Source: Faecalibacter bovis | GTDB taxonomy: Bacteria > Bacteroidota > Bacteroidia > Flavobacteriales > Weeksellaceae | NCBI RefSeq assembly: GCF_017948305.1 | Contig: NZ_CP072842.1 | Coordinates: forward strand, 102,001-166,000 | DNA: 64,000 nt | Direction: 5' to 3' | In this document: positions 1 to 64,000 of the stretch, one piece after another | How positions within the stretch are numbered: the stretch's first letter is position 1 | Layout of the letters: every line of letters begins with the position of its first letter | The notes under the pieces: generated by a model | What the model saw: the letters and a program-made list of their open reading frames with translations, nothing else | What the model was told of the DNA's origin: nothing | The model's database searches: none | Made by a program: the position numbers and the translations under genes

Positions 1-69
1 TTTGCAAATATAGGAATCAATCTACAATTGTAATATTGAATTTTATGATGATGTGATAAGAATATAAAA

Positions 70-510
70 CTAATAATTTATGATTTTAAAAGGAATATCA
101 AATATCAATAAAATTGGTTCTCCTTCTTTCGATTTGGCAGGTATGATCGTTTTATTTTTCTTTTTTAAATTCATTACATAATTATAAAAAGACTGTGTAA
201 TTAGTATTTTTTCTGCTTCCGTACCTATAATTTCAAGATTTTGATATTCGCCTTCTTTATTAATCTCGTACTTTATCCTTGCATTCACATGCACATTTTC
301 TATAGTTAAATTATTCTCCCTTAAAACCTTCTTAACCTCAATAGTAAATAAATAATTAAATTTATTTGCATAACAATCAATTAATTTCTTTTTGTCTTTT
401 GATTCATATTTTTCACATCCAGGAAAAATAATAAACTTTGGAGATTCTTGTCCAAAAACAGATTTAGTACTTAATAAAACAAATACTATAAGTAAAGTTA
501 TAAATTTCAT
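70..510 (-). CDS. Small secreted protein, TonB C-terminal-like
   Basis: The 146-residue product starts with a clear signal peptide (hydrophobic residues 4-18, ending around VFGQES), so it is exported to the periplasm or beyond. The stretch FPGCEKYESKDKKKLIDCYA resembles the 'FPGCE...C' element that precedes TonB C-terminal-like domains in many Flavobacteriia energy-transducer proteins. The rest (INKEGEYQNLEIIGTEAE, then IPAKSKEGEPILLIFDIPFKI) fits the strand pattern of that fold. There is no N-terminal membrane anchor or proline-rich spacer, so it is not a working TonB. It is a single gene with no operon partner in view. The family assignment is an inference from motif resemblance only. Confidence 0.55.
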   Translation of the reverse strand: MKFITLLIVFVLLSTKSVFGQESPKFIIFPGCEKYESKDKKKLIDCYANKFNYLFTIEVKKVLRENNLTIENVHVNARIKYEINKEGEYQNLEIIGTEAEKILITQSFYNYVMNLKKKNKTIIPAKSKEGEPILLIFDIPFKIINY

Positions 511-749
511 ACATCAAACATAGTTAAAATTAGAACCTTAACATTATTTATAATTTCTATTTCATGTAAATTATTAATATATTAAATCTATTTTATTAAA
601 CAATTCAATTTTCTTAAAAATCGTATTCAAAACAACTAAAAATCAGTAATTTATTAGATTTAATTTATTCTTAATTTCAATTTTAACACGTTAACAATAC
701 TTAACACAAAAAGTTATCAACAAAATTATTCACATTTAAAATGTTTCTA

Positions 750-757
750 TAAATTTG
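750..757 (+). promoter_or_regulatory. -7 box of the oxygenase gene
   Basis: TAAATTTG matches the Bacteroidota -7 consensus TAnnTTTG and lies 33 bases before the ATG at 790. No convincing -33 TTG box is visible at the usual spacing. Confidence 0.5.
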
Positions 758-789
758 CAGAACATTTAATACAATATAAAACATATATA

Positions 790-1746
790 ATGTCACAAAC
801 TGGAATACCATCAGTTAATCTTGCAGACTTCTTATCAGAAGATCCAGCTAGAAAACAAAAATTTGTCAACGAAATTGGAAAAGCATATGAAGAAATTGGA
901 TTCGTTGCTTTAAAAGGACATTTTTTATCTGAAGATTTAATAGAAAATTTATATTCAAGCGTTCGCGATTTTTACGCTTTACCTACTGAAACAAAACAAA
1001 GCTATATTGTTGAAGGTATTGGTGGACAACGCGGATATACTGCATTTGGAAACGAACATGCAAAAGGAAGTAAAGTTGGTGATTTAAAAGAATTTTGGCA
1101 CTTTGGACAATATGTAGCTGAAGAAGACAAAGCAAAATACAACTACCCTGAAAATGTTGAAGTTAAAGAAGTTCCTACTTTTAACGAATTCGGAAAAGAA
1201 ACTTACAAACAATTAGAAAAAACTGGAGTTTACGTTTTACGCGCTTTAGCAATTTTCTTAGGTTTAGATGAATTCTATTTTGATGACAAAATTGCGAATG
1301 GAAATTCTATTTTAAGAGCTATTCACTATCCTCCAATTACAGAAGAACCAAAAGAAGGTGCTGTACGTGCTGGTGCTCATGGTGACATTAACTTAATTAC
1401 ATTATTAATGGGAGCGCAAGGTCGTGGGTTACAAGTACAAAAACACGATGGAACTTGGGTTGATGCAATTGCAGAAGAAGATGAATTAGTAATTAATGTT
1501 GGTGATATGTTATCACGTCACACAAATAACAGATTAAAATCTACAATTCACCGTGTGGTTAATCCAGATCGTGAATTCTGGGGATCTTCTCGTTATTCTA
1601 TTCCTTTCTTTATGCACCCAGTTTCTGAAATGGATTTATCTGTTTTAGAAAATTGTGTGACTGAGGAAAATCCAAAACAATTTGAAGATATTACAGCTGG
1701 AGAATTCTTAACACAACGTTTAAGAGAAATCGGTTTAATTAAATAA
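790..1746 (+). CDS. Isopenicillin N synthase-like Fe(II)/2-oxoglutarate oxygenase
   Basis: A cytoplasmic non-haem iron dioxygenase of 318 residues, the normal length for the family. Residues about 5-120 form the DIOX_N region (VNLADFL, IGFVALKGH). The 2OG-Fe(II) oxygenase domain follows. Its iron triad is visible as HGD in GAHGDINLITLL and the distal His in STIHRVVNP, and the co-substrate Arg is in SRYSIPFF. Family members include isopenicillin N synthase, ethylene-forming enzymes and gibberellin oxidases. Bacterial members of this group mostly have unknown substrates and there is no pathway neighbour to help here. It is transcribed alone from a TAAATTTG promoter and ends at a bidirectional terminator. 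Confidence 0.9.
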   Translation: MSQTGIPSVNLADFLSEDPARKQKFVNEIGKAYEEIGFVALKGHFLSEDLIENLYSSVRDFYALPTETKQSYIVEGIGGQRGYTAFGNEHAKGSKVGDLKEFWHFGQYVAEEDKAKYNYPENVEVKEVPTFNEFGKETYKQLEKTGVYVLRALAIFLGLDEFYFDDKIANGNSILRAIHYPPITEEPKEGAVRAGAHGDINLITLLMGAQGRGLQVQKHDGTWVDAIAEEDELVINVGDMLSRHTNNRLKSTIHRVVNPDREFWGSSRYSIPFFMHPVSEMDLSVLENCVTEENPKQFEDITAGEFLTQRLREIGLIK

Positions 1747-1773
1747 TATCTAAAGACTATTTAATCTTTATAT

Positions 1774-1809
1774 AAAAAAAAGGAATTCATTTACTGAGTT
1801 CCTTTTTTT
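1774..1809. terminator. Bidirectional terminator
   Basis: An A-run, the arms AGGAA and TTCCT around a small loop, then a T-run. It sits between the convergent oxygenase gene and the minus-strand gene at 1811, so it can serve both. Confidence 0.75.
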
Positions 1810-1810
1810 A

Positions 1811-2326
1811 TTACATACCTCGTACGTACATATTGTAATTAAAAATATCTAAACACAACAAGGTGTATTTATAATCATTTTTATTGATATTAACTTCCAA
1901 AATTGGATCTGAATTATAAAATCTAACTTTTAAATTTTCATTTTTATCTAAGGTTAAATAAATTTCAGAAATTATAGGTCGAATCTCTTTCATCCAATTC
2001 GTAATTAATTCTGCTGAATCTTTTATGGCTTGAAAATTATTGAATTTTTCTTCAAAAAATGTTTCCATTCGTTGAATCTGAGTTAAACGATCTAACTCAC
2101 GATACAAGTCTATAAACACGCATAAATTATCCCTTTTTGGGCAAAGACACGGAAATGGATGTTCTCCATTATACAGCCATTTAGCCCATTTTTTACAAGA
2201 AGTTTGGTCTATTGCTTGCTTAAATTCTTCTTCATACTTCAACAACCACCAGTTCATTCGGCAAATTCTTAAATTTCCTTTTGCAAGTTGTTTTAGTTCT
2301 TCAATGTAATTTTGTACATCAATCAT
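1811..2326 (-). CDS. Hypothetical cytoplasmic protein
   Basis: A protein of 171 residues with no signal peptide or membrane segment. It is rich in Trp and Cys in the first half (CRMNWWLLKYEEE, CKKWAKWLY, CLCPKRDNLC). The cluster CLCPKRDNLC could bind a metal, but I see no established motif. The middle is probably helical and the C-terminal 40 residues look like beta strands. I do not recognise the family. It ends at the bidirectional terminator next to the oxygenase gene. The ORF is convincing by length, codon pattern and its own terminator, and nothing around it suggests a role. Confidence 0.6.
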   Translation of the reverse strand: MIDVQNYIEELKQLAKGNLRICRMNWWLLKYEEEFKQAIDQTSCKKWAKWLYNGEHPFPCLCPKRDNLCVFIDLYRELDRLTQIQRMETFFEEKFNNFQAIKDSAELITNWMKEIRPIISEIYLTLDKNENLKVRFYNSDPILEVNINKNDYKYTLLCLDIFNYNMYVRGM

Positions 2327-2374
2327 AAAACATTAATTACGAGTGATATAAATTTACATAAGAATTTTGAATTT

Positions 2375-2947
2375 TTAGAAATTAATCATTTTAAAAGAGT
2401 CGATTTTGAAATCTTTATTTATCGTGAAGTTATAAAAATAGTAACGTGTCATTTCGATTCCATCTTCATAAAAAACGTTTTTTACCGGAATTGTAACAGT
2501 TGAAAATTGAGGTTTATCCTTTAGCAATAAATACTGAAAAGTATTATGAATAACATTATACCAATGATCCAATGGTGCGTAAATTCCATAAAAATCTACA
2601 TAATTTTGGTCTTTATGTTCTTTATAAACTTTGCTTAAACTGAATTGATCAATTAAAATTTTATCCACACATTTCCCAAAATTTAACACCTTACAAAACT
2701 CCTGATCATTTATATATTCAGGATCCGAAAGTTTAACTCCATAAGTTGTCATTTCTACTTCGTCAAATTTATTTACCGTAGCATCTATGTAAATTTTTTT
2801 CAAATTATACGATGTGCGTTGCTCTTTTATATCATTAATAATAATATCGTAAACAGCTTTTCGTACATGATTTGGATGTATTTCTTGCCCTTGTAATATG
2901 GTTAAGGATAATATAAAAAGAAGTCCGAAATTTATTTTAATGTACAT
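2375..2947 (-). CDS. Hypothetical secreted protein
   Basis: The open frame extends upstream to 3019, but the internal ATG at 2947 gives a proper signal peptide (MYIKINFGLLFILSLTILQG, cleaved before QE). I take 2947 as the start, giving 190 residues. The mature part begins with IHPNHVRKAVYDIIINDI and has two nearby cysteines (CKVLNFGKC) that may form a disulphide. It is rich in Tyr and Phe with a likely beta-strand C-terminus. It is probably periplasmic or surface exposed. No family is recognised and no operon partner is evident. Confidence 0.6.
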   Translation of the reverse strand: MYIKINFGLLFILSLTILQGQEIHPNHVRKAVYDIIINDIKEQRTSYNLKKIYIDATVNKFDEVEMTTYGVKLSDPEYINDQEFCKVLNFGKCVDKILIDQFSLSKVYKEHKDQNYVDFYGIYAPLDHWYNVIHNTFQYLLLKDKPQFSTVTIPVKNVFYEDGIEMTRYYFYNFTINKDFKIDSFKMINF

Positions 2948-3019
2948 TTTTGAATATTTATAATAAAATTGATACCTAAAGTGGCGAAAAATACAGCTGA
3001 TTAACTTATAATAACGCAT

Positions 3020-3385
3020 AAGATATTATAATAAAAAGTTAAATTTAGAATTTAATTAATTAAAAACTTTTATTCTTACAATTTATTGAAAAACGGATAT
3101 AACACAAGATTACAATTAATTACAAATAAATTTGAATTTGATATAAATTTTTATTATTTCTTAATATAAAAATAGATATAAGTTTTATTGTATCAAGCCA
3201 TATTTTTTTAGACATTTGCTATACAAATAAATTTATTCATAGATAGTAATTATTGAGGTGTTCGCAAGAGATAATGAGATTGATTAATGAAGTTGAATTA
3301 ATCTCGAACCCTTATTACTTTTTAGAGTTTTTTATAGTAGTTTAGGTTGGTTAGTAATCCGTTCTTTTGGAACGGATTATTTTTT
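3020..3385. other. Intergenic region with orphan + strand terminator
   Basis: These 366 bases separate two minus-strand genes. Most of it is AT-rich with no visible signal. From about 3255 to 3384 there is a structured stretch: GAGATT pairs with AATCTC around 3276-3299, a possible 23-codon ORF lies at 3274-3345, and a strong plus-strand terminator follows at 3357-3384. Together these suggest a short plus-strand transcript with no known gene. No convincing TAnnTTTG box was found before it. Confidence 0.4.
3357..3384 (+). terminator. Rho-independent terminator of an unassigned transcript
   Basis: The hairpin AATCCGTTC-tttt-GGAACGGATT is followed by a T-run on the plus strand only. Neither neighbouring gene is on that strand, so it would end an unannotated plus-strand transcript. 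Confidence 0.65.
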
Positions 3386-4681
3386 TTATATACCATCTAC
3401 AAATCTAATCAACAAATCACGAACTTTTTCTGCATAAGACAAATCTAAATTTTCGTAACTGTCATATATATTATGATAATTCCCTTTACCTCCTAACGTA
3501 TATATAAAAAAAGATGGAACGCCTTTTTTATCAAACGGACAATGATCAGAATTACAAGATTCTCCCCTAATTTTTACTTGCTTTAAATATTTGTTCTCCG
3601 AATTAATACGAACTAAATCATCAAATTCTTTTTTAAATTTTGAACCATTTACCACTTGTATTCCTTCTTCCCCAGCTCCCATAATATCTAAATTCACTAA
3701 AAATTTGATTTCATTTAATGGAAAAAGTGGTGAATCAACATATTTAAACGACCCTACGATTCCGGCTTCTTCTGCACCAAATAGCATAAAAACGGTTCTA
3801 TATTTTGGTTTATTTTTAGAATAATGTTTTGCTAATTCCAACACCATTGCAGTACCACTCGCATTGTCACTTGCCCCTGGAAAAATAGATTTATTTACCC
3901 TTCCTAAATGATCGTAATGCCCCGTAATTACGACAACCGAATCATTATTTATTCCATCTATATACCCAACAACGTTATTAAATTTAAATTTTGGATTAAA
4001 TTCACTTTTAATTTCGTATTCGTTTATTTTTAAATTTTTATAATAATATTTTTCCTTTATAATAAACTCACTTACACCAGCTTGTCTTTGACTAAGACTA
4101 CTTAACAATGAATCTTTCGTAAAACGAAATATTGCTCTGTATTTATTATTATCACTTTCATAGATATTTGCCCATTGTTTATAATAAGTATTGATTGAAT
4201 CTACTGTAGTATGTAAAACTGGTAAAATAACATGTTTGTCTTTCTGATGTTGCGTATCATTTATGATAAATTGCTTTATTTTCTCTTTCGATTCAAAAGA
4301 TTTTATATAATCATCAATAGGAAAATGATAGTAATTTATATTCTCAGCAGTAGAAATTGATTTAGAACCTGGTTTTACAATATAATCTTTACCATAAACT
4401 AATTTCTTACCATTAATAGTTAATTTTGTTTGATGAATAATATTTATCGGAAATTCAAATTCTTGCAAATAACTCCCATTAAAAGATTTTAATCCATTCT
4501 TATTAAATTCTTTGGCTAAATAATCAGACGCTTTCTCCATTCCATTATAAGTATAACCGCGACCTGACAAATTTTTAGAAGTCAATTTCTTTAAAACTTG
4601 GTTATAATATTTTGGTTGGCCATAAGCCGATACTAAGAATAATAAAAGTATACAAGAAAATACAGATCTCATCTTTTTCAT
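3386..4681 (-). CDS. M28 family zinc aminopeptidase, secreted
   Basis: A protein of 431 residues with a signal peptide (VFSCILLLFLVSAYG), so exported. The C-terminal half is an M28 (Zn-dependent exopeptidase) domain. The co-catalytic metal ligands are visible in order: His and Asp in ITGHYDHLG, Asp in GASDNASGTA, the Glu pair in FGAEEAG, Asp in VNLDIMG, and a late His in SDHCPF. The N-terminal half (residues about 20-215) has no motif I recognise. The family removes N-terminal residues from peptides, with two Zn ions and the first Glu as base. A nutritional role in peptide use is likely. It stands alone. Confidence 0.9.
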   Translation of the reverse strand: MKKMRSVFSCILLLFLVSAYGQPKYYNQVLKKLTSKNLSGRGYTYNGMEKASDYLAKEFNKNGLKSFNGSYLQEFEFPINIIHQTKLTINGKKLVYGKDYIVKPGSKSISTAENINYYHFPIDDYIKSFESKEKIKQFIINDTQHQKDKHVILPVLHTTVDSINTYYKQWANIYESDNNKYRAIFRFTKDSLLSSLSQRQAGVSEFIIKEKYYYKNLKINEYEIKSEFNPKFKFNNVVGYIDGINNDSVVVITGHYDHLGRVNKSIFPGASDNASGTAMVLELAKHYSKNKPKYRTVFMLFGAEEAGIVGSFKYVDSPLFPLNEIKFLVNLDIMGAGEEGIQVVNGSKFKKEFDDLVRINSENKYLKQVKIRGESCNSDHCPFDKKGVPSFFIYTLGGKGNYHNIYDSYENLDLSYAEKVRDLLIRFVDGI

Positions 4682-4849
4682 TTTGGTTTTAAATTTACAA
4701 CAATTAGATAATTACGATTTATTCAATTAATTGCTTTTTTTATTGAATAATATTTATCAAAACTAACTGAAAATTAAATAATCATTCTGAATAAATTTTT
4801 TATTTTTTTCTATATTGCACTAAGTAAAACGAAATCACAAAATAAAAAA

Positions 4850-6028
4850 ATGAAAGAAGTTGTTATTGTCTCTGCTGTACGTACAGCAATGGGATCTTTT
4901 TTAGGAAGCTTATCTTCTATTCCTGCTACTGACTTAGGTGCTACTGCAATTAAAGGTGCATTAAATAAAATCAATTTAGACCCAGCTTTAGTAGATGAGG
5001 TTTACATGGGTAACGTATTACAAGCTGGCGAAGGTCAAGCTCCTGCTAAACAAGCTATGATTAAAGCTGGAATTCCAAATATAGTTCCTGCAACTACAGT
5101 TAATAAAGTATGTGCTTCAGGTATGAAAGCTGTTATGTTAGCTACTCAAGCAATCCGTTTAGGTGATGCTGATGTTGTGGTTGCTGGAGGAATGGAAAAC
5201 ATGTCATTAGTGCCATTTTATTCTCCAAATGCTCGTTCAGGAAATAAATACGGTAACACTGTATTATTAGACGGAATTGTTGCTGATGGTTTACAAGATG
5301 CTTACAGCAAAGAAATGATGGGTACTTGTGGAGATGCGACAGCTGCAAAATACAATGTAACTCGCGAACAACAAGATGAATTCGCTATAAATTCATACAA
5401 AAAATCAGCGGCAGCTTGGGATGCTGGTAAATTTGACAATGAAATTGTTCCTGTAGAAATCCCTCAACGTAAAGGTGAGCCGGTTATCTTCAAACAAGAT
5501 GAAGAATACAAAAATGTAAATTTTGATAAAGTTCCAGGTTTACGTGCTGTTTTTTCTAAAGACGGAACTGTAACTGCTGCAAATGCTTCTACAATTAACG
5601 ACGGAGCTTCAGCATTAGTTTTAATGTCTTTAGATAAAGCAAATGAATTAGGATTAAAACCATTGGCAAAAATCACTGCTTATGCTGATGCAGCTCACGA
5701 ACCTGAATGGTTTACAACTGCTCCTGCAAAAGCTGTAGAAAAAGTTTTATCTAAAGCTAATCTAGACAAATCTGCGATTGATTTTTGGGAATTTAACGAA
5801 GCTTTTTCTGTTGTAGGAATTGTTAATACACAGTTATTAGAATTAAATCCTGACAAAGTTAATGTCAATGGTGGTGCAGTATCATTAGGTCATCCATTAG
5901 GAAATTCTGGATCTCGTATTTTAGTTACTTTGTTAAATGTTTTAGAACAAAACGGAGGAAAATACGGTGGTGCAGCAATCTGTAATGGTGGCGGTGGTGC
6001 ATCCGCTATGATTATCGAAAAATTATAA
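4850..6028 (+). CDS. Acetyl-CoA C-acetyltransferase (thiolase)
   Basis: Catalyses reversible condensation of two acetyl-CoA to acetoacetyl-CoA, or thiolytic cleavage in fatty-acid breakdown. It has 392 residues, standard for the family. The nucleophilic Cys is in NKVCASGMKA (about residue 88), followed by the thiolase signature GGMENMS. The C-terminal catalytic His is in GHPLGNSGSR and the second Cys in CNGGGGASA. NEAFS, which carries part of the oxyanion site, is present. It is monocistronic with a strong terminator downstream. No other beta-oxidation gene is adjacent, so a biosynthetic or degradative role cannot be chosen from context. Confidence 0.93.
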   Translation: MKEVVIVSAVRTAMGSFLGSLSSIPATDLGATAIKGALNKINLDPALVDEVYMGNVLQAGEGQAPAKQAMIKAGIPNIVPATTVNKVCASGMKAVMLATQAIRLGDADVVVAGGMENMSLVPFYSPNARSGNKYGNTVLLDGIVADGLQDAYSKEMMGTCGDATAAKYNVTREQQDEFAINSYKKSAAAWDAGKFDNEIVPVEIPQRKGEPVIFKQDEEYKNVNFDKVPGLRAVFSKDGTVTAANASTINDGASALVLMSLDKANELGLKPLAKITAYADAAHEPEWFTTAPAKAVEKVLSKANLDKSAIDFWEFNEAFSVVGIVNTQLLELNPDKVNVNGGAVSLGHPLGNSGSRILVTLLNVLEQNGGKYGGAAICNGGGGASAMIIEKL

Positions 6029-6047
6029 GCTAAATAACTCATAATAA

Positions 6048-6075
6048 AATAGAGACTAAAATTTAGTCTCTATTA
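6048..6075 (+). terminator. Terminator of the thiolase gene
   Basis: A near-perfect 13-bp inverted repeat, AATAGAGACTAAA and TTTAGTCTCTATT, lies just after the stop codon. Confidence 0.7.
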
Positions 6076-6150
6076 TCATTTTGAGACAATTTATAATTTT
6101 AAAACTACAAAAACAAACAAATATATCTATCAAAGGTTAAAATCCTTTTA

Positions 6151-6158
6151 TATATTTG
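6151..6158 (+). promoter_or_regulatory. -7 box of accA
   Basis: TATATTTG is an exact TAnnTTTG match 23 bases before the accA ATG. No clear -33 TTG is seen. Confidence 0.55.
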
Positions 6159-6180
6159 TTGCTCCAATTAAAAACGCATT

Positions 6181-7134
6181 ATGGAATATTTAGATTTTGA
6201 ACAACCAATCCAAGAACTAGAAGATCAGTTAAAAAGCTGTCAAGTTCTAGGAGACGGGAACGCTGTTAATATTAAACAAGCGTGTGTTGAAATTGAAATT
6301 GCAATTGAAAACAAAAAGAAGGAAATCTATGGTAATTTAACACCATGGCAACGTGTACAATTATCTCGTCACCCTTCTCGCCCATACACATTAGACTACG
6401 CTTACGCGATTACAGACAATACTTTCGTAGAAATTCATGGTGATCGTACTTTCGGTGATGATAAAGCGATGGTAGGTGGAATGGGAAAAATCAATGGTCA
6501 AACTTTTATGATCATTGGTCAACAAAAAGGAAAAAATACAAAAGAACGTCAATATCGTCGTTTCGGAATGTCAAATCCAGAAGGTTATCGTAAAGCTTTA
6601 CGTTTAATGAAATTGGCTGAAAAATTCAACATTCCAGTTTTAACTTTGATTGACACTCCTGGTGCATATCCTGGTTTAGAAGCTGAAGAACGTGGACAAG
6701 GTGAAGCTATCGCTAAAAACATCTACGAAATGTTAAAACTTACTGTTCCTATTATTTCAGTTGTAATTGGTGAAGGTGCATCTGGTGGAGCATTAGGAAT
6801 TGGTGTAGGAAACAAAGTTTTCATGATGGAAAACACTTGGTATTCTGTTATCTCTCCAGAAAACTGTTCTACAATTTTATGGAGAACTTGGGAATACAAA
6901 CAACAAGCTGCTTCTCAAATGAAATTAACTGGTCCAGATATGTTAGAATTAGGTTTAATCGAAGATTTAATCAAAGAACCACTTGGTGGAGCACATTACA
7001 AACCAGAAGTTGCTTACAATAACTTAAAAGAAAAAGTTTTAGAAACTTACAAAGAACTAAATAAATTATCTAAAACAGAGTTACAAAGACAACGTCAAGA
7101 AAGATTCATCAAATTCGGAGAATTTTCAGGATAA
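6181..7134 (+). CDS. accA: Acetyl-CoA carboxylase carboxyltransferase subunit alpha
   Basis: Alpha subunit of the carboxyltransferase that moves CO2 from carboxybiotin to acetyl-CoA, giving malonyl-CoA for fatty-acid synthesis. It works in the cytoplasm with AccD. The 317-residue length matches AccA. The N-terminal helical part ([11 protein letters not shown]) leads into [19 protein letters not shown] and the crotonase-fold core with [27 protein letters not shown] and [12 protein letters not shown]. These glycine-rich loops bind CoA and carboxybiotin. It has its own promoter and terminator, away from the other acc genes. Confidence 0.97.
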
Positions 7135-7156
7135 TTTTTTATAAAAAATCAAATTA

Positions 7157-7196
7157 AAACGAGATATTTATACCTATAGATATCTCGTTTTTTTTA
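7157..7196 (+). terminator. Terminator of accA
   Basis: Arms AACGAGATAT and ATATCTCGTT followed by eight T. The promoter of dnaB begins directly after. Confidence 0.8.
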
Positions 7197-7198
7197 TG

Positions 7199-7206
7199 TA
7201 ATTTTG
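7199..7206 (+). promoter_or_regulatory. -7 box of dnaB
   Basis: TAATTTTG fits TAnnTTTG. The expected transcription start (about 6 bases downstream) falls almost on the ATG at 7214. The mRNA would therefore be nearly leaderless, or translation starts at Met13 or Met17. Confidence 0.5.
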
Positions 7207-7213
7207 CCATCTT

Positions 7214-8803
7214 ATGGAACAAGCAAATAGTTTTCAAAACACAAACTCAATGCCTAAAAAAATGGTAAACTTAGAGCGTGGAAAAATTCCACCTCAGGCC
7301 GTAGATTTAGAGCAAGCTGTTCTTGGTGCAATGATGATTGATAATAAAGGTTTGGATGAAGTAATCGACATCTTGACACCTCAATTTTTCTATCGTCCTG
7401 AACACCAAGCAATATATGCCGTGATTCAAAGATTATTCAACGAATCGCAGCCTATTGATTTGTTAACAGTTGCAAATGAACTTAAGAAAGAAGGTAAATT
7501 GGATATGATTGGTGGTGATTATTACCTGATCCAATTAACTCAACGTGTTTCTTCAGCTGCACACGTCGAATATTACGCGCGTGTGATCCAAGAAAAATTT
7601 ATTTTAAGACGATTAATTGAAATTTCTACTGAAGTTATAGATAAGTCTTACGATGATTCTGCTGACGTTTTTGATCTTTTAGATTTTTCTGAAAGTAAAT
7701 TATTCGAAATTACAGAAGGTGGAATCAAAAAAAGTTACGCAAGCGCCAATTCTTTAGTAAAAGAAGCAGTTGAAAAAATTGCTGAAATGTCAAAAAAAGA
7801 AGGGATGTCTGGTTTAACTTCTGGTTTTACAGAGATTGACAAAATTACTTCTGGTTGGCAAGAATCAGATTTAATTATCCTTGCAGCGCGTCCTGGTATG
7901 GGTAAAACTGCCTTTATCTTATCGATGGCGAAAAACATGACTGTGGATCATAATATTCCGGTTGCAGTTTTTTCATTAGAGATGTCATCTGTTCAGTTAA
8001 TTACTCGTATGATTTCTGGGGAAACAGGTATTTCTGGGGAAAAATTACGTAAAGCTAAATTAGCTGACCACGAATGGAAACAATTATATTCGAGAGTGAA
8101 AGGTTTAGAAAATGCGCCTTTGTATATTGATGATACTCCAGCCCTTTCTATTTTCGACTTACGTGCAAAAGCTCGTCGTTTAGTTTCACAACACGGAGTA
8201 AAAATGATTCTTATTGACTACTTACAGTTAATGACTGCTGGTGGAAAAGCAAACGGTAACCGTGAGCAAGAAATTTCCATGATTTCGCGTTCCTTAAAAG
8301 CAATTGCAAAAGAATTAAACATTCCTGTTATTGCACTATCTCAGTTATCTCGATCAGTTGAAACTCGTGGAGGAAGTAAACGTCCTTTATTATCAGATTT
8401 ACGTGAATCTGGAGCGATTGAGCAAGATGCCGATATCGTTTCGTTTATTTATCGTCCTGAATATTATAAGTTAGAATTTTGGGATGATGATAATGTACCT
8501 TGTGCTGGTCAAGCAGAATTTATCATTGCTAAACACCGTAATGGTGCGCTAGAAAACGTTCGTCTTCGATTCATTAACGAACAAGCTAAATTTACGGATT
8601 TGGAACCTTCTTATGGTAACGATTTTGAAATTCAAAGTTCTATGAACGACGGTCAAATCGTTTCTAAAATGAATAATGGTGGTGATAGCGATTTTGAATT
8701 TAATAGTTCAATTAATTTACCAACAAGTAATCCATTAGATTCATTCGGAGATATTGGAAGTTTCTCAAGTTCGATGAACGATGACGATTCTTTACCTTTC
8801 TAA
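7214..8803 (+). CDS. dnaB: Replicative DNA helicase DnaB
   Basis: Hexameric 5'-3' helicase that opens the replication fork and contacts primase DnaG. It has 529 residues. The N-terminal DnaB domain starts at IPPQAVDLEQAVLGAMMID. The RecA-like C-terminal domain shows Walker A in AARPGMGKTAF, motif H2 MILIDYLQLM, AIALSQLSRSVE, and the DLRESGAIEQDAD region with the arginine finger. A Ser/Asn/Asp-rich tail of about 70 residues follows the helicase core. Bacteroidota DnaB proteins often have such tails. No intein is present. The first 20 residues are poorly conserved in character and the start could be internal (see the promoter at 7199). Confidence 0.96.
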   Translation: MEQANSFQNTNSMPKKMVNLERGKIPPQAVDLEQAVLGAMMIDNKGLDEVIDILTPQFFYRPEHQAIYAVIQRLFNESQPIDLLTVANELKKEGKLDMIGGDYYLIQLTQRVSSAAHVEYYARVIQEKFILRRLIEISTEVIDKSYDDSADVFDLLDFSESKLFEITEGGIKKSYASANSLVKEAVEKIAEMSKKEGMSGLTSGFTEIDKITSGWQESDLIILAARPGMGKTAFILSMAKNMTVDHNIPVAVFSLEMSSVQLITRMISGETGISGEKLRKAKLADHEWKQLYSRVKGLENAPLYIDDTPALSIFDLRAKARRLVSQHGVKMILIDYLQLMTAGGKANGNREQEISMISRSLKAIAKELNIPVIALSQLSRSVETRGGSKRPLLSDLRESGAIEQDADIVSFIYRPEYYKLEFWDDDNVPCAGQAEFIIAKHRNGALENVRLRFINEQAKFTDLEPSYGNDFEIQSSMNDGQIVSKMNNGGDSDFEFNSSINLPTSNPLDSFGDIGSFSSSMNDDDSLPF

Positions 8804-8826
8804 AAAAACTATTATAAACTTTATAT

Positions 8827-8859
8827 AAAGGGATTTAGTTGCTACTAATCCCTTTTTTC
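8827..8859 (+). terminator. Terminator of dnaB
   Basis: Arms AAGGGATT(T)AGT and ACTAATCCCTT followed by a T-run. Confidence 0.8.
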
Positions 8860-8991
8860 TACAGATTAATTTTGAAAATTATATTGTATTTATTGATACT
8901 ATATCATATTTCATTATTAATATTTATGCTGATTTCTTTTGCATAAGTAGAATAAATATCACATTTGTAGAACATATTAATTCATAGAATT

Positions 8992-10365
8992 ATGGCAAGT
9001 TCAATTAGAACATTAAACCCTGCTACAGGTAAAATAGAAAAAGAATTTCAACCCTATACAACAGATCAAATAAATGCAGCAATACAATCTGCAGATGATT
9101 TATATAAAACTTGGCGATTTGAATCATTCGAAAATCGTAAAAAAATCGTTAAAGCTGCTGCAGCTGAAATGCGTGCACAAAAAGAATATTTAGCCAAATT
9201 GATTACCACAGAAATGGGTAAACCATTACGCGAAAGTCGTATTGAAATCGATTATAGTGCAAATATTTTGGATTATTACGCTGATCATGCAGAAGAATTT
9301 TTAAAGCCAGAAACATTAACAACAGAAAAAGGTGATGCCCTTGTGTTTTCTGAACCTATCGGAGCACTTTTAGGTGTAATGCCTTGGAATTTCCCTTTTT
9401 CGCAAATTGCTCGATTTGCTGCTCCAAATATCATGGCAGGAAATACAATTCTTTTAAAAACGGCTTCTTATATCCCACAATGCGGTGAAGCTTTTGAGGC
9501 TATTTTCACAAAAGTTGGTGCTCCAAAAGGTTTATATACAAACCTTTTGATTAGCGGAAAAGAAACTTCTAAATTAGTTAAAGACGATAGAATTAAAGGT
9601 GTTTCCTTAACTGGATCGGAAAGTGCAGGATCTAGTATTGCAAAAATTGCTGGAGAACAAATTAAAAAATCTGTATTAGAATTAGGTGGAACTGACCCGA
9701 TGATCATTTTAAACGATGCTGATTTAGAAAAAGTGATGTTAGGTACAATTAATGGTCGTTTACGAAATGCCGGTCAAGCCTGTACTTCATCGAAACGAAT
9801 CATTGTTCAGGAAGAGATATACGATGCGTATTTAACAAAATTAAAGGCATACGTTGAAAATATGAAAGTTGGAAATCCATTGGAAGATGATACTGATATG
9901 GGACCTGTTAGTTCAGCTTCAGCTTTAGAAACTTTATTGGATCAAGTTAATAAATCTATTGAAAATGGTGCTGAATTAATCACTGGTGGAAAACAAATAG
10001 AATCAGATGGATCGTTTATGGAACCTACTATTTTAGCGAATTTAAAACCAGGAATGAAAGCTTATGACGAAGAAGTTTTTGGACCAGTTGTTTGCTTAAT
10101 AAAAGTAAAAACGGTTGACGAAGCATTAACTATCGCTAATGATACGATGTATGGTTTAGGAGCCTCGATTTATACCGAAAATATAAATCTTGCCCACGAA
10201 ATGGCTCGTAAAATTGACAGCGGAATGGTTTATATAAACAAACAAGTTTCTTCTAGCCCAGAATTACCATTCGGTGGAACAAAACGTTCGGGTTACGGAA
10301 GAGAATTATCTAAAGCTGGTATTTTAGAATTTTTGAATCGAAAATTAATTTTGACTTCGGTTTAA
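8992..10365 (+). CDS. NAD(P)-dependent aldehyde dehydrogenase, succinate-semialdehyde type
   Basis: Oxidises an aldehyde, most likely succinate semialdehyde, to the acid with NAD(P). It has 457 residues, the short form common in GabD/Sad-like enzymes. Motifs in order are PWNFPFSQ (oxyanion Asn and cofactor site), LTGSESAG (Rossmann loop), the catalytic Glu in LELGGTDPM, the catalytic Cys in GQACTSSKR (about residue 260) and the late EEVFGPV. The C-terminal ELPFGGTKRSGYGRE fits the succinate-semialdehyde branch. There is no gabT neighbour, so the substrate is an inference. The gene is monocistronic and ends at a bidirectional terminator. Confidence 0.88.
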   Translation: MASSIRTLNPATGKIEKEFQPYTTDQINAAIQSADDLYKTWRFESFENRKKIVKAAAAEMRAQKEYLAKLITTEMGKPLRESRIEIDYSANILDYYADHAEEFLKPETLTTEKGDALVFSEPIGALLGVMPWNFPFSQIARFAAPNIMAGNTILLKTASYIPQCGEAFEAIFTKVGAPKGLYTNLLISGKETSKLVKDDRIKGVSLTGSESAGSSIAKIAGEQIKKSVLELGGTDPMIILNDADLEKVMLGTINGRLRNAGQACTSSKRIIVQEEIYDAYLTKLKAYVENMKVGNPLEDDTDMGPVSSASALETLLDQVNKSIENGAELITGGKQIESDGSFMEPTILANLKPGMKAYDEEVFGPVVCLIKVKTVDEALTIANDTMYGLGASIYTENINLAHEMARKIDSGMVYINKQVSSSPELPFGGTKRSGYGRELSKAGILEFLNRKLILTSV

Positions 10366-10379
10366 TTTTAATCAAATAT

Positions 10380-10413
10380 AAAAAAACGCAACTCTTACGA
10401 GTTGCGTTTTTTA
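10380..10413. terminator. Bidirectional terminator
   Basis: AACGCAACTC-ttac-GAGTTGCGTT flanked by an A-run and a T-run, between convergent genes. The minus-strand haemoglobin gene ends inside it. Confidence 0.85.
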
Positions 10414-10806
10414 TTGTATGATATTTTGAGTTTTCTGTTGTTCAATTTTAAAAAGAATCAAATCTCTCATTATTTTCGCTCTATTTTTTGCTTCTAAAGC
10501 AACTGGGCCTTCAAAATTTTCATCTAAAACTTTATACCAATATTCAATCCATCGCTCAAAATGCTCTTCTTTTAATGATGCTTTTTTATTTAAAACTAAA
10601 TGAGTACGCATAGGCCAACCTTCAAAAGTAGCTTTACCTAATAATACAGTTTCCCAAAACTGAACCATGTGAGGAAGATGTTCATCCCAATTCACATTTG
10701 CAACATTGTTAAAAAATGGACCAATTAGCTCATCATTTACTACTAAATCGTAAAATTGATTTACTAAAAACTCAACATCTTCAGAATTTGAAATATCTTT
10801 TTTCAT
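10411..10806 (-). CDS. Group III truncated haemoglobin
   Basis: Small haem protein of 131 residues with a 2-over-2 globin fold. It shows VEFLVNQFYDLVVNDELIGPFF at the B helix and CD region (its Phe and Tyr residues line the haem pocket) and the proximal His region HLPHMVQFWETVLLG. The pattern LPHMVQFWE is typical of group III. These proteins bind O2 or NO. Physiological roles vary and are mostly unknown, with microaerobic respiration or NO handling proposed for relatives. It is a single gene, convergent with the dehydrogenase gene. Confidence 0.88.
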   Translation of the reverse strand: MKKDISNSEDVEFLVNQFYDLVVNDELIGPFFNNVANVNWDEHLPHMVQFWETVLLGKATFEGWPMRTHLVLNKKASLKEEHFERWIEYWYKVLDENFEGPVALEAKNRAKIMRDLILFKIEQQKTQNIIQ

Positions 10807-10887
10807 GATACAAAAATACAGCTATTTTAATACTTTTTAATCACAAAAAAAAGCGGTAATTTCGCTTATTAATAAAACGACAATATT

Positions 10888-11247
10888 TTGGATAGTAATA
10901 GACAACAAAAAGTAGGAAAATTATTTCAAGAGGAATTAGCAGAAGCATTTAGAAAATGGGGTACAGAAGAGTTTCCAGGTAACTTGATTAGTGTTACAGA
11001 AGTAAAAGTTACTCCTGATTTAAGCGTTTCTAAAATCTACGTAAGTATTTTTCCAAGTAATCGTAAAGATGAAATTTTAAAAGAAATTAAAACAAATACG
11101 CCAAAATTTAGAGGAATTTTATCTAAAGGAGCAGCAAAACATATGCGTATTACTCCAGAATTAATCTTTATTTTAGATAATTCTTTAGACGAAATCGAGA
11201 AAATCGACAATGCATTAAACGGTAAAGGAAACAATCCTATTTTATAA
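10888..11247 (+). CDS. rbfA: 30S ribosome-binding factor A
   Basis: Late maturation factor of the 30S subunit that binds helix 1 of 16S rRNA and is important in the cold. The 119 residues cover the single KH-like domain: RQQKVGKLFQEELAEAF at the N-terminus, then TPDLSVSKIYVSIFP, RGILSKGAAKHMRITPEL, and a C-terminal helix LDEIEKIDNAL. The start is TTG at 10888, because the protein family begins at this point and no ATG is available. A TAATTTCG box at 10857-10864 (one mismatch to TAnnTTTG) fits that start. The permease gene follows after 9 bases and is likely co-transcribed. Confidence 0.94.
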   Translation: MDSNRQQKVGKLFQEELAEAFRKWGTEEFPGNLISVTEVKVTPDLSVSKIYVSIFPSNRKDEILKEIKTNTPKFRGILSKGAAKHMRITPELIFILDNSLDEIEKIDNALNGKGNNPIL

Positions 11248-11256
11248 TATTTTTTG

Positions 11257-12441
11257 ATGCGCAATATTTCATTTTACATTGCTAAACGTTACTTTTTTTC
11301 TAGTGCAAATACTAATGCAGTAAACATTATTACGTTTATTGCTGTTGGCGCTATTTTGGTTGCAACGGCTGCACTATTTGTAATTTTATCTGTTTTCACT
11401 GGATTAGAGAAAATGAATTTAAAATTTTATAGTAATGTAAATCCTGAAATAAAAGTTTCTCCAGCAAAAGGTAAAGTTTTATCTGATATACCAAAATTAG
11501 AAGACCTTTTAAAGAAAAACGATTACATAAAATCATATTCTAAAGTAATCGAAGAAAAAATCTATATCGATTACAATGGAATGCAAGATATCGCCTATCT
11601 AAAAGGTGTTGATGAAAATTTTACAACAGTTACACGTTTAGATACTGTTGTTTATGGTGGAGATTATTTAAATTTTGAATTTAATGATAATTTTATCGTT
11701 TCTAACGGAATTGCACAACGTTTACAATTGTACATAGATCCAATTAATCCGGCTACATTGATGATGCCAAAAGCCGGAACTGGAATGATAAAACAAGAAA
11801 GTGACGCTTTTACAAAAGCTGAAGCTTATAGTAACGGGATTTTTATCTTGAATGAGCAATACGATAAACATATTTTTGCTCCAATTGGATTAGCTCAGCA
11901 ATTATTACAATTAGATACAATTTCGGCTTACGCTATTGAGATTAAAACAACAGGCAAAAAAGATCTTAATTATGTAAAAGATAATTTAGAAAAACAACTT
12001 GGTGATACCTATAAAGTAGAAACAAGACAGGATTTAGATTCTGCTTTCTTGAAAGTAATGAACATGGAAAACCTTATCATTTACTTAATTTTTACTTTAG
12101 TTATCATTATTGCATGTTTTAATCTTGCCGGAACTATCATTATCATTATTCTTGATAAAACGAAAGAAATACAAACCATGTATAGTTTTGGGCTTTCTCG
12201 ATCTGACATTAGACGAATCTTTACTTATACAGGTTTAATCATTACAACCGTAGCAATGATTACAGGTTTATTAATCGCTACTTTGTTAGGATTATTACAA
12301 ATAAATTTTGGTTTAGTCATGGCTTCTGAAACCATTCCGTTTCCTTTCGAATTTTCAATTATCAACTACATCGTTGTGATTGCAACAGTTTTAGGAATTG
12401 GAGGATTTGTTTCATGGTTAATTTCTAAACAAGTGAAATAA
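11257..12441 (+). CDS. FtsX-like ABC permease, LolC/LolE type
   Basis: Integral inner-membrane protein of 394 residues. The ATG at 11257 is preferred over the upstream TTG at 11254. It has one N-terminal membrane helix (residues about 22-48, NIITFIAVGAILVATAALFV), a large periplasmic domain (about 50-270), and three C-terminal helices from LIIYLIFTLVIIIACFNLAG on. This is the MacB/LolCE layout. LolCE permeases detach lipoproteins from the inner membrane with the ATPase LolD. No ATPase gene is adjacent, which is usual in Bacteroidota. It follows rbfA after 9 bases. A role in lipoprotein export is likely but not proven. Confidence 0.85.
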   Translation: MRNISFYIAKRYFFSSANTNAVNIITFIAVGAILVATAALFVILSVFTGLEKMNLKFYSNVNPEIKVSPAKGKVLSDIPKLEDLLKKNDYIKSYSKVIEEKIYIDYNGMQDIAYLKGVDENFTTVTRLDTVVYGGDYLNFEFNDNFIVSNGIAQRLQLYIDPINPATLMMPKAGTGMIKQESDAFTKAEAYSNGIFILNEQYDKHIFAPIGLAQQLLQLDTISAYAIEIKTTGKKDLNYVKDNLEKQLGDTYKVETRQDLDSAFLKVMNMENLIIYLIFTLVIIIACFNLAGTIIIIILDKTKEIQTMYSFGLSRSDIRRIFTYTGLIITTVAMITGLLIATLLGLLQINFGLVMASETIPFPFEFSIINYIVVIATVLGIGGFVSWLISKQVK

Positions 12442-12443
12442 AT

Positions 12444-12478
12444 AAAAAAGGAATCAATTAATTGATTCCTTTTTTATT
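12444..12478. terminator. Bidirectional terminator
   Basis: GGAATCAATTAATTGATTCC flanked by A6 and T6, between convergent genes. Confidence 0.85.
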
Positions 12479-12486
12479 GTTCTATT

Positions 12487-14322
12487 TTAATCCCACCTAT
12501 TCCAACGGATATAACTCGGTTTACTAAAATCAAAATCCATCAGGTTAAAATCTCTATTGTCAATTACATTCGATTTTAAAATATCTGAACCTTCTCCTGG
12601 AATTCTTGGATAATATGAAAATGATATTTGAAAGTTATTAAAAACGAAATAATCATTTGTAAATAAAACGCCCAAACCAATTCTTGCCACAATATTATCA
12701 GAATCTAAGAAACTACTTTTTTTATTTCCTACAACACCTAAAGCAGCATTAAGAAAAGGTGAAATTCGAAAACCTAAAAATTCGTAAGGTGAATATGTTT
12801 GGGTCTGAACTTCCATCAATAATTTTTGATCGCCTTTTAAATTTCTAGCAGCTCTAACGCCATCCATTCCGTATAAATCGTGCTCATGCAAGGTTAATTC
12901 ATCTGCACTTGTATCCCAACGATTAAAACCGATCAAATAATTTGCTTTCGCAAACTGTCGAATATTCCAATTGCCAATTCTTAATAATTTTGAAAAATAC
13001 AAAGCTTGTAAATTAACAATCGATTGTTCGCTTTTTCCAGCTCTATAAAAAGAACCAGCTTGAGCATCAATTCCGAAATAATTTCCTTCCAGAAATCCAC
13101 CAACTGATGTTTTCCCTCCTATATAAAACCTTTCATATCCTGGCCTATCTTGCATTGCCATTGTCAAACCAAAAACTTTTCCTACTGCAACGTCTTCATC
13201 ATTCCCATGCTGAAAAAGATAATTTAATTTTTCATATCGACGTGATGAAATACCCAACCCAATAAAATAATTCGTTTGCTTGTTGAACATTTCGTAAGGA
13301 TCGGCCTCTACATTTGGACCTTCTTTGTAAGTTCGATCATAAAATCGTGTAGATAATACGAAATTGGTAATGTTAACATTATTTGCATTACTTATCCGAA
13401 AAGCTCTTGCTCCCCAAATATCAGTGTAGTTAAATTTAAAATTATGATATTCCATATTCGGAATTCCATACGCTAATGAATCTTGGTAATAGGTTTGACC
13501 AATAGAAAATCCTGCGGCGATTCTTGCCAAAGGAGAATAAAATGGCCTTGTAAAATTGATACTTTTATTGAAATGATCTAATTCATTTTTAAAATAATTT
13601 ACATTCCCAATTATACGCGTTTTCGCAATATTTGGAACTGTGTAATTAAACTGATATAGATTATTTCCTGTTTTGTAATTATGTCTAAATCGATTATCAA
13701 AAACGTGTCCCAATCCTAAAAAATTTCTTTCTCTGATACGAATTCCCGCTTTCGATGTCGAGATAGAACCAGTTGCAACCATAGACCACGTATCAATGGT
13801 ATTTATGTAAACATCAACCGAATCTGATTCATTAATAAAATGAGGAACAATCTCTACTCGTCTTAAAATACGTTGTGAACGCAAAATACGTTCAGATTCT
13901 TTTAATTTTAACGTATCTAATAAATCACCATTTTTAAATAATAGCAATTCTTTTATAACAAAATTTTTAGTTTTCCCGTGTAAAGTATTCCCTGTCTTTT
14001 CAATCCATTTATTCGGCCTACGCGTCGTATCTTGCAATGAATAACCGAAAGGATCTCTTGAATTTATATGTATATGACGAATGGGCTTTCCTATAAAAAT
14101 TGGATTTACAGAAGGCTCAGCAATAGGAGTAGTTGCAGCTTTTCTTTTTTTAAAAAGGTACTTAGAATATAATTTTCTGAATTTAGAATATTCTTTTTCC
14201 GATTTTTTCTCATGATTTAAAATTTGGACAGTGTCATTTTTCTGTCCAAAAGTTTGTAAACCAGAGAAGCTTAAAAGAAAAACAATCAAACAATTTAGTA
14301 TGTAAGATTGGTAATTTTTCAC
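12487..14322 (-). CDS. BamA/TamA-like outer-membrane beta-barrel protein
   Basis: A protein of 611 residues with a signal peptide (CLIVFLLSFSGLQTFG). Residues about 130-200 look like one or two POTRA domains (FVIKELLLFKNGDLLDTLKL, then RILRRVEIVPHFI with VDVYINTIDTWSMV). The rest is a run of amphipathic strands rich in Tyr, Phe and Asn typical of an outer-membrane barrel, with the bacterial surface antigen D15 pattern near the end (FLNAALGVVGNKK, ISFSYYPRIPGEG). It is shorter than BamA, which has five POTRA domains. A specialised family member is likelier than the essential BamA. It lies 9 bases after the NlpC/P60 lipoprotein gene, in the same operon. Substrate unknown. Confidence 0.8.
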   Translation of the reverse strand: MKNYQSYILNCLIVFLLSFSGLQTFGQKNDTVQILNHEKKSEKEYSKFRKLYSKYLFKKRKAATTPIAEPSVNPIFIGKPIRHIHINSRDPFGYSLQDTTRRPNKWIEKTGNTLHGKTKNFVIKELLLFKNGDLLDTLKLKESERILRSQRILRRVEIVPHFINESDSVDVYINTIDTWSMVATGSISTSKAGIRIRERNFLGLGHVFDNRFRHNYKTGNNLYQFNYTVPNIAKTRIIGNVNYFKNELDHFNKSINFTRPFYSPLARIAAGFSIGQTYYQDSLAYGIPNMEYHNFKFNYTDIWGARAFRISNANNVNITNFVLSTRFYDRTYKEGPNVEADPYEMFNKQTNYFIGLGISSRRYEKLNYLFQHGNDEDVAVGKVFGLTMAMQDRPGYERFYIGGKTSVGGFLEGNYFGIDAQAGSFYRAGKSEQSIVNLQALYFSKLLRIGNWNIRQFAKANYLIGFNRWDTSADELTLHEHDLYGMDGVRAARNLKGDQKLLMEVQTQTYSPYEFLGFRISPFLNAALGVVGNKKSSFLDSDNIVARIGLGVLFTNDYFVFNNFQISFSYYPRIPGEGSDILKSNVIDNRDFNLMDFDFSKPSYIRWNRWD

Positions 14323-14331
14323 TTATTCAAT

Positions 14332-14919
14332 TTATAAAAGTCTTACGGCTTTTACAAATCTAGTTTTCCAATAATTTTCATCCATCGAAGAAATTATTAC
14401 ACCTTTTGAAGTTGAAGAGTGAATAAATTTAATTTCTCCTGATTTTTCGATACTTTCAATAATTCCAACATGTGAAATTGAATTTCCTGAAGTATTAAAA
14501 AAAACTAAATCACCTTCTCTAGCTTCAGAAATTTTAATTTCTCGCCCTTCTTGTGCTTGCTGAGAGGATACTCGAGGTAATTTTAAATCTACTTTATCAA
14601 AACTTACAAATACTAATCCTGAACAATCAAATCCACTTCTTGTTGTTCCACCGTATTTATATGGAACACCTAAAAATGACTTTGCAGTACTTAGTACATT
14701 ATTTGTATCTTTTGATGTATAGGTTTTATTTGTAGATCTGTAAACTGTTGAAGAAGAACTAGAAGATTTACCTTTTGATGGATACTTATTAGCCGAATTA
14801 ATTTTTGAGTATACTTTATTTGCTGTTTTTCTGTACGAAGTTACTTTCGTAGAAGATCCACAAGAAACTACTATTAACGAAAATACAACTGCTAAAAAGT
14901 ATAAAATTTTGTTCTTCAT
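14332..14919 (-). CDS. NlpC/P60 (C40) peptidoglycan hydrolase lipoprotein
   Basis: Putative gamma-D-glutamyl-diaminopimelate endopeptidase acting on the cell wall. ATG codons occur at 14931, 14922 and 14919. The last gives the cleanest lipoprotein signal, with hydrophobic LYFLAVVFSLIV and lipobox VVSC. A Ser/Lys/Thr-rich linker of about 50 residues follows. The NlpC/P60 domain then begins at FLGVPYKYGGTTRSGFDCSG, which holds the catalytic Cys. The catalytic His is in SHVGIIE, and the third polar residue is probably the His in FIHSSTS. It precedes the outer-membrane barrel gene by 9 bases, so both are probably co-expressed and may act together at the envelope. Confidence 0.9.
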   Translation of the reverse strand: MKNKILYFLAVVFSLIVVSCGSSTKVTSYRKTANKVYSKINSANKYPSKGKSSSSSSTVYRSTNKTYTSKDTNNVLSTAKSFLGVPYKYGGTTRSGFDCSGLVFVSFDKVDLKLPRVSSQQAQEGREIKISEAREGDLVFFNTSGNSISHVGIIESIEKSGEIKFIHSSTSKGVIISSMDENYWKTRFVKAVRLL

Positions 14920-14978
14920 CATTATTACCAACTCTTATTGTAAAATTAACAAAAAAACTTGTTAAATAAAAAGTACAA

Positions 14979-15521
14979 CTACGCTTCTTTTTCTAAAATT
15001 TCGGCCAATAGTTGTCTCGCTCTTAAAACACGAACTTTTACATTGGGTAGACTAAGATCTAGTTCTTCAGCCAATTCTTTGTAAGTTTTATCTTCTAAGA
15101 ATCTCAACTCTACAATTCGTTTATATTTTGGTGATAATAAATCTATTGCCTTTAGCACCTTGTCAGTATCTTGCTGTAGAATTAAATAATCTTCTGGAGA
15201 TTTCTCACTATCCTTCAACATTCTAAAGTTAAATCCATCATCAATTGATAAATTTAATACGGGCGATTTACGAATATGATCAATCATTGTGTTATGCGCA
15301 ATTGAAATCACCCACGTTTTAAAATCAAAATCCTCGTTATATAATTTAAGTTTAGAAAGTACTTTCGTGAAAGTTTCAATCGTTACATCCTCAGCTTCTT
15401 CTTCATTTCTAATTTTGAAAAAGACATAATTATAAACTTGCGACCAAAGCAATTCTATCAGAAGATTTTGAGCATGACGCTTTCCTTTTTTAGCGTCTAC
15501 AATGATTTGATCTAAAGTCAT
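14979..15521 (-). CDS. ECF-type RNA polymerase sigma factor
   Basis: Sigma-70 family factor with only regions 2 and 4, 180 residues. Region 2 includes EEEAEDVTIETFTKVLSKL and FKTWVISIAHNTMIDHIRK, which bind core polymerase and the -10 element. Region 4 includes LSPKYKRIVELRFLEDKTY and the helix-turn-helix ELAEELDLSLPNVKVRVLRA for the -35 element. No anti-sigma gene follows: the barrel and NlpC genes lie downstream on the same strand with a gap of 59 bases, so they may be co-transcribed. The four tRNA-Gln genes are upstream. The signal it responds to is unknown. Anti-sigma-free ECF factors with this HIRK...P layout are common in Flavobacteriia. Confidence 0.9.
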   Translation of the reverse strand: MTLDQIIVDAKKGKRHAQNLLIELLWSQVYNYVFFKIRNEEEAEDVTIETFTKVLSKLKLYNEDFDFKTWVISIAHNTMIDHIRKSPVLNLSIDDGFNFRMLKDSEKSPEDYLILQQDTDKVLKAIDLLSPKYKRIVELRFLEDKTYKELAEELDLSLPNVKVRVLRARQLLAEILEKEA

Positions 15522-15567
15522 AAATATTTAAAAGAATATAAATTAAATATAGCAAATATATTTATAT

Positions 15568-15599
15568 AAAAAAAGCTCCAATATAAATATTAGAGCTTG
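15568..15599 (-). terminator. Terminator after the tRNA-Gln cluster
   Basis: On the minus strand AAGCTC and GAGCTT enclose an AT-rich loop, followed by T7. It ends the transcript of the tandem tRNA genes. Confidence 0.75.
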
Positions 15600-15607
15600 A
15601 AAGTTTG

Positions 15608-15679
15608 TAGACCCACAGGGATTCGAACCCCAACTAGCGGCACCAAAAACCGATGTGCTACCGTTACACCATGGGTCTA
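15608..15679 (-). tRNA. tRNA-Gln (UUG), copy 4 in transcription order
   Basis: 72-nt tRNA. Acceptor stem TAGACCC/GGGTCTA, D-arm GGTGTAACGGTAGCAC, anticodon loop TTTTGGT with anticodon TTG, T-arm with GGTTCGAAT. CCA is not encoded. The sequence is identical to three further copies upstream. Confidence 0.95.
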
Positions 15680-15713
15680 ACTTATTTGTTAGTTGAAAGA
15701 TAATAAAATATAG

Positions 15714-15785
15714 TAGACCCACAGGGATTCGAACCCCAACTAGCGGCACCAAAAACCGATGTGCTACCGTTACACCATGGGTCTA
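15714..15785 (-). tRNA. tRNA-Gln (UUG), copy 3 in transcription order
   Basis: Same 72-nt sequence as the other copies, separated from its downstream neighbour by 34 bases of unrelated AT-rich spacer. Confidence 0.95.
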
Positions 15786-15821
15786 TATAGTATTATATAT
15801 TTCAAATTGTTTAAAATTTTG

Positions 15822-15893
15822 TAGACCCACAGGGATTCGAACCCCAACTAGCGGCACCAAAAACCGATGTGCTACCGTTACACCATGGGTCTA
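15822..15893 (-). tRNA. tRNA-Gln (UUG), copy 2 in transcription order
   Basis: Same 72-nt sequence. A 36-base spacer separates it from copy 3. The spacer to copy 1 is 80 bases and contains a terminator-like hairpin. Confidence 0.95.
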
Positions 15894-15929
15894 TTTATAT
15901 TTTAAACTTGCAATTTATCTTTTAAAGGA

Positions 15930-15966
15930 TAAAAATGCCTCAACAAAATAAATTATCGAGGCATTA
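15930..15966 (-). terminator. Terminator-like hairpin inside the tRNA-Gln cluster
   Basis: On the minus strand AATGCCTC and GAGGCATT enclose about 20 bases, followed by TTTTATCC. It lies between the first transcribed tRNA-Gln and the remaining three, so it may limit read-through or act in processing. Confidence 0.6.
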
Positions 15967-15973
15967 GACTTAG

Positions 15974-16045
15974 TAGACCCACAGGGATTCGAACCCCAAC
16001 TAGCGGCACCAAAAACCGATGTGCTACCGTTACACCATGGGTCTA
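15974..16045 (-). tRNA. tRNA-Gln (UUG), copy 1 in transcription order
   Basis: First copy behind the promoter at 16062-16093. Same 72-nt sequence as the other three. Confidence 0.95.
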
Positions 16046-16061
16046 TGTCTTAATTGCTGTG

Positions 16062-16093
16062 CAAATATAGAAAGGTTTTTTAATTCACCAAAA
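16062..16093 (-). promoter_or_regulatory. Promoter of the tRNA-Gln cluster
   Basis: On the minus strand TTTTG, 19 bases, then TATATTTG, an exact Bacteroidota-type promoter. It ends 16 bases before tRNA-Gln copy 1. Confidence 0.8.
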
Positions 16094-16180
16094 CTATTTT
16101 ACATCAATTTTCGCTTAAATAGAAGGACTAATAGTTAAATATCTGAAAATGAATTTCAAAAAAAATTAAAATATTTTAAA

Positions 16181-16217
16181 TAAAAAAAGCCTTGCTATTT
16201 ATAACAAGGCATTTTTA
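16181..16217. terminator. Terminator of the gene at 16262
   Basis: GCCTTG and CAAGGC arms with A-run and T-run on both sides. It serves the minus-strand gene that ends at 16262. Confidence 0.75.
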
Positions 16218-16261
16218 TATATTTTTTAAATTAATAAATGAAATTTTAAAATATCATTTGA

Positions 16262-16972
16262 CTAGATTAATTGAAGATCTACCATTTTTTTATCTAGTTG
16301 CGCTAATAAAATTGCAAATATTAATGATCTTGAATTATAATCATTTATTCTATCATTCATTGTCAAAGTATTTTCGTTGACTCCTGAATTAGATAAACCG
16401 ACAGGTTGTGTATTTACAAAGTTATCTTGTTTCATAAAATTTAAGAAATCGATATCTATTTCTTTTATATGAGCTCCGTTTACTAATAACTTATTTTCTT
16501 TAGAAATTCCATCTTTAGAAATTAAAAAAGATGATTTTACTAAATCTGATCCAATTTTTATTTCAGAATCAAAACTAATTAATGAATATGAATTAATATT
16601 TGTCTGAGGCAAACTTTGAAAGAAATTTTGACCATTAATCATTGTATCTCTAATAGTATGATCTGAACCAGGATTATTAAAATGTTTTACAGATAAATGA
16701 TTCGTATTTAAAGAAATTTCTAAATCTGATTTTTTATCTGTATCAAAACTAAAATTATAATCTTTATATTTTTTATTTAAATAAATAACAAGATCTTTTT
16801 TGAATGATTTTGTTAATTTTAAATCATCTGAATTTGTAAAATTCAAAACTACTTTTTGTTTTTGAATTTTATTGATATCTAATGATTTTTCTTCATTAGT
16901 CAATATTTTATTTTCACTTGCTAAAGAGAACTGTGAAAAAAGAATTGCGGCAATTAAAAATATTTTTTTCAT
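16262..16972 (-). CDS. Hypothetical secreted protein
   Basis: A protein of 236 residues with a standard signal peptide (MKKIFLIAAILFSQFSLASE). The mature part is low in aromatic residues and rich in Lys, Asn, Asp and Ser. Alternating hydrophobic stretches (VVLNFTNSDDLKLT, DLEISLNTNHLSV, EIKIGSDLVKSSFLI) suggest a beta-rich fold. There are no cysteines in the mature part and no sorting tail that I recognise. It has its own terminator. It lies between the tRNA-Gln cluster and xpt, and nothing suggests it is functionally linked to them. Family unknown. Confidence 0.6.
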   Translation of the reverse strand: MKKIFLIAAILFSQFSLASENKILTNEEKSLDINKIQKQKVVLNFTNSDDLKLTKSFKKDLVIYLNKKYKDYNFSFDTDKKSDLEISLNTNHLSVKHFNNPGSDHTIRDTMINGQNFFQSLPQTNINSYSLISFDSEIKIGSDLVKSSFLISKDGISKENKLLVNGAHIKEIDIDFLNFMKQDNFVNTQPVGLSNSGVNENTLTMNDRINDYNSRSLIFAILLAQLDKKMVDLQLI

Positions 16973-17049
16973 AATAGTGAGTCTTAAACTTATTCTAAAC
17001 TAATTAATTAAAATTGATTAAAAAAATAAATTTTACATTTTTGTCAAAT

Positions 17050-17619
17050 TTATTTTACAAATTCTATAGAATTTTCACTTATCCAATCAATTCTCACTAA
17101 AGATTCTACCCTAATACCATGATTCAGTAAACGATCTCTACCTTCTTGAAAAGACTTTTCTATAATAAATCCCATGCCTAATAAATTAGCACCAGCTTCT
17201 TTTACAAGATATCTAACTCCTAAAGCTGCATTACCGTTAGCTAAAAAATCATCTATAAAAATAACATTATCGCCTTCGCTTAAATATTGTTTGTTGACGT
17301 AAATATCATACGTCTTGTCTTTCGTAAAAGAATAAACTTGTGTAGAATAAAATTCATCTAAATTTTTAGGTTCTATTTTCTTTACAAAAACTACAGGTAA
17401 TTCTAATGCTAACCCTAATAAAATTGAAGGTGCGATACCACTGGTTTCAATTGTAATAATTTTGTTCACATTAAGATCCTCAAATCTTTTAACAAATTCC
17501 TCTGCGATATTTTTCATTAGGATAGGATCTAATTGATGACTGATAAAGCTATCAACATTTAAAATCCCACCATCGAAACTTTCTCCATCTATTTTAATTC
17601 GTTCTTTTAAAAGTTCCAT
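17050..17619 (-). CDS. xpt: Xanthine phosphoribosyltransferase
   Basis: Salvage enzyme that makes XMP from xanthine and PRPP. It has 189 residues, the usual length of Xpt. It shows the N-terminal MELLKERIKIDGESF, the substrate region SFISHQLDP, and the PRPP-binding loop VIFIDDFLANGNAALG. The substitution pattern DDFLANG is typical of Xpt rather than Hpt or Apt. guaA, which turns XMP into GMP, lies directly upstream on the same strand, so the two form a logical XMP-to-GMP pair. A terminator between them (17652-17678) suggests only partial co-transcription. No purine riboswitch is visible. Confidence 0.93.
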   Translation of the reverse strand: MELLKERIKIDGESFDGGILNVDSFISHQLDPILMKNIAEEFVKRFEDLNVNKIITIETSGIAPSILLGLALELPVVFVKKIEPKNLDEFYSTQVYSFTKDKTYDIYVNKQYLSEGDNVIFIDDFLANGNAALGVRYLVKEAGANLLGMGFIIEKSFQEGRDRLLNHGIRVESLVRIDWISENSIEFVK

Positions 17620-17651
17620 TTTTAATTATTTTGTTCTGAAAATTTACGAAT

Positions 17652-17678
17652 AAAAAAAGTCAGCACAAAGGCTGACTT
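17652..17678 (-). terminator. Terminator of guaA
   Basis: On the minus strand AAGTCAGCC-tttgt-GCTGACTT followed by a T-run, between guaA and xpt. Confidence 0.8.
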
Positions 17679-17689
17679 GAAATATTTTG

Positions 17690-19222
17690 TTATTCCCACT
17701 CTATTGTTGCAGGTGGTTTAGAACTTATATCGTAAGCTACACGGTTAATACCTTTCACTTCATTGATAATTCTATTAGAAACTAATTCTAAGAATTCATA
17801 AGGTAATTTTGACCAAGTTGCCGTCATGAAATCTATCGTATTAGCTGAACGAACTACTGCTGTATATTCGTAAGTACGCTCATCTCCCATTACACCAACA
17901 GATTTAACTGGTAATAAAACTACGAAAGCTTGAGAAACCTCATCGTATAAGTTATGAGCATATAATTCGTCGATAAAGATTTGATCTGCTTCTTGTAAAA
18001 TTCTTACTTTTTCTTCATCAACTTCTCCTAAAACTCGGATACCTAACCCTGGTCCAGGAAATGGATGACGATAAACTAATTCTCTTGGGATACCTAATTC
18101 TACTCCAACTTTACGTACTTCATCTTTAAAAAGTTCGCGTAAAGGTTCTAATAATTGAAGTTTCATATCTTCTGGTAATCCACCAACATTATGATGAGAT
18201 TTAATCGTTGCAGATGGACCTTTTACCGATTGAGATTCGATTACATCAGGATAAATTGTTCCTTGTGCTAAGAAGGAAGCGTCATCAAACTTTTTAGATT
18301 CTTCATCAAAAACAGCAACGAAATCGCGCCCGATTGCTTTACGTTTCGCTTCTGGTTCGTCTATACCTTTTAAACTTGTTAAGAAACGATCAGCAGCATC
18401 AACCATTTTGATGTTCATATTGAAGTGCTTACCGTAATTTTCCATTACTTTTTTTCCTTCATCCTTTCTTAATAATCCAGTATCAACGAAAATACAAGTT
18501 AATTGATCTCCGATTGCGCGATGAATCAAAACGGCAGCAACAGAAGAATCAACACCTCCTGAAAGTCCTAAAATAACTTTTTTATCGCCTACAACTTCTT
18601 TGATACGTGCAATTTCAGTTTCGATAAAATCTTTTAAAACCCAGTTTTTCTCTGCTTTACAAATATTGAAAACAAAATTTTCTAACATTTTAGAACCAAA
18701 TTCAGAATGTGTAACTTCTGGATGGAACTGAACGGCGAAAATATTTTTTTCTTCGTTTGCTAAAGATGCAATATCAATATTTGATTTTCCAGTAACTGTA
18801 AATCCAGCCGGAGCTTTAACTACTTCGTCGAAGTGGCTCATCCAAACTGTTGATACATCTGGAACTTCGTTGAATAAACTATTTTGTGCTAAAACAGTTA
18901 ATTCTGATTTTCCATATTCACCTTTTTCTCCTTTTTTAACTTCACCACCTAATAAGTGTGAAATTAATTGCATTCCGTAACAGATTCCTAAAACTGGAAT
19001 TCCTAATTCGAATAATTCTTTTTCTACCAAAGCAGCTTCATCTCCAAAAACTGAAGATGGTCCCCCTGATAAAATAATTCCTTTTGGTTCGTGTTTTTTG
19101 ATTTCTTCTACCGAAGTGTGGTAAGGGATAATTTCTGTGTAAACTCCAAATTCTCGAATTCGGCGTGCAATCAATTGGTTATATTGCGAGCCAAAATCTA
19201 AAATAATAATTCCTTGCGTCAT
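17690..19222 (-). CDS. guaA: GMP synthase (glutamine-hydrolysing)
   Basis: Converts XMP, ATP and glutamine into GMP. It has 510 residues. The class I glutamine amidotransferase domain (about 1-190) has the nucleophile in GICYGMQLI and the His/Glu pair in FHPEVTHSE. The ATP-pyrophosphatase domain has the P-loop LGLSGGVDSSVAAV. The C-terminal dimerisation domain ends with the conserved SKPPATIEWE. The leader is short and CA-rich, behind a TAATTTTG box. It belongs with the purine genes nearby. Confidence 0.97.
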   Translation of the reverse strand: MTQGIIILDFGSQYNQLIARRIREFGVYTEIIPYHTSVEEIKKHEPKGIILSGGPSSVFGDEAALVEKELFELGIPVLGICYGMQLISHLLGGEVKKGEKGEYGKSELTVLAQNSLFNEVPDVSTVWMSHFDEVVKAPAGFTVTGKSNIDIASLANEEKNIFAVQFHPEVTHSEFGSKMLENFVFNICKAEKNWVLKDFIETEIARIKEVVGDKKVILGLSGGVDSSVAAVLIHRAIGDQLTCIFVDTGLLRKDEGKKVMENYGKHFNMNIKMVDAADRFLTSLKGIDEPEAKRKAIGRDFVAVFDEESKKFDDASFLAQGTIYPDVIESQSVKGPSATIKSHHNVGGLPEDMKLQLLEPLRELFKDEVRKVGVELGIPRELVYRHPFPGPGLGIRVLGEVDEEKVRILQEADQIFIDELYAHNLYDEVSQAFVVLLPVKSVGVMGDERTYEYTAVVRSANTIDFMTATWSKLPYEFLELVSNRIINEVKGINRVAYDISSKPPATIEWE

Positions 19223-19238
19223 TGTGTTTGTCTTTGCG

Positions 19239-19246
19239 CAAAATTA
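19239..19246 (-). promoter_or_regulatory. -7 box of guaA
   Basis: TAATTTTG on the minus strand, an exact TAnnTTTG match 16 bases before the guaA ATG. It leaves a leader of roughly ten bases, GACAAACACA. Confidence 0.6.
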
Positions 19247-19341
19247 AGGTTTTTATAGCTTTATTTAAAACTAAATTTCAATTAATAACTCATAAAATTA
19301 TTCATGAATTTTAAATTATAATTTTGAAGATGATTAGATAT

Positions 19342-19367
19342 AAAAAAGTCTGATAAAATCAGACTTT
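19342..19367 (-). terminator. Terminator of mtgA
   Basis: AAGTCTGA-tttta-TCAGACTT followed by TTTTATA on the minus strand, directly after the mtgA stop codon. Confidence 0.8.
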
Positions 19368-19370
19368 ACA

Positions 19371-20048
19371 TTATTTATTTTCACCAATTGCTTCGGACAA
19401 ACCTGGCATACCTTTAATATTTCTCATTTGTCTTTCAATATTTCTTGCTCTTATAGAAATATAGGATGACGGTGGATTAACATTGTATTTCCTTGGATTT
19501 GGTAATGCAGCTGCAATGCGTGCAGCCTCATTTTTAGTTAAATCTTTTGCTGACTTATTAAAATAATATTCTGATGCCGCTTCAATTCCAAAAACACCAA
19601 TTCCCATTTCAGCTACATTTAAATACACTTCTAGAATACGTTCTTTTCCCCAAATTTTTTCAATCATAAAAGTAAAATACGCCTCTAACCCTTTTCTTAC
19701 CCAAGATCTACCTTGCCATAAGAAAACATTTTTAGCAACTTGCTGAGATATTGTTGAACCTCCGCGTAATTTTTTACCTTCTTGATTACTTTCAAAAGCT
19801 TTCTGAATACCATCAATATCGAAACCATTATGCGTTGGAAATTTTTGATCTTCAGATCCAATAACTGCTAATTTAATATTTTCTCCCATCTCATCACTAG
19901 AAATATAGTCACGATTGAATTTTTGTTGAGCAATTATTTCATTGATTTGTGTGATAGTGATTGGTGGATTAATCCATTTTAAGGCAATTATATACAATAA
20001 ATGTCCTACGAAAAGGAATAAAAATACTTTTCTAATAAATTTAAACAT
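19371..20048 (-). CDS. mtgA: Monofunctional biosynthetic peptidoglycan transglycosylase
   Basis: Polymerises lipid II into glycan strands. It has 225 residues with one N-terminal membrane anchor (VFLFLFVGHLLYIIALKW). The GT51 domain shows IGSEDQKFPTHNGFD, which carries the catalytic Glu, then RGGSTISQQVAKNVFLW, RKGLEAYFTFMIEKIWGKERILEVYLN and AARIAAALPNPRKYN. There is no transpeptidase domain, so it is MtgA and not a class A PBP. It sits between guaA and the surface-protein genes with its own terminator. Confidence 0.95.
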   Translation of the reverse strand: MFKFIRKVFLFLFVGHLLYIIALKWINPPITITQINEIIAQQKFNRDYISSDEMGENIKLAVIGSEDQKFPTHNGFDIDGIQKAFESNQEGKKLRGGSTISQQVAKNVFLWQGRSWVRKGLEAYFTFMIEKIWGKERILEVYLNVAEMGIGVFGIEAASEYYFNKSAKDLTKNEAARIAAALPNPRKYNVNPPSSYISIRARNIERQMRNIKGMPGLSEAIGENK

Positions 20049-20255
20049 CTTAGCTTTTATTATTTAAAATCAAAAATAGATTAATTTGTGAATAAATGAA
20101 ATAGTTGTTTTTACTATTGTAATAATATACAATATTGAATTATTGCCTCTCTTTGCAAACAGGTTCTACACCCGAATTTTAATCCATTTAAAAATATATA
20201 TTTACGAATTCGGTACAATTTTAGATGACCTAATAATTGCTAAACCATAAACTGT

Positions 20256-20900
20256 ATGATAAAAAATATACTCTATTTTAATTGTACAAATTCGTATCGT
20301 ATCAACTTTTTTTACCTTGTTGTAATAATTTTTAGTTCTATAATAAATTATATTCACGCACAAGAATTTAAGTTAGATACACTTGTACAGTCAACTGAAG
20401 ATATATCTATTAATGATACTACTTTTATTACGATAAAGGATAGTACAATGGTTTATGTAACAAAAGGAACAGTACTTGTAAATTTTATTGAAAAAACTGA
20501 AAATAGTAAAAACATTGTTTTTATTGATAAAAAAGAAGTTACCGAAGATAAAATACTATTAAAAGATAATGCTTCTGAAATTAAAATTGCTAGTAATACT
20601 ACAGTAAATAAAACACTAAAAAAAGATAATCTAATTTCTTATACAAAGATAAAAGAGAGATCTAAAATTACAATTCCTCCTTTTACCCAGTTATTTTATT
20701 TTTCTTCAGCACCGAATAAAATCTCTACAAACAATAATAATACACCTGTTTTTAGAGCAATAATTAATAAAAACTTAGAAATTAAATACAATGCAGATGT
20801 AGAAATTCTATATAGAACTTCTTACTATAACTACATATGCAGTTCTTTATGTGTCTCCATATCTACTTTAGATATTAGATCTCCCTCACAATTAATTTAA
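20256..20900 (+). CDS. Hypothetical secreted protein, first of a surface-protein trio
   Basis: 214 residues. A hydrophobic segment (FFYLVVIIFSSIINYIHA) after a 15-residue N-terminus looks like a signal peptide cleaved before QEFKLD. The mature part is rich in Thr, Lys, Asn and Ile with short strand-like stretches (TFITIKDSTMVYVTKGTVLVNF). A C-terminal segment has two cysteines (YNYICSSLCVSIS). It lies 50 bases before the large secreted protein gene on the same strand, so co-expression is likely. No family is recognised. The C-terminus may be frayed, since ISTLDIRSPSQLI does not look like a domain end. Confidence 0.5.
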   Translation: MIKNILYFNCTNSYRINFFYLVVIIFSSIINYIHAQEFKLDTLVQSTEDISINDTTFITIKDSTMVYVTKGTVLVNFIEKTENSKNIVFIDKKEVTEDKILLKDNASEIKIASNTTVNKTLKKDNLISYTKIKERSKITIPPFTQLFYFSSAPNKISTNNNNTPVFRAIINKNLEIKYNADVEILYRTSYYNYICSSLCVSISTLDIRSPSQLI

Positions 20901-20950
20901 TTTAAAAATCTACTACCTACTTATGTTTTATAAATTAAATAAAAATAATC

Positions 20951-23900
20951 ATGAAAAATATTTTACAAAATATATTTCTCTTTTTTGCTGTATTCCTGTT
21001 TAATTGGGGATATGGGCAACAACAAATTGGTTGTAATATTCAGAAAACTTGGACTACTAATAATTTCCCGACTGGTTTAACAACTGTAAGTTCAGGTTCT
21101 TCATTTAATCCAGATTTTTCTGATGCACAAAATTTATTAGATGCAAATTTATCCAATTCTTCTAACTGGACTTCTATATTAATTAATCCTACAGCACATG
21201 TAGAAATTAGAAATAATCAAACTTTTGCAGCGGGTACATATGCTGGTATTGTTTTAAGTGAAAGTAGTACGCTTGCTTTATCAACAACATATAAAGTAGA
21301 AACTTTTAATGGAAATAATTCTACGGGAGATTTTATTGAAGTTTCAGTTCCTATTTCAGCTGTTTCAACTTCAAATAGAAATTTGGGAGTTGTCTCTACA
21401 AAACCATTTAACAGAATTCGTTTAACCGTAACTACTCTAGGTATTACAACTACTTCAGTTAATTACGCTTATACGATAGAACCATGTAATTCTTCTCCTG
21501 AACTAAATTGTAATACAAATACTTCTATCACACAATCAAACTATGCATCAGTCATTAACTATGCAAATAATCGTACTGGAACTAGTGAGTTAACAGTTGG
21601 AAATATAACTAATTTAAACAATATTGTTAATAGTGATAGTAATGACTATGCAACTATGACACTTGGTGCTTCTTTAGGTGCTTCGGCTCAAGTATCAGTT
21701 CGAGATTTGCAGAGAACTTATGAAGCGGGGTCATTTGCAGGCTTTGAAATATCTAATAGTAATCTTCTAAATTTAAATTTACTTAACGGCTCTACAATTG
21801 TCACATATCTTAATGGTGTTGAACAGGAACGTTCTAACAGTGGAAATTTATTAGTTAATTTGACTTTATTAGGTGCTAATAATAAAGCTAATCTAGGATT
21901 TATTACAACAAAAAGTTTTAATGAAGTTCAATATATACAGAATAATCTTTTAGGTTTAGATGTTTTTGGTTCTACACAAATTTACAATATGATTGTAAGA
22001 AAATTATGTGAAGGACCAGATTTAACATGTAATCAAAGAACAATTCTTGATGATACAATTTATCCAATCAGCATTAGTGGTAATACAGGTGTTGAAGGTT
22101 TATTAAGCTTAGGATCGGTAACTGAACCAAGAAATGCAATCGATAATGATCCAACAACATATGCATCAATGAATATACTTGCTGGTGCATTATCAAAAGC
22201 TACGTTGGCTATTAAAAAATCTTTGTCACCTTACCCTGCAAATACTTATGTTTCTTTTGAAGTTGAAAATTCTAGTTTATTAGATCTTTCAGTTTTATCT
22301 AATTATACGATTAGATTATTAAGAAACGGTACACAAGTTGGTATTGCTGAAGGAAATAATTTATTAATAGGTGCAAATATATTACAAGGTTCGAGACAAA
22401 ATATTGGTTATAAAGCACCTGCAGAATTTGATGAAATTCAGTTTATCATTGATAATACTGGATTATCTGTAGATTTAGGCATAACAAATGTTTATAATGT
22501 AAAGGTTATGAAACCTTGTGCTGTACTTTTAAATTGTGATGAAGAATTTGAATTAACAGAATCTCAATTCCCTGTAGTTATTAACTCTTTAAGAACTGGA
22601 CCAACTTCTGCAGCTTGCGTTACTTGTGAAGTACGAAATCCACAAAATTTAATTTCAGGTAATCCAAATAATTACGCAACTCTTACAATCCCGGTTGGAT
22701 TATTATCTGGAGTTTCTGTAAGTGTTGAAGATTTAGCAACTGTTTATCCTGCAGGAACAAGAGTTGGATTTACAATTAATGATGCTTCAACAATCATACA
22801 ATTAGATTTATTAGAATCATTACAAATCACTACGTATTTAAATGGTGTAGCGCAAGAAACAGCTTCAGCAGCTGAATTACTTGATTTATCATTAATATTT
22901 AATATAACTGGAACTGGTATAAAAAACTATGGTTTCCAAACATCATTACCATTTGATGAAATACAATTAACTGCTTTTTCTTTATTAAATGTTGTTAATA
23001 ATATTCATGTATATAACTTAAGAATTGATACTAAAAATTCTAATGGTGAAGGTTTAGCGTGTATTGGTAATCCATTTGCAGAAGATGATACTTTTACATT
23101 ATATCCAGGACAAACAAGTACAACTAGTGTTGTTGACAACGACGTTTCTAATAATTCACCAGCGGTAATTGGTCAAAATGTTCAAATTTCTCAAATTTCA
23201 TCTTCAAATCCTGATATTATTCTTAATTCAAATGGACAAGTTGTAGTAGGAGCAAATGTTTTACCTGGTATTTACCAATTAGAATATAGAATATGTAACA
23301 TAGATTCTCCTACAAGTTGTGATACAGCTATTATTCAAGTAATAGTTAAAGGTATTAATGATATCGACGGTGATGGAATTCCAGATGATATTGATCTTGA
23401 TAATGACAATGATGGTATCTTAGATAGTGATGAATGTTTCAGCATTAACCATATTAATAGTTCAGGAAATGGAAATTTCCCAAAATCTTTAGGTAATGTA
23501 GACCAAACTAATCAATGGATTACATCAAATAACTGGATTGTAGGAGGTAATTATGCTCTTACTGGTGATTGGACAGAAGCAAGAGGTAGAATAAATTTTG
23601 GTATTAATGGTTTATCATTTTTACGAGATAATAATACAACTACATCTTTATCAAAAACTGATATTACTTCAAATTTAAATGGATCTAAAATTACATTCAA
23701 TAATGTAAAATGGTTATATACTTTACCAAATAGTGGAACTCCAGAAGATACTAATAGTGATAAATCATTCGTGTTTGAAGTATATGTAAGAGGTGTACAT
23801 TACATGAACATTTTATCTGGTAATGGTACAGAAAATGGACCAGTGATTCAAACATTAAATGGTGCTAGTACTAACGTAACAAATTTAGCTTCTTATATTG

Positions 23901-24649
23901 AATTACCAGAAGTAGAAAGTCATAATATGTGGTCTCCAAGTCAATCTATAGTACTTAGTTTACCAATTAATGGAGTACCATCTGATCAATTAAGTTCTAC
24001 TGATTTTGAACTTAGATTTTTAGCTGGTGCATCTATTACTAGAGTTAGAGATTTAGCGATAGAATCAATTTCACTTGAATCTTGTAGAGATTTAGATAAT
24101 GATGGATTACAAGATTATTTAGACACTGATTCAGACAACGATGGTTGTTTAGATGCAATTGAAGGTGGAGATAATGTAAAACTAGAACAATTAAAAGCAA
24201 ACGGACAAATCAATAGTCCGGTAGATGCAACTGGTGTACCTACCTTAGTAAATGATGAGGGTGCAGCTGATATTGATAATTTACAAGGTCAATCTACTAA
24301 TAATGGTAAACCTTACAATGCTGCAGATACATCAGAATGTCCAACATTTTGTGTAAAACCAGGTGATAGATCAACTAACGGAACACCATCAATAATTGGT
24401 ATTAGTACATTGTCTAAACAATTACAAACTTGGCCAGAAAATATTCCTAACGGATTTATTGCTTTAGAATCTAAAGAAAAAGGATTTGTAATTACAACTG
24501 TAAATAATGTTAATACAATTTTAGATCCTAAACCAGGTATGATCGTTTACGATAATAGTGAAGGTGCTAAATGTATTAAATTATATAGTAATAGTGGACC
24601 AGGAAATACATATCAATGGAAATGTATCGAACGTACTTGTAACCAATAA
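20951..24649 (+). CDS. Large secreted multi-repeat surface protein with thrombospondin type 3 repeats
   Basis: 1232 residues with a signal peptide (LFFAVFLFNWGYG, cut before QQQIGC). Four diverged repeats of about 165-175 residues begin near residues 25, 181, 356 and 526. Each has an early Cys, a Y-A-S/T-M/L element (NDYATMTLGA, TTYASMNILA, NNYATLTIPV), then YxAGxxxGF and FxxIQ elements. An Ig-like segment with EDDTFTLYPGQT and VVDNDVS (about 709-800) follows. A calcium-binding TSP3 repeat DIDGDGIPDDIDLDNDNDG is at about 803 and a second, DLDNDGLQDYLDTDSDNDG, at about 1047. The C-terminal domain (PGMIVYDNSEGAKC) resembles that of the next gene. No type A or B sorting tail is obvious. Adhesion or a matrix role is an inference. 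Confidence 0.75.
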   Translation: MKNILQNIFLFFAVFLFNWGYGQQQIGCNIQKTWTTNNFPTGLTTVSSGSSFNPDFSDAQNLLDANLSNSSNWTSILINPTAHVEIRNNQTFAAGTYAGIVLSESSTLALSTTYKVETFNGNNSTGDFIEVSVPISAVSTSNRNLGVVSTKPFNRIRLTVTTLGITTTSVNYAYTIEPCNSSPELNCNTNTSITQSNYASVINYANNRTGTSELTVGNITNLNNIVNSDSNDYATMTLGASLGASAQVSVRDLQRTYEAGSFAGFEISNSNLLNLNLLNGSTIVTYLNGVEQERSNSGNLLVNLTLLGANNKANLGFITTKSFNEVQYIQNNLLGLDVFGSTQIYNMIVRKLCEGPDLTCNQRTILDDTIYPISISGNTGVEGLLSLGSVTEPRNAIDNDPTTYASMNILAGALSKATLAIKKSLSPYPANTYVSFEVENSSLLDLSVLSNYTIRLLRNGTQVGIAEGNNLLIGANILQGSRQNIGYKAPAEFDEIQFIIDNTGLSVDLGITNVYNVKVMKPCAVLLNCDEEFELTESQFPVVINSLRTGPTSAACVTCEVRNPQNLISGNPNNYATLTIPVGLLSGVSVSVEDLATVYPAGTRVGFTINDASTIIQLDLLESLQITTYLNGVAQETASAAELLDLSLIFNITGTGIKNYGFQTSLPFDEIQLTAFSLLNVVNNIHVYNLRIDTKNSNGEGLACIGNPFAEDDTFTLYPGQTSTTSVVDNDVSNNSPAVIGQNVQISQISSSNPDIILNSNGQVVVGANVLPGIYQLEYRICNIDSPTSCDTAIIQVIVKGINDIDGDGIPDDIDLDNDNDGILDSDECFSINHINSSGNGNFPKSLGNVDQTNQWITSNNWIVGGNYALTGDWTEARGRINFGINGLSFLRDNNTTTSLSKTDITSNLNGSKITFNNVKWLYTLPNSGTPEDTNSDKSFVFEVYVRGVHYMNILSGNGTENGPVIQTLNGASTNVTNLASYIELPEVESHNMWSPSQSIVLSLPINGVPSDQLSSTDFELRFLAGASITRVRDLAIESISLESCRDLDNDGLQDYLDTDSDNDGCLDAIEGGDNVKLEQLKANGQINSPVDATGVPTLVNDEGAADIDNLQGQSTNNGKPYNAADTSECPTFCVKPGDRSTNGTPSIIGISTLSKQLQTWPENIPNGFIALESKEKGFVITTVNNVNTILDPKPGMIVYDNSEGAKCIKLYSNSGPGNTYQWKCIERTCNQ

Positions 24650-24670
24650 CTAATTATTATTTAACAAATT

Positions 24671-25180
24671 ATGAAAAATATATTTTTAATATTATCAACA
24701 CTGTTGTTAGGAAATATTAGCAATGCACAAGTGGCAATTGGTAAACCAACAGTTGAAGGAAACAATACATTGATAGATTTTGTTTCTGGTACTACGAAAG
24801 GTATTATCTTATCGAGCACTACGAATGATCCAAGCACAGCTGCTAACGGAACTTTTATTTATAATACGACTGATAAAAAAGTAAAAGTAAAGAGCAATGA
24901 CGAATGGTTAGATTTATCTGACGAAGGAGATAGTTCCGCAACAACAAATACTATTGACGCTACTGCTGTAGAAGTTGGTAATGGTGTTGTTATCGGGAAA
25001 GAAACATCTACGAAAGTTGGAGCATTAGTTTTAGAATCTGATGACAAAGCTTTAATTCTACCAAAGATTTTCAGACCAGATTTAAACGTGAAAAATCCAT
25101 ATCCAGGTATGATTTGTTTTGATACAGAAAGTAACACACTCGCTGTTTATGACGGAACTAATTGGAATTATTGGAAATAA
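24671..25180 (+). CDS. Small secreted protein, companion of the large surface protein
   Basis: 169 residues with a signal peptide (NIFLILSTLLLGNISNA, cut before QVAIG). It contains two copies of a short beta motif. One is GTFIYNTTDKKVKVKSNDEW in mid-protein and the other is PGMICFDTESNTLAVYDGT with a terminal NWNYWK. This 'PGMI-D-G-W' motif occurs at the C-terminus of the 1232-residue protein encoded 21 bases upstream and in many Flavobacteriia surface proteins, where it often ends the chain. The three genes 20256-25180 look like one operon closed by the terminator at 25188. Function unknown. Confidence 0.6.
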   Translation: MKNIFLILSTLLLGNISNAQVAIGKPTVEGNNTLIDFVSGTTKGIILSSTTNDPSTAANGTFIYNTTDKKVKVKSNDEWLDLSDEGDSSATTNTIDATAVEVGNGVVIGKETSTKVGALVLESDDKALILPKIFRPDLNVKNPYPGMICFDTESNTLAVYDGTNWNYWK

Positions 25181-25187
25181 TAAACCA

Positions 25188-25218
25188 TAAAAAAGCCACC
25201 CAAAAGGGTGGCTTTTTA
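25188..25218. terminator. Bidirectional terminator
   Basis: AAAAAGCCACCC-aaaa-GGGTGGCTTTTT, between the convergent surface-protein operon and purD. Confidence 0.9.
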
Positions 25219-25244
25219 AATAATATAAACTCTATAATTTTTAT

Positions 25245-26498
25245 TTAAATAACACCGATGTCATTACGGTAGTATTCAAAATCAAAATTAATTTTTTTGA
25301 TATTTTCGTAAGCAATTGCACGAGCTTCATCTAAAGAATTACCCATACCAACTACATTTAAAACACGTCCTCCAGTAGTTAAAATTTGATCATTTTCTAA
25401 TTTAGCACCAGCAATAAAATTAGGACAAGTAACATTTTCCATACCACGAATTTCGTATCCTTTTTCATAATTACCAGGATATCCGCCAGAAACCATTACA
25501 ACACAACATGCATGTTGCTGTTTAAATGTTAAATCAAAATCTTCCCCGTTGATAGATTTAGTAACTGCTTCGTAAAGATCAGTTTCTAATAAAGGTAAAG
25601 TTGTTTGTGTTTCAGGATCGCCCATTCTTAGGTTATATTCTAATAAATACACGCCTTTTGTCGTAATCATTAATCCAAAGAAAATAACACCTGCAAATTC
25701 TAATCCTTCTTTGATTAAACCACATTTTGTAGGTTCCATTATTTCTTCTTCAAACATTCTGAAATGTTCATCTGTAAATAATGGATTTGGAGCAATCACT
25801 CCCATTCCACCAGTATTTAAACCAGTTTCGCCTTCTCCTATTTTTTTATGATCTTTTGCAGATATAAAAGGAACGATTTTTTTGCCATTAAAAAATGATA
25901 AAATTGACGCTTCAAATCCTTCTAAAAATTCTTCAATAACCACTTCGTTTCCTGCATCACCAAAAGTTTTATCTTCCATGATTTCGTCGATAGCTTGTTC
26001 AGCTTCTTCTAAATTCTGACAGATAATTACACCTTTGCCAGCTGCTAATCCTGAAGCTTTAACAACTAAAGGAAAATCTTGTGTTTGTACATATTCTTTC
26101 GCTAATTGCGATCCTTGAAAATTTTTATAAGCTGCAGTTTTTACTCCGTATTTTGCCATAAAATCTTTAGCAAAAGCTTTTGAAGCTTCTAATTGTGCAG
26201 CTGCTCGATGAGGACCAAAAATCGCTAAGCCTTCAGCCTGAAAAATATCTACAATACCTTCGGCTAATTCAGCTTCTGGACCAACAAAAGTTAAATCAAT
26301 TTTGTTTTCTATTGCGAAAACTTTCATTTCTTCGATTGAAGAAAGCGCAACATTTGTTCCTATTTGTGCAGTTCCTGCATTTCCAGGAGCAAAAAAGATT
26401 TCAACGGACTGTTGTTTCTGTTTAAAATCTTCAGCAAATTTCCAACCGATCGCATGTTCGCGACCACCAGAGCCTATTACTAATATTTTTGTGTTCAT
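25245..26498 (-). CDS. purD: Phosphoribosylamine-glycine ligase
   Basis: Second step of purine synthesis: PRA, glycine and ATP give GAR. It has 417 residues with ATP-grasp architecture. The N-terminal domain starts ILVIGSGGREHAIGW. The B domain has FPLVVKASGLAAGKGVIIC, and the metal and ATP site shows EEFLEGFEASILSFF and LNTGGMGVIAPNP. A C-terminal domain contains LEYNLRMGDPETQ. It lies 94 bases downstream of purH on the same strand. Together with purN upstream it forms the block purN-purH-purD. Confidence 0.97.
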   Translation of the reverse strand: MNTKILVIGSGGREHAIGWKFAEDFKQKQQSVEIFFAPGNAGTAQIGTNVALSSIEEMKVFAIENKIDLTFVGPEAELAEGIVDIFQAEGLAIFGPHRAAAQLEASKAFAKDFMAKYGVKTAAYKNFQGSQLAKEYVQTQDFPLVVKASGLAAGKGVIICQNLEEAEQAIDEIMEDKTFGDAGNEVVIEEFLEGFEASILSFFNGKKIVPFISAKDHKKIGEGETGLNTGGMGVIAPNPLFTDEHFRMFEEEIMEPTKCGLIKEGLEFAGVIFFGLMITTKGVYLLEYNLRMGDPETQTTLPLLETDLYEAVTKSINGEDFDLTFKQQHACCVVMVSGGYPGNYEKGYEIRGMENVTCPNFIAGAKLENDQILTTGGRVLNVVGMGNSLDEARAIAYENIKKINFDFEYYRNDIGVI

Positions 26499-26592
26499 TG
26501 TTTTAATTTTAAATTATAAATGAAATCAAGAAATTCTAATTATCGAAATATTTAAAAAAATGTTCGAATAGAATAAATTTCAATTTTAAACA

Positions 26593-28104
26593 TTAATGCA
26601 TAAAATGTCTCATTCCTGTAACAACCATTGGGATTCCATGCTCGTTACAAGCTTTAATAGAATCTTCATCTTTGATAGATCCACCTGGTTGAATGATAGC
26701 TGTAATTCCATTTTCTGCAGCAAAATCTACTACATCGCGGAAAGGGAAAAATGCATCAGAAGCTAAAACTAATTCGTCCTGTACATTTTCTTTTGCACGT
26801 TCTATAGCTTGTTGAGCTGCCCAAATACGATTGGTTTGTCCACCTCCAATTCCATAAGCTTGTCCGTTTGTTGCTACAACAATTGCATTCGACTTAACCC
26901 ATTTAACAATTTTCTGAGCGAAAACTAAATCCGTCATTTGTTTTTCAGTTGGCTGAACTTCAGTTACAACTTTTAAATCCGATGAGAATTGATTATCTGT
27001 TGATTGAACAATTAATCCACCATCAACTTTTACATAAGTTACTTTATCCGAAACTGGATTATTAACTTTAATGATACGTACGTTTTTCTTTGCTTTAAAA
27101 ATTTCTAATGCTTCCTCTGTAAAAGCAGGTGCAATTACAATTTCTAAGAAAATCTTATTTAATTCGACAGCAGTTTTACCGTCAACTTCTTTATTGAAAG
27201 CAATAATCCCACCAAAAATAGACATTGGATCACATTCATATGCTTTTAAATATGCATCTACAACCGTTTCTCCGATTGCCACACCACAAGGTGTTGAATG
27301 TTTTACTGCACAACAAGTCGTTTCATCAAATTCAGCTACAACTTTATAAGCTAAATCCATGTCACGAATATTATTAAATGAAAGTTCTTTACCTTGTAAG
27401 TATTCGAAATCTTTCATTGCTCCGTTTTTCGTTTTATCTACGTAGTATGCAGCTTTTTGATGTGGATTTTCGCCATAGCGTAAATCCATTACCTTTTCAT
27501 AAGATGACTCTAAAAATTGTGGAAAATCATCTCCTAAAATATAAGAAGATATTGCAGCATCGTAAGCAGCAGTTAAATTAAATACTTTACCAGCACATAA
27601 TTTACGTGTTTCGATAGATGTAGCACCGTTTTCAGTAATTTCATCCATTACTTTTTGATAATCGTTTACATCTGTAATAACAGTTACATCGTAAAAGTTT
27701 TTAGCAGAAGAACGTAACATTGATGGTCCACCTATATCAATAAACTCAATCATTTCTGCTTCAGATAAACCAGTGTTCATCTTTTCGAAGAAAGGGTATA
27801 AATTAACGATAACAATATCAATTGGATTAATACCATGTTCAGCAATCGTAGCCATATGGTTTTCGTCTGAACGACGCGCCATTATTCCACCATGAATTGC
27901 AGGATGTAAAGATTTAACACGACCATCTAAAATCTCAGGAAAACCAGTAACATCTTTTACTTCTGTTACTTCAATTCCATTTTCTTGTAGATGTTTGTAA
28001 GTTCCTCCAGTAGATAAGATTTTGTACCCTTGATTAACCAAGAATGTTGCAAATTCTAATAAGTTTGACTTATCCGAAACACTGATTAGCGCTTGTTTTT
28101 GCAT
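26593..28104 (-). CDS. purH: Bifunctional AICAR formyltransferase/IMP cyclohydrolase
   Basis: Last two steps to IMP. It has 503 residues. The N-terminal MGS-like cyclohydrolase domain (about 1-190) begins [15 protein letters not shown] and has STGGTYKHL and DGRVKSLHP. The formyltransferase domain has [16 protein letters not shown] and the catalytic Lys-His pair [13 protein letters not shown], and it ends with [20 protein letters not shown]. The leader upstream of the ATG is A/C-rich. It follows purN across a hairpin that may be a terminator or processing site. Confidence 0.97.
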
Positions 28105-28149
28105 TTGTTTTTGTTTTTAAAGTTTATTGTTTGTTTTATTTATCGGAAA

Positions 28150-28185
28150 ATGAAAAGCCCCAAAGACAAGTGTCCTTGAGGCCAT
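28150..28185 (-). terminator. Hairpin between purN and purH
   Basis: On the minus strand GGCCTCAAGGACA and TGTCTTTGGGGC form a long imperfect stem followed by TTTTC. The U-tract is short, so it may be a partial terminator that lets some transcription reach purH. Confidence 0.55.
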
Positions 28186-28191
28186 TATAAT

Positions 28192-28755
28192 TTATATAGT
28201 TTCGCTGATTTTTTTTATTGCTTCGATTAGAATTATTTTTTCTACCTCAGCAACCTTTCGCTGTAAATCAGCAACTTGATCTCCTTCTTCAATTTCGAAA
28301 GAACCTTGAGTAATAATTTCACCCTCGTCCACTCCTGCAGTCACATAATGTACTGTTGCTCCAGAAATTTTTTCACCAGCTTCTAACACAGCTTGATGAA
28401 CTTTAGCTCCGTACATACCTTTCCCACCAAATTTTGGTAATAAAGATGGATGAATATTAATCATTTTATTTCCCCATTTAGCAGTAAATTCAGGCGATAA
28501 AATAGTTAAGAATCCAGCTAAAACAATTAAATCGATTTCTTCATCAATTAAATTATGTTCAGCATCTTCAGAGAAAGTTTTACGATCTAAAACATAGGTT
28601 CTAATGTCTTTGTCTAATGATCTTTCGATCGCGTAACAATAACGGTCAGTCATTACCATAGAAATTTCTACGTTTTGCAAATAACCAGATTCTACCTCAT
28701 CGATTATATTTTGAAGATTTGTTCCGTTACCCGAAACAAATATTGCTATTTTCAT
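28192..28755 (-). CDS. purN: Phosphoribosylglycinamide formyltransferase
   Basis: Transfers formyl from 10-formyl-THF to GAR. The frame is open to 28788, but that ATG lies inside the -7 box CAAAGATA/TATCTTTG at 28786-28793. The ATG at 28755 (MKIAIFVSGNGTNLQNI) is therefore the start, giving 187 residues, the family length. The N-terminal phosphate loop is SGNGTNLQN. The catalytic core has INIHPSLLPKFGGKGMYG with the Asn-His pair, and the late catalytic Asp is in VTAGVDEGEII. It is the first gene of purN-purH-purD. Confidence 0.95.
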   Translation of the reverse strand: MKIAIFVSGNGTNLQNIIDEVESGYLQNVEISMVMTDRYCYAIERSLDKDIRTYVLDRKTFSEDAEHNLIDEEIDLIVLAGFLTILSPEFTAKWGNKMINIHPSLLPKFGGKGMYGAKVHQAVLEAGEKISGATVHYVTAGVDEGEIITQGSFEIEEGDQVADLQRKVAEVEKIILIEAIKKISETI

Positions 28756-28785
28756 TGTTTGTGTTTGTGTGTAATTTGTGTTTTG

Positions 28786-28793
28786 CAAAGATA
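28786..28793 (-). promoter_or_regulatory. -7 box of purN
   Basis: TATCTTTG on the minus strand. It sets the transcript start near 28780, excludes the upstream ATG at 28788, and leaves a CA-repeat leader of about 25 bases. Confidence 0.6.
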
Positions 28794-28863
28794 AGATTTT
28801 AGTTCTATCTAGCGATAATAATTTGATAGTGGAATTATTCTAATTTAGGCATTATAAAACAAA

Positions 28864-29136
28864 TTAACCAAAATGAAATTTTCTCATATTTAGTAAAAAA
28901 CATAAATTTTCGATTGGATATTTTAAACTTAAAACTGAATCAAAACTACAATTAGGGCAAGTTGCAGTTTCTTCCTTTCCATTACTTTCTTCTATCCAAT
29001 CAAAAATATCTTTTGTTTGTGAAACTTTAATACAATTAAAACATCCACAAATTTCGTATTTCAAAATTTCAGTTTTATTATTAATGCAACCTTTAAAAGA
29101 TATTTTTAAAAATTTATCTGTATAAACTTTTTTCAT
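28864..29136 (-). CDS. Hypothetical protein with four-cysteine cluster
   Basis: 90 residues, cytoplasmic. Two cysteine pairs, CGCFNC and CPNC, are about 30 residues apart, compatible with a zinc-ribbon fold. Between them lies DIFDWIEESNGKEETAT. The C-terminus PIENLCFLLNMRKFHFG is hydrophobic. I do not know this family by name. It sits between purN and the FKBP isomerase gene on the same strand. The small size leaves some doubt, but the Cys pattern and codon use support a real gene. Confidence 0.55.
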   Translation of the reverse strand: MKKVYTDKFLKISFKGCINNKTEILKYEICGCFNCIKVSQTKDIFDWIEESNGKEETATCPNCSFDSVLSLKYPIENLCFLLNMRKFHFG

Positions 29137-29151
29137 TTGGATAATATATGA

Positions 29152-29192
29152 ATAAAAAAAAAGCTATCCCGAATAAATCGAAATAGCTTTTA
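29152..29192 (-). terminator. Terminator of the FKBP isomerase gene
   Basis: AAAGCTATTTCG and CGGGATAGCTTT arms followed by a long T-run on the minus strand. Confidence 0.8.
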
Positions 29193-29210
29193 TGTGGATA
29201 AATACAAATC

Positions 29211-29711
29211 TTAGTGTGTCGCTGTACCGTCAACTCCGTGAGCATGACCGTGAGCTAATTCTTCTTCAGTTGCAGTACGTACGTTTAATACTTCTACTTC
29301 AAATTCTAAAGTTTTTCCAGCCATTGGTGCATTTAAATCTGCAATAACTGCTTCTTCTGTAACCTCAACAACAATTGCACGGAATTGGTTACCTGCATTA
29401 TCAGTTAAAGGTAAAACAGCTCCTACTGGAGGTAAACCAGATTCTTTGAACATTTCTAATGGTAATTGAGCGATAGCTTCTGGGTTACGTTCACCGTATC
29501 CTTCTGCTGGAGTAATTACGAATGATTTTTTGTCACCAGCAACTAATCCGTTTAATTCGTCTTCAAATTTTGGGATCATCATTCCAGCTCCAAATAAGAA
29601 AGTTAATGGCTCTTCTGCATTTGATTGTTCTACAAATACTTTTTCACCATTCGCTTCAATGGTATGTAAAGAGTAGTTTACAGAAACTACTGAGTTGTTT
29701 TCTATTGTCAT
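29211..29711 (-). CDS. FKBP-type peptidyl-prolyl isomerase, SlyD-like
   Basis: Cis-trans prolyl isomerase and chaperone of 166 residues. The FKBP part starts VVSVNYSLHTIEANGEKVF, with PLTFLFGAGMMIPKFEDELN leading into an insert-in-flap domain (ITPAEGYGERNPEAIAQLPLE) typical of SlyD. The catalytic half resumes at NAPMAGKTLEFEVEVLNV. The C-terminus AHGHAHGVDGTATH is short and His-containing, a reduced form of the metal-binding tail of E. coli SlyD. It is cytoplasmic (no signal peptide) and has its own terminator. Confidence 0.93.
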   Translation of the reverse strand: MTIENNSVVSVNYSLHTIEANGEKVFVEQSNAEEPLTFLFGAGMMIPKFEDELNGLVAGDKKSFVITPAEGYGERNPEAIAQLPLEMFKESGLPPVGAVLPLTDNAGNQFRAIVVEVTEEAVIADLNAPMAGKTLEFEVEVLNVRTATEEELAHGHAHGVDGTATH

Positions 29712-29839
29712 AATTTTATATTTTAGGATAATATCCTTCGATGTGAATATTCACAAAATGTAAATTTACAACAATTATTCCTTTCAGCAGTTTCACCAAT
29801 TTTGTCAGTTTTATTTATAATTTTCTGACAAAACGAATT

Positions 29840-31519
29840 TTAATCGATAAACAATAATGCTTTTTTGATGTCTTCGTAACTTATTTCACCATTCAAGTAA
29901 TCGTAGATAGGTTTTAAAACTTTATTTTCTTCAAATTCTATTTCAGAATAAGCTAATCGAACCATATCAATAATTTTATCTGAAGGTTTATATTGTGTAT
30001 AATCCAAATCAGGTTCAATTTCTTTAATTTTAGAAATATGATCGACAATAGCGGAAGAAGTTAATCCACGTTTTTCTGCAATTTCTTCTAAAGAAAGACC
30101 TTCTTTCACATATTCTAAAGTGATTTCTACTGTCGACTTTTTTTTGACCTTGTCAGAATTTTTATTCTTTTCTATGTTTTTAGCGATTTGCTTTTTGTCT
30201 AATGTTCCACCCGAATATCGAATAAAAGATGCCCAAGAATCTTGCAATTCCTTTTCATCTAATTTATCATCGATCATGTTTGACAACTCTTGAAATCTAC
30301 GATCAGCTTTCATCGCCAAGGCGTCAATTTCTAAAGCTGTTTGATTAAGACCATGAAGAGTTAATGAATTTAAATCACGTAAACGTGACAAAGCAACATA
30401 CCCTTGACCTTTTTCAAACGCTTTTGATAAATCGATAAACGCAGAATCTAACGTCATTCCTTGCGATTTATGAATGGTAATTGCCCAAGCCAAACGTAAA
30501 GGAACTTGTGTAAAAGATGCTAACGCTTTTCCGCCTTCGTCTTCAATGGCCCATGTTTCTGGTTTAGCAATATAAAATTCACCATCTAAAGATTTAATTA
30601 TTGGCTCGTCTTTATCCGTATAACCCGTAACATGCCCCAAAGTTCCATTCACAAAACCAACATCAAAATTGTTTCGAACAAACATCACTTTAGCTCCAAT
30701 TTTTAGTTCTAAGTTTTCTTCTGCTAAAACAGATTTCTTTAAAACTTCTACTAACGCTGGATTTCCTGCAACTTTCGCTTCAAAAACTTTTGTGGTAGAA
30801 TCTATGTTATATAATTGACCTTTGTTGATTCGATCCACATCTAAATTATGCGTGTATAAACGAGTTTGAGAATCAATTTCGTCTGGAAAATATTCAATTC
30901 TCGATTCTAATAATTGAATAGTTCGATCAGAAATAACACCTGAACGAATTTCATTCAAAATACCATTTAATTCATTATTCGTTTGACGATATTGTTCCGT
31001 TAAATAACAAATATGAACTTTTGATTGTACCCAAGCATCAGACATGAAACAAAATTTGTCACGAGATTCTTCCCATTCTTCCCCGATTGGAGGTAACTGA
31101 AAAAAATCTCCCGAAAAAATCACTTGAATTCCACCAAAAGGTTCATCATTTTGTTTAAAGAATTTCAACACATAATCTACGGCATCCAATTGATTGCGAT
31201 GTAACATAGAAATTTCGTCAATAATCAAAACTTTTACTTTGTCCATCTTATCTCTGAAATATTTTTTGTCACGAAGTGATGCTAAATATCGATCTGAGAC
31301 ATAATCTTTAATTCCGATACCAGCCCATGAATGAATCGTTTGCCCGTTCATGTGCGTAGCAGCAATACCAGTAGAAGCAGTTGTAGCAACAGCAATACCA
31401 TGTTGTTTTAAATATTTAATGTATTGATTTAAAACATATGTTTTTCCGGCACCAGCTGAACCTGTTAAAAATACATTTCGACCAGATTTTAAGATTGCTA
31501 AAGCCTTTGATTGTTGCAT
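29840..31519 (-). CDS. PIF1-like superfamily 1B DNA helicase
   Basis: ATP-dependent DNA helicase of 559 residues. Motif I is FLTGSAGAGKTYVLNQYI, motif Ia TTASTGIAATHMNGQTIHSW, motif II LIIDEISMLHRNQL and motif III QVIFSGDFFQLPP. A UvrD-like C-terminal part carries LRLAWAITIHKSQGMTLDS and GYVALSRLRDLNSLTL. The last 130 residues hold a helix-turn-helix domain (SLEEIAEKRGLTSSAIVDHI). PIF1 enzymes unwind DNA 5'-3' and resolve structured DNA such as G-quadruplexes. This form with a C-terminal HTH is common in Bacteroidota. It is monocistronic. Confidence 0.9.
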   Translation of the reverse strand: MQQSKALAILKSGRNVFLTGSAGAGKTYVLNQYIKYLKQHGIAVATTASTGIAATHMNGQTIHSWAGIGIKDYVSDRYLASLRDKKYFRDKMDKVKVLIIDEISMLHRNQLDAVDYVLKFFKQNDEPFGGIQVIFSGDFFQLPPIGEEWEESRDKFCFMSDAWVQSKVHICYLTEQYRQTNNELNGILNEIRSGVISDRTIQLLESRIEYFPDEIDSQTRLYTHNLDVDRINKGQLYNIDSTTKVFEAKVAGNPALVEVLKKSVLAEENLELKIGAKVMFVRNNFDVGFVNGTLGHVTGYTDKDEPIIKSLDGEFYIAKPETWAIEDEGGKALASFTQVPLRLAWAITIHKSQGMTLDSAFIDLSKAFEKGQGYVALSRLRDLNSLTLHGLNQTALEIDALAMKADRRFQELSNMIDDKLDEKELQDSWASFIRYSGGTLDKKQIAKNIEKNKNSDKVKKKSTVEITLEYVKEGLSLEEIAEKRGLTSSAIVDHISKIKEIEPDLDYTQYKPSDKIIDMVRLAYSEIEFEENKVLKPIYDYLNGEISYEDIKKALLFID

Positions 31520-31642
31520 AATTAATCGCGTGAATTTATTGAATTGAATATAAAATGCGAAGATAAGGAATTCTAATATTGGAGTTGAATGAATTTATTT
31601 AATAAATAATTAATCATTAGATTTACACAACAATACATCGAT

Positions 31643-34600
31643 ATGAAATTTAAATTATACTTAACTTTAATCTTCTTTTTTCAAATTTTATTTACAAATG
31701 CACAATGTTTTGAGTGTATAAAAACACAAGGAACTTTCTTTGATGATCATATATTAGGTTTAGAAAAAACAAGTAATGGATTTGTAAGTAGTACTACAGG
31801 AAATGGTAGGAAAATGACTTATTATGATAATAACTGTAATTTAATTTGGGAAAAAAATTACAACCAAGATGAAACTTTTCCTTACAATGATATAAAAACT
31901 GATCGAGAGAATAATATTTATACTTTTGAATATAATGCTTCAACCATAACACCACTAAAAAATATTACAAAATATGATCAAAATGGACAACAACAATGGG
32001 AAATAATTTTTGCTAATGGATATAATAGATCTTTACCCAACTTTTCGAATACATATTTATTAAACTTTCATGTCACGGCAAACAAAGTATACATTATCGG
32101 ATATTTCACACAAGGATTAATAATAAATGAAGAGGTTATTTATGATTTTAGTGACACAGATAATCATACAAATGAAAATTATTTTATAAGTGAATTTGAT
32201 TTAAATGGGACTTATCTCTCTTCAAAAATAATTTCTAGAACTGATGGAAGATATATTCAAAGTATTGTTGATCCCGATAACAATCTATATTTATTAAAAT
32301 TTAAATATTCAAATCTTGAAATTGAAAAATATGATCCAAATATAAATCTGATTTATCGTAAAGTTATTAGTAGAATTTCTGCCGATAATAATATTTATAG
32401 TACTGTTCCAGTAAAAATGTATTTTTCTAAATTAACAAATAAAATATTAGTACTCTCCTATAGCTCTAACTCATTAAGTTATATCGGAGATCATCTTATA
32501 GACTATAGTGAAACTAACTTTTCTAATAGACATTTACTTTTTGATATAAATCCTACAAATGGCGAAGTAGTAAACTATAAAAAATTAGATTTTATACCTA
32601 GTAGTGTTTATCCTGTACCTACAATAGATGCTATTCCTCATGAAAATTATTTTGATTACACTGAAAGTGATCAAAGTGCATATATCATAACAAGATTTGA
32701 TAAAGATATTCATTTAAATGGAGAAATTATTAAACCTAAACGTAATTTAGAATTAACGCCTAACGACTATAATATTATTCTATTTAAATTAAATCCATCT
32801 AACCTAGATTTAACCTTCAAATTAGCAACAAATACTGGACCTCCTGAAGAATTACGAAGACGCGATTTTGGAAAATTTATACGTATTCTGGATGAAGAAA
32901 ATCTTATAATCGCAGGAACTTTCGAAAGTAAAAATTTCATTCTAAATAATATTCCAATTACTAATGAATACAAATATGATTTATTTATTTACAAATATAA
33001 TTTAAATAATCAACCCAATAATATTGCTCTTAATTTTGAAAACACATGTTTAGGTAATCCAACAAATTTTAGTATCGATGGTAATTTTGACTCAGTTGTT
33101 TGGAATTTTGGTGATGGAACTACTTCAACTGAAACTAATCCAAATCATCAATACAATAATGCTGGGACCTATGATGTAACAGCATTAATCACTTGTAATA
33201 ATGAGACAAGAGAATTTACGAAAGAAATTACAATTACCAATACAATCGTTTTATCACAGGTTGACCCTCTAGAAGTATGCGAAGAAGTAAGTTCTACAGG
33301 AATTGGAAAGTTTAATACACTGAATATTCCTTCTCAACTTCTTGAAAATAGAGGCGGAATCGAATTTAAGTTTTATACAACTCAAAATATTGAAATTCCA
33401 AACTTCATTTCAGAGAGTTATCAAAATACTCAACCTTATAATGAAAGAATTATTGTAAAAGCTTATTATAACAACAATCCTAATTGTATATCATCTAGTG
33501 AAATTCAACTTAATGTAACAGCTAAAACTCCTGATCCAATTATTAGAGAAAGTTTAGTTTTCTGCGCTCCAAATTTGAAACAATTTAACGAAATTGCTAT
33601 TGAAGGAGAAAATTTAAAATTTTATAATGAATTTAATCAATTGATTAATCCTTCTGAAATTATTTCATCTGGATTGTATTATGTTACAGCTTCAGAAAAT
33701 GATAAATGCGAAAGCAACAAAGTCGAATTGAATATTGAAATTCAGCAAACAGAGGCTCCGATAATAAATTCAAGTCAATCATTTTGTGCAGATTTAAATC
33801 CTACAATAGCTAACTTAAATTCAAATGGATTCGAAATAAAATGGTACGATTCTGTTAATTCAACCAACCCTTTAAATCCTGATGTATTATTAATTAATGG
33901 TAAAACTTATTATGCAAGCCATATCAATAACAACTGTGAAAGTGTAAATAGAAGTTTAGTAACTGTAGAATTACTAAATCACACAATAATTGATTCATCT
34001 GCCATAGAAATTTGCAAAGACGAAAACACATTTGGAGAATTTAACTTAACTAACAAAGCCAATGAATTGGCACAAATTTATCAAGTAAATTCTTCACAAA
34101 TTGTATTTTACGAAACCTTACAAGATGCGTTAGAAAATTTAAATGGAATTGGCTTAAATTATCGCAATACAAATCAGACAAGTGAAATTTTTGCGACGAT
34201 TATTAGTTCTGAAGCTTGTAAAACATTTTATAAAATTCCTTTAATAGAAAGTATCAATCCGATTATACAATTATCAGAAAAATATTTTAAATGTAAAGAT
34301 GATAGTTATTCAATAACTCTTGATGGAAATTATGATTCAATTGAATGGAGTAATGGTTCAACAAGTCAAACAACAGAATTCACTCATCCTGGAACCTATC
34401 ATGTAACAATTACCAACGGAAATTGTAGTATTACTAAATCTTTTGAAATTGAAAATTACCCTGATTTACTATTTGAATATACTTATGATGGCACTAATGT
34501 AACTTTTCAATTTTTAAATGATTTAAACACTAAAGTAAGTTTGGATCAAAATAATTGGTCTAATCAAATATTCCAATTAGAACCTGGATTGTATACCTTT

Positions 34601-34912
34601 TATTTTAAATCAAATAATGGATGTATTGAAGAACATTCTATCTATTTATACAAAGACATTCCAACTTTTATTTCACCAAATGGTGATGGTATAAATGATG
34701 AATGGAATATTTCTTACGTAAAAGATTTAAAAGCAGTTACAATCATTGATCGATTTGGGAAGCAAATTTTTCACAAAACTAAAAACGAGCAACCTATTAA
34801 GTGGAATGGAAAATTTAATGGAAAAACATTACCTTCTGCCAGTTATTGGTACACCATTAATTTAGAAGATGGTAAAATAATTGAAGGATATATTTTAATC
34901 AAAAATAAATAA
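31643..34912 (+). CDS. T9SS type B sorting domain surface protein with PKD domain
   Basis: 1089 residues with a signal peptide (YLTLIFFFQILFTNA, cut before QC). The N-terminal 450 residues look like a beta-propeller-type region with repeated aromatic strands (NLIWEKNYN, GQQQWEIIF). A PKD domain follows (SVVWNFGDGTTSTETNPNHQ, about 482-530). Ig-like modules with scattered Cys come next. The C-terminal 80 residues are the gliding-motility-type (CHU_C, type B) sorting domain starting FISPNGDGINDEWNI and including VTIIDRFGKQIF. It is therefore exported by type IX secretion and shown on the surface. The ligand is unknown. It is followed after 1 base by a zinc-ribbon gene. Confidence 0.9.
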   Translation: MKFKLYLTLIFFFQILFTNAQCFECIKTQGTFFDDHILGLEKTSNGFVSSTTGNGRKMTYYDNNCNLIWEKNYNQDETFPYNDIKTDRENNIYTFEYNASTITPLKNITKYDQNGQQQWEIIFANGYNRSLPNFSNTYLLNFHVTANKVYIIGYFTQGLIINEEVIYDFSDTDNHTNENYFISEFDLNGTYLSSKIISRTDGRYIQSIVDPDNNLYLLKFKYSNLEIEKYDPNINLIYRKVISRISADNNIYSTVPVKMYFSKLTNKILVLSYSSNSLSYIGDHLIDYSETNFSNRHLLFDINPTNGEVVNYKKLDFIPSSVYPVPTIDAIPHENYFDYTESDQSAYIITRFDKDIHLNGEIIKPKRNLELTPNDYNIILFKLNPSNLDLTFKLATNTGPPEELRRRDFGKFIRILDEENLIIAGTFESKNFILNNIPITNEYKYDLFIYKYNLNNQPNNIALNFENTCLGNPTNFSIDGNFDSVVWNFGDGTTSTETNPNHQYNNAGTYDVTALITCNNETREFTKEITITNTIVLSQVDPLEVCEEVSSTGIGKFNTLNIPSQLLENRGGIEFKFYTTQNIEIPNFISESYQNTQPYNERIIVKAYYNNNPNCISSSEIQLNVTAKTPDPIIRESLVFCAPNLKQFNEIAIEGENLKFYNEFNQLINPSEIISSGLYYVTASENDKCESNKVELNIEIQQTEAPIINSSQSFCADLNPTIANLNSNGFEIKWYDSVNSTNPLNPDVLLINGKTYYASHINNNCESVNRSLVTVELLNHTIIDSSAIEICKDENTFGEFNLTNKANELAQIYQVNSSQIVFYETLQDALENLNGIGLNYRNTNQTSEIFATIISSEACKTFYKIPLIESINPIIQLSEKYFKCKDDSYSITLDGNYDSIEWSNGSTSQTTEFTHPGTYHVTITNGNCSITKSFEIENYPDLLFEYTYDGTNVTFQFLNDLNTKVSLDQNNWSNQIFQLEPGLYTFYFKSNNGCIEEHSIYLYKDIPTFISPNGDGINDEWNISYVKDLKAVTIIDRFGKQIFHKTKNEQPIKWNGKFNGKTLPSASYWYTINLEDGKIIEGYILIKNK

Positions 34913-34913
34913 T

Positions 34914-35147
34914 ATGATTTTTATCGGAGGTATTACGGAACGAAGTAAAACAATTGAAGAGGGATTTTTTCAATGTCCAATTTGTCAACAACAAAGTCAA
35001 TTTATCCATCGAGAATTTCGTAACTATATTTCACTTTTCTTCATTCCAATTATTCCAATCAATAAAACAGGAGAAAACATTACATGCAAATATTGTAAAA
35101 CAAATATGCCCGTAAGCGTATTAGAGCAAAACAAAAAAGCCGGATAA
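34914..35147 (+). CDS. Small zinc-ribbon protein
   Basis: 77 residues with two Cys pairs, CPICQQQ and CKYCKTN, 41 residues apart. A hydrophobic middle (FISLFFIPIIPI-like, positions about 38-50) is typical of zinc-ribbon proteins of the zf-ribbon 15 kind. The ATG is 1 base after the stop of the T9SS gene, so it is translated from the same mRNA. A functional link between the two is not obvious. The stop codon lies within the terminator stem. Confidence 0.75.
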   Translation: MIFIGGITERSKTIEEGFFQCPICQQQSQFIHREFRNYISLFFIPIIPINKTGENITCKYCKTNMPVSVLEQNKKAG

Positions 35148-35172
35148 GAATTAACTTATCCGACTTTTTTAA
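35134..35172. terminator. Bidirectional terminator
   Basis: AGCCGGATAAG-aattaa-CTTATCCG followed by CTTTTTT and preceded by A6. It overlaps the end of the zinc-ribbon gene and also serves purM. Confidence 0.85.
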
Positions 35173-35185
35173 ACTATTTAATCTA

Positions 35186-36178
35186 CTATTTCAATATAAT
35201 CTTGTCAGAACCTTCTTGGATTTCTCCAATCACGGCACTTCCATCAATAATATTCATTACTTTGTCAGCATCAGTTTGGTCTACAATTACAACCATACCA
35301 ACACCCATGTTGAATGTTCCAAACATCTCGTCTTCTGCGATGTTTCCACGTTTTGCTAATTCTTGCATTACAGTTGGAACATTAATTTTATTTTTTTCAA
35401 TTACAGCACATAAACCATCGTTAATGATACGCGGAACATTTTCGATTAATCCACCACCTGTAATATGAGCAATTCCAGTCATTTCAATCCCAGCATCTTT
35501 AATCGCAAAAATGTCATTTTGATATAATTTTGTTGGAACTAATAACGTTTCAAATAAAGGTTTACCTTCAAATTCTTCGTTAAAGTCTGGGAAGATTTTA
35601 CGTACTAATGAAAATCCATTCGAATGGAATCCACTTGATGGTAACGCAACGATAACTTGTCCTGCTTTGATTTTAGAACCATCGATAATTTCATCGCGTT
35701 CTACTACTCCTACACAAAAACCTGCCACATCATAGTCACCTACTTTGTACATTCCTGGCATTTCTGCAGTTTCGCCACCGATTAAAGCTGTACCTGTTTC
35801 TTTACAAGCAGTAGCAATTCCTCCAACAATTTCAGCAGCAATATCAGAATCTAACTTTCCACACGCTAAGTAATCTAAGAAGAATAATGGTTTTGCACCG
35901 TGACATAAAATATCGTTGGCACACATGGCAAAACAATCAATCCCAACTGTATCATAAACTTTAGAATCTAAAGCGACTCTTAATTTCGTTCCTACACCAT
36001 CTGTTCCCGAAACTAAAACTGGATTTTTGTATCCACCTAATTGGTAGAATGCACCAAAACTTCCGATTCCGTTTAAAACATTTTCATTATGCGTTTCAGA
36101 AACTGCTTTTTTAATTTTCGATACTGTTTGGTATCCTTCTTCCTTGTCTACCCCAGCTTGTTTATATGTGTTGCTCAT
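35186..36178 (-). CDS. purM: Phosphoribosylformylglycinamidine cyclo-ligase
   Basis: AIR synthetase, the fifth step of purine synthesis, 330 residues. It shows the N-terminal YKQAGVDKEEGYQTV and the ATP-binding segments SGTDGVGTKLRVA, DCFAMCANDILCHGAKPLFF and ALIGGETAEMPGMY. The C-terminal domain has LPSSGFHSNGFSLVRKI and AHITGGGLIENVPR. It lies 85 bases after purF with an intervening 12-bp inverted repeat, and is the last gene of the purC-purF-purM block. Confidence 0.97.
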   Translation of the reverse strand: MSNTYKQAGVDKEEGYQTVSKIKKAVSETHNENVLNGIGSFGAFYQLGGYKNPVLVSGTDGVGTKLRVALDSKVYDTVGIDCFAMCANDILCHGAKPLFFLDYLACGKLDSDIAAEIVGGIATACKETGTALIGGETAEMPGMYKVGDYDVAGFCVGVVERDEIIDGSKIKAGQVIVALPSSGFHSNGFSLVRKIFPDFNEEFEGKPLFETLLVPTKLYQNDIFAIKDAGIEMTGIAHITGGGLIENVPRIINDGLCAVIEKNKINVPTVMQELAKRGNIAEDEMFGTFNMGVGMVVIVDQTDADKVMNIIDGSAVIGEIQEGSDKIILK

Positions 36179-36194
36179 TTTTTTGTTGTATTAG

Positions 36195-36233
36195 TGTAAA
36201 ATGTATGATGTATTAATATTTATACATTTTACA
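36195..36233 (-). repeat. Inverted repeat between purF and purM
   Basis: TGTAAAATGTAT and ATACATTTTACA are perfect 12-base arms around a 15-base AT loop. It lacks a T-run, so it is not a standard terminator. It may protect the upstream mRNA or bind a regulator. A third TACATTTTACA-like copy lies just beyond it at 36244. Confidence 0.55.
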
Positions 36234-36263
36234 TTAGACTTTTTACATTTTACAATTTTCAAT

Positions 36264-37766
36264 CTAGCAGCAAGAAGTAGATTCTTCTTGATTCGTTGGA
36301 TTGCTAAAATTTACTGGATATTTCTCTGTAAAACATCCAAAACAATGGTTTCTACTTCCTAAAAGATCAGCTAAATTATCTACTGATAAGAAATCTAACG
36401 AATCTACATCCAAGTATTCTTCCACTTCTTTAATCGACTTGTTTCCTGAAATTAAATCTGCTTTTGTAGGCATATCAATTCCTAAATAACAAGGTGCAAT
36501 AATTGGTGGCGAAGCCGAACGGAAATGAATTTCTTTTGCTCCAGCTTCTTTTAAAATCTTGATTAATAATTTAGAAGTAGTTCCACGTACAATTGAATCA
36601 TCTAAAACCACTAATCGTTTATTTTTGATACGATTTGCAATAGGATTCAATTTTAAGTTCACAATACGTTCACGCATTTCCTGAGATGGAACGATGAACG
36701 AACGAGACATGTATCTATTTTTAACTAAAATTGGTTCGTATGGAATTCCTGATGCTTCTGAATAACCAATTGCTGATGGAATACCAGAATCTGGTACACC
36801 AATAACTAAATCGGCTTCTATTGGAGATTGTTCGTATAATTTACGTCCAGATTCTACACGTAAATCATAAATTTCATTTCCTTCGATATTCGAATCAGGA
36901 CGAGCAAAATAAATGTACTCAAACGCACAAATATTTTTTTGAGATGGTTGGTTCAATGAATATGATTTCAATCCATCCTGGTTAACAACAACGATTTCTC
37001 CTGGTTCTACATCTCGGATAAACTCTGCTCCAACAGCATCTAAAGCACACGTTTCAGAACTAAAAACATAAGCATCGCCAATTTTACCCATACATAATGG
37101 ACGAATTCCGTTTGGATCACGGAAAGCCGCTAATTGATTATTTGCTAATAAAAGAACAGAATAAGCTCCTTTAATTTTTTCAGTCCCTTTCTGAATTGCC
37201 TCTTGAATATCTAAATGAGAATATTTTTGAATCGAACGTAAAAGAACTTCTGTATCAGAAGTAGCTAAAAATGGTAAACCTTCGGCTTCTAATTCTTTAC
37301 GCAATTCATCTACCTCAATTAAATTTCCGTTGTGGGCTATAGAAAAGTGTGGTTTTCCGTAGATATTGTACGTGTATAATGGTTGGATATTGCGACGACT
37401 ACCATCTCCTGCTGTTGTGTATCGAGTATGTCCGATAGCAGCATTTCCTTGATAATCTTCGATTTGATCCTCCATCGTTTTAAAAACATCTAAAACTAAC
37501 CCAGCTTTTTTGACTGTTTTTAGATTACCATCTTTTAAGAAAGTAACCCCACAAGCCTCTTGTCCACGGTGTTGTAAAGCAAACAAACCAAACTGAGTAA
37601 TAGAGTATGTGTTGATGTTTGTTGGTGAATAAATTCCGAACACTCCACATTCTTCATTCACCGAGTCAACAGTATCAGCAGCATATTTTTTTAGAATGTT
37701 ACGTTCGTAAAACTCAGTTAAATACTGCGCTTTTAATTGACTTTTATATGATTTTTTATCAATCAT
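36264..37766 (-). CDS. purF: Amidophosphoribosyltransferase
   Basis: First committed step of purine synthesis: PRPP and glutamine give phosphoribosylamine. It has 500 residues. The N-terminal Ntn-hydrolase domain has its nucleophile at Cys40 (EECGVFGIY), preceded by an unusually long 39-residue N-terminal stretch that would have to be removed as a propeptide. The PRTase domain has the PRPP loop RLVVLDDSIVRGTTS. Cys in NICAFEYIYFARPD, APCYLGIDMP and HCFGCF match the four [4Fe-4S] ligands of the B. subtilis type enzyme. It ends with an extra CC. It is 19 bases after purC, so co-transcribed. Confidence 0.96.
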   Translation of the reverse strand: MIDKKSYKSQLKAQYLTEFYERNILKKYAADTVDSVNEECGVFGIYSPTNINTYSITQFGLFALQHRGQEACGVTFLKDGNLKTVKKAGLVLDVFKTMEDQIEDYQGNAAIGHTRYTTAGDGSRRNIQPLYTYNIYGKPHFSIAHNGNLIEVDELRKELEAEGLPFLATSDTEVLLRSIQKYSHLDIQEAIQKGTEKIKGAYSVLLLANNQLAAFRDPNGIRPLCMGKIGDAYVFSSETCALDAVGAEFIRDVEPGEIVVVNQDGLKSYSLNQPSQKNICAFEYIYFARPDSNIEGNEIYDLRVESGRKLYEQSPIEADLVIGVPDSGIPSAIGYSEASGIPYEPILVKNRYMSRSFIVPSQEMRERIVNLKLNPIANRIKNKRLVVLDDSIVRGTTSKLLIKILKEAGAKEIHFRSASPPIIAPCYLGIDMPTKADLISGNKSIKEVEEYLDVDSLDFLSVDNLADLLGSRNHCFGCFTEKYPVNFSNPTNQEESTSCC

Positions 37767-37785
37767 TTTTCTAAGAGAAAAAGAG

Positions 37786-38508
37786 TTATTTTAAAACTTC
37801 AGAAAGACGGTTGTACACTTCGTGGTAAGCCTCAGATACATCACCTAAGTCACGACGGAAACGGTCTTTGTCTAATTTTTTTCCAGTTTCTACATCCCAT
37901 AAACGACATGTATCTGGTGAAATTTCGTCAGCTAAGATGATGTTACCATCCATGTCTTTACCAAACTCAATTTTGAAATCTGCTAAAATTAAACCTGCTT
38001 TTAAGAATAATTCTTTTAAAGCTTCATTAATTTTATCAGTAATAGCGTATAATTCTTTTAATTCATCATACGTTGCTGCACCTAATAAAACTGCGTGGTG
38101 ATCATTAATTAAAGGATCTCCTAACTCGTCTTTTTTGTAACAGATATCGAAGATTGTTACTGGAGATTTCCCTCCTTCTTCTAATCCTAAACGTTGTGCC
38201 ATTGATCCTGCAACATAGTTTCGAACAACCATTTCGATTGGAATAATTGTTACTTTTTTCACTAATTGCTCACGATCGTTTAATTGCTCAATAAAGTGTG
38301 TTGGGATTCCCTTTTCGATTAAGTAATTAAAGATTAAAGTAGAAATTTTGTTGTTCATTTCTCCTTTGTCTTCAACTGTCCCACGTTTTTGAGCGTTAAA
38401 TGCTGTCGCATCGTCTTTGTAGTATACGATTACTTTATCAGCCTCTTCTGTAGCGTAAACTTGTTTAGCTTTCCCCTCGTAAATGAATTCTTGTTTTGTT
38501 AAGCTCAT
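37786..38508 (-). CDS. purC: SAICAR synthase
   Basis: Joins CAIR and aspartate to give SAICAR. It has 240 residues, standard length. Signatures are [14 protein letters not shown] at the ATP site, [31 protein letters not shown] and [10 protein letters not shown] at the C-terminus. It is the first gene of the purC-purF-purM block. Its leader on the minus strand is built almost only of A and C (CAACAAACAACAAG type). The 500-base gap to purL is filled with short repeats. Confidence 0.97.
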
Positions 38509-39010
38509 CGTTGTTGTTCTTGTTGTTTGTTGTTTTTGGTTTTGTTTGAAATGAAAAAGTCCACTTCGTGTTTGTGTTGTGTGACTAAAACTTGTTCAGG
38601 GTTTTAATCAAATTTCTGATTGATCCTTAGCTTGTTCAAGGCTTTAGATCCCATTTTAAAAACTTGTTCAAGGTTTTTAAGAATTTTCGATTTTAATTGG
38701 TTCAGGATTAAAATCTGTTGTATTCGCTCTGACAAGTCTGAGCAGTATATTTGTTTGTTGTTTGTTCTTGTTTTTAGTAGTGAGATTTTAGATGTTAGTA
38801 TTTAGATTTCTTCAATAATCGTCAGTTCTAGTGTTTCATGTCCTTAACAAAGGATTGAAATGTATCGAGAACTTAGACGATGACTATTTTCAGCTCCTCA
38901 TCTATATCTTTCACTTTTTAGGATGAGATCCTGAAAAAAATTCAGGATGACTCAACCTTTATATTTCAATGATTTGAATAAACTAATTACTCTAATCTAA
39001 ATACTCATTA
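38509..39010. repeat. Repeat-rich spacer between purL and purC
   Basis: 502 bases without a gene. It holds three copies of CTTGTTCA(A/G)GG at 38591, 38631 and 38663, plus a weaker fourth near 38698, spaced 32-40 bases apart. An REP-like unit lies at 38820-38877, and a perfect 8-bp hairpin ATCCTGAA-aaaaa-TTCAGGAT at 38928-38948. On the minus strand the purC leader begins at its low-coordinate end. I see no ORF worth calling. Confidence 0.65.
38820..38877. repeat. Dispersed REP-like repeat, copy 1
   Basis: It starts with CGTCAGTTC and ends with TGTATCGAGAACTTAGAC. The AGTTC/GAACT ends are inverted to each other. The same layout with diverged middle recurs at 55473-55530 in the mobile element. 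Confidence 0.6.
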
Positions 39011-42000
39011 CTAATTTTCTTTAAAATACTTCACTGCATTCTTAAAGATATTCATATAGCTAACGCCAGGAATATTTTTATATAATCCTTCTTCGTAACG
39101 CTCCGGATGTCCCATTCTTCCATAAACTTTCCCACATGGAGAAACAATTCCTTCTACTGCGAAAGTCGATCCGTTTGGATTATATGGCATTTCTGCTGCT
39201 AATTCTCCTTCTAAAGTTACAAATTGTGTTGCGATTTGGCCATTGTCAATTAACTTTTGTAATTCGACTTCGTTTGCTACAAAACGACCTTCTCCGTGAG
39301 AGAATGGAATCCAATATTCTTGTCCTTCCATTCCTTGTAACCAAGGCGAGTGTGATTTGTTGACACGAACTTTCGCTAATTGCGTGATGTGACGACCGAT
39401 TTCGTTAAACGTTAATGTTGGTGTATCCTCTTCTAACGTTTGGATTCTACCATATGGTAATAATCCAGATTTGATTAATCCTTGGAAACCGTTACAAACT
39501 CCTAAAACCAATCCGTCACGATCTAATAAATTATGAATCGCATCTTTAATTTTCTCGTTGCGTAAAACTGTTGCAATAAATTTCCCTGATCCGTCTGGCT
39601 CATCTGCTGCAGAGAAACCACCTGGAACGAATAAAATATTAGCTTGGTTGATTTCGTTTACAAAAGCTTCAACAGAATCCTCAACATCTTGTTTTGTTAA
39701 GTTTTTGAATGGAATTGAAGAAACAACCGCTCCTTCTCTTCTGAATGCTTTTGCAGAATCATATTCAGAATTTGTACCTGGGAAAATCGGAATGAAAACA
39801 CGAGGATTTTCAACCTTAACTTTAGCTGTAGCAATTGGATCTTTTGCTACTAAAGTTTGATCTTTGATTGTACCTTCTGCTTTTGATTTATATGGGAATA
39901 ATGAATGGAATGTTTCTTTCCATTGTTTTTTTAATTCAACTAAGTTGATTGTTTCACCATTGATAACAAAAGTTTTTTCTGCTTGTGTCGTTCCTAAAAC
40001 TGTGTAGTTTGATTGGATTGACGCTGGAATTTCTAAAACCGTTGTATGTTCAATGATAATTGCTCCTGGGTAATATTTTGCTAAATCTAAATCAGAATTG
40101 ATTGTAAATCCGATTTCGTTACCAAAAGCCATATTTGCTAATGTTTCAGCAATTCCTCCAAACTTCACCGTCATCATTGATTTTACGTTTGTACGATCGA
40201 TTGATGAAATGAAGGTGAAAATTTCTTTTACATTTTCAGCATCTAATAAATAATCTTCGTTTTGTGTTGGAACGAAAACTGAAATTTTAGAATTTGATTG
40301 AGCAAATGTTCCTGAAACAATTTGATCATCTGTTGAAGGCGCTACAGCAAACGAAATTAACGTTGGCGGTACATCAATATCTTGGTATGATCCCGACATC
40401 GAATCTTTTCCTCCAATCGCTGGAATTCCGAATTGACGTTGTGCCTCAATTGTTCCTAAAATCGCTGCAAATGGTTTTCCCCAACGTGTAGCTTCGTCTC
40501 TTAACTTTTCAAAATATTCTTGGAAAGTTAATCGAATGTCTTCGTATTTTGCTCCAGCTGCTACAATTTTCGTCATCGAATCAACCACTGCGAAATAACC
40601 ACCGTGGTAGTTTGACCAACGAGAAACAATTGGATTAAAACCGTAAGAAGCAACAGAAACCGCATTTGTAAATCCGTCTGTTGGGAATTTTTGTACTGAA
40701 ACATCTTCTGGTGTATCCATAAATTGGCCACCAAAGGCATTTAAAATTGTAGAACGTCCTACATTGTTGTCAAACATTTCTACCATTCCTTTTTGAGATG
40801 CGTGATTCAATTCTTGCATCATTGCTACAAACGCTTCTTTATTAAAAGGCTTGTTCTCAAAAGGATTATTATCTTCTCCGTTCGCAACCTCAACTTTCGC
40901 TTGTTTACGAACACCGTTTGTATCTAAGAATTTACGATCTAATTCAACAATTTTAGTTCCTTTCCAAACTAAAGTCATTGTATCGTCTGCTGTTACTTCA
41001 GCTACACAAGTTGCGTCTAAGTTTTCAGTTTTTGCTAAAGCAATGAATTTCTCCACATCTTTTGCTTCCACTGCAACCGCCATACGCTCTTGTGATTCAG
41101 AAATTGCTAATTCAGTTCCGTTAAGTCCTGCATATTTTAATGGAACTCTATCTAAATCAACATTGATTCCACGCGCAATTTCTCCGATCGCTACAGAAAC
41201 ACCTCCAGCACCAAAGTCGTTACATTTTTTGATTAATGCTAAAACTTCTGGATTACGGAATAAACGTTGAATTTTACGTTCAACGATCGCGTTTCCTTTT
41301 TGTACCTCAGCCGATAAATCGTCTAATTTTAAACCATCGTGTGTTTTTGATGAACCTGAAGCTCCTCCTACTCCATCACGACCTGTTGCACCACCTAATA
41401 AGATGATTTTGTCTCCTGCAACTGGTTCTTCGCGGCGAACATAATCTTTCTTTACTGCTCCGGCTACAAAACCAACTTCCATACGTTTTGCTTTGTATCC
41501 TTCGTCGTAAATTTCTTTTACGAATGTTGTCGCTAAACCAATTTGGTTTCCGTAAGAACTATATCCATTTGCTGCTTCTTTCGAAATTTTACGTTGTGGT
41601 AATTTACCTAGTAACGTATCTTCAATTTTTTCTAAAGGATTTGCAGCTCCTGTAATACGCATAGCTTGGAAAACGTAAGAACGACCACTTAAAGGGTCAC
41701 GAATTGCTCCACCCACACATGTTGAAGCACCACCGTAAGGTTCTACTTCTGTTGGGTGATTATGCGTTTCATTTTTGAATTGTAATAACCAATCTTCTTC
41801 TACACCGTCCACAGCAATTGGAACAACAATAGAACAAGCATTGATTTCTTCTGAAACGTCAATATTTTTAACAACACCTGTACGAGATAAGTATTTACCC
41901 ATAATCGTTGCTAAGTCCATCATACGAATTGGTTTCGTAATTCCTAACTCTTCACGAATTTTTAAGTAATAATCGTAAGTACGTTGTAAAGTTTCGTTGA

Positions 42001-42718
42001 ATTGAGAATTAAACTGTACGTCAGTAATTTCAGTTTCGAAAGTCGTGTGACGACAGTGATCAGACCAATATGTGTCTAAAACTTTTAATTCTGTATCTGT
42101 TGGATTACGGTTAATAGATTTGAAGTGATCTTGGATGAATAATAAATCATCCATCTCCATAGATAAACCGTATTGATTGTAGATTTCTTTTAAACCTTCT
42201 TCACCAGCTGTTGTAAATCCTTCGATAATTGGAACCTCAGTTGCTTCTGGGTTTGTTCCAATTTCTAATTTATCTAAATCTTTAACACGAGATTCGATTG
42301 GATTAATTAAGTAATCTTGTACTTTTTGTAAGTCTTCCTTAGAAATATCATTGAAAACATACAATAAACCAGATTTTACTTTTACATTATCAACATTCAT
42401 TAAGACTAAACATTGTTCAGCCGAATCATCACGTTGATTATATTGTCCTGGTAAAAATTCTGTAGCGAAATAGTTTTGTGTTTGTGGAAATGAATTGTCT
42501 AAAACTTCATTCAAATCAGTATAAACAATATCAGTTACAGAATCTGCAAATACATTATTTTGAGTAAGTTGCAACTGATTTTCTGTAATACCAAATAGGT
42601 CATAAATAACAAAAACCTTGCACACAATTGTAGGCACAAGGTTTTGTAATTCTATTGTAGTCTTCTGACTAATTACGTCAAAATTTGATTTCTTCTGAAT
42701 GAAAATTCTTTTGTTCAT
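39011..42718 (-). CDS. purL: Phosphoribosylformylglycinamidine synthase (single chain)
   Basis: Makes FGAM from FGAR, ATP and glutamine. The frame is open to 42799, but the -7 box at 42761-42768 lies inside that extension, so the ATG at 42718 (MNKRIFIQKKSNF) is the start and the protein has 1235 residues. It is the large Gram-negative form. The N-terminal PurS-like domain is followed by the linker and FGAMS core (SDHCRHTTFETEI, FKNETHNHPTEVEPYGGAST, GGATGRDGVGGASGSS). The C-terminal glutaminase domain has its nucleophile in GVCNGFQGLI and His/Glu in SHGEGRF, and it ends with GRMGHPERYEEG. It is separately transcribed upstream of purC. Confidence 0.97.
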   Translation of the reverse strand: MNKRIFIQKKSNFDVISQKTTIELQNLVPTIVCKVFVIYDLFGITENQLQLTQNNVFADSVTDIVYTDLNEVLDNSFPQTQNYFATEFLPGQYNQRDDSAEQCLVLMNVDNVKVKSGLLYVFNDISKEDLQKVQDYLINPIESRVKDLDKLEIGTNPEATEVPIIEGFTTAGEEGLKEIYNQYGLSMEMDDLLFIQDHFKSINRNPTDTELKVLDTYWSDHCRHTTFETEITDVQFNSQFNETLQRTYDYYLKIREELGITKPIRMMDLATIMGKYLSRTGVVKNIDVSEEINACSIVVPIAVDGVEEDWLLQFKNETHNHPTEVEPYGGASTCVGGAIRDPLSGRSYVFQAMRITGAANPLEKIEDTLLGKLPQRKISKEAANGYSSYGNQIGLATTFVKEIYDEGYKAKRMEVGFVAGAVKKDYVRREEPVAGDKIILLGGATGRDGVGGASGSSKTHDGLKLDDLSAEVQKGNAIVERKIQRLFRNPEVLALIKKCNDFGAGGVSVAIGEIARGINVDLDRVPLKYAGLNGTELAISESQERMAVAVEAKDVEKFIALAKTENLDATCVAEVTADDTMTLVWKGTKIVELDRKFLDTNGVRKQAKVEVANGEDNNPFENKPFNKEAFVAMMQELNHASQKGMVEMFDNNVGRSTILNAFGGQFMDTPEDVSVQKFPTDGFTNAVSVASYGFNPIVSRWSNYHGGYFAVVDSMTKIVAAGAKYEDIRLTFQEYFEKLRDEATRWGKPFAAILGTIEAQRQFGIPAIGGKDSMSGSYQDIDVPPTLISFAVAPSTDDQIVSGTFAQSNSKISVFVPTQNEDYLLDAENVKEIFTFISSIDRTNVKSMMTVKFGGIAETLANMAFGNEIGFTINSDLDLAKYYPGAIIIEHTTVLEIPASIQSNYTVLGTTQAEKTFVINGETINLVELKKQWKETFHSLFPYKSKAEGTIKDQTLVAKDPIATAKVKVENPRVFIPIFPGTNSEYDSAKAFRREGAVVSSIPFKNLTKQDVEDSVEAFVNEINQANILFVPGGFSAADEPDGSGKFIATVLRNEKIKDAIHNLLDRDGLVLGVCNGFQGLIKSGLLPYGRIQTLEEDTPTLTFNEIGRHITQLAKVRVNKSHSPWLQGMEGQEYWIPFSHGEGRFVANEVELQKLIDNGQIATQFVTLEGELAAEMPYNPNGSTFAVEGIVSPCGKVYGRMGHPERYEEGLYKNIPGVSYMNIFKNAVKYFKEN

Positions 42719-42760
42719 TGTATCGTTTGTGTGTTGTGTTGGTTTTTTTTTGTGTTTCAA

Positions 42761-42788
42761 CAAATGTACATCTACATCAACAAACAAA
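42761..42788 (-). promoter_or_regulatory. Promoter of purL
   Basis: On the minus strand TTTG boxes at 42781-42788, then the exact -7 box TACATTTG at 42761-42768. The transcript would start near 42755, giving a leader of about 37 bases rich in A and C. Confidence 0.65.
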
Positions 42789-42799
42789 TTTTTATACAA

Positions 42800-43186
42800 A
42801 CGAAGGGTTCAAAGCTTCATGAAAATAAAAAAAAATTTGTAGTGGCAATTTTTTACGGTCTGCCGTAGAGACGCTCAACCTTATTATGAGCTATACAAAT
42901 GTTGTAAACTTTAAAAACTAAATTCACCTCTTTAAAAGTGAAGTGCAAATTTAAAAATATTTATTCAAATAAACCAATAGATTTACCTTAAATACTTGAT
43001 ATTTTTTTAATCTTGAATTTTAAGATTTTATTAAGTTTAAAGTTAATTTATATAATTAATAATTTTATTATAATTTAATCAAGCACTCATCGATTTTTGT
43101 GAATTTTTTTCAAAATTTTTAGCATAATTTAAAAACTCATGCCTGAAAAATTTTATTAAAAAATCAAATTATTTCGCTTTACCCCC
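42800..43186. other. Intergenic region upstream of purL
   Basis: About 390 bases, mostly AT-rich. A patch at 42840-42955 is richer in G and C and holds three short hairpins: ACGG-tctg-CCGT, GCTCA with TGAGC, and TTCAC with GTGAA. On the minus strand it ends in nine T (42829-42837), as a small RNA would. The remainder (42960-43186) shows nothing I can name. Confidence 0.35.
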
Positions 43187-43216
43187 GAAAAAAACCTACC
43201 GAAGTAGGAATTTTTT
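43187..43216 (-). terminator. Terminator of the PAS-LuxR gene
   Basis: On the minus strand CCTAC-ttcg-GTAGG followed by seven T, with the stable UUCG tetraloop. Confidence 0.85.
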
Positions 43217-43222
43217 ATGTTT

Positions 43223-43933
43223 TTAAAACTTTGTGAAACTTAATTTATGGATTAATTCGATAAAATTTGTTGAATTTGTTTTGTTCAAAATATTTTTTCG
43301 ATGCGTATCAATTGTATATTTACTAATATTTAATTGACTTGAAATCTCTTGACTGTTCAATCCTTCTTTGATTAAAGTCAAAATCTCAACTTCTCTCTTT
43401 GATAAACCATAACAATTTTCCGAATCAATGTAAATTCCTCTTGCTTTATCAAATGCTTTATGATCGTTAGCAGGTCGTTCCGTATAATCTTCGATTCTTT
43501 TATGAGTGACTAACGTTTTACTTAAATGACCTTGGTTTGTAACCTCTATTGCTTGACAATGTTGCTGAATTGTCATCACAGTACCATTAGCCGCAATGAT
43601 GCGATATGTATATGAAAACAAATATTGAAAATGTTGATTAAAACTTAGATTATTAGTAAATTCTAAATCTCTTTCTTCACATTTAAAGAAATAATCCAAA
43701 TCATCTGGATGAATAATTTGTATTAATTTATCTAAATTAAACGTTTTAACATCATATCCTGTTAAGGTTTTAAACGCATTATTTACGAAGGCAATTTCAT
43801 TTTGGATACAATCATAAATAAAGAAATAACTGTCTATTAATTCAGGTTGGTGTGGATCAACTTGTTCGTTTACTTTCGAACTTTGATTTTGAAACAGCTC
43901 ATTCCACTTTTCATTTTCAGTACTATTAGGCAT
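43223..43933 (-). CDS. PAS domain LuxR-type transcriptional regulator
   Basis: DNA-binding regulator of 236 residues. The N-terminal 130 residues form a PAS fold (SYFFIYDCIQNEIAFVNNAF, then TGYDVKTFNLDKLIQIIHPDD and the strand IIAANGTVMTIQQHCQAIEV). The C-terminal LuxR/GerE helix-turn-helix is LSKREVEILTLIKEGLNSQE followed by NISKYTIDTHRKNILNK. There is no receiver domain, so a ligand or cofactor at the PAS domain is the likely input. It is an orphan: no kinase, target operon or promoter of known type is adjacent. Upstream is the divergent M3 peptidase gene, a possible target. Confidence 0.88.
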   Translation of the reverse strand: MPNSTENEKWNELFQNQSSKVNEQVDPHQPELIDSYFFIYDCIQNEIAFVNNAFKTLTGYDVKTFNLDKLIQIIHPDDLDYFFKCEERDLEFTNNLSFNQHFQYLFSYTYRIIAANGTVMTIQQHCQAIEVTNQGHLSKTLVTHKRIEDYTERPANDHKAFDKARGIYIDSENCYGLSKREVEILTLIKEGLNSQEISSQLNISKYTIDTHRKNILNKTNSTNFIELIHKLSFTKF

Positions 43934-44182
43934 TTTATACTATTTACATTCCTACTTGAGATTAGCAAAGTTTAAATATAAAAAAATAAATCTATTATTA
44001 TAGAAAAATTCTGCATATAAAGATAATCACTTCTTACATATAATTATCTAATTATCAATAAATTTAAAAATTTATCATCACATAAATTAATTACTTATAC
44101 ACTTATCTGTTTTACTAATTTTTGAAGTTTCAAATCTTATATCAATTAAAAAAAGTAATTTTAGCCCAAAGAGTAAATAAAA

Positions 44183-46288
44183 ATGTTTAAAAAGAAATTA
44201 TTTTTTGGAATGTTGATGGGATCAGCAATCTTTATGAATTCTTGTTCAAAATCTGCAAATGGATCTTGGGACGAAACCAATTATTTTTACGCAGCGAGTG
44301 AGTTACCTTACGGAACAACTGATTTTAGCAAAGTAAAAACAGCTGATTTTAAACCTGCCTTATTAGAAGGAATGCGTCAGCAAATCGAAGAAATTAAAAA
44401 AATTACATCTAACCCAGATGCTCCTACTTTTGAAAATACTTTAGTAGAACTTGAAAAAACAGGACAATTACTTAGTCGCGTATCTGCTTCTTTTAATATA
44501 TTAACAGGAACGGAAACGAACGAAGAGTTACAAGCGTTAGAGGAAGAATTATCTCCAAAATTCGCTGCTCACAATGATGCGATTTACCTTAACGGAGATC
44601 TATTTAATCGCATAAAAAAAATATACGAGCAAAAGGATACTTTAAATTTAGATACAGAATCTGCCCGTTTATTAGAAAATTATTACAATAAATTTATTTT
44701 AGCTGGTGCTGATTTACCAGATGCTGAAAAAGAAAAATTAAAGAAAATTAATGAAGAAATTGCTTCGTTAAATACAAAATTTGGTACACAATTATTAAAT
44801 GCAACTAAATCTGGAGGAATCACTTTAACTAAAGAAGAATTAGAAGGATTATCTCAACAAGATTTAGATGCTTTAAAACAAGAAGATGGTACCTACAAAA
44901 TCTCTTTATTAAGCACTACACAACAACCTGAATTACAAAATTTAGTAAAAAAAGAAACTCGTCAGAAATTGTTTGATGCATCATGGAATCGTACTTCTAA
45001 AGGAGACGCAAATGATACACGCCAAACAATTTTAGATATTGCTAATAAAAGAGCAGAAAAAGCAAAATTATTAGGTTACGATAATTACGCGCAATGGTCA
45101 TTACAATCTCAAATGGCAAAAACTCCTGAAGCTGTAAATAAGTTTTTAGGTGATATGATTGAAGTTTCTACAAAAATTGCAGAAAAAGAAGCCGAAGAAA
45201 TTCAGAATTTAATCAATCAAGAAGAAGTTCCTTATGAATTATCTGCTGCAGATTGGAATTTCTATTCTGAAAAAATCCGTAAAGCAAAATACGATTTAGA
45301 CGAAAATGAAATTAAACCTTACTTAGAAGTTTGGTCAATTTTAGAAAACGGAATTTTCTTTATGGCGAATAAAATGTACGGAATGACGTATACTGAGCGT
45401 AAAGATATCCCAACTTGGAACAAAGATGTTCGTGTGTATGAATTGTTCAACGAAGATAAAACTCCAATCGGTTTATTCTATGTTGATTTCTTTAAACGTG
45501 ACTCTAAACAAGGTGGTGCTTGGATGAGTAATATTGTAGAACAATCTACTTTATTAAATCAAAAACCTGTAATTTATAACGTTTGTAACTACACAAAAGC
45601 ACCAGAAGGTCAGCCAACGTTAATTACATTTGACGATACGATTACAATGTTCCACGAATTTGGTCACGCACTACACGGATTATTTGCAACACAAAAATAC
45701 CCTTCATTATCAGGGACTAATGTTGCGAGAGATTTTGTAGAATTTCCATCGCAATTCCACGAACATTTTGCAACATATCCAGAAGTTTTAAAGAACTACG
45801 CGAAACATTATAAAACTGGTGATGTGATGCCAGATGCATTGATTGCAAAAATGGAAAAAGCAAAAAACTTTAATAAAGGTTATTCATTAACTGAGATTTT
45901 ATCTGCATCTGCATTAGATATGTCTTGGCACACAATTGGAGCGGATCAAAAAATTACTGATGCTGCTAAATTTGAAGCTGACGCTTTAGTTAAGAACAAA
46001 ACAGCAATTAAAGCAGTTCCGCCTCGTTATGGTTCTACATTCTTCAACCACGTATTTGGTGGTGGATATGCAGCTGGTTACTACGCTTATTTATGGGCTG
46101 AAATGTTAGACCACGATGCATTTGAATGGTTAAAAGAAAATGGTGGAATGACGCGCGAAAACGGTCAAATCTTAAGAGAAAAGATTTTTTCTCGTGGAAA
46201 TTCTGAAGATTATACAGAAATGTATAAAAAATTCCGTGGAAAGGAAGCTTCAGTTGATCCAATGTTAAAATATCACGGATTAAAATAA
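44183..46288 (+). CDS. M3 family oligopeptidase lipoprotein (Dcp/oligopeptidase A type)
   Basis: Zinc metallopeptidase of 701 residues. A lipoprotein signal is present (LFFGMLMGSAIFMNSCSKS), so it is membrane-anchored in the cell envelope, unlike cytoplasmic OpdA. The catalytic motif is TMFHEFGHALHGLF (about residue 485), with the second-sphere Glu in FVEFPSQFHEHF. Other family marks are GLFYVDFFKRDSKQGGAWMS and RYGSTFFNHVFGGGYAAGYY. Peptidyl-dipeptidase Dcp is the nearest characterised relative by these motifs. It degrades short peptides. Divergent from the PAS-LuxR gene, with its own terminator. Confidence 0.92.
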   Translation: MFKKKLFFGMLMGSAIFMNSCSKSANGSWDETNYFYAASELPYGTTDFSKVKTADFKPALLEGMRQQIEEIKKITSNPDAPTFENTLVELEKTGQLLSRVSASFNILTGTETNEELQALEEELSPKFAAHNDAIYLNGDLFNRIKKIYEQKDTLNLDTESARLLENYYNKFILAGADLPDAEKEKLKKINEEIASLNTKFGTQLLNATKSGGITLTKEELEGLSQQDLDALKQEDGTYKISLLSTTQQPELQNLVKKETRQKLFDASWNRTSKGDANDTRQTILDIANKRAEKAKLLGYDNYAQWSLQSQMAKTPEAVNKFLGDMIEVSTKIAEKEAEEIQNLINQEEVPYELSAADWNFYSEKIRKAKYDLDENEIKPYLEVWSILENGIFFMANKMYGMTYTERKDIPTWNKDVRVYELFNEDKTPIGLFYVDFFKRDSKQGGAWMSNIVEQSTLLNQKPVIYNVCNYTKAPEGQPTLITFDDTITMFHEFGHALHGLFATQKYPSLSGTNVARDFVEFPSQFHEHFATYPEVLKNYAKHYKTGDVMPDALIAKMEKAKNFNKGYSLTEILSASALDMSWHTIGADQKITDAAKFEADALVKNKTAIKAVPPRYGSTFFNHVFGGGYAAGYYAYLWAEMLDHDAFEWLKENGGMTRENGQILREKIFSRGNSEDYTEMYKKFRGKEASVDPMLKYHGLK

Positions 46289-46305
46289 AATCTGATCAAT
46301 TCTTT

Positions 46306-46338
46306 AAAAGGCGAAAACGTAAGTTTTCGCCTTTTAAT
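46306..46338 (+). terminator. Terminator of the M3 peptidase gene
   Basis: AAAAGGCGAAAAC-gtaa-GTTTTCGCCTTTT, nearly perfect. Confidence 0.85.
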
Positions 46339-46505
46339 TTTTATAATAAATTTCTTCACTCTAAAATTTACCTGCATATAGTATTGTAACATCTTGCGAA
46401 TTGTGTATTTCATTTAATTTTTATTAAAAATATCATCAATTAATTTGATTATTTACAAAGTATATTATCAATAATATCAATTTATTAAAATCAATTCCAT
46501 TATTC

Positions 46506-46536
46506 TTTGATTTTTTTTGTTAAAACGATAAATTTG
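46506..46536 (+). promoter_or_regulatory. Promoter of the YebC gene
   Basis: TTTG, 19 bases, TAAATTTG: both boxes match the Bacteroidota consensus with ideal spacing. The ATG follows 20 bases later. Confidence 0.8.
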
Positions 46537-46556
46537 CATCAACAAAATATTAATCA

Positions 46557-47291
46557 ATGGGAAGAGCTTTTGAATTTAGAAAAGGGCGTAAAATGAAACG
46601 TTGGGCTGCAATGTCTAAAGCGTTTACAAGAATTGGGAAAGATATTGTAATGGCTGTAAAAGCTGGTGGACCAGATCCTAGTTCAAATTCTCAATTACGT
46701 GCAGTTATCCAAAATGCGAAAGCGGCAAACATGCCAAAAGATAACGTAGAACGTGCTATTAAAAAAGCATCTGACAAAAATACTGAAAACTATAAGGAAG
46801 TACTTTTTGAAGGTTATGGACCTCATGGTATTGCAATTATCGTTGAAACTTCTACAAACAACAACAACCGTACTGTTGCTAATGTGCGTTCATATTTTAA
46901 TAAATGCAATGGACAATTAGGAACGCAAGGTTCTGTAGAATTTATGTTTGATCATATCTGTAATTTTAAAATTGCAACTCCAGAAGGTGTTGATATGGAA
47001 GAATTAGAGTTCGAAATGATTGATTATGGTGTTGAAGAAATCTTCGAAGATGAAGATGGAATCGTATTAATTGCTCCTTTTGAGAATTACGGAACAATCT
47101 TTAAATCTTTAGAAGAAGGTGGTTACGAAATTATTTCTTCTGAATTTGAACGTATCCCTCAAACAACTAAAGAATTAACAGCTGAACAAAAAGCTGACAT
47201 TGAAAAGTTATTAGAGAAATTCGACGAAGATGAAGACGTAAACCACGTTTATCATACAATGCAAGAAGACGAAGAAGAGGAAGAAGCATAA
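46557..47291 (+). CDS. YebC/PmpR family translation or transcription factor
   Basis: 244 residues. It starts with the family signature MGRAFEFRKGRKMKRWAAM and has the conserved GGPDPSSNSQLRAVIQNAKA, NMPKDNVERAIKKA and FEGYGPHGIAIIVETSTNNN. Family members were described as transcription regulators (PmpR). More recent work on relatives links YebC-type proteins to ribosomal synthesis of proline-rich stretches. The C-terminus is very acidic (ends EDEEEEEA). Unlike many Gammaproteobacteria it is not next to ruvC. Monocistronic. Confidence 0.93.
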   Translation: MGRAFEFRKGRKMKRWAAMSKAFTRIGKDIVMAVKAGGPDPSSNSQLRAVIQNAKAANMPKDNVERAIKKASDKNTENYKEVLFEGYGPHGIAIIVETSTNNNNRTVANVRSYFNKCNGQLGTQGSVEFMFDHICNFKIATPEGVDMEELEFEMIDYGVEEIFEDEDGIVLIAPFENYGTIFKSLEEGGYEIISSEFERIPQTTKELTAEQKADIEKLLEKFDEDEDVNHVYHTMQEDEEEEEA

Positions 47292-47316
47292 TTCCAAATT
47301 CTTATATAATATCAAT

Positions 47317-47345
47317 AACCTCTCAATTTTTGGGAGGTTTTTTTA
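47317..47345 (+). terminator. Terminator of the YebC gene
   Basis: AACCTCTC-aattttt-GGGAGGTT followed by T5. Confidence 0.8.
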
Positions 47346-47370
47346 TTATCTTTAATTTAGAATTAATTAC

Positions 47371-47787
47371 ATGATAAAAATTTTAACTCTTACAGGTCTT
47401 ACCTTACAGTTTATCTCGTTTTGGTTAGCTGCTCCAGAAATTTTGGGTCCGGATTGGATTGTTAAAACGGAAGATTTTTTCAGAAAATTAATAAGAAAAA
47501 TTCCTACTGTAGTATTATCGTTCTTAGGAGCTATTATTGGAGTAATATTTTATCAATCCATAATATTAGATACAATATTTATATTAGTAATGATATGTAT
47601 ACTATTTATATCAGTATTAGTCTTCCATAAACGGATAGAATATTTCTTAGATCATAAAATCTCTAATCCGTTGATTCAAAAATTAATTCTTAACGAATCA
47701 TTTCGTTTTACATTACTAAAAATTGCAGCTTTGCTGTTTAGTTTAGGATTTGTAATACAAATTTTTCTAGCTCTTTTTACTACTTAA
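47371..47787 (+). CDS. Hypothetical integral membrane protein
   Basis: 138 residues with about four hydrophobic segments: the N-terminus (ILTLTGLTLQFISFWLAAPE), TVVLSFLGAIIGVIFYQSII, TIFILVMICILFISVLVF and the C-terminal LLKIAALLFSLGFVIQIFLA. The loop between the first two is basic (RKLIRKIP). No signature motif is seen. It is 14 bases before the MFS exporter gene on the same strand, so the two are probably co-expressed. A role as accessory to the transporter is only a guess. Confidence 0.65.
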   Translation: MIKILTLTGLTLQFISFWLAAPEILGPDWIVKTEDFFRKLIRKIPTVVLSFLGAIIGVIFYQSIILDTIFILVMICILFISVLVFHKRIEYFLDHKISNPLIQKLILNESFRFTLLKIAALLFSLGFVIQIFLALFTT

Positions 47788-47801
47788 TTTCTAAAATAAT
47801 A

Positions 47802-49013
47802 ATGGCAAAAACCTTAATAAAACCACAACATAAATTAGGTCGTAAAGGACTAATTTTCCTCATATTTCTGTTAAACATGACAGGACCAATGTCTACAGAT
47901 TTATACTTATCAGCCTTTCCTACTCTATTAAAAGAATTTAATACAACTTCTGGAATGTTGAATTATACTTTAGTTGGATTCTTTGTAAGTTTTGCCATCG
48001 GAATGTTATTCATCGGACCATTAAGCGATAAAATTGGTCGAAAACCCGTTTTACTTTCTGGTATTTTCATCTACGGATTATCTTCATTATTTTGTTCTTT
48101 TTCCTCATCTATAGAGATGTTAATATTCTTCCGAATTACACAAGCAATTGGCGCTGGAGGAATGATTTCTGTTTCTACCGCTATGGTAAAAGATAGTTTT
48201 ACTGACGATGATAGACCGGGAATTATAGCTTTATTACAAATGTTAGGCGCTTTTGCACCAACAATTGCACCTTTAATCGGAGCTCAAATTATAAAACATT
48301 ATAATTGGCAAGTAACATTTGATGTTTTGGCAATTAGTGCCTTATTTTCTTTTATTGTAAGTTTATTTGTTACTGAAACTTTAGACAAAAAAGATAGAAT
48401 CGAAGGAAACGTATTTACATCTGTATTCTCTTTAAAAGAAATTTTAATCAATAAACCTTTCATGACATTTTTGCTATCCATGTACGGCATGTCTATTATT
48501 TACATGGCATTTTTAGCAATCAGCTCATACATTTATATCGAATGGTTTAATTTATCTGAAACACAATACAGTATATTTTTCGCCGTAAATTCTTTAATAT
48601 TATTGGTTGGACCTAATGTGTATTTGATGGCTAGAAAGAGATTTACACCCAATCAAATAGTACATTTTTCATTTATCACCGTGTTATTTGCAGGATTATT
48701 AATTTTAACGATTGGTAAATTTTCACCCTATTTATTTTTACTTGCATTTGCACCAATTACATTTAGCAATGGATTTCTAAGATCGTTTTCTTCGAACATT
48801 TTATTAGGACAAAGTAATATGAATTCTGGAGGAGTTGCATCAGTAATGAGTTTCTCTGGAACAGCACTCGGAGCGATCGGAATGATGTTAGGAACAATCG
48901 GATGGTCAAACTACATTCAAGGTCTCGGCTGGATTACATTTATTGGTATAACTTTTAGCATTACCTTATGGATTATTTTTCTAAGAAATGGATACAAATT
49001 AAAAGGAATGTAA
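47802..49013 (+). CDS. MFS exporter, Bcr/CflA type
   Basis: Inner-membrane H+-coupled drug exporter of 403 residues with about 12 membrane helices. The N-terminus carries the family pattern GLIFLIFLLNMTGPMSTDLY followed by LSAFPTLLKEF, and the MFS loop 2-3 signature GPLSDKIGRKPVLLSGI. The fifth helix carries LLQMLGAFAPTIAPLIGAQI. Members export bicyclomycin, chloramphenicol and other compounds. The actual substrate is unknown. It follows the small membrane protein gene by 14 bases. Confidence 0.9.
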   Translation: MAKTLIKPQHKLGRKGLIFLIFLLNMTGPMSTDLYLSAFPTLLKEFNTTSGMLNYTLVGFFVSFAIGMLFIGPLSDKIGRKPVLLSGIFIYGLSSLFCSFSSSIEMLIFFRITQAIGAGGMISVSTAMVKDSFTDDDRPGIIALLQMLGAFAPTIAPLIGAQIIKHYNWQVTFDVLAISALFSFIVSLFVTETLDKKDRIEGNVFTSVFSLKEILINKPFMTFLLSMYGMSIIYMAFLAISSYIYIEWFNLSETQYSIFFAVNSLILLVGPNVYLMARKRFTPNQIVHFSFITVLFAGLLILTIGKFSPYLFLLAFAPITFSNGFLRSFSSNILLGQSNMNSGGVASVMSFSGTALGAIGMMLGTIGWSNYIQGLGWITFIGITFSITLWIIFLRNGYKLKGM

Positions 49014-49089
49014 TAAGAGATAACAGGAAATTCACCTGATCTAATCATTAATATTATTTAAACTGATATAGAATATTTCAATCATAATA

Positions 49090-49121
49090 TTGAAATAATT
49101 TAATTTTCAGACGTACTTTTG
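49090..49121 (+). promoter_or_regulatory. Promoter of the MBL-fold gene
   Basis: TTG, 21 bases, TACTTTTG. Because the -7 box overlaps the TTG at 49119, that codon cannot be the start, which supports ATG 49149. Confidence 0.75.
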
Positions 49122-49148
49122 CACTCATTTTGTCGTAAAATAGTAAGA

Positions 49149-49883
49149 ATGATTAAAATTTATCCGTTAAGAGAAGTACAATACCAAGTAAATAATACAA
49201 AAGAGTTTAATTACGTAGAGAATTTAGACTTAATTGACGAAGCTAATGGTTATGTTTTAACGGTTCGACCTTTTTTAGTTCATGTTGGTGACGAATTAAT
49301 ATTAATTGATGCTGGTTTTGGACTTCACCAAGACGGAAAATCTGAATTAGTTAACAGAATCGAAGAAGTTGGATTTTACGCAACTGCTGTATCTCGTATT
49401 TTAATTTCACACTTACACAAAGATCATATTGGTGGAATTGGTCGTATGGTCGATAATAAATTAGAAACCTATTTCCCTAATGCTAAAATTTACATTCATG
49501 AAGATGAAATGATGTACACTATGGCGTTAGAAGGTCATCATTCGTATGATTACAACATTATCAAAGGTTTACAATATCATCCACAAGTAAATTATTTACG
49601 CGAAAATGAAGGTCAAATCTCAAAAAATATACGTTTTGAAAAAGTTGGTGGACACGTTCCACATCAAATGGTTTTTTGGATTTCTGACGAAGATGATATC
49701 GTTTTTTATGGTGCTGATAATTTACCACAAAAGAGTTATTTAAAATACGATTGCGCTTTTAAAAATGACATCAATGGAAAAGATGCTCAAGAATCTCGTC
49801 GTATTTGGCAAGAACAAATGAAAAAAGAAAATTGGACTGTTCTTTTTTATCATGGAAAAAGCACTGCGGTTAAAAAATTCTAA
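49149..49883 (+). CDS. MBL-fold metallo-hydrolase
   Basis: 244 residues starting at the ATG at 49149 (MIKIYPLREVQY). The upstream TTG lies inside the promoter. The metallo-beta-lactamase fold is shown by ILIDAGFGLH, the metal motif SHLHKDHIGG (HxHxDH), the later His in KVGGHVPHQMVF, Asp in VFYGADNLP, and a C-terminal LFYHGKSTAV. The family includes glyoxalase II, lactonases and phosphodiesterases. The substrate cannot be read from the sequence. Monocistronic with a terminator. Confidence 0.88.
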   Translation: MIKIYPLREVQYQVNNTKEFNYVENLDLIDEANGYVLTVRPFLVHVGDELILIDAGFGLHQDGKSELVNRIEEVGFYATAVSRILISHLHKDHIGGIGRMVDNKLETYFPNAKIYIHEDEMMYTMALEGHHSYDYNIIKGLQYHPQVNYLRENEGQISKNIRFEKVGGHVPHQMVFWISDEDDIVFYGADNLPQKSYLKYDCAFKNDINGKDAQESRRIWQEQMKKENWTVLFYHGKSTAVKKF

Positions 49884-49897
49884 TTCAAAAATATAAC

Positions 49898-49931
49898 ACA
49901 AAAGCTCAAACGTATAGTTTGAGCTTTTTTT
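49898..49931 (+). terminator. Terminator of the MBL-fold gene
   Basis: AAAAGCTCAAAC-gtata-GTTTGAGCTTTT followed by more T. Confidence 0.85.
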
Positions 49932-50030
49932 TTCGAATTTCATAAGAATCAATTATATAAACTTTAACATTCATCACGACATAACTTGGCTTTATAAAAT
50001 TTGAATTTTGCTTTGCAAAAATTTCAATTC

Positions 50031-51296
50031 ATGAATTTTGATCGAGTTAGTGAAAAGTTAAATATACTTGCAGACGCTGCTAAGTATGATGTTTCTTGTT
50101 CTTCCAGCGGAGGAAATAGAAAAAATAATAACAAAGGCTTAGGTGATTCTAAAGCTTCTGGAATTTGCCATACGTATACTGAAGATGGACGATGTGTATC
50201 TTTATTAAAAATTTTATTAACCAATCATTGTATTTATGATTGTGCTTTTTGTGTTTCAAGAAAAAGTAACGATGTTCAACGCGCTGCTTTTACAGTGGAA
50301 GAAGTTGTCGATTTAACGATTAATTTTTACCGTAGAAATTATATTGAAGGTTTATTTCTTAGTTCAGGTATTTTTAAAAATGCTGATTTTACGATGGAAC
50401 GATTAGTTCGTATTGCTAAAAAACTGAGATTAGAACATCGTTTTAACGGTTATATCCATCTAAAATCTATTCCTGGAGCCAGCGAAGAATTATTAACTGA
50501 AGCTGGATTATATGCTGATCGATTATCTATTAATCTTGAAATGCCTACGGAAGAAGGTTTAAAACTTGTTGCTCCAGATAAATCTCATGTCGATGTACAA
50601 AAACCTCTTGGTTTTGTAAACAATAAAATTATTCAGTTAAAGGACGAAAAAAAATTAATAAAATCGGTTCCGAAATTTGCTCCTGCTGGTCAATCAACAC
50701 AAATGGTAATTGGCGCTACTCCCGAAAATGATTTCCAAATTATGTCTATTGCTAATCAATATTACAATGATTATAACTTGAAGCGCGTGTATTATTCAGG
50801 TTTTATTCCGATTAATCATAACGATACATTATTACCTTCTATTGGTTCACAACCTCCTTTATTACGCGAAAATAGATTATATCAAACAGATTGGTTAATG
50901 CGATTTTATCAATTTGATGTGCATGAAATTTTAAACGAAACTAATCCACATTTAGATACTGATATTGATCCAAAATTGAGTTACGCTCTACGTAATTTAC
51001 ATTTATTTCCGGTCGATATTAATACAGCAGATTATCATATGATTTTGCGTATTCCTGGAGTTGGCGTACGTTCTGCCAAGAAAATTATTGCAGCTAGAAA
51101 ATTCAGAAAAATTAGAACCTATCAATTAAAAAGTTTTGGAATTGCTTATAATCGTGCGCGTTATTTTATGCGTTGTGAAGATGATCAATATCAACGATTT
51201 GAATTATTACCAACACAGATTAAAAATAAAATTCTAAGCAATTCTCAAAGTAAATATTTAAAAAATGATCCTAATCAACTAGTCTTATTTGGGTAA
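50031..51296 (+). CDS. Putative DNA modification/repair radical SAM protein
   Basis: 421 residues from the ATG at 50031 (MNFDRVSEKLNIL). The upstream TTG frame start is not needed. The radical SAM cluster is CIYDCAFC (CX3CX2C, about residue 67), preceded by the conserved ICHTYTEDGRCVSLLKILLT. A C-terminal helix-hairpin-helix (LRIPGVGVRSAKKIIAARKF) indicates DNA binding. This is the family annotated as 'putative DNA modification/repair radical SAM protein'. Its partner, a TIGR03915 protein, overlaps its stop codon by one base. The chemistry on DNA has not been defined, to my knowledge. Confidence 0.92.
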   Translation: MNFDRVSEKLNILADAAKYDVSCSSSGGNRKNNNKGLGDSKASGICHTYTEDGRCVSLLKILLTNHCIYDCAFCVSRKSNDVQRAAFTVEEVVDLTINFYRRNYIEGLFLSSGIFKNADFTMERLVRIAKKLRLEHRFNGYIHLKSIPGASEELLTEAGLYADRLSINLEMPTEEGLKLVAPDKSHVDVQKPLGFVNNKIIQLKDEKKLIKSVPKFAPAGQSTQMVIGATPENDFQIMSIANQYYNDYNLKRVYYSGFIPINHNDTLLPSIGSQPPLLRENRLYQTDWLMRFYQFDVHEILNETNPHLDTDIDPKLSYALRNLHLFPVDINTADYHMILRIPGVGVRSAKKIIAARKFRKIRTYQLKSFGIAYNRARYFMRCEDDQYQRFELLPTQIKNKILSNSQSKYLKNDPNQLVLFG

Positions 51297-52060
51297 TGGA
51301 AAATTATGTTTTTGATGGAAGTTTTGATGGTTTAATGACATTAATATTTGATTATTATGTACGAAAGCCACAATCAATTAAAGTTTGGAATGAAAGAGAT
51401 TATCAACCAACTATGTTTGATGAAATTTATAATGTTATTTCAGATCCCGATAAAGCAAATCGCGTACGAAAAAGATTAAAATCGAAACTAAGTAAACATG
51501 GTTGGAAACGTTTTTATTGTACTTTTTTATCTGAACAAAAAGAAGCTTTTCAACACCTATTTAATTTTGCTTGTTATGTAATTGATTCTGATCAAAACGT
51601 AGAATCAAATTTCGGAAATGAAGATGTTTTATATCTTGCACAAATGGATAGAAAGGTGAATCGAGAAAAACATCATTTCGAAGCATTTATACGTTTCGAA
51701 CAATTTCCTGATGGTACATTTTATTCGACTATCGAACCAAAATATCATATACTTCCATTGATTTTAAATCATTTTAAAAATCGATATGCTGATCAGAATT
51801 GGATTATATATGATTTAATTAGAAAAACTGGATTATTGTATTCGAAAGATGAAGAAAAAGTAATTCCGATTCAATTGGATTTTGCACCAAAACAAAATCA
51901 TTCAATTGTTAAATCTTACGAACCGACGGAACAACAATATCAGGATTTATGGAAAGGTTATTTTAAATCTGCCAATATTCCTGCGCGAAAAAACACAAAA
52001 TTACATGTCCAATTATTGCCAAAACGCTTCTGGAAATACCTTACTGAGAAAGAATATTAA
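51296..52060 (+). CDS. TIGR03915 family putative DNA repair protein
   Basis: 254 residues, the expected length for this DUF4130 family. It starts FDGSFDGLMTLIFDYYVRKP and includes KVNREKHHFEAFIRFEQFPD and FYSTIEPKYHILPLILNHF, the region shared with uracil-DNA-glycosylase-like fusion proteins. It ends with RFWKYLTEKEY. Its ATG overlaps the stop of the radical SAM gene (TAATG), a sign of translational coupling. The two-gene module is widespread and is thought to act on damaged DNA. The reaction is unknown. Confidence 0.9.
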   Translation: MENYVFDGSFDGLMTLIFDYYVRKPQSIKVWNERDYQPTMFDEIYNVISDPDKANRVRKRLKSKLSKHGWKRFYCTFLSEQKEAFQHLFNFACYVIDSDQNVESNFGNEDVLYLAQMDRKVNREKHHFEAFIRFEQFPDGTFYSTIEPKYHILPLILNHFKNRYADQNWIIYDLIRKTGLLYSKDEEKVIPIQLDFAPKQNHSIVKSYEPTEQQYQDLWKGYFKSANIPARKNTKLHVQLLPKRFWKYLTEKEY

Positions 52061-52131
52061 AATATTTTTAATTTTATTTATTTGAATTCGTAATAGTTAA
52101 CATAAACTTCTAAAAAAAGTTTAAATAACAC

Positions 52132-52163
52132 TTGCAAAACCCGAATAAATGGGTGTATATTTG
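52132..52163 (+). promoter_or_regulatory. Promoter of tRNA-Ser
   Basis: TTG, 21 bases, TATATTTG, ending 37 bases before the tRNA 5' end. Confidence 0.75.
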
Positions 52164-52200
52164 CAGAGCAATAACGCAAAAGACCGCGATTATTACAACT

Positions 52201-52285
52201 GGAGAGTTGGCAGAGTGGTCGAATGCGGCAGTCTTGAAAACTGTTGAGGGTCATACCTCCGGGGGTTCGAATCCCTCACTCTCCG
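52201..52285 (+). tRNA. tRNA-Ser (UGA)
   Basis: 85-nt class II tRNA. Acceptor GGAGAGT/ACTCTCC with G discriminator, anticodon stem CAGTC/GACTG-like around CTTGAAA (anticodon TGA), long variable arm GTTGAGGGTCATACCTC, T-loop GTTCGAAT. The integrase gene begins about 300 bases downstream, so its 3' end is the likely attachment site. Confidence 0.95.
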
Positions 52286-52587
52286 CAACTTATTTAATAA
52301 GTAACAGTAAAATCCCTTATTTCATACGAAATAAGGGATTTTTTTATGCCTTGAAATTAGATTCTACACATCTAAACACATTTCAAGAGCGACCCAATAG
52401 CGACCTAAAAAATAAAATCAAAAAAGGTCGTCAAAATCTCCCCTATCTCAATCGTACAATAGGATTACGGACAACTATCACTATAGCTGTACTCATAACC
52501 TAACCACGAACAAGTTCGATAAATGAACATCTTGATTCAAAACAAATAACCAGTTAATTTTTTACTAACCATTAAAAATTGAATCAA
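52286..52587 (+). other. tRNA-Ser to integrase spacer with likely att site
   Basis: 302 bases with no gene. Contents are a strong terminator at 52310-52343, a palindrome CGAAC-aa-GTTCG near 52507-52518, and 9-base inverted arms TTGATTCAA (52532-52540) and TTGAATCAA (52579-52587) that end at the integrase ATG. The rest shows nothing recognisable. Confidence 0.5.
52310..52343 (+). terminator. Terminator after tRNA-Ser
   Basis: AAATCCCTTATTTC-atac-GAAATAAGGGATTT followed by T-run, a perfect 14-bp stem. Confidence 0.9.
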
Positions 52588-53829
52588 ATGAAGAACAATT
52601 TTAAAATCCATGTCTACCCAAGACAAGCCAAAGCCAATAAACTAGGACAACAACCTATTTATTTTTGTGTACGAGTAAACGGAAAAAGATGGGAATTCAG
52701 TACAAAACAATACATTGATCCTAAAACTTGGGATGCTAAAAATTCCAAAATTAAAGGCAACAACAAAACAGCCAGTACAATAAATGCACAAGTTGAAATC
52801 ACAAAATCAAAGATTAATACAATATTCTTAGAATACAATTTCAAGAACGAAACCCTAACTATTGACACATTAAAAGAAGAAGTACAAGGAAAAACAAATA
52901 AGAATAAACGAACACTTATTCCAATATTCCAAAATCATAACAAACAAATGAAAGCCTTAGTTCCAAAAGAATATTCTCCAGGAACACTTGAAAGATACGA
53001 AACCTCACTAAGGCACACACAAAACTTCATCAAGCATCAATACAAAAAGGAAGATATTTCTCTGGACGAAATTAACCATGCGTTTATCATGGATTATGAT
53101 TTCTACCTAAGAACAGAACGTAATTGCAGCAATAACACAACAATTAAATATCTTAAAAACTTCAAGAAAATAATCAATTTATGTATAGCAAACGATTGGA
53201 TTCAAAGAGATCCATTTACAAACTACAAATCTAAGTTAGACAAAATTGAAAGAATATTCTTATCAACAGAAGAGATTCAATCCATATACAACAAAGAATA
53301 TACAACAGATAGATTAACACTTGTAAAAGACATTTTCATTTTTTCATGTTTTACTGGTTTAGCCTATATAGACATTGTAAATCTTACAAAAAACAATATT
53401 GTAAAAGGTATCGATGGACAATTATGGATTCATACCTACAGACAGAAAACTTCAACTCCAACCAAAATTCCATTATTAGAAATACCACTTGCTATATTAG
53501 AAAAATACAAGGACAATCCAATATGTGCTACTGGAAAATTATTACCTATTTACTCGAACCAAAAAATGAACGAGTATTTAAAAGAAATAACTGCAATCAC
53601 GAAAATTAATAAAGATCTAACCTTTCATTGCGCCAGACATACGTTTGCTACTACCGTTACTTTATCCAACGGAGTACCTATCGAATCTGTTTCTAAAATG
53701 TTAGGACATACCAATATTAAAACTACGCAACATTATGCAAGAATAACAGAACAAAAAATTAGCAATGATATGCAAAACTTAAAACAAGTAATTGAAAATA
53801 AATCGATTATAAATAAAAATGCAATATAG
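52588..53829 (+). CDS. Tyrosine recombinase/integrase
   Basis: Integrates and excises the element. The start is ATG at 52588 (MKNNFKIHVYPRQAKANKLG); the TTG at 52579 is within an inverted repeat. It has 413 residues. The N-terminal arm-type DNA-binding domain (VYPRQAKANKLGQQPIYFCV) is followed by a SAM-like core-binding domain (about 95-200) and the catalytic domain. Visible catalytic residues are the Lys region RQKTSTPTKIPL, HCARHTF (His/Arg), LGHTNIKTTQHYARI (second His and nucleophile Tyr). The first catalytic Arg is not at its usual place: the box reads TGLAYIDI, as in many Bacteroidota integrases. It is directly downstream of tRNA-Ser. Confidence 0.93.
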   Translation: MKNNFKIHVYPRQAKANKLGQQPIYFCVRVNGKRWEFSTKQYIDPKTWDAKNSKIKGNNKTASTINAQVEITKSKINTIFLEYNFKNETLTIDTLKEEVQGKTNKNKRTLIPIFQNHNKQMKALVPKEYSPGTLERYETSLRHTQNFIKHQYKKEDISLDEINHAFIMDYDFYLRTERNCSNNTTIKYLKNFKKIINLCIANDWIQRDPFTNYKSKLDKIERIFLSTEEIQSIYNKEYTTDRLTLVKDIFIFSCFTGLAYIDIVNLTKNNIVKGIDGQLWIHTYRQKTSTPTKIPLLEIPLAILEKYKDNPICATGKLLPIYSNQKMNEYLKEITAITKINKDLTFHCARHTFATTVTLSNGVPIESVSKMLGHTNIKTTQHYARITEQKISNDMQNLKQVIENKSIINKNAI

Positions 53830-53893
53830 ATTTATTGTTTAATTAATTATTTTTTGTAATTTATTCTAAATTAACTACTTAAATCCATATCTC

Positions 53894-54712
53894 ATGCAAT
53901 CGCCATTACTTGAAATGTATTACCAATTTGAAGAAGAAATTACTAAAATAGAGATGACAGATATTGATATTAACAAAAAAGCTTATCAAGCAATTAACAT
54001 TTCTATTAAGTACTTAAATCTTTTAGAAGAACAATTATTAATCAATAAATTTCATTCAAAACAAAGTGAAATTGAATACTTCAAATTCTTTTATCCCAAA
54101 TATTTCAATGTGCATTATTATTACACCACGATATATAATTTAGAGAATGAAAAATATCAAAAATGTTTAACTAAAGAGCAAGAGATAGAATTTTATAACA
54201 AATTTAAAGAGAAACTAAAGATTATAAACGATGCAAATTTAGACGTATTAAAACTGTTTAAACCAGAACCAGGTAATATCGATAAAAAGTTATTCCTCAG
54301 AAAAAATTATAAATGGAGGCGTAAAAATTTCACTAATTTCATCAGTGAATCATACATATTTAACACCATTTCTAATGTTGTCGGCAAGCACAAAGCCATT
54401 AAGAAACTTATTATTTATTCAGACAATAAAATTCACGAATTATCAAATTGCAAACCACCACCAACATATCAACTCAAATGGACAGCTTCAAAAGTATTAT
54501 TAATGGAGCTTATATATTCATTATATCTTATCGGATTTATAAATCAAGGTAAAGTTGAATTAACAGAATTAGTTCTATTTTTTGAAACAAATTTTGATAT
54601 TAAACTCAATAATCATAACAACATCATTCAAGATATTAAAATGAGAAAGATAAATAAATTCAAGTTATTAGATCAATTAAAAGAGGTCCTCTCAAACAAA
54701 TTAGATACATAA
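53894..54712 (+). CDS. RteC-like regulator
   Basis: 272 residues, cytoplasmic, helical, very rich in Lys, Tyr and Asn. The pattern EIEYFKFFYPKYFNVHYYYTTIY and KWTASKVLLMELIYSLYLIG match the RteC family. RteC of the Bacteroides element CTnDOT activates excision genes under tetracycline control. Relatives are common next to integrases of Flavobacteriia elements without rteA/rteB, as here. The role in excision control is inferred from family and position (65 bases after the integrase). It ends at a strong terminator. Confidence 0.82.
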   Translation: MQSPLLEMYYQFEEEITKIEMTDIDINKKAYQAINISIKYLNLLEEQLLINKFHSKQSEIEYFKFFYPKYFNVHYYYTTIYNLENEKYQKCLTKEQEIEFYNKFKEKLKIINDANLDVLKLFKPEPGNIDKKLFLRKNYKWRRKNFTNFISESYIFNTISNVVGKHKAIKKLIIYSDNKIHELSNCKPPPTYQLKWTASKVLLMELIYSLYLIGFINQGKVELTELVLFFETNFDIKLNNHNNIIQDIKMRKINKFKLLDQLKEVLSNKLDT

Positions 54713-54750
54713 AATAATCCGTAGTTGTTATTCAGCTACGGATTATTTTA
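54711..54750 (+). terminator. Terminator of the RteC-like gene
   Basis: AAAATAATCCGTAG and CTACGGATTATTTT arms around a 10-base loop. Confidence 0.85.
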
Positions 54751-54793
54751 TTAACATAACTACCATAAATAAACACTTTCATTAAAAATAACA

Positions 54794-54816
54794 CCATAGT
54801 ATGTTCCATAGTATGG
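54794..54816 (+). promoter_or_regulatory. Tandem CCATAGTATG operator candidate
   Basis: CCATAGTATG occurs at 54794-54803 and again at 54806-54815. The second copy extends to the palindrome CCATA-G-TATGG. The copies are 12 bases apart and lie just upstream of the presumed promoter of the HTH gene (CAAATTTG near 54839), a typical place for autoregulation. Confidence 0.5.
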
Positions 54817-54870
54817 AAAAAATAAATTCTAAAGTTTTCAAATTTGTAAGAGTCATAAACCTAATAACAA

Positions 54871-55143
54871 ATGAAAACAAAACGAATTAACCCAGAAGAC
54901 ATTCAACTAATTTCAGAAACTGTAATTAGCCTTCTAAAAAAAGAATTAGAAATTAAACAATCCTGCAAATGGATTACATCAAAAGAAGTTTCAAAACTTT
55001 TAGGTGTTTCAAATTCAAAACTCCAAAAGATGAGACAACAAAACCTCATCACCTATTCAAATTTTGGAAGAAACATTTATTACGACACAGACGAAATATT
55101 ACATATACTCGAACAAAATAAAGTAGATAAAATTCTACAGTAA
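54871..55143 (+). CDS. Helix-turn-helix protein, excisionase-like
   Basis: 90 residues. A helical N-terminus (EDIQLISETVISLLKKELEI) leads to a MerR/HTH_17-type winged helix: WITSKEVSKLLGVSNSKLQK, then RQQNLITYSNFGRNIYYDTD, which is the wing with the Tyr/Phe contact. Such proteins in Bacteroidota integrative elements act as excisionases or recombination directionality factors, or regulate the neighbouring genes. The tandem operator candidate at 54794 lies just upstream. It has its own terminator at 55180. Confidence 0.85.
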   Translation: MKTKRINPEDIQLISETVISLLKKELEIKQSCKWITSKEVSKLLGVSNSKLQKMRQQNLITYSNFGRNIYYDTDEILHILEQNKVDKILQ

Positions 55144-55179
55144 AATCTTATTTCATTTGGTTTTAAGTTGGTTAGGTTA

Positions 55180-55222
55180 GGCAGGTTTATTACGACAAAA
55201 AAGTAATATTCCTGCCTTTTAA
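55180..55222 (+). terminator. Terminator of the HTH gene
   Basis: AGGCAGG-tt-TATTAC and GTAATA-tt-CCTGCCT form a 13-bp stem with one internal loop, followed by TTTT. Confidence 0.85.
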
Positions 55223-55273
55223 TTTCAACCTAATCAATTACATCCTCTATTTAAGGGAAATTATAAATAAATG

Positions 55274-55472
55274 GCATAACGATTAGCAAACGAGTGTCAA
55301 TTCATCGAAGTGAAATGTAAAAATGATTAGTGAGCGATAGCGAATCATTTAATCATTTTAATGTAACAAGATGCAAATTGACCGTCGAAAATCGAAGCCT
55401 TGATTTTTTGGTTCGTTTTGGATCAAGCCAAAATGAACATAATTGCCATTTTAATCCTATCAAAGAATCTCT
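55274..55472 (+). ncRNA. Structured repeat unit A (candidate RNA or ssDNA element)
   Basis: It begins GCATAACGATTAGC. Hairpin 1 is AAAATGATTA (55320-55329) with TAATCATTTT (55350-55359) around a 20-nt loop that includes GAGCGATAG. Hairpin 2 is GTTCGTTTTGG (55411-55421) with CCAAAATGAAC (55428-55438), one G-T pair, loop ATCAAG. CTTGAT at 55399-55404 is the exact complement of that loop. It ends with CCTATCAAAGAATCT. It is homologous to unit B 277 bases downstream. Strand is assigned by the direction of the neighbouring genes and is not proven. Confidence 0.6.
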
Positions 55473-55530
55473 CGCCAGTTCGAGTGATTATCGTTGCTCA
55501 GCAAAAGAAAATTGTATCGAGAACTAAGAC
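55473..55530. repeat. Dispersed REP-like repeat, copy 2
   Basis: CGCCAGTTCGAGTG at the left and TGTATCGAGAACTAAGAC at the right, with AGTTC/GAACT inverted. It is the same arrangement as 38820-38877 in the purL-purC gap. It sits exactly between units A and B. Confidence 0.6.
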
Positions 55531-55550
55531 TTTAATAGAGTAAAAATATT

Positions 55551-55765
55551 GCATAAAAATCGCAGACGTTAATAAAATAAATTGAAGGAGAGATAAAGAA
55601 GGATTTAGCGAACGATAGAGAGTCATTTAAATCCTTCCTCGTATTAAATTTATTTTTAGTCGAAAATCGTAGCCTTGACTTTTTTGTTTCGTTTTTGTGT
55701 CAAGACAAAAATGAAAGTAGAATAAATATAAACTAGTCATTCTGAACCTATCGAAGAATCTAAAA
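55551..55765 (+). ncRNA. Structured repeat unit B (candidate RNA or ssDNA element)
   Basis: It begins GCATAAAAATCGC. Hairpin 1 is GAAGGATTTA (55598-55607) with TAAATCCTTC (55628-55637) around a 20-nt loop that matches the loop of unit A at 16 of 20 positions. Hairpin 2 is TTTCGTTTTTGT (55687-55698) with ACAAAAATGAAA (55705-55716), again one G-T pair at the same place, loop GTCAAG. CTTGAC at 55674-55679 complements that loop. It ends with CCTATCGAAGAATCT, 9 bases before the initiator ATG. Confidence 0.6.
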
Positions 55766-55774
55766 TCTAAAAAT

Positions 55775-56638
55775 ATGAACTACATCAAACACCTTAATAA
55801 CTTCTACAATAAAATACAAATAGATCCCGAAATAGCACCATGTCAAATCGCTTTGTATTTAGCACTATTTCAATGTTGGAACAAACAAAGGTTTGAAAAT
55901 CCTATACACATCATTCGAGATGAAGTTATGCGACTAAGCAAAATCACATCCAAAAGCACCTATCATCGTTCCATGAAAATATTACACAACAATCAATACA
56001 TCATTTACATTCCATCCTATAATCCATACATAGGAAGTCAAATCTATTTCAAAGACCTAACATTAGAATTAAAAAACAACAATACAACCCAACCAAAAAA
56101 GAATAAAGCAATAAACACAGTTATTGATACACCTTTAGAACAAACCAGTCCAAAAAAGAACAAACCAATAAACAAGGTTATAGACACACCTATAAACACA
56201 CCCATAGAGCCTATATATAAACAGGAAAACAATAAACAGGAAAACATAAATAGCTTATGTAAGCAAGCACAAATTCCTTTTTTAATTTTTGATAAAAATT
56301 TTAAAAATAACATAGCTAAAAATCAATCAGCTGGAAAAGCTGAAATGCTCCAAAAAGAAAAAAGTTCCGTCAAAAAAGAAAAAGGTACAAATCCAACATT
56401 AGACCAAGTCAAAGAATTCTTTCAAGATAAAGACAATACATCAATCGAAGCTGAAAAGTTTTTTTACTATTTCGAATCCAATGGATGGTTAGTTGGAGGA
56501 AAAACCAAAATGAAAAACTGGAAGGCTGCTGCAAATAATTGGATGATTAACGCAACCGTATTCTCTAAAAATCAAAACAACGGATTACAAAAAAAATTAG
56601 ATACATCACTAAACAAAAAATACGACGAACCATTATAA
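55775..56638 (+). CDS. Winged-helix replication initiator-like protein
   Basis: 287 residues. The N-terminal 100 residues (IAPCQIALYLALFQCWNKQR, then RDEVMRLSKITSKSTYHRSM and YIIYIPSYNPYIGSQIYF) look like a winged helix as in phage replisome organisers. The linker holds a duplicated KKNK-IN-VIDTP stretch. The C-terminus (VKEFFQDKDNTSIEAEKFFY, then GWLVGGKTKMKNWKAAANNW) matches the DnaD-like tail seen in many phage and island replication proteins. It is followed after 15 bases by a DnaC-like loader gene, which supports a role in starting element replication. Inferred from architecture and neighbour. Confidence 0.7.
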   Translation: MNYIKHLNNFYNKIQIDPEIAPCQIALYLALFQCWNKQRFENPIHIIRDEVMRLSKITSKSTYHRSMKILHNNQYIIYIPSYNPYIGSQIYFKDLTLELKNNNTTQPKKNKAINTVIDTPLEQTSPKKNKPINKVIDTPINTPIEPIYKQENNKQENINSLCKQAQIPFLIFDKNFKNNIAKNQSAGKAEMLQKEKSSVKKEKGTNPTLDQVKEFFQDKDNTSIEAEKFFYYFESNGWLVGGKTKMKNWKAAANNWMINATVFSKNQNNGLQKKLDTSLNKKYDEPL

Positions 56639-56653
56639 CCAATACTCAAAACA

Positions 56654-57259
56654 ATGATCAATTACCAAAAACTTATATTTCACTTAGAACAACATGCCCG
56701 AAAAAATATACATCCCGAATATTCTTTTCAAAAAGAGGATTTCCCATTCATCGTTCGATTAGCTGCTTATTTCCTAAATGACGAAGAAAAATGCAAGGAA
56801 TTGAACATCGACCTCAACAAAGGAATTCTATTAACTGGACCAATCGGTATTGGGAAAACAACCTGGTTTCGATTAATGCAAACCATTATGGTCAAAGAAC
56901 AAAAATTCTATTACACAACATGCAGAGATATTTCATTTGAATTTATCCGAGACGGATATCAAACTATTAACAAGTACAGCAAAGGAATCCCTTACAATTT
57001 CCCAATGAAAAACATTTGCTTCGATGATCTAGGCACAGAAAATAACATCAAATATTTCGGCAACGAATGCAATGTAATGGCTGAAATTATATTAAGTCGA
57101 TACGACATATTTATAAATCATGATATCAAAACACACATCACCACTAACCTATCTGCTTCCGAAATCGAAAAGTATTACACCGAACGTGTACGCTCTCGTT
57201 TAAGACAGATGATGAATGTACTTTCTGTACCTGCGGATAGAAAGGATAAGAGAATCTAA
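56654..57259 (+). CDS. DnaC-like AAA+ ATPase (helicase loader)
   Basis: 201 residues. Walker A is GILLTGPIGIGKTTWFRL (about residues 58-75) and Walker B is NICFDDLGTENN. Sensor 1 fits THITTNLSASEIEKYY, and the arginine finger region is ERVRSRLRQMMNVL. This is the DnaC/IstB-type clade of loaders that bring the host DnaB helicase to an origin. It is 15 bases after the initiator-like gene. It is shorter at the N-terminus than E. coli DnaC. Together they form a replication module for the element. Confidence 0.85.
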   Translation: MINYQKLIFHLEQHARKNIHPEYSFQKEDFPFIVRLAAYFLNDEEKCKELNIDLNKGILLTGPIGIGKTTWFRLMQTIMVKEQKFYYTTCRDISFEFIRDGYQTINKYSKGIPYNFPMKNICFDDLGTENNIKYFGNECNVMAEIILSRYDIFINHDIKTHITTNLSASEIEKYYTERVRSRLRQMMNVLSVPADRKDKRI

Positions 57260-57305
57260 AAATAATTTTATATTCGCATTAAATTATATATTTAAAAACT
57301 TATAA

Positions 57306-57710
57306 ATGAAAAATAAATTACTATTCTTACTTCTATGTGTAGGTTCAATAACTTTTGGACAAAAAAAAGAATATGACAAAAAATTAATTGGTTGTTTTAA
57401 AGGATCTGAGCAAAACAAACAAGTAGATGGTATTTCTAAATATTGGATTTCTTGTCGATTTGAAAAAGGATTAAGTGTTCTTAATTTTATAACAATCGAT
57501 GAAGATGGTGATGTAGAACAATTTACTGAGAATGGAAATTGGTGGACAAATGATGGAAAATATTATGAATACCATAAAACAAGTAATCTAACAGATATTT
57601 ACACTTACCAAACACTTAAAAATGGTGATATAGCTTTTAAAGCAATAAAGATTATTGGTGAAGATAATAACACATACGAATTTGTTGATTATAAGATTCA
57701 AGAAGATTAA
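57306..57710 (+). CDS. Small secreted protein of unknown function
   Basis: 134 residues with a clear signal peptide (KLLFLLLCVGSITFG, cut before QKKEYD). The mature part starts KKLIGCFKGSEQNKQ with two cysteines (GCFKGS and ISCRF) and carries GNWWTNDGKYYEYHKTSN. It looks like a small beta-barrel fold of lipocalin-like size, but no family is recognised. It is unusual to find a periplasmic protein between replication and SOS genes of an island. It has its own terminator at 57735, so it is a separate cargo unit. Confidence 0.6.
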   Translation: MKNKLLFLLLCVGSITFGQKKEYDKKLIGCFKGSEQNKQVDGISKYWISCRFEKGLSVLNFITIDEDGDVEQFTENGNWWTNDGKYYEYHKTSNLTDIYTYQTLKNGDIAFKAIKIIGEDNNTYEFVDYKIQED

Positions 57711-57734
57711 TAATTAAAGATAAAAATAAACTCC

Positions 57735-57766
57735 AACCTCAACTCCCCAGTTGAGGTTTTTTTATT
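57735..57766 (+). terminator. Terminator of the small secreted protein gene
   Basis: CCTCAACT-cccc-AGTTGAGG followed by seven T. Confidence 0.9.
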
Positions 57767-57851
57767 TTTATCTATTAGTTTTCAAATATAAATTAAATGT
57801 ATATTTATATAAAATGATTTATTATTAATTGAATATAGAATTTGTAAATTA

Positions 57852-58283
57852 ATGTATCGTTGTTTAGAATGTAATCATCATATTACAGAAGCTGTATTTA
57901 TATATTCTTTAGAAAAATATAATACACCATTATGCATGTATCATCAAAATTGGATAAATCACATTGTACTAACATCTACTAATGAAACTATTAGATTATA
58001 TTTTGCATTAAAAGTTTTAGGTTTAAATCCTATTCTTGAAAAATTTGATGGATACAAACATATAGATATTGCTTTTCCTAAAGAAAAAATAAACATTGAA
58101 GTTGATGGAAGTCATCATAATAAAAATAAATTTCAAGCAATGACTGATTTACAACGAACTTATTACTCTTTTATGAAAGGTTTCTATACAATAAGAATTC
58201 CTAATTCATTAGTTAATGATGATGTATTACTTGAGGAAGCTACAGATTATATTTTTAACATGGTTAAATCCCCTTCAAAATAA
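57852..58283 (+). CDS. DUF559-like endonuclease-fold protein with Cys/His cluster
   Basis: 143 residues. The N-terminus has CLECNHH and CMYHQNW, a likely zinc site. The C-terminal 80 residues resemble the DUF559/Vsr-like branch of the PD-(D/E)XK fold: YKHIDIAFPKEKINIEVDGS carries the acidic pair (D then E-x-D), followed by HHNKNKFQAMTDLQRTYYSF and IRIPNSLVNDD. Relatives are nicking or repair-type nucleases of mostly unknown target. It is placed between the replication module and umuC-umuD, with no overlap to either. A role in element DNA processing or defence is only a guess. Confidence 0.65.
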   Translation: MYRCLECNHHITEAVFIYSLEKYNTPLCMYHQNWINHIVLTSTNETIRLYFALKVLGLNPILEKFDGYKHIDIAFPKEKINIEVDGSHHNKNKFQAMTDLQRTYYSFMKGFYTIRIPNSLVNDDVLLEEATDYIFNMVKSPSK

Positions 58284-58348
58284 TCAAACAAAAAATTAAC
58301 AATTCCCACGACACCTTGTAGCGTTTATTCTTTTCATTTTTGCATTAT

Positions 58349-59614
58349 ATGTTTGCATTAGTTGACTGTAATAATTTCTACGCAAGTTGCGAAAGAGTAT
58401 TTAACCCCACCCTTAATGGTAAGCCAGTTGTTGTTTTATCGAACAATGATGGCTGTGTTGTTGCGCGATCTAATGAAGCTAAAGAATTAGGCATACCAAT
58501 GGGTGCACCTGCCTTTCAATACGAAGGATTATTCCGACAAAAAGGAGTCAAAGTATTTTCATCCAATTATGCTTTATACGCAAGTATGAGTAACAAAGTA
58601 ATGAACATACTCAAACAACATTGTCCAGAAATTGAAGTATATTCCATTGACGAATCATTTTTATACTTCAGAGGATTCGAAAACTACGATTTAATAAAGT
58701 ATTGTACACAAATCAAGGAAATGATTTACCAATACACAAAGATTCCTGTATGCATCGGAATTGCCCCTACTAAAGCATTAGCCAAAGTAGCAAACCGAAT
58801 CGCTAAGAAATACCCTATGCACCACAATGGAGTATACATGATCGATTCCCAAACCAAAATCGAAAAAGCATTAAAATGGTTACCAACCGAAGATATTTGG
58901 GGAATTGGTCGTCAATTATCTAAACGATTATCCTATTTAGGTTGTAACACCGCGTATAAATTCACTCAGCTCGAAGATGAATACCTTCGTCGTAATTTCT
59001 CCATTGTCGAACTTCGATTAAAGAAAGAATTATTAGGCGAAAGCGTGTTAGGCTTAGACGAAATCCAACACAAAAAATCCATTGCCACAACACGAAGCTT
59101 TGATCACACAGTAACAGATTACAATTACCTACACGAACGTGTTTCCACGTTTGCAGTTTCTTGTGCAGAAAAACTACGTAGAGATAAAAGCAAATGCAAC
59201 ATTATTACGGTATTTATAATGACGAACAGATTTGATAAAACGCAAGCGTTTCATTCCAACTCATTATCTACAACTTTAGATTACGACACCAATTCAAGTA
59301 TCATCTTGTCTAAAGCTGCCACTTTCTTACTAGATAAATTAGTACCGGAAGAAGGTCGTATGCCCGAATACAAGAAAGCAGGTGTAATTGTTTCAGCAAT
59401 TACACCCGATAACCAAGTACAGATGAACTTATTTGCTAAAGAATCGCCTAAACACAAATCTTTAATGCAAGTAATGGATAAGTTAAACACTTATTATGGC
59501 GATCATAAACTTGTTATAGGATCACAAGATTTATCTAAGAAATGGAAAATGAAACAAGAAAGATTATCACCCTGTTACACAACAAAACTAACTGATATTT
59601 TAAAAGTAAATTAA
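58349..59614 (+). CDS. umuC: Y-family DNA polymerase V catalytic subunit
   Basis: Error-prone translesion polymerase. The start is ATG at 58349 ([18 protein letters not shown]), not the TTG at 58340. It has 421 residues, normal for UmuC. The catalytic carboxylates are Asp in FALVDCNN and the pair in [10 protein letters not shown]. The palm and finger motifs are [20 protein letters not shown] and [20 protein letters not shown] (helix-hairpin-helix). The C-terminal little-finger and UmuC-specific parts are present. umuD follows directly, an order opposite to the classical umuDC operon. Confidence 0.95.
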
Positions 59615-60076
59615 ATGGTTAATTTTATCAAAATACCAAGATTATCACCAGAACTTAAAAATGTAGCCTACACGACAGAAGGCGAAAAAAGATACATCAA
59701 AAATTTAGGCGATGTTTCCGCAGGATTCCCATCTCCTGCCACAGATTTTATTCAGAACGAAATCTCATTAGACGAACATTTTTTAGAGAAACCCGAAGCA
59801 ACTTATCTTATTCGTGTAGGTGGTGAAAGTATGCAACCCGAATACCAAGTTGGTGACTTATTAATAGTCCGTTCAGATTTAGATCCTCAGCATATGGACG
59901 ACATTATTGTTTCCATTAATAATTCAGAATATACATTCAAACGCTACGATAAAATTAACAAGAAATTAATCTCACTCAACCCAACTTACAAAGACTGCAT
60001 TCAACTCGCAGAAGAAGACAATGCCTTAATCCTCGGTGTAGTCATTTCTTTTATCAGACAAAAAAGGAAGTTTTAG
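59615..60076 (+). CDS. umuD: UmuD-like LexA/S24 family protease
   Basis: 153 residues. It is cut by itself at the Ala-Gly bond in VSAGFPSPA (about residue 37), upon RecA filament formation, and the product UmuD' joins UmuC. The catalytic Ser is in VGGESMQPEYQVGD and the Lys in YTFKRYDKI. There is no N-terminal DNA-binding domain, so it is UmuD and not LexA. The ATG follows the umuC stop directly (TAAATGG), so translation is coupled. No LexA box was identified upstream of umuC. Confidence 0.93.
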   Translation: MVNFIKIPRLSPELKNVAYTTEGEKRYIKNLGDVSAGFPSPATDFIQNEISLDEHFLEKPEATYLIRVGGESMQPEYQVGDLLIVRSDLDPQHMDDIIVSINNSEYTFKRYDKINKKLISLNPTYKDCIQLAEEDNALILGVVISFIRQKRKF

Positions 60077-60083
60077 AAATATT

Positions 60084-60112
60084 AATCCTCAACAAATATG
60101 TTGGGGATTTTA
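60084..60112 (+). terminator. Terminator of umuC-umuD
   Basis: AATCCTCAACA-aata-TGTTGGGGATT followed by TT; a strong stem but a short T-tract. Confidence 0.65.
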
Positions 60113-60223
60113 CAACCTATTTCATCACTGCAATTCCCTTGCACACCTAAACCTTACATTTACAAACCCCTAACAATAAATATTCTCTTTTTTGCTATAT
60201 TTACATCTACTAGATAACTAACC

Positions 60224-63200
60224 ATGGCTTTCAACGAAGACTCAAGAGTAAAAATACCTGCGTTGTTACATCTAACACGATTAGGATACCAATACATACC
60301 TCAAAACCAACAAAAAAGACAAGAGGAAACCAACATATTTACAGAAATATTCTTTGACAGCATTCAAAGAATCAATCCCGATGCAACAAAAGACGAAATT
60401 AAAGTAGTCTTAGATGAGATTACTTTAGAAGCGAATTTTGAAGACCTAGGAGAAAAATTCTACAAAAGATTAACTTCTTCATCAGGAATCAAATTAATTG
60501 ACTTCAAAGATTTCAACAATAATTCGTTTCATGTAACGACAGAATTAACTTGTCGTAACGGAGAGGAAGAATTTCGTCCAGATATCACCATTTTAATTAA
60601 TGGAATTCCATTGTCTTTTATTGAGGTTAAAAAACCTAATAACAAAGACGGTATTCTAGCAGAACGTAAACGCATCAATGAACGTTTTCAAAATCCTAAA
60701 TTCAGAAGATTTGCAAACATTACGCAGTTAATGATCTTCTCTAACAACATGGAATACGAAGACGGGGTAATAGAACCAATACAAGGGGCTTACTATGCAA
60801 CTTCAGCATACAAAAAATTACATTTCAGTTATTTTAGAGAAGATCCAGACTATCCTGTACAAGATCGTTTAGAAGAAATTAATTTAGACAATGAACTTGT
60901 AATTCTGAAGGATAATAACCTTTATGCTATTAAGGATAGTCCTGAATATATTACCAATAAACATTATGATTCTCCGACTAATAGAATATTAACTTCATTA
61001 TTATCACGTCAGCGTTTTGCATTTATTTTAAAATATGCGTTGGCGTATGTTCACGAGGAAGAAAATGGTGTTCCTGTAGTTCAAAAACACATCATGCGTT
61101 ATCCTCAGATATTCGCAACCATGGCAATTGCTGCAAAGTTAGACCAAGGCATAAACAAAGGAATCATTTGGCATACGCAAGGATCTGGTAAAACCGCGTT
61201 AGCCTATTACAATGTTAAGCATTTAACAGATTACTATCAAAAAAAGAACATCATACCAAAGTTCTATTTCATTGTAGACCGTATCGACTTATTAGAACAA
61301 GCAACAACCGAATTTTCAAATCGTGGGTTAAAAGTTAACCGTGTCAATTCTCGTGTAGAATTTATCAATGATATGAAAAAAGTTGGAGCAATTTTGAATC
61401 ACTCAGGTGAACCAGAAATTACAGTAGTAAACATCCAAAAGTTTTCAGACGAAGTAAGTACAGATATGCCTATTGATTATGATATCAATGTACAGCGAAT
61501 CTATTTCTTAGATGAAGCACACCGTTCATACAATCCAAAAGGTAACTACTTAGCCAACTTAATCAGTTCAGATAAAAATTCAATTAAAATTGCGTTAACA
61601 GGTACACCTTTATTAAAAGAGGTAGCGAAAGAATATGATTCTAAAAAGTTGTTTGGAGATTATATCCACAAATATTATTACAACATGTCCATTGCTGATG
61701 GTTATACGTTGCGTTTAATCCGAGAAGAGATTAAAAGTAAATTCCAAATGCAAATGACTGAGGTATTAGAGCGTTTACAGGTAAAACAAGGCGATATTCT
61801 AAAAACAGAGGTCTATGCTCACGAGCAATACGTTCGTCCATTGTTAGAATATATTACAGATGATTTAATCGAATTCCGTGTAGCCAATAACGACAGCTCA
61901 TTAGGGGCAATGGTCGTTTGCGAATCCGCAACACAAGCCAAAAAGTTATTCGAATTATTCGAAGAGAAATATGGCGTACAAGAAATTGATGCAAGCAAAT
62001 TAGTAGCCGAACCATACAATGTCTACCAAACAAAACAGCCTAAATTAAAAGCGGCTTTAATCTTACATGATGCCAACGATAAAGAAATACGAAAAGATTT
62101 AATCAAAGGCTTTAAAAGTGGTAAAGTAGACATCTTATTTGTATATAATATGCTACTAACAGGTTTCAGTGCAAATCGTTTAAAGAAATTGTATCTAAAT
62201 CGTGTTATAAAAGATCATAATTTATTACAAGCCTTAACACGTGTTAACCGTCCATACAAAAGTTATGAATACGGTTACGTTGTTGATTTTGCAGATATAT
62301 CAAAAGCGTTCGATCGTACCAACGCCTTGTATTATCAAGAGCTACAAAATCAATTAGGAGACGATTTCGAATTCTACAACAACTTATTCAAATCCAAAGA
62401 AGAAGTTCAAAGGGATTTACAACAAGTGAAAGAAACCTTATTTCAGTACAATACCCAGAACAAAGAAATATTCTCTCAACAAATCCAGCAAATCCAAGAC
62501 AAGAAAATTGTTTTAGATTTGGTTAAGGCACTTCAACTTGCTAAGGATTTGAGAAACGTAATCAAATTAGAAGGTTATGAGGATGTTGAGGTAGACATTA
62601 ATTTTTCAGATTATAACCGTTTCTTAATCGAAGCACGTGCACAACTGGATAAATTAAACGTCGTTGACAACTTAAAAAATAAAGAAGAAAACACCAAGCT
62701 ATTAAACTTAGCGTTAGAAGATGTTTATTTTGACTTTGTGAAAATTGGCGAAAACGAATTGGTGTTAGCCGATCAATTAAAAAATCAAATTCGTTCGACA
62801 AGAGAAGCATTGCAACACAATTTCGACCAGCAAGATCCACGTTTTATTTCGTTAAGAGAAGAGTTAGAACGTATCTTTGCCAACAAGAAATTAGATGAGG
62901 TATCTCAAGACGAAATGCAAGAGCATATTCACTTACTTAAAAATATTCACGACAAAGTAAAAGAGCTCAATCGTTTAAATAATAACCTAAAAGATAAGTA
63001 TCAAAACGACGAAAAGTACGTGCGTATCCATAATCGTTTAACCGAAAATGAATGGTTAGGTGTACAAGAGTCTAAATTATACGAGGCATTAATCAAAGTA
63101 AAAGAAAAGACAGACGAGCAAATCCTTAAAAATCAAAATATTTTAAGCAATACCGCTTTTTTCGAAAAGAATTTGATGCAAAATGTGGTGAAAGAGTTTG

Positions 63201-63301
63201 TGCAAACTCAAAAAATAAATTTAGATTTTAAAACAACTCAGAAAATTAATTATTTGATTGTAAACGAGTATCAACAACAATATAACGGATATAGACACTA
63301 A
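60224..63301 (+). CDS. hsdR: Type I restriction enzyme R subunit
   Basis: Motor and nuclease subunit of a type I restriction-modification system, 1025 residues. The N-terminal endonuclease domain has FRPDITILINGIPLSFIEVK (PD-(D/E)XK, about 118-137). The SF2 helicase motor has Walker A IWHTQGSGKTALAYY (about 317), the DEAH box IYFLDEAHRSYNP (about 430), ALTGTPLL and LLTGFSANRLKKLYLNRVI with QALTRVNRPYKS. A long helical C-terminus (about 730-1025) would contact HsdM/HsdS. hsdM and hsdS are not in the window and would be expected downstream. It has R first in the operon, which is less usual. Confidence 0.95.
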   Translation: MAFNEDSRVKIPALLHLTRLGYQYIPQNQQKRQEETNIFTEIFFDSIQRINPDATKDEIKVVLDEITLEANFEDLGEKFYKRLTSSSGIKLIDFKDFNNNSFHVTTELTCRNGEEEFRPDITILINGIPLSFIEVKKPNNKDGILAERKRINERFQNPKFRRFANITQLMIFSNNMEYEDGVIEPIQGAYYATSAYKKLHFSYFREDPDYPVQDRLEEINLDNELVILKDNNLYAIKDSPEYITNKHYDSPTNRILTSLLSRQRFAFILKYALAYVHEEENGVPVVQKHIMRYPQIFATMAIAAKLDQGINKGIIWHTQGSGKTALAYYNVKHLTDYYQKKNIIPKFYFIVDRIDLLEQATTEFSNRGLKVNRVNSRVEFINDMKKVGAILNHSGEPEITVVNIQKFSDEVSTDMPIDYDINVQRIYFLDEAHRSYNPKGNYLANLISSDKNSIKIALTGTPLLKEVAKEYDSKKLFGDYIHKYYYNMSIADGYTLRLIREEIKSKFQMQMTEVLERLQVKQGDILKTEVYAHEQYVRPLLEYITDDLIEFRVANNDSSLGAMVVCESATQAKKLFELFEEKYGVQEIDASKLVAEPYNVYQTKQPKLKAALILHDANDKEIRKDLIKGFKSGKVDILFVYNMLLTGFSANRLKKLYLNRVIKDHNLLQALTRVNRPYKSYEYGYVVDFADISKAFDRTNALYYQELQNQLGDDFEFYNNLFKSKEEVQRDLQQVKETLFQYNTQNKEIFSQQIQQIQDKKIVLDLVKALQLAKDLRNVIKLEGYEDVEVDINFSDYNRFLIEARAQLDKLNVVDNLKNKEENTKLLNLALEDVYFDFVKIGENELVLADQLKNQIRSTREALQHNFDQQDPRFISLREELERIFANKKLDEVSQDEMQEHIHLLKNIHDKVKELNRLNNNLKDKYQNDEKYVRIHNRLTENEWLGVQESKLYEALIKVKEKTDEQILKNQNILSNTAFFEKNLMQNVVKEFVQTQKINLDFKTTQKINYLIVNEYQQQYNGYRH

Positions 63302-63305
63302 ACTA

Positions 63306-64000
63306 ATGAAAGCACCTAATATTTTTAAATTTGCTACGAAAGAGTTATCGCAAGATGCTTTCTTGTGTTGGTTATTTTCCTTTGCTGATAAAAAATATAA
63401 GAAAAGCGAATACGAACACTTACATCAGCTTGCTACAAAATTTATTCAACGGTTAATTGATAATGATAAATTAAAAATTGAATCAATTAAAGTAAGAAAG
63501 CAAATTCATAAAATTGATATTTGGGTTGAAGTTAACGATGATACGTTGTTAATCATCGAAGACAAAACAGATAGTAAAGCGGGTAAGAATCAATTAGAAA
63601 AATATTATGAGGTTGCAACAAAAGAATGTCCTAACCGTAAGATCTCTGCCATTTATTTTAAAACAGGTAACGAATCTACACATACGTTTACAAAATCGAA
63701 TACAACTGGGCATTGGGAAGCTTTTAAGCTCGAAGATATTGTGGAGGTTTTATCACCTTTTCAAAAGAAAATTTCTCATGCATTTTTTACAGATTATTTA
63801 GAGATCTGTTTAGAGAAATACAACCGATTAAATGATTTTGAGAAGTGGATAAAGAAAACAGAGCTTAATGCAGAAATTAACGATGTTGTAGAAGCCTTCT
63901 ATGTGCATTTAGAAAAAGATAATGTGTTTTACAATTGGCAATCAAACGACATGCGTGGGGTTAAATACTATTATGCCAACAATTACAAATATTCTGCCGA
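63306..64000 (+). CDS. PD-(D/E)XK nuclease family protein (partial, runs off the window)
   Basis: Open from ATG 63306, 4 bases after hsdR, to the window end (231 codons, no stop). Translation starts MKAPNIFKFATKELSQDAFL. The nuclease core is visible as HKIDIWVEVNDDTLLIIEDK, with Asp and the E-x-K triad, then SKAGKNQLEKYYEVA. It matches the PD-(D/E)XK nuclease superfamily proteins often found in defence islands beside type I systems. The tight spacing indicates co-transcription with hsdR. The C-terminus is missing, so the length is unknown. Confidence 0.8.
   Translation, partial: MKAPNIFKFATKELSQDAFLCWLFSFADKKYKKSEYEHLHQLATKFIQRLIDNDKLKIESIKVRKQIHKIDIWVEVNDDTLLIIEDKTDSKAGKNQLEKYYEVATKECPNRKISAIYFKTGNESTHTFTKSNTTGHWEAFKLEDIVEVLSPFQKKISHAFFTDYLEICLEKYNRLNDFEKWIKKTELNAEINDVVEAFYVHLEKDNVFYNWQSNDMRGVKYYYANNYKYSA

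Follow-up and report, generated by a model that had tools for sequence, protein, structure and literature searches.

Two diverged copies of a folded unit, A and B, lie between an excisionase-like gene and the putative replication genes of an integrated element in Faecalibacter bovis, and the locus raises the question whether they serve that element or are merely carried by it. The window analysed here is the whole stretch of 64,000 nucleotides (contig NZ_CP072842.1, positions 102,001 to 166,000), and positions refer to it unless genome coordinates or a locus are named. The units are embedded in a block of host-element genes (52579..57259, + strand), which lies outside the repeat itself:

52579-53829, + strand: tyrosine integrase
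53894-54712, + strand: RteC
54871-55143, + strand: helix-turn-helix protein (HTH_17/excisionase-like), 5' of the units
55775-56638, + strand: 287-aa ORF without Pfam match, 3' of the units
56654-57259, + strand: DnaC-like AAA protein, following the 287-aa ORF

Besides the integrase, RteC and the putative replication genes, the element (genes at 52579-63301) encodes a Y-family polymerase with an S24 peptidase and a type I restriction subunit. They are preceded by a tRNA gene (52201-52285), and the integrated element perhaps adjoins its tRNA target. A purine riboswitch (42820-42918, - strand) and four tandem tRNA genes (15608-16044, - strand) are found elsewhere in the window.

Units A and B

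Both units match a covariance model (R1) built from 12 copies of the home genome, A at genome coordinates 157273-157443 (E 1.4e-11) and B at 157550-157720 (E 8.5e-21). The sequence-only reading had placed them at 55274-55472 and 55551-55765 and considered them homologous over their whole length. The units are real, and their ends were corrected to 55273-55438 and 55551-55716. Likewise, A and B are copies of one repeat, and the claim of whole-length homology is only partly right because they belong to different subfamilies and the outermost stem of B (P1) is broken, with a 5' arm like one subfamily and a 3' arm like the other. Their parts are as follows:

55273-55438, + strand: unit A, an L-type copy with rod and 3' module (covariance-model match and RNA fold)
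55273-55398, + strand: rod of A with base block P0 (GGC/GCC), P1, P2, P3 and apical loop (nested stems in the MFE structure)
55320-55359, + strand: hairpin 1 of A, P3 stem and loop (sequence), with arms AAAATGATTA (55320-55329) and TAATCATTTT (55350-55359)
55399-55438, + strand: 3' module of A (sequence; S1 and S2 counted in the family alignment)
55399-55404, + strand: S1 of A, CTTGAT
55405-55410, + strand: T-rich L1 of A
55411-55421, + strand: S2 of A, first arm of hairpin 2, GTTCGTTTTGG
55422-55427, + strand: S1' of A, ATCAAG
55428-55438, + strand: S2' of A, second arm of hairpin 2, CCAAAATGAAC
55551-55716, + strand: unit B, an S-type-like copy with broken, chimeric P1 (covariance-model match and RNA fold)
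55598-55637, + strand: hairpin 1 of B, P3 stem and loop (sequence; present in the MFE fold), with arms GAAGGATTTA (55598-55607) and TAAATCCTTC (55628-55637)
55674-55716, + strand: 3' module of B (sequence)
55674-55679, + strand: S1 of B, CTTGAC
55680-55686, + strand: L1 of B
55687-55698, + strand: S2 of B, first arm of hairpin 2, TTTCGTTTTTGT
55699-55704, + strand: S1' of B, GTCAAG
55705-55716, + strand: S2' of B, second arm of hairpin 2, ACAAAAATGAAA

The two hairpins behave as first described. In hairpin 1, A and B differ at five of ten stem positions, all five being compensated on the opposite arm, and the 20-nt loops are identical at 16 positions; hairpin 2 preserves a G-T pair in both units. 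The outer stems of the rod and the S1 pairing (CTTGAT/ATCAAG in A, CTTGAC/GTCAAG in B) go beyond that description. Folded as RNA, A, whose outer stems are intact in the MFE fold, reaches z = -4.05 (none of 200 shuffles equally good) and B z = -2.24 (three of 200). The reverse strand of A folds worse (-34.2 vs -44.5 kcal/mol; reverse-strand z -2.74). A 24-nt repeat, CATTYTRAWCCTATCRAAGAATCT, occurs 3' of both units (55447-55470 and 55738-55761) and may be another small dispersed repeat.

A family of folded repeats

With unit A as query, the home genome yields 64 matches at E≤10 and 38 at E≤0.01, self included; with R1, it yields 49 at E≤1 and 45 at E≤0.01, among them the 12 copies from which the model was built. 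The aligned copies reveal a structure larger than two hairpins, consisting of a rod followed without gap by a 3' module, and most units combine a rod of more than 100 nt with the module, many copies being intergenic. A base block GRC..GYC (P0) and the stems P1, P2 and P3 make up the rod; in its internal loops GCGTTAAG faces TAGC, and its apical loop holds a two-pair mini-hairpin flanked by GA steps. Conserved unpaired motifs in the alignments are GCGTTAAG and CTGTTTGAGCG..CGAG. At L022 17183-17391 and L025 9264-9472, the apical loop carries the same small hairpin-bearing insertion, and a copy at 190 kb has its 3' module interrupted by a similar sequence, a repeat nested in a repeat.

The 3' module starts with CTTGAY (S1) and a T-rich stretch, followed by the S2 hairpin of 7-16 pairs (commonest 10), whose six-base loop RTCAAG complements CTTGAY. 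In one subfamily (12 of 116 rows), S1 is reduced to GTC/GAC. S1 and S2 are interleaved, and a strict finder, which recognised 128 of 172 units, counted zero linker bases in 126 of these modules; a classical H-type pseudoknot with both stems at full length is therefore sterically doubtful, and full-length S1 and S2 may instead represent a fully paired hexaloop or alternative folds. Pairing counts from the module finder, which was used for the flanks, neighbour genes, orientations and promoter motifs described below, are biased because it demands pairing of both S1 and S2; the covariation reported below rests only on the 12- and 116-copy alignments. While the 3' module is common to the family, the rods differ in kind: short hairpins occur in a Parabacteroides, other hairpins in Mucilaginibacter, and Propionigenium maris (loci L345-L357) combines at least three kinds of rod, as judged by eye, with one 3' module. 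On an uncultured Parabacteroides contig (L231), six copies fit into 8 kb, and five of these measure just 85-86 nt.

Conservation of the pairing was assessed in two alignments. In the smaller one (12 home copies, MAFFT, hand-made structure), 92.3% of 698 cells pair and two-sided changes occur at 28 of 59 pairs; none of 500 shuffles reached the observed values for cells paired, two-sided pairs, two-sided cells or covariation score, and 83 of 500 matched the number of further pair types. The larger one draws on the home genome, relatives and viral contigs for 116 copies, counted as 115 because identical rows enter once, and was fitted to rod and S2, with S1 left out of the aligning model. Here, 92.3% of 5,952 cells form standard pairs, 53 of 59 pairs show two-sided changes, and the covariation score is 0.475 vs 0.142 in shuffled alignments and at most 0.079 after sliding by 1-3 columns; none of 500 shuffles reached any of the five pairing measures. 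These statistics, computed without a model of relatedness, are strong, yet they are not formal R-scape values. P3, the stem of hairpin 1, is paired in 96.4% of cells and changed on both sides at all ten pairs. S1, outside the aligning model, reaches the same 96.4% of paired cells; at its last pair, U-A occurs 57 times, C-G 33, A-U 17 and U-G once, with another combination in four.

The mismatches tolerated within the helices bear on the strand that keeps the pairing. Among 172 distinct units, Watson-Crick helices with one internal mismatch of any type were collected and the mismatches counted: at a minimum helix length of 9, there were 57 G-T vs 14 A-C (35 vs 13 distinct contexts), at length 8, 69 vs 18, and at length 10, 48 vs 11. 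Base composition predicts a ratio of 1.33:1, and 12 shuffles gave 119:84 (p 3e-5 for cells, 0.018 for distinct contexts, against composition). A cruciform working on both strands should yield nearly equal numbers of both mismatches, so the excess of G-T indicates that one strand is probably selected. Probably, then, a single strand maintains the pairing, be it as RNA or as single-stranded DNA of the same polarity. Together with the pairing above shuffled and slid controls, this asymmetry supports the selected single-strand structure proposed at the outset. No named RNA family was recognised: none of the Rfam 15 matches overlapped a unit, either in the window and seven home stretches (gathering score) or in 16 loci holding copies (E≤5 or E≤1).

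Spread and sites of the copies

In a sample of the family Weeksellaceae, copies are present in 37 of 60 genomes (R1, E≤0.01), and the copy number is patchy even within one genus (44, 47 and 0 matches in genomes G000, G021 and G044). A second model (R2), built from 116 copies, found them at E≤0.001 in at least 48 of 148 genomes of the order and at least 65 of 247 of the phylum; these are lower bounds because stricter filters were applied and only 18 (order) and 10 (phylum) candidates per genome were scored. A DNA pattern of the 3' module fits at least 120 stretches of named genomes, and among the 80 listed are three of Propionigenium maris (Fusobacteriota), one of a Neomarinimicrobiota MAG and one of a Patescibacteria MAG, the others belonging to Bacteroidota of several classes, Balneolaceae and related taxa. 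Whole-genome searches of nine genomes behind such stretches (E≤0.01) gave 102 matches in Propionigenium maris (G434), 28 in Parabacteroides faecalis, 27 in Tannerella forsythia, 25 in Mucilaginibacter conchicola, nine in Capnocytophaga felis, eight in the Patescibacteria MAG and two in each of three others; MAGs may contain foreign contigs, which qualifies the MAG matches. Viruses carry the unit too: five of 18 viral stretches fitting a looser pattern hold units by the model, and a phage contig (L089) encoding a terminase, a major head protein and an endolysin has three copies. Searches at the DNA level of plasmid and phage collections (seven query/collection pairs) gave no match.

The copies are discrete, and near-identical ones stand at unrelated intergenic sites. 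This was measured on 96 pairs of copies that share at least 80% of their sequence and differ in their flanks: by some 8 nt upstream of the GRC start and some 9 nt downstream of S2', identity has dropped to the background of about 0.3. The dispersed unit is thus the folded unit. Such sharp ends with unrelated flanks are also expected of a DDE-type MITE. The other mark of this class, a target duplication next to the ends, showed up at no fixed offset among 170 units: 5-mers shared by the flanks numbered 154 vs 154.0 ± 20.4 in shuffled flanks, and 8-mers 14 vs 5.2 ± 2.5, each of the 14 at an offset of its own. An 8-bp repeat, ATGAATAA, borders the copy at 646.6 kb on both sides and is not general among the copies.

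On these grounds, we consider it somewhat probable that A and B are a non-autonomous mobile interspersed element whose folded strand is recognised by machinery encoded elsewhere. Several observations count against this reading: a general partner gene and an autonomous form were not found in the loci searched, and some sites look inherited. No coding version was seen among the 25 modules with the weakest upstream helix, taken from 108 without a recognised rod start, and several of these 25 are known rods overlooked by the finder. The comparison of relatives gave no clean empty site, their intergenic regions being too diverged, and a transposition event was not seen. Some differences in presence and absence are deletions at short repeats. 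Two congeners share one orthologous copy, and at one site the home copy has lost its whole rod between short repeats; in a unit remnant (L033 7533-7593, compared with L071), one arm has turned into an exact reverse complement of its partner, which marks template switching at a quasi-palindrome. Hence, inheritance, loss and hairpin-driven repair also shape the copy pattern. Across 133 loci with 160 modules, neighbour clustering yielded no gene family beside the module in more than five loci; in 13 stretches of Propionigenium maris, no neighbour cluster exceeds two. Four families recur in three to five loci, none of them replication genes as judged by eye from the sequence. One is an ORF of the 278-aa type, downstream of the module on the opposite strand at 0-104 nt in five loci (L247, L251, L219, L272 and L294), three of these being shown as Chryseobacterium; two further neighbour genes accompany each other in three loci, and three loci have a sugar-dehydratase-like gene. 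The site of the 278-aa ORF and the two-gene site look like single inherited sites, the former having been kept across species and not newly inserted.

The main rival is a role at transcript ends, by which rod and T tract would act as intrinsic terminator, insulator or 3'-end stabiliser of the upstream gene, with the second hairpin protecting or processing the transcript end. It would fit the rod base, GCC followed by TTGATTTTTT, the short, densely spaced copies in the Parabacteroides contig and, in part, the genomic setting. An intrinsic terminator joins a GC-rich stem to a U tract downstream of a same-strand gene; a stem and a T tract are present in the unit. Only two of 150 clusters of units lie inside an ORF of at least 100 aa. 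After subtraction of these two, of 37 with a missing and of 29 with a far neighbour, 82 clusters remained. Of their upstream genes, 54 share the strand of the unit and 28 do not; for downstream genes the split is 40 to 42, and convergent sites exceed divergent ones (20 vs 6). An earlier set of 78 loci (four overlapping an ORF call, 63 with an upstream neighbour within 600 nt, 54 with both neighbours) gave 39 same-strand and 24 opposite-strand upstream genes, with 14 convergent and nine divergent sites. This strand preference is modest; it fits a 3'-end role as well, and the opposite-strand upstream genes (28 of 82 and 24 of 63) speak against it. The 31 modules of Propionigenium maris (eight convergent, three divergent, nine sense and 11 antisense to both neighbours) look randomly oriented relative to genes.

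TAxxTTTG, a Bacteroidota promoter motif, is enriched downstream of the units (44 vs 19.1 shuffled) and depleted upstream (8 vs 14.8 shuffled; 177 flanks). Strand counts and motif placement indicate that copies tend to occupy the gap that separates a gene end from the following promoter, which would again suit a transcript end. Several findings weigh on the other side. A terminator-like hairpin already lies between stop codon and unit in 11 of 72 copies (2.4 shuffled; 14 in the antisense control; five of 77 copies with gaps below 30 nt were dropped), and if transcription stopped at the T tract, S1' and S2 would never be transcribed, in spite of their covariation. Moreover, 11 of the 45 home copies stand upstream of rRNA promoters, in the same orientation as the operon:

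L027 1932-2423: rRNA-linked unit(s), same orientation as the operon
L028 6797-7320: rRNA-linked unit(s), same orientation as the operon
L029 6199-6646: rRNA-linked unit(s), same orientation as the operon
L030 5537-6050: rRNA-linked unit(s), same orientation as the operon
L035 6558-7008: rRNA-linked unit(s), same orientation as the operon
L031 18374-18544: rRNA-linked unit(s), same orientation as the operon

These six operons are those in stretches fetched for holding units. One or two units per operon precede TAxxTTTG-type promoters, 564-566 nt before the 16S gene in five operons and 467 nt in L030, and gene conversion has probably copied them among the operons. Taken together, a transcript-end role appears rather unlikely.

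An independently transcribed small RNA family with a protein partner or trans targets would account for the strand asymmetry of the mismatches and the conserved unpaired motifs. It is set against the upstream flanks, in which the TAxxTTTG motif gives no sign of an own promoter, the range from 0 to 47 copies within one genus and the lack of a general genomic context, and is regarded as improbable.

Known systems and the preferred reading

Among known systems, REP sequences, palindromes of 20-40 nt, are one of the closest. Like REP/BIME repeats with RAYT, the present family consists of intergenic repeats in many copies, with no target duplication found and probable mobilisation in trans; its units, though palindromic, are longer and multi-stemmed, mostly a rod of over 100 nt plus a module, and they differ by their compensating changes and by their occurrence in several phyla. 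HUH elements in general include dispersed structured repeats without target duplication. The units could accordingly be remnants of a known transposon, either end hairpins of REP type served by a RAYT/Y1 transposase or a guide RNA of the TnpB type, and a weak correlation of unit and Y1 gene among the 60 genomes (both in 26, unit only in 11, Y1 only in nine, neither in 14; p 0.03) points in that direction. A RAYT/Y1 gene is, however, typically flanked by its REP repeat, and none of 30 Y1 loci listed, 97,334 bases around Y1 genes in genomes of the family Weeksellaceae, holds a unit at E≤0.1. Genome G021 has 47 units and no Y1 match. The home genome contains a single weak Y1/RAYT-like gene (208 aa; L104, genome 2340-2343 kb) beside a shortened duplicate, surrounded by short GGGCGAATTGCAATTCGCCC repeats that differ from the units and form a separate REP-like system. 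On this evidence, a RAYT/Y1 partner is not supported, and neither is a TnpB/IS605-type reRNA, the TnpB zinc ribbon (PF07282) being absent from the home genome by Pfam match; such a transposon remnant is very improbable.

Least probable of all is the role first suggested, by which the units would be an origin, a copy-control RNA or a leader that serves the integrated element. Units precede putative replication genes at three home places, and these comprise only five of the 45 home copies (A, B, one at 178.3 kb and two at 1995.7-1996.0 kb), the other 40 lying elsewhere; a plasmid copy-control RNA or leader pseudoknot, which would lie in the leader of a replication gene, is not supported. The neighbours of the 160 modules show no recurrent replication gene, the plasmid and phage collections are without a match for the queries tried, and the covariance-model search proposed with that role delivered covariation while breaking the link to replication genes. 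Besides these five copies and those at rRNA operons, the home copies adjoin other genes or sit in gene-poor stretches.

For the 3' hairpin, the nearest structural parallels are TAR-TAR* and ColE1 RNA I-RNA II, which form fully paired loop pseudoknots or kissing complexes. As in these, all six loop bases can pair without linkers; unlike these, the predicted pairing is intramolecular, with an upstream strand.

The family also resembles ERIC, RUP and NEMIS/Correia, MITE-like or stem-loop repeat families (PMC2267715), in being non-coding, intergenic, foldable and dispersed; it differs by lacking a fixed target duplication and by combining a rod with an interleaved 3' hairpin. In the main text of that article, the words Bacteroides, Porphyromonas and Flavobacteri are absent. 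Palindromic candidate structured RNAs of 80-132 bp from human microbiomes, mostly or only from Bacteroidetes, are reported in PMC8040213, one near phage genes and others predicted to be terminators. Some short Parabacteroides forms may be among these candidates. The open-access literature searched (including PMC12306157, PMC5771137, PMC8040213 and PMC2267715) gave no recognisable description of the element. It belongs with the dispersed structured repeats, a known kind, and is set apart by its size, its interleaved 3' hairpin and its multi-phylum range.

The mobile-element reading thus remains the preferred one. The family is taken to consist of non-autonomous interspersed elements that are structured and short, about 85-240 nt, and of which A and B are copies carried by an integrated element. 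The folded single strand, RNA or single-stranded DNA, with a rod followed by a loop-paired hairpin, would be recognised by a putative trans-acting machinery that copies or moves the element. The 3' module would be the invariant recognition part, and the rod could be exchanged between subfamilies. Copies would settle in the gap between a gene end and the next promoter, and horizontal transfer would spread them via phages and integrated elements and into other phyla.

A bacterial analogue of SINEs would be a bolder reading: a non-autonomous element moving via an RNA intermediate, in which the 3' module would serve as landing site of a putative reverse transcriptase or other machinery and the 5' rod would be free to change. 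Three hints were counted for this analogy: rods of different kinds attached to one 3' module, even in a single genome, the strand-biased pairing and an excess of 3' fragments. With two rod queries, the home genome shows about 13 places at which the 3' part survives by itself and two at which the 5' part does; the 13 are not all independent because many are tandem or rRNA-linked. It is a long shot.

In practice, the covariance model allows this recurrent intergenic repeat to be masked or annotated in genomes such as these. If the mobile-element reading is true, many Bacteroidota and at least one member of the Fusobacteriota carry one unnamed folded element in up to tens or more than 100 copies. 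That pairing and not sequence is conserved suggests that a component of the cell reads the single-stranded shape, which raises the question of which protein binds the unit and whether RNA or DNA is the recognised strand.
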